Below, in pieces: positions 1 to 6,509 of a stretch of 6,509 nucleotides of DNA (position 1 is its first letter; every line of letters begins with the position of its first letter). This DNA comes from Burkholderiaceae bacterium. Lineage in GTDB: Bacteria; Pseudomonadota; Gammaproteobacteria; Burkholderiales; Burkholderiaceae. The translations under genes and the position numbers were made by a program. Where the stretch lies: the NCBI GenBank assembly GCA_947374315.1, contig CANCBK010000144.1:1-6509 (forward strand), read 5' to 3'. The notes under the pieces were generated by a model. It worked only from the letters and a program-made list of their open reading frames with translations. It did no database searches and was not told the origin of the DNA.

Positions 1-2
1 GG

Positions 3-845
3 GCACGTTATGCGTGTTTTGACCATTTTGAGCGTAATAGTGAGCTTTATGGATATGCGCAGGGAATGAAGGGGGTATCCCAATCTTGCGAGGATCAAGT
101 GGTTAAGCAATTGATTGAACTGTGCAAAAGAGGGGAAGACTATTTAAAGCATGATGGATCTGATACTACTGATGCGCTCTTCTATGCGCAGCAAAATGCG
201 CGCTTGATCAAGAATGCTGAGCAATACTACCGAAATATGTTTGATCGCCGTATCTCTTCATGGAATATGCGTGATCAACATATGGCGGAGATCTTGGTAA
301 ATCTAGATCATCACATTTCTCATCGGCGTGGTGCTCCAGCAAAGATAGTTGTTTGGGCCCATAACTCTCATTTAGGGGATGCGCGTGCCACTGAGATGGG
401 TGAGCAAGGCGAATTAAATGTGGGTCAATTGATGCGTCAGACCTATGGCGATCAAGTGATATCAGTGGGATTCACTACGCACCACGGGACAGTAACGGCA
501 GCCTCTGACTGGGGCGCTCCTGTACAGCGCAAACAGGTCCGTCCTGCACTGCATGGAAGCTATGAGGATTACTTTCATCAAATGGGCGTTGGCTCTTTTT
601 ACCTGCCCATCAAGGGAAATCATCTCTTGCATGAGATATTTTCATATGGTCATCACTTAGAGCGAGCTATCGGCGTGATTTATGCGCCAAAGACAGAGCG
701 TCAAAGCCATTATTTTCATGCGAATCTCGCAAAGCAGTTTGATGCGGTAATTCATATCGATGAATCGCAAGCATTAACTCCATTGGAGCTAACGAGCCAT
801 TGGGTTGATGGTGAAGCTCCTGAAACTTATCCGGGTGGACTCTAA
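3..845 (+). CDS. Erythromycin esterase family protein, 3' part (cut by left edge)
   Basis: This is the C-terminal 280 residues of an erythromycin-esterase family hydrolase. The frame stays open to the left edge, and the residues before the first internal ATG (position 66) read ARYACFDHF...ELYGYAQG, a conserved family block, so that ATG is not the start and the 5' end lies outside the window. Family members are usually about 400-450 residues, so roughly a third is missing. Visible family motifs are SCEDQVV (about residues 26-32 of the fragment), the WAHNSHLGDARATEMG block near codons 118-133, whose H-N-x-H histidines match those implicated in the active site of EreA/EreB, and VGFTTHHGTVTAASDWG. 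Most chromosomal members of this family are not proven macrolide-resistance enzymes, so the substrate is unknown. The stop is 3 bases before the phosphorylase start, so the two are probably co-transcribed. Family assignment is confident; function is not. Confidence 0.9.
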   Translation, partial: ARYACFDHFERNSELYGYAQGMKGVSQSCEDQVVKQLIELCKRGEDYLKHDGSDTTDALFYAQQNARLIKNAEQYYRNMFDRRISSWNMRDQHMAEILVNLDHHISHRRGAPAKIVVWAHNSHLGDARATEMGEQGELNVGQLMRQTYGDQVISVGFTTHHGTVTAASDWGAPVQRKQVRPALHGSYEDYFHQMGVGSFYLPIKGNHLLHEIFSYGHHLERAIGVIYAPKTERQSHYFHANLAKQFDAVIHIDESQALTPLELTSHWVDGEAPETYPGGL

Positions 846-848
846 AAA

Positions 849-2393
849 ATGGATTCAAACTATTTATCGTTGCGCCGGGTGGCGATTGATACCTACCATG
901 AGAACGTCGCCTATTTACATAGGGACTGCGCCGTCTATCATGCAGAGGGGTTCCAAGCGCTATCGAAGATCGCGGTGAAGGCGAATGGCAATCAAATTCT
1001 GGCCACATTAAATGTGGTGGATGATCTATCGATTGTTGGTTGCATGGAGATAGGACTGTCTGAGGATGCCTTTATGCAGTTGGGTGTCGAGGGCGGTCAT
1101 TCAGCCTCCGTCTCACAGGCTGAGCCGCCAGCCTCGATGGGTGCGCTATTCCGAAAAATTAATGGTGAAAGATTGGATGCGGATAGTTTTCTGCAAATTA
1201 TTAACGATATCTCCAAGCATCTGTATTCAAAGATTGAATTAACCGCCTTTGTAGTTTCAACCAATCGTGGTGAGATGGATCGTGACGAAGTCTATTTCCT
1301 AACCAAGGCAATGATTGAAAGCGGTCGCCAGCTCGAGTGGCGCGAGCCATTGGTGGTTGATAAGCACTGCATCGGCGGAATACCTGGAAATCGAACCTCT
1401 ATGCTGGTGGTGCCTATTTTGGCTGCCCATGGAATGTTATGCCCGAAAACCTCTTCTCGTGCGATTACTTCCCCTGCTGGGACGGCCGATACCATGGAGG
1501 TGTTAGCTAAAGTGGATTTGCCATATGAGAAGCTTCTGGAAATCGCCCTAAAACATCATGGTTGTTTGGTATGGGGAGGGGCATCTGATCTATCTCCTTC
1601 GGACGATGTGCTGATCTCGGTTGAGCGTCCTTTATCTTTGGATTCTCCCGCGCAAATGGTCGCGTCGATACTTTCTAAAAAAATTGCAGCCGGGTCCTCT
1701 CACCTCGTTTTGGATATCCCCATTGGTCCCACTGCGAAAGTGCGGTCAATGCAAGAAGCGCAAAATTTACGTCGACTATTTGAATACGTCGCTTCCCGCA
1801 TGCACTTATCGCTAGATGTCGTGATTACGGATGGCCGGCAGCCTATCGGATTTGGCGTAGGCCCTGCACTCGAGGCGAGGGATGTGATGGCAGTGCTGGA
1901 AAACGATCCCTTGGCGCCAAACGATTTGCGTCAAAAGGCCTTGCGTTTAGCAGGTCGACTACTTGAGCGTGATCCGGATGTTCGTGGCGGAGACGGTTTT
2001 GCGATTGCCAGGGATATATTGGATTCAGGTAGAGCGCTGGCAAAGATGAATGACATTATTGAGGCGCAAGGCTCACACCATTTTGACTATAAGAACCCGC
2101 AATTGGGTAAGTTAACTTATGAGGTGGTAGCGCAATGCTCAGGAGTGGTTTCTGCGATCGATAATTTACAGATCGCCCATATTGCGCGCCTTGCTGGAGC
2201 ACCAAAATTTCAGGGTGCGGGCGTCGATTTATTGCATAAGTTGGGTGACCCAGTAGATGCGGGAAGTGTGTTGTATCGCATTCATTCTGAAATTGGGTCT
2301 GACTTGGTTTTTGCAAAAGAGCTTTGCGCAAAATCGAGTGGGTACAAGATCGGTAGTGCGGAAGATATCTCACATGTATTTGTGGAGTTTTGA
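849..2393 (+). CDS. Thymidine/AMP phosphorylase-like protein (type 2, 514 aa)
   Basis: This is a pyrimidine-nucleoside-phosphorylase fold enzyme of the long 'type 2' subfamily, which includes archaeal AMP phosphorylase (about 503 aa). The E. coli-type DeoA is about 440 aa. The extra ~80 N-terminal residues fit the extended N-terminal domain of the archaeal form. Phosphate-binding glycine-rich loop: [15 protein letters not shown] (near residues 171-185). Family signature: [20 protein letters not shown] (near 200-219), nearly identical to archaeal AMP phosphorylases. The expected reaction is phosphorolysis of a nucleoside or nucleoside 5'-monophosphate to base plus ribose 1-phosphate or ribose 1,5-bisphosphate; bacterial members are annotated as putative thymidine phosphorylases, and the substrate cannot be fixed from sequence. 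The start is ATG with GGTGGA about 9 bases upstream, 3 bases after the esterase stop. Its TGA overlaps the next ATG by one base, suggesting coupled translation with the PRPP synthetase. Confidence 0.93.
2384..2387 (+). promoter_or_regulatory. Ribosome-binding site for the PRPP synthetase gene
   Basis: GGAG lies inside the last codons of the phosphorylase gene, 5 bases before the ATG at 2393. This fixes the start on the ATG rather than the TTG one codon earlier and supports translational coupling across the TGATG overlap. Confidence 0.7.
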
Positions 2394-3280
2394 TGAAAAC
2401 AATTAGCTTGCTCTATTTTCAAAGCGAGGAAGCATCCGCTTTAAGGTTGGCCCAATTGGCCGGACTGAATCCGCAGTTGATTATTCGCCATGATTTTCCA
2501 GATGGTGAATTTAAACTGCAATTGCCAACCAATCTTTCTAGCCGTACTGTGCTCTTTCATACCTTAGACCATCCTAATGAGAAGTTCATTGAATTACTGT
2601 TTGCTGCTGGAGGCGCAAGGCAACAGGGCGTTCGTCATCTCACGTTAGTTGCTCCATATCTAGCCTATATGCGCCAGGATATTGCTTTTATTGAAGGTGA
2701 GGTGATTAGCCAGCGAATTATTGGTGAATTATTAGCCTCTATGTTTGACGCTGTGATTACCGTAGATCCCCACTTACATCGAATTGCAAAGCTAGAAGAG
2801 GCTATTCCTGTCGATCCTGCGCTGGTAATTAGCGCGGCTCCCTTGCTGGGTGAATTTGTCGCCAAACAGAGGTCCAATCCATTCTTAATGGGCCCCGACG
2901 CAGAATCTGCGCAGTGGATAGCGCAGGCGGCATTGAAGGCGCATTTAGATTTTGCGGTGGCAAAAAAAATCCGCCGAGGGGATTTAGAGGTGGAAATCAC
3001 TTTTCCTAAGATCCATGTTGAGGGGCGGGCAGTTGTGTTACTGGATGACATTGCCAGTAGCGGCCACACCTTGGCACGAGCAGCTGAAATTTTATTCACT
3101 GCGGGAGCGGTTAGTGTCGATGTTGCGGTAACGCATGCATTATTTAGTGATGGTGCTGTAGAGCTTATTAAAAACTCTGGAGTTCAAAATATTTGGAGTA
3201 CCGATACGGTTATCCATTCAAGCAATGCAGTGAGCGTTCTGCCAAATCTAGCCAAAGCATTAAAAAATATTTTTAGATAA
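2393..3280 (+). CDS. Ribose-phosphate pyrophosphokinase (PRPP synthetase) homologue, 295 aa
   Basis: The enzyme family makes PRPP from ribose 5-phosphate and ATP in the cytoplasm. Motifs, numbered from the ATG at 2393: FPDGE (35-39), APYLAYMRQD (87-96, the ATP-site region), VDPHLHR (124-130, metal/ATP histidines), the catalytic flexible loop with KKIRRGD (191-197), and the PRPP-binding loop LLDDIASSGHT (216-226) with its Asp pair. At 295 residues it is shorter than the usual ~315-residue bacterial Prs, and its loops differ from housekeeping Prs (which has a DDMIDTGGT-type loop), being closer in style to archaeal or divergent bacterial paralogues. It is probably a second, specialised copy. The start at 2393 is preferred over an in-frame TTG at 2390 because GGAG (2384-2387) sits 5 bases upstream of the ATG, which overlaps the phosphorylase stop by one base. 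Confidence 0.92.
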   Translation: MKTISLLYFQSEEASALRLAQLAGLNPQLIIRHDFPDGEFKLQLPTNLSSRTVLFHTLDHPNEKFIELLFAAGGARQQGVRHLTLVAPYLAYMRQDIAFIEGEVISQRIIGELLASMFDAVITVDPHLHRIAKLEEAIPVDPALVISAAPLLGEFVAKQRSNPFLMGPDAESAQWIAQAALKAHLDFAVAKKIRRGDLEVEITFPKIHVEGRAVVLLDDIASSGHTLARAAEILFTAGAVSVDVAVTHALFSDGAVELIKNSGVQNIWSTDTVIHSSNAVSVLPNLAKALKNIFR

Positions 3281-3304
3281 ATTTTTCTACTTTTCAAGTG
3301 ATGT

Positions 3305-3308
3305 GGAG
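3305..3308 (+). promoter_or_regulatory. Ribosome-binding site deciding the PyrR-like start
   Basis: GGAG, 7 bases before the ATG at 3316. The sequence before the alternative GTG/ATG starts at 3298 and 3301 is pyrimidine-rich with no Shine-Dalgarno match, so the shorter protein is preferred. Confidence 0.65.
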
Positions 3309-3315
3309 TCCGTTG

Positions 3316-3885
3316 ATGGATGAATTACCAGTTGGAGTGCGCACTTGCTTATATGATGACGAGCACATACTTGCGGTTGTCAATCGAATGGCTAGTCAGG
3401 CCTCGGGCTTGCTACATGGTTGCTCAAGTGTGGCTATTATTGGCATACTTCGCCGTGGCGCCCCCTTAGCCGACAAGCTCACAGAAATCTTGGTTAATCA
3501 GCATGGATTGTCTGCGCCTATTCGCTTGGATTTATTGGTTAAAAGGTATGCCGACGATTTAACCTTGCTATATCCCGATACGCAGCTGCTCGAAGACAAG
3601 CAAGCTGCTTCTATAGATTTCACTGGATGCACCTTGCTTATTGTGGATGATGTGCTCTATACGGGACATTCTTTACTAAGGGTGCTTGAGTATTTTGTAA
3701 AAAAGAACCCCAAAAAAATCCTGATTGCTTGTTTGGTGGATAGGAAGGCCAATACTATTCCCATTAAGGCCGACATTGTTGGTATTGATCTTCAAATTGC
3801 TCCGGGGGATGTTGTGGAATGTCACATTCCTCCCTATGAGTCCGAATTTCAAATTCAACTACTCAAATTGACCGATCAGAACTAA
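3316..3885 (+). CDS. PyrR-like phosphoribosyltransferase, 189 aa
   Basis: This is a type I phosphoribosyltransferase-fold protein resembling PyrR (pyrimidine operon regulator/uracil phosphoribosyltransferase) in length and motif order. Numbered from the ATG at 3316: GILRRGAPLA (43-52, PRT loop I), the PRPP-binding loop LIVDDVLYTGHS (108-119), where VDDVLYTG is a PyrR hallmark, and VDRKANTIPIKADIVG (141-156), matching the PyrR segment that normally reads like VDRGHRELPI. Those basic and His positions differ here, so RNA-binding regulation is doubtful; a base phosphoribosyltransferase or PRPP sensor role is possible. The start at 3316 is chosen because GGAG (3305-3308) lies 7 bases upstream; in-frame GTG 3298 and ATG 3301 have no Shine-Dalgarno sequence. 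It sits 35 bases after the PRPP synthetase and 11 before another PRT, which ties it to PRPP metabolism. Confidence 0.85.
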   Translation: MDELPVGVRTCLYDDEHILAVVNRMASQASGLLHGCSSVAIIGILRRGAPLADKLTEILVNQHGLSAPIRLDLLVKRYADDLTLLYPDTQLLEDKQAASIDFTGCTLLIVDDVLYTGHSLLRVLEYFVKKNPKKILIACLVDRKANTIPIKADIVGIDLQIAPGDVVECHIPPYESEFQIQLLKLTDQN

Positions 3886-3896
3886 AGAAGATCAGA

Positions 3897-4523
3897 ATGA
3901 TTTTTCATCATCGCTTACACGCGGCCCAATTATTGGTTGATAGATTAGATCAATATCGAGGTCAACACCCCTTGGTCTTGGCGATTCCTCGTGGAGGCGT
4001 ACCAATAGGCAGGGTGATTGCCGATGCCCTAGGGGGCGATCTAGATATATTGATGGTGAGGAAATTGGGTGCACCTAGTGATTCGGAGTTAGCGATTGGT
4101 GCGGTGAGCGAGGGTGGGGAAGTATTTATATCCACCATTGCAGAAAGAATGGGTGCCAATGAAGAATATATTGACGCTGAGGTTGGCAAGCAAATGTCAC
4201 TCATGCATCGTCGTCGCGCTCAATATACGCCGGTACGATCACCTATCAGCCCTCGAGACAGAATTGTGATTGTGGTTGATGATGGTCTCGCTACAGGTGC
4301 AACTATGGTTACTGGTCTGAGGTCGTTGCAAAACTTACGCCCCAAAAAAGTCATTTGCGCCTTACCAGTTGCCGCGGCGAATTCAATCCCCTTCGTTGCG
4401 CAATATTGTGACGAAATTGTCTGTCTGAGTGAAGAGCATAATTTTTCAGGGGTGGGGGCGTTTTATCAAGACTTTGCTCAGGTAGATGACGATGAAGTTA
4501 TAGGCCTGCTGGCAAGGTCTTAA
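3897..4523 (+). CDS. Predicted phosphoribosyltransferase, COG1926 type, 208 aa
   Basis: This is a phosphoribosyltransferase-fold protein of the orphan family represented by COG1926, whose substrate is unknown. Visible blocks in order: AIPRGGVPIG (29-38, PRT loop I), VRKLGAPSDSELAIGAV (54-70, a family-specific signature), the PRPP-binding loop VVDDGLATGATM (126-137) with its Asp pair, ALPVAA (155-160), and a C-terminal block VGAFYQDFAQVDDDEV (186-201). The length is typical of the single-domain form; in some bacteria the domain is fused to a dienelactone-hydrolase-like domain, which is absent here. The ATG start follows the upstream stop by 11 bases, with a weak purine-rich AGAAG sequence about 6 bases before it. 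Its position beside a PRPP synthetase suggests it truly uses or senses PRPP. The family call is strong; the reaction is unknown. Confidence 0.92.
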   Translation: MIFHHRLHAAQLLVDRLDQYRGQHPLVLAIPRGGVPIGRVIADALGGDLDILMVRKLGAPSDSELAIGAVSEGGEVFISTIAERMGANEEYIDAEVGKQMSLMHRRRAQYTPVRSPISPRDRIVIVVDDGLATGATMVTGLRSLQNLRPKKVICALPVAAANSIPFVAQYCDEIVCLSEEHNFSGVGAFYQDFAQVDDDEVIGLLARS

Positions 4524-4527
4524 GGAG
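4522..4527 (+). promoter_or_regulatory. Strong ribosome-binding site for the L,D-transpeptidase gene
   Basis: AAGGAG overlaps the stop codon of the upstream PRT gene and lies 8 bases before ATG 4536. It rules out the TTG at 4530 and is among the best Shine-Dalgarno matches in the window. Confidence 0.75.
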
Positions 4528-4535
4528 CATTGCTG

Positions 4536-5399
4536 ATGCGGTCGATGACAACATCCATTACCAGTCTTGGTCAATGCTTTTTTGTTGGCTTACTCGTCTT
4601 GATGGGTGATGGCCATACTGCTGGAGTGTTAGAGGCTTGTAATGGGGGGTCTGCGAATCTTACTCGGGAATGTTTGCTGAAACAATTCTCGGCATCCGTA
4701 ACTCCTACATTAAATATTCCAGATGCTATTTCTGATGAATATATCTCGCTTTTGGAGAATACGCTCCAGCTAGCCAATGAACCAATCACCAGCCCACAAT
4801 TCGTGATCTTGGTGGATAGAAACCCCAATGTTCAGGTTGTATTTTTATATTTGGGCGCACCTAAGGAGGGTTGGACCCTTATAGGCGCGACTCCAACATC
4901 GACTGGTTTGCCCGGTAAATATGAGCACTTTCTAACCCCCTTAGGCGTCTTTGAGCATTCTTTAAGTAATCCCGATTTTCGTGCCGAGGGAACCAAGAAT
5001 GAGTTGGGATTTCGGGGGTATGGCGCAAAGGGAATGCGCGTATACGATTTCGGCTGGGTCCCAGCTCAGAGGACTTGGGGCAATAAGAGTATGGGCGTGT
5101 TGCGCTTGCAAATGCATGCAACCGATCCCGAGTTGGCGGAACCGCTCTTAGGAACCCCGCGATCCGAAGGTTGCATTCGTATTCCCGCATCCTTGAATTA
5201 TTTTATTGATCACTATGGAGTGATTGATTCTTTCTATGAAGAGGCGCTTACACAGGGTGTACATTTCTGGGTCCTCGCAAAGGATCGAGAGAGTTCCCCA
5301 TTTTCTGGCCGCTATCTTGTTGTGGTTGACTCAGGGCTGGATGTCAAGCCTTTATGGTCTCGTGTTATTCGTGGGCAGCGGGTAGGACAACTGAAATGA
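4536..5399 (+). CDS. Exported L,D-transpeptidase (YkuD domain), 287 aa
   Basis: A YkuD-fold enzyme expected to act on peptidoglycan stem peptides in the periplasm, forming 3-3 crosslinks or attaching proteins. The N-terminus has a hydrophobic stretch (about residues 10-24, LGQCFFVGLLVLM) followed by small residues around HTAG, consistent with a signal peptide cleaved near residue 29, although the positive n-region is weak (a single Arg). The catalytic region has MHATD with His194 and, further on, RSEGCIRIPASL with the presumed nucleophile Cys213. The usual motif is S-H-G-C; here Glu replaces His, a variant I associate with a Burkholderiales-like subfamily. The start at 4536 is set by AAGGAG (4522-4527) 8 bases upstream; a TTG at 4530 would be only 2 bases away. 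The gene begins 12 bases after the PRT stop and overlaps the GNAT gene by 4 bases. Confidence 0.88.
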   Translation: MRSMTTSITSLGQCFFVGLLVLMGDGHTAGVLEACNGGSANLTRECLLKQFSASVTPTLNIPDAISDEYISLLENTLQLANEPITSPQFVILVDRNPNVQVVFLYLGAPKEGWTLIGATPTSTGLPGKYEHFLTPLGVFEHSLSNPDFRAEGTKNELGFRGYGAKGMRVYDFGWVPAQRTWGNKSMGVLRLQMHATDPELAEPLLGTPRSEGCIRIPASLNYFIDHYGVIDSFYEEALTQGVHFWVLAKDRESSPFSGRYLVVVDSGLDVKPLWSRVIRGQRVGQLK

Positions 5400-5791
5400 T
5401 TAAATATTCCGAAAATAAACAGTTGCAGGCAAAGGCCATTGTTCAGCTCTATATCGCTGCGGGCGTGGATCAACCCATTACCGATTTAGCCCGCATTCAA
5501 AAAATGATTGATCACTCAAACCTGATTATTTCAGCGTGGGACGGAAACGCGTTAGTTGGCGTTGCCCGGGCAGTCACTGATTTTGGATATTGCTGTTATT
5601 TATCCGATTTAGCGGTTGATCAACATTATCAGAGGATAGGTATTGGTAGGAGCTTAATCACCCTGATGCAAAAAGCAATTGGCCTTGAGGTGTCACTGAT
5701 ACTGATGTCTTCACCGGGGGCGGCGGTATTTTATGAAAAATTAGGGTTTACAAATTTTAGTAATGGCTACGTCGCTAAAGGCATTTTGTAA
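5396..5791 (+). CDS. GNAT family N-acetyltransferase, 131 aa
   Basis: A small single-domain acetyl-CoA-dependent acyltransferase. The acetyl-CoA-binding motif A is clear: LSDLAVDQHYQRIGIGRSLI (69-88), containing the Q/R-x-x-G-x-G core QRIGIG at 79-84. Motif B is seen as FYEKLGF (112-118), with the Tyr often found near the active site. The acceptor substrate cannot be inferred. ATG 5396 is chosen over an in-frame GTG at 5354 because it overlaps the transpeptidase stop in the classic ATGA arrangement, AGGA lies 8 bases upstream (5384-5387), and the extra 14 residues would match no GNAT core element. The overlap suggests coupled translation with the transpeptidase gene. The length is normal for a minimal GNAT domain. 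Confidence 0.9.
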   Translation: MIKYSENKQLQAKAIVQLYIAAGVDQPITDLARIQKMIDHSNLIISAWDGNALVGVARAVTDFGYCCYLSDLAVDQHYQRIGIGRSLITLMQKAIGLEVSLILMSSPGAAVFYEKLGFTNFSNGYVAKGIL

Positions 5792-5801
5792 ATATTTAGA
5801 G

Positions 5802-5834
5802 TGTATTAAATAGATTTAATGTATTTGAAATAGA
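5802..5834. repeat. Two near-identical direct repeats upstream of phasin
   Basis: TGTATTAAATAGA (5802-5814) recurs as TGTATTTGAAATAGA (5820-5834), identical except for a 2-base insertion after the sixth base. The copies start 18 bases apart. Placement just upstream of the phasin gene would suit tandem binding sites for a regulator, but the AT-rich composition makes chance more likely than it would be elsewhere. Confidence 0.45.
5805..5820. repeat. Perfect 7-bp inverted repeat (ATTAAAT-ag-ATTTAAT)
   Basis: A 16-base palindrome with a 2-base centre lies between the GNAT stop and the phasin start. It could be a dimeric repressor operator or a weak AT hairpin. It lacks the GC stem and following T-run of an intrinsic terminator. 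Confidence 0.4.
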
Positions 5835-5887
5835 AGTGTTGGAATAGCAATGAGCGGGATAACCAAAAGAACGTAGTGAATTTATAT

Positions 5888-5892
5888 AAGGA
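5888..5892 (+). promoter_or_regulatory. Ribosome-binding site for the phasin gene
   Basis: AAGGA, 5 bases before ATG 5898. Its quality fits efficient translation, as expected for an abundant granule-coat protein. Confidence 0.7.
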
Positions 5893-5897
5893 ATCAT

Positions 5898-6410
5898 ATG
5901 TTTAATAATTTGATACTTGAGCAATTTTTGGCGCTACAAGGCAAGTCTTCAGAATTGACGGGGAATATGAGAAGCATCTCAATCGATATGGGGAAGGAAA
6001 TCATGGAGATTCATCGTAAGGCAGCGCAAGACTTGAGTTCGATGGGGCAGGGTTATTTGAAGAAAATGACCGCTGTTTATGATCCAGCTACGACCCCAAC
6101 GATGTTTGGGGCACATGAGTTTGGGCAGATGTTGGAATATTGGGCTGAATATCAAGGTAGCCTTAAAAAGGCCATTGATCAGGGAAGCCATGCGCTTTTC
6201 AATGAGATGGAAGGTCTATCGACGCAAGCCCGCTATGATCTTGAGAAAATAGTCAATGGATTAACGAATAACGGACCTATAGCAGGCACTCCAATAATGG
6301 CGGCTACTAAAGTCGGGCTGGATATGTTGATGCAGTCCTGTGATCATCTGGCTGAGGCGACCAAAAACACTATGGCAAATATGGAGAAGTTTTCCAATGC
6401 AAAGGCCTAA
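5898..6410 (+). CDS. Phasin family protein, 170 aa
   Basis: Phasins are small amphipathic helical proteins that coat polyhydroxyalkanoate granules in the cytoplasm and control their size and number. The protein looks almost wholly helical, with no signal peptide or membrane segment, and Met, Ala, Gln and Lys are frequent. The opening (FNNLILEQFLALQGKSSEL) resembles the phasin N-terminal helix. A central segment (about 76-107) with repeated aromatic and hydrophobic spacing, and a C-terminal helix (about 134-165) ending in EATKNTMANMEKF, fit the family. The length is near the usual ~170-190. There are no catalytic motifs, as expected. The ATG is fixed by AAGGA 5 bases upstream. The gene is separated from the operon by 106 bases and may have its own promoter. 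Phasins diverge strongly, so this rests on overall character rather than a sharp motif. Confidence 0.72.
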   Translation: MFNNLILEQFLALQGKSSELTGNMRSISIDMGKEIMEIHRKAAQDLSSMGQGYLKKMTAVYDPATTPTMFGAHEFGQMLEYWAEYQGSLKKAIDQGSHALFNEMEGLSTQARYDLEKIVNGLTNNGPIAGTPIMAATKVGLDMLMQSCDHLAEATKNTMANMEKFSNAKA

Positions 6411-6446
6411 TTCATTGCGCATTCAGTTGAGCTGGTGGGCGATGAT

Positions 6447-6509
6447 TTAATTGGATTGCCTGATTGCTTTCTTGGCCATCTCATATCCGGACTTAATCAG
6501 TTTCTGAAT
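6447..6509 (-). CDS. Possible 3' end of a convergent minus-strand gene
   Basis: On the minus strand an open frame enters from the right edge and ends at a TAA (6447-6449), giving a C-terminal tail ...IQKLIKSGYEMAKKAIRQSN. The Lys-rich amphipathic composition looks protein-like and the convergent layout after the phasin stop is sensible. However, only 20 codons are visible, and an open frame of that length is common by chance. The family cannot be recognised. No terminator hairpin is evident in the 36 bases between it and the phasin stop. Confidence 0.3.
   Translation of the reverse strand: MQKLIKSGYEMAKKAIRQSN

Follow-up and report, generated by a model that had tools for sequence, protein, structure and literature searches.

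A nearly obligate pair of phosphorylase-like and PRPP-synthetase-like genes suggests an unrecognised route for burning nucleotide ribose when oxygen is short

Two gene units at the locus

The window, by which we mean the whole stretch of 6,509 nucleotides analysed here, carries four adjacent co-directional open reading frames on the plus strand at 849-4523, and the ORF listing confirms all of them as the first-pass annotation had placed them. The first, TP (849..2393, +), is a long AMP/NMP-phosphorylase-like gene specifying 514 aa; its relatives are annotated as thymidine phosphorylase family proteins. The second, PRS' (2393..3280, +), is a remodelled PRPP-synthetase-like gene of the PRK07199 type, so placed by profile match, residues and fold, with an ATG start at 2393 (alternatively a TTG at 2390) that overlaps the TP stop in a TGATG at 2391-2395. 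After a gap of 17 bp comes PRT1 (3298..3885, +), a PyrR-like phosphoribosyltransferase which stays below the PyrR equivalog cut-offs (best 80.3 vs. 138 bits), and after a further 11 bp PRT2 (3897..4523, +), a phosphoribosyltransferase that passes the cut-off for the Pfam Pribosyltran domain only and has Thermus TT1426 (1wd5) as its nearest solved structure. The gene run extends on both sides: an erythromycin-esterase-family gene (3..845, +, its 5' end beyond the window) ends 3 bp before TP, and a YkuD-like gene of the L,D-transpeptidase fold (4530..5399, +) starts 6 bp after PRT2, its product matching 8qzg (E 8.1e-56) and scoring 19.1 bits with Pfam YkuD, under the cut-off of 23.4. The window's genes include no RNase, XFP or AckA, and no RuBisCO.

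The first-pass annotation had read the four genes as a single module, an idea which neighbourhood surveys do not support; instead, the locus consists of two units. The four-gene order was found in none of 84 loci (the best 80 of at least 570 confirmed genome matches plus 4 plasmid loci), nor did any of 24 diverse loci show it. Among the further genomes surveyed, neither phosphoribosyltransferase is linked to TP-PRS': TP occurs in three of 25 PRT1-bearing genomes and is adjacent in none, and PRT2 is found in 23 of these 25 and adjoins PRT1 in seven. A route with the phosphoribosyltransferases running in reverse as partners of TP-PRS' (NMP + PPi -> PRPP, then PRPP + AMP -> R5P + ATP) was dropped because they do not travel with that pair. 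We take PRT1 and PRT2, which lie in the same gene run and outside the conserved pair, as accessory genes of this organism's run.

The co-occurrence across genomes for which the first-pass annotation had proposed a survey does hold for the other two genes. In an even draw of 200 Pseudomonadota genomes, TP is present in 24 and PRS' in the same 24 (hypergeometric P ~1.6e-31), with the two lying within ~110 bp of each other at 24 of 25 TP places. The exception (genome G162) has PRS' 3.8 kb upstream of TP in a single run, PRS'-XFP-RNase-TP-PTA-AckA, in which AckA was named by clustering. In the further 84 loci, where PRS' presence was judged by tblastn and genes were called by codon usage, PRS' adjoins TP in 82 and is missing nearby in two; this sample tilts to close relatives because it is made of best-scoring matches, and the 200-genome draw is the fairer one for co-occurrence. 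Plasmid records with a TP match number 172, the unit also being present in a Criblamydia plasmid record. Tree distances of TP and PRS' correlate with r 0.92 across the 105 loci where the two were each called as genes, against a maximum of 0.30 in 999 permutations. Thus, TP and PRS' form a nearly obligate pair, co-inherited with few exceptions. The literature searched, which largely lay outside subscription journals and preprints, contained no earlier study of the pair, and like-named genes surfaced there only in tables, as single rows, of PMC6515984 and PMC9104804, both on Bradyrhizobium.

Features of the phosphorylase and the altered PRPP synthetase

TP scores 681 bits with PRK04350 (cut-off 434) and 595.4 bits with TIGR02645 (cut-off 434.6), the latter match joining TP residues 6-501 to profile positions 1-491; profile and alignment thus agree on the archaeal-type full length, N-terminal region included. 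It falls below the AMP_phos equivalog TIGR03327 (489.4 bits vs. a cut-off of 535) and below all four curated thymidine/pyrimidine-nucleoside phosphorylase cut-offs scored, namely TIGR02643 (144.4 vs. 570.7), TIGR02644 (188.7 vs. 409.05), PRK05820 (185.2 vs. 269) and PRK06078 (127.5 vs. 559). The nearest solved structures, 4ga5 and 4ga4, bear the PDB name putative thymidine phosphorylase and are presumably T. kodakarensis TK0352, an archaeal NMP (AMP) phosphorylase. At the 126 columns with at least 95% conservation in 109 family members, 4ga5 agrees at 100, as against 66 for the nucleoside phosphorylase 1brw. Columns common to 1brw include Ser273 and Lys277, both kept in TP, which we take to have base-binding roles; the Arg partner expected for them did not align. 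AMP, CMP and UMP are all phosphorolysed by TK0352, as stated in passages of PMC9700705. For a bacterial family member, no measured activity was found in the literature searched, with subscription journals and preprints largely outside its range.

PRS' scores 357.3 bits with PRK07199 (cut-off 322) and 186.9 bits with TIGR01251 (cut-off 113), and its fold matches that of the nearest structures, from M. jannaschii (1u9y) and T. volcanium (3mbi), with TM-scores by query length of 0.84 and 0.89. We aligned 106 PRS' sequences (108 minus two outside 250-330 aa) and compared them with six canonical Prs proteins (L162, L163, L166, L167 and L169 being left out of 11 because their stretches were in a wrong reading frame) and three archaeal ones. 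The adenosine site, the R5P- and Mg-binding positions and the catalytic Lys/Arg are kept, with K193, R195, H128, D170, D219, D220 and T227 invariant in all 106. The pyrophosphate loop (2891..2935, +; residues 168-182 when numbering begins at 2390, including E172 and W176) is rebuilt, with GPDxE replacing the canonical SPDxGG. The first loop Gly, present in all six canonical and three archaeal comparators, is Glu (E172) in 105 of 105 PRS' sequences, counted over 105 because the second Prs of locus L154, among the 106, is a canonical-type paralogue; the second loop Gly is missing also from two of the three archaeal enzymes. At the position of E. coli Arg99, a β-phosphate-binding residue of PRPP synthetase according to passages of PMC9232217, the 106 sequences mostly have I (54), M (15), K (11), T (10) or V (6), Lys thus being retained in 11, and the archaeal comparators have K, R and Q. 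By these residues, PRS' appears to be no ordinary PRPP synthetase, its phosphate-handling positions having changed, though it would not follow from the altered loop that it transfers a single phosphate. The first-pass labels of a long archaeal AMP/NMP-phosphorylase type, borne out by the profile scores, N-terminal region, conserved columns and loop, and of a divergent PRPP synthetase, borne out by the loop and Arg99 changes, were hence well chosen.

These features bear on two rival readings. Public gene names would point to a conventional salvage operon in which TP acts on thymidine/uridine and PRS' is one more PRPP synthase, a reading with which the retention of Ser273 and Lys277 agrees. This is improbable in view of the nucleoside phosphorylase cut-offs that TP fails to reach, its SSRAITS-type loop and N-terminal region of the archaeal kind, and the family-wide nature of the PRS' changes; moreover, one or more additional Prs genes with lower scores are present in each of eight PRS' genomes checked, and an ordinary PRPP synthase needs no partner so strict. 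Alternatively, PRS' could be no enzyme but a subunit that regulates TP or the housekeeping Prs, as the near-obligate pairing and abutting genes might indicate; Prs-associated proteins do exist in animals, and the matches of PRS' include 2c4k and 2ji4. We consider this very improbable since a scaffold has no reason to keep catalytic and binding residues, and all 106 sequences agree at the positions that bind Mg and R5P and at the catalytic Lys/Arg.

Recurrent neighbours, regulation and the proposed fate of ribose 1,5-bisphosphate

A β-CASP protein, with a PF10996 match in each case, directly adjoins TP-PRS' in 10 of the 24 diverse loci, and phosphoketolase or acetate kinase genes lie nearby in a few (gene names in L135-L158 come from clustering or genome searches, apart from the domain-scanned ones). 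At the genome level, 14 of the 24 genomes with TP encode a β-CASP protein, compared with 23 of the 176 without it (P 2.9e-6); for XFP, the corresponding counts are eight and 23 (P 0.017), and in four of those eight it lies within 10 kb of TP. Since 10 and 16 of the 24 TP genomes, respectively, are without them at the thresholds used, the RNase and XFP are optional parts.

According to tables in two Bradyrhizobium papers (PMC6515984, PMC9104804), the like-named bll3117 and bll3115 of the operon bll3117-3116-3115 and the phosphoketolase and acetate kinase genes bll2518-2517 are down in ΔfixK2, and bll3115-3117 and bll2518 are up in microoxia; the 2019 table lists these genes as not being direct FixK2 targets and as unchanged in bacteroids. 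This common FixK2 dependence, as tabulated, points to an exit through R5P. FNR-like boxes upstream of TP are weak (7/106 vs. 39/1464 control genes at up to one mismatch), and FNR/FixK boxes were set aside as general evidence.

The R15P isomerase (TIGR00511), whose absence from the window the first-pass annotation had noted, is above cut-off in none of the 200 genomes, the 24 TP genomes included, and in three of 14 control genomes. All TIGR00511 matches in 127 of the 200 fall below cut-off and are presumably methylthioribose-1-phosphate isomerase relatives; the archaeal exit through this enzyme was accordingly rejected. PhnN (TIGR02322), which converts R15P to PRPP (passages of PMC9700705), occurs in four of the 24 TP genomes. 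With no isomerase above cut-off and so little PhnN, PRS' is therefore the leading candidate user of R15P.

We infer both enzyme activities, their direction and their role in the window's own organism. TP would convert NMP + Pi to base + R15P, as does its archaeal relative, and PRS' would consume R15P and release ribose 5-phosphate. In the most economical chemistry, PRS' would reverse the reaction of PRPP synthetase on a substrate lacking one of its phosphates, R15P + AMP -> R5P + ADP or R15P + ADP -> R5P + ATP. The R5P could enter the pentose phosphate route, or yield ATP without respiration via phosphoketolase and acetate kinase; in part of the genomes, the β-CASP RNase of the same operon may supply nucleotides from RNA. 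Such a system might serve the emergency use of RNA or nucleotide ribose at low oxygen or under energy stress. That TP-PRS' is a two-enzyme R15P unit (NMP -> R15P -> R5P) is a tentative reading to which we give slightly less than even credence. The fuller version is more speculative and less likely: PRPP synthetase would have given rise to a new R15P:AMP (or ADP) phosphotransferase which, with TP and the optional RNase, phosphoketolase and acetate kinase, ferments the ribose of the cell's own RNA for ATP under oxygen limitation, R15P being led to R5P in place of RuBisCO. Purine nucleotide phosphorolysis is uphill under standard conditions, as is ATP or ADP formation from an anomeric phosphate, and the catabolic direction requires high Pi and AMP, with base and R5P being drawn off.

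In the opposite direction, the two steps run downhill, which favours low-energy base salvage, with PRS' making R15P from R5P + ADP (or ATP) and TP joining it to a base to give NMP + Pi without PRPP. While useful when ATP is scarce, this leaves the RNase, phosphoketolase and acetate kinase partners and the shared regulation unexplained, and we regard it as quite improbable. Nucleotide-to-PRPP recycling, in which PRS' would convert the R15P made by TP to PRPP (R15P + ATP -> PRPP + ADP) for the phosphoribosyltransferases, is unlikely, albeit consistent with the Prs fold and active-site core, with the two downstream phosphoribosyltransferases in the window and with R15P -> PRPP being a known conversion (PhnN, passages of PMC9700705) whose enzyme is missing from 20 of 24 TP genomes. 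However, these phosphoribosyltransferases are not conserved neighbours of TP-PRS', the recurrent ones being RNase, phosphoketolase and acetate kinase instead, and the changed part of PRS' is the very loop expected to hold a diphosphate. Of the first-pass proposal, a nucleotide-to-ribose-phosphate route is likely, whereas PRPP or base exchange is a less likely end product than ribose 5-phosphate because of these partners, the FixK2 co-regulation and the altered loop.

Significance and relation to known systems

Both annotated names in the unit are probably misleading, and the pair, with its RNA-cutting and sugar-splitting associates in some bacteria, suggests an unrecognised route to burn nucleotide ribose when oxygen is short. 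Were this so, R15P metabolism would reach many bacteria lacking R15P isomerase (of the 200 Pseudomonadota genomes drawn, 24 carry the unit, as does the Criblamydia record), the PRPP-synthetase fold would have a second chemistry, and the low-oxygen phosphoketolase and acetate kinase genes would gain the cell's own RNA as a substrate source. In the literature searched (subscription journals and preprints largely outside), no paper contained both 'AMP phosphorylase' and 'phosphoketolase'.

Among known systems, the archaeal pentose bisphosphate pathway or NMP shunt shares with the proposed route an NMP-phosphorylase-type start and the R15P node, but has an R15P isomerase where the proposed route would exit as R5P to the pentose phosphate route or phosphoketolase. 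TP resembles TK0352 in its full-length architecture with the N-terminal region and in the SSRAITS..AGTAD loop, and differs from archaeal AMP phosphorylase in the family-wide Cys174, Arg182 and Gly336 and in being partnered by PRS' rather than R15P isomerase/RuBisCO. PRS' shares with PRPP synthetase the fold, adenosine site, R5P-binding positions and catalytic Lys/Arg, and is set apart by a new Trp176, His130-Arg131 and Arg/His226 in 83 of 106. The known bacterial R15P enzyme, PhnN ribose 1,5-bisphosphate phosphokinase, would share this substrate with PRS' but forms its own family (TIGR02322) outside the Prs family to which PRS' belongs. The neighbouring RNase has the MBL, β-CASP and RMMBL domains of archaeal aCPSF1 and type VII Cas14 (as scanned in L003 and L004), and these are its best NCBIfam profiles; nevertheless, it scores well below both equivalog cut-offs and, unlike either of them, sits with TP-PRS'.

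The TP–PRS' pair in the window and elsewhere

Four co-directional genes lie together in the window on the + strand, according to the ORF calls: TP, a long archaeal-type AMP/NMP-phosphorylase-like gene (849-2393); PRS', a remodelled PRPP-synthetase-like gene (2393-3280) whose start overlaps the end of TP in TGATG; and two phosphoribosyltransferase-domain genes, PRT1 (3298-3885) and PRT2 (3897-4523). The first-pass annotation saw these genes correctly, and its reading of them as a single four-gene ribose-phosphate module was mistaken. An erythromycin-esterase-family gene (3-845) ends 3 bp 5' of TP, and a YkuD-like gene (4530-5399), overlapped by a GNAT acetyltransferase (5354-5791), starts 6 bp 3' of PRT2. 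The YkuD-like protein has an SEGCIR motif and is related to the solved YkuD protein 8qzg (E 8.1e-56), at a score below the Pfam YkuD cut-off. The last ORF (5898-6410) resembles a phasin by eye only, and a Pfam/NCBIfam search matched it to zero families above cut-off.

The pairing of TP with PRS' is nearly obligate. Among 200 evenly drawn Pseudomonadota genomes, the profiles TIGR02645 (TP) and PRK07199 (PRS') each match in 24, and these are the same genomes (chance of co-occurrence 1.6e-31, a figure that overstates independence because the genomes are related). The two genes are spaced by at most about 110 bp at 24 of the 25 TP places in this draw, and PRS' adjoins TP in 82 of 84 further loci; by gene calls they overlap or lie within 5 bp in 75 of 106 cases. 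Their tree distances are correlated at r 0.92, against a maximum of 0.30 in 999 permutations. The pair is also annotated in plasmids of Criblamydia (Chlamydiota), Celeribacter, Phenylobacterium, Novosphingobium and Bradyrhizobium. The two exceptional loci, with TP but no neighbouring PRS', are L083 and the Azospirillum ramasamyi plasmid locus L001, where an MBL gene directly follows TP. Another, lower-scoring Prs accompanies PRS' in all eight genomes checked. One locus (L154) carries a canonical-type Prs paralogue with an SPDAGG loop in the same 20 kb as an RNase-TP-PRS' run.

The neighborhood surveys rule out the four-gene module, as PRT1 and PRT2 are not conserved beside TP-PRS'. In the 84 TP loci, the esterase, PRT2 and later genes of the window have zero matches and PRT1 has five weak ones, all located over 3 kb 5' of TP; near TP in 24 diverse loci, PRT2 occurs in two, the esterase in one and PRT1 in none. 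PRT1 is present in 25 of 349 Burkholderiales genomes, three of which have TP, in no case adjacent. PRT2 is present in 23 of these 25 and adjoins PRT1 in seven. Thus, the absence of co-occurrence elsewhere that the annotation had named as refuting its module was found for the phosphoribosyltransferases and not for TP-PRS'. PRT1 and PRT2 form a two-gene unit of their own in Burkholderiales (3298-4523 in the window, and four further loci, L190-L192 and L199); PRT1 is PyrR-like, yet below cut-off. In one distant genome, the esterase gene and PRT2 recur about 6-8 kb from TP, perhaps as a shared stress island.

Recurrent neighbors and low-oxygen regulation

A beta-CASP protein is encoded directly before TP or after PRS' in 10 of the 24 diverse loci (10-20 kb each, from 23 genomes), with overlapping gene ends in nine of these ten and a match to the beta-CASP profile PF10996 at all ten places. 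Two plasmid-borne members of the cluster, scanned in full, have MBL, beta-CASP and RMMBL domains. Their best NCBIfam models, matched below cut-off, are type VII Cas14 and the archaeal aCPSF1; as possible bacterial relatives, they are of interest for how Cas14 arose. By clustering, phosphoketolase is present within four of the 24 loci and acetate kinase within three; a Pfam domain search was applied to the copies of both in locus L156. One locus (L155) has PRS', phosphoketolase, an RNase, TP, a phosphotransacetylase-domain protein and acetate kinase in a single run, and Criblamydia groups phosphoketolase, glucan phosphorylase, an MBL protein, TP, PRS' and acetate kinase. At the genome level, 14 of the 24 genomes with TP have beta-CASP, compared with 23 of the 176 without it (P 2.9e-6). 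The corresponding counts for phosphoketolase are 8 of 24 and 23 of 176 (P 0.017), so that beta-CASP is missing from 10 TP genomes and phosphoketolase from 16. In three loci (L138, L139 and L142), an NfeD-type and SPFH/Band 7 gene pair lies immediately upstream of TP-PRS' (domains scanned in L138).

In Bradyrhizobium diazoefficiens, bll3117 (thymidine phosphorylase family), bll3116 (ribose-phosphate pyrophosphokinase) and bll3115 (MBL fold) are listed in the same order (PMC6515984, Table 2); we tentatively assign them to the TP-PRS' family from their names, gene order and a like operon in B. septentrionale. In microoxia, the three are reported to rise in protein (log2 change 2.1, 4.4 and 2.9, respectively) and in transcript (5.1-, 7.7- and 15.4-fold), as does the phosphoketolase bll2518 (4.3; 8.2-fold); for bll3117, bll3116 and bll3115, that table gives no bacteroid change and no mark as direct FixK2 targets (PMC6515984). 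The 37 genes listed as down in both fixK2 mutant strains include bll3117, bll3115 and the phosphoketolase-acetate kinase operon bll2518-2517 (PMC9104804, Table 2), with delta-fixK2 values of -6.6 (bll3117), -30.6 (bll3115), -10.0 (bll2518) and -10.2 (bll2517), and boxes are given at -74 for bll3117-3116-3115 and at -89 for bll2518-2517 (PMC9104804). What emerges is a strict partnership of an archaeal-type nucleotide phosphorylase with a remodelled Prs. Over part of its distribution it is linked to an RNase and phosphoketolase, and a single organism connects it to oxygen limitation. The partnership is more interesting than the first-pass annotation supposed.

The phosphate pocket of PRS'

An ordinary Prs transfers diphosphate from ATP to O1 of ribose 5-phosphate (R5P). 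PRS' passes the PRK07199 subfamily cut-off, and its predicted structure (pLDDT 96.1, pTM 0.93) finds PRPP synthetases as best matches (1u9y, TM 0.84; 3mbi, TM 0.89, by query length). Across an alignment of 106 sequences (105 family members and one canonical paralogue), the adenosine-site Phe, Asp and Glu are kept in 105, 105 and 106 and the RQD motif in 106, 105 and 106. Invariant throughout are His128, Asp170, Lys193, Arg195, Asp219-Asp220 and Thr227 (numbered from a start at 2390), among which the Lys and Arg are presumably catalytic. Several of the kept residues match those reported to hold adenine, magnesium and R5P in E. coli Prs (PMC9232217).

The first Gly of the pyrophosphate loop, present in six canonical and three archaeal comparators, is Glu in all 105 PRS' sequences. 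At the position of E. coli Arg99, described as forming a salt bridge to the beta-phosphate (PMC9232217), Ile is the commonest residue (54 of 106 rows), ahead of Met (15), Lys (11), Thr (10) and Val (6), and the next residue is Ala in 90. Trp176 takes the place of a canonical Arg in 105 sequences, position 226 is Arg or His in 83 of 106 and Gly in all nine comparators, and His130-Arg131 also belong to the family-wide changes. The part expected to handle the diphosphate is thus the most changed part of PRS', which suggests that the enzyme may transfer a single phosphate. Conversion of ribose 1,5-bisphosphate (R15P) to PRPP by PRS' is a live rival to the route to R5P proposed below.

A candidate route from nucleotides to R5P

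With the pairing, neighbors and residue changes as observed, the most likely scheme is a route from NMP through R15P to R5P via TP and PRS', its activities and direction being those that we infer. TP would convert NMP and Pi to base and R15P, as does TK0352, for which phosphorolysis of AMP, CMP and UMP is reported (PMC9700705). PRS' would then yield R5P by moving the 1-phosphate of R15P to AMP or ADP: a Prs-type enzyme using ADP, without the gamma-phosphate site, would form R15P and AMP, and in reverse R5P and ADP. The R5P could pass through phosphoketolase to acetyl phosphate and through acetate kinase to ATP, or enter the pentose phosphate route. Energetics under standard conditions favor the direction opposite to NMP breakdown, and hence base salvage, with both reactions running the other way, is a live rival to the breakdown route. 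R15P isomerase is found above cut-off in none of the 200 Pseudomonadota genomes, and PhnN in 4 of the 24 with TP and 25 of the 176 others. Among the titles listed in literature searches, none describes the TP-PRS' pair.

The breakdown route would start from TP, a phosphorylase that scores above the cut-offs of PRK04350 and TIGR02645, below that of the AMP_phos equivalog (489 against 535) and far under those of all four thymidine/pyrimidine-nucleoside phosphorylase models matched. Among the best 120 of 8000 relatives scored, the closest stands at 95% and the closest bearing an organism name, that of Polynucleobacter sp. MWH-UH23A, at 84%. Of 126 alignment columns with a conservation of 95% or more among 109 members of the family, 100 agree with the solved archaeal-type phosphorylase 4ga5, which has the SSRAITS loop in common with TP, and 66 with the nucleoside phosphorylase 1brw.
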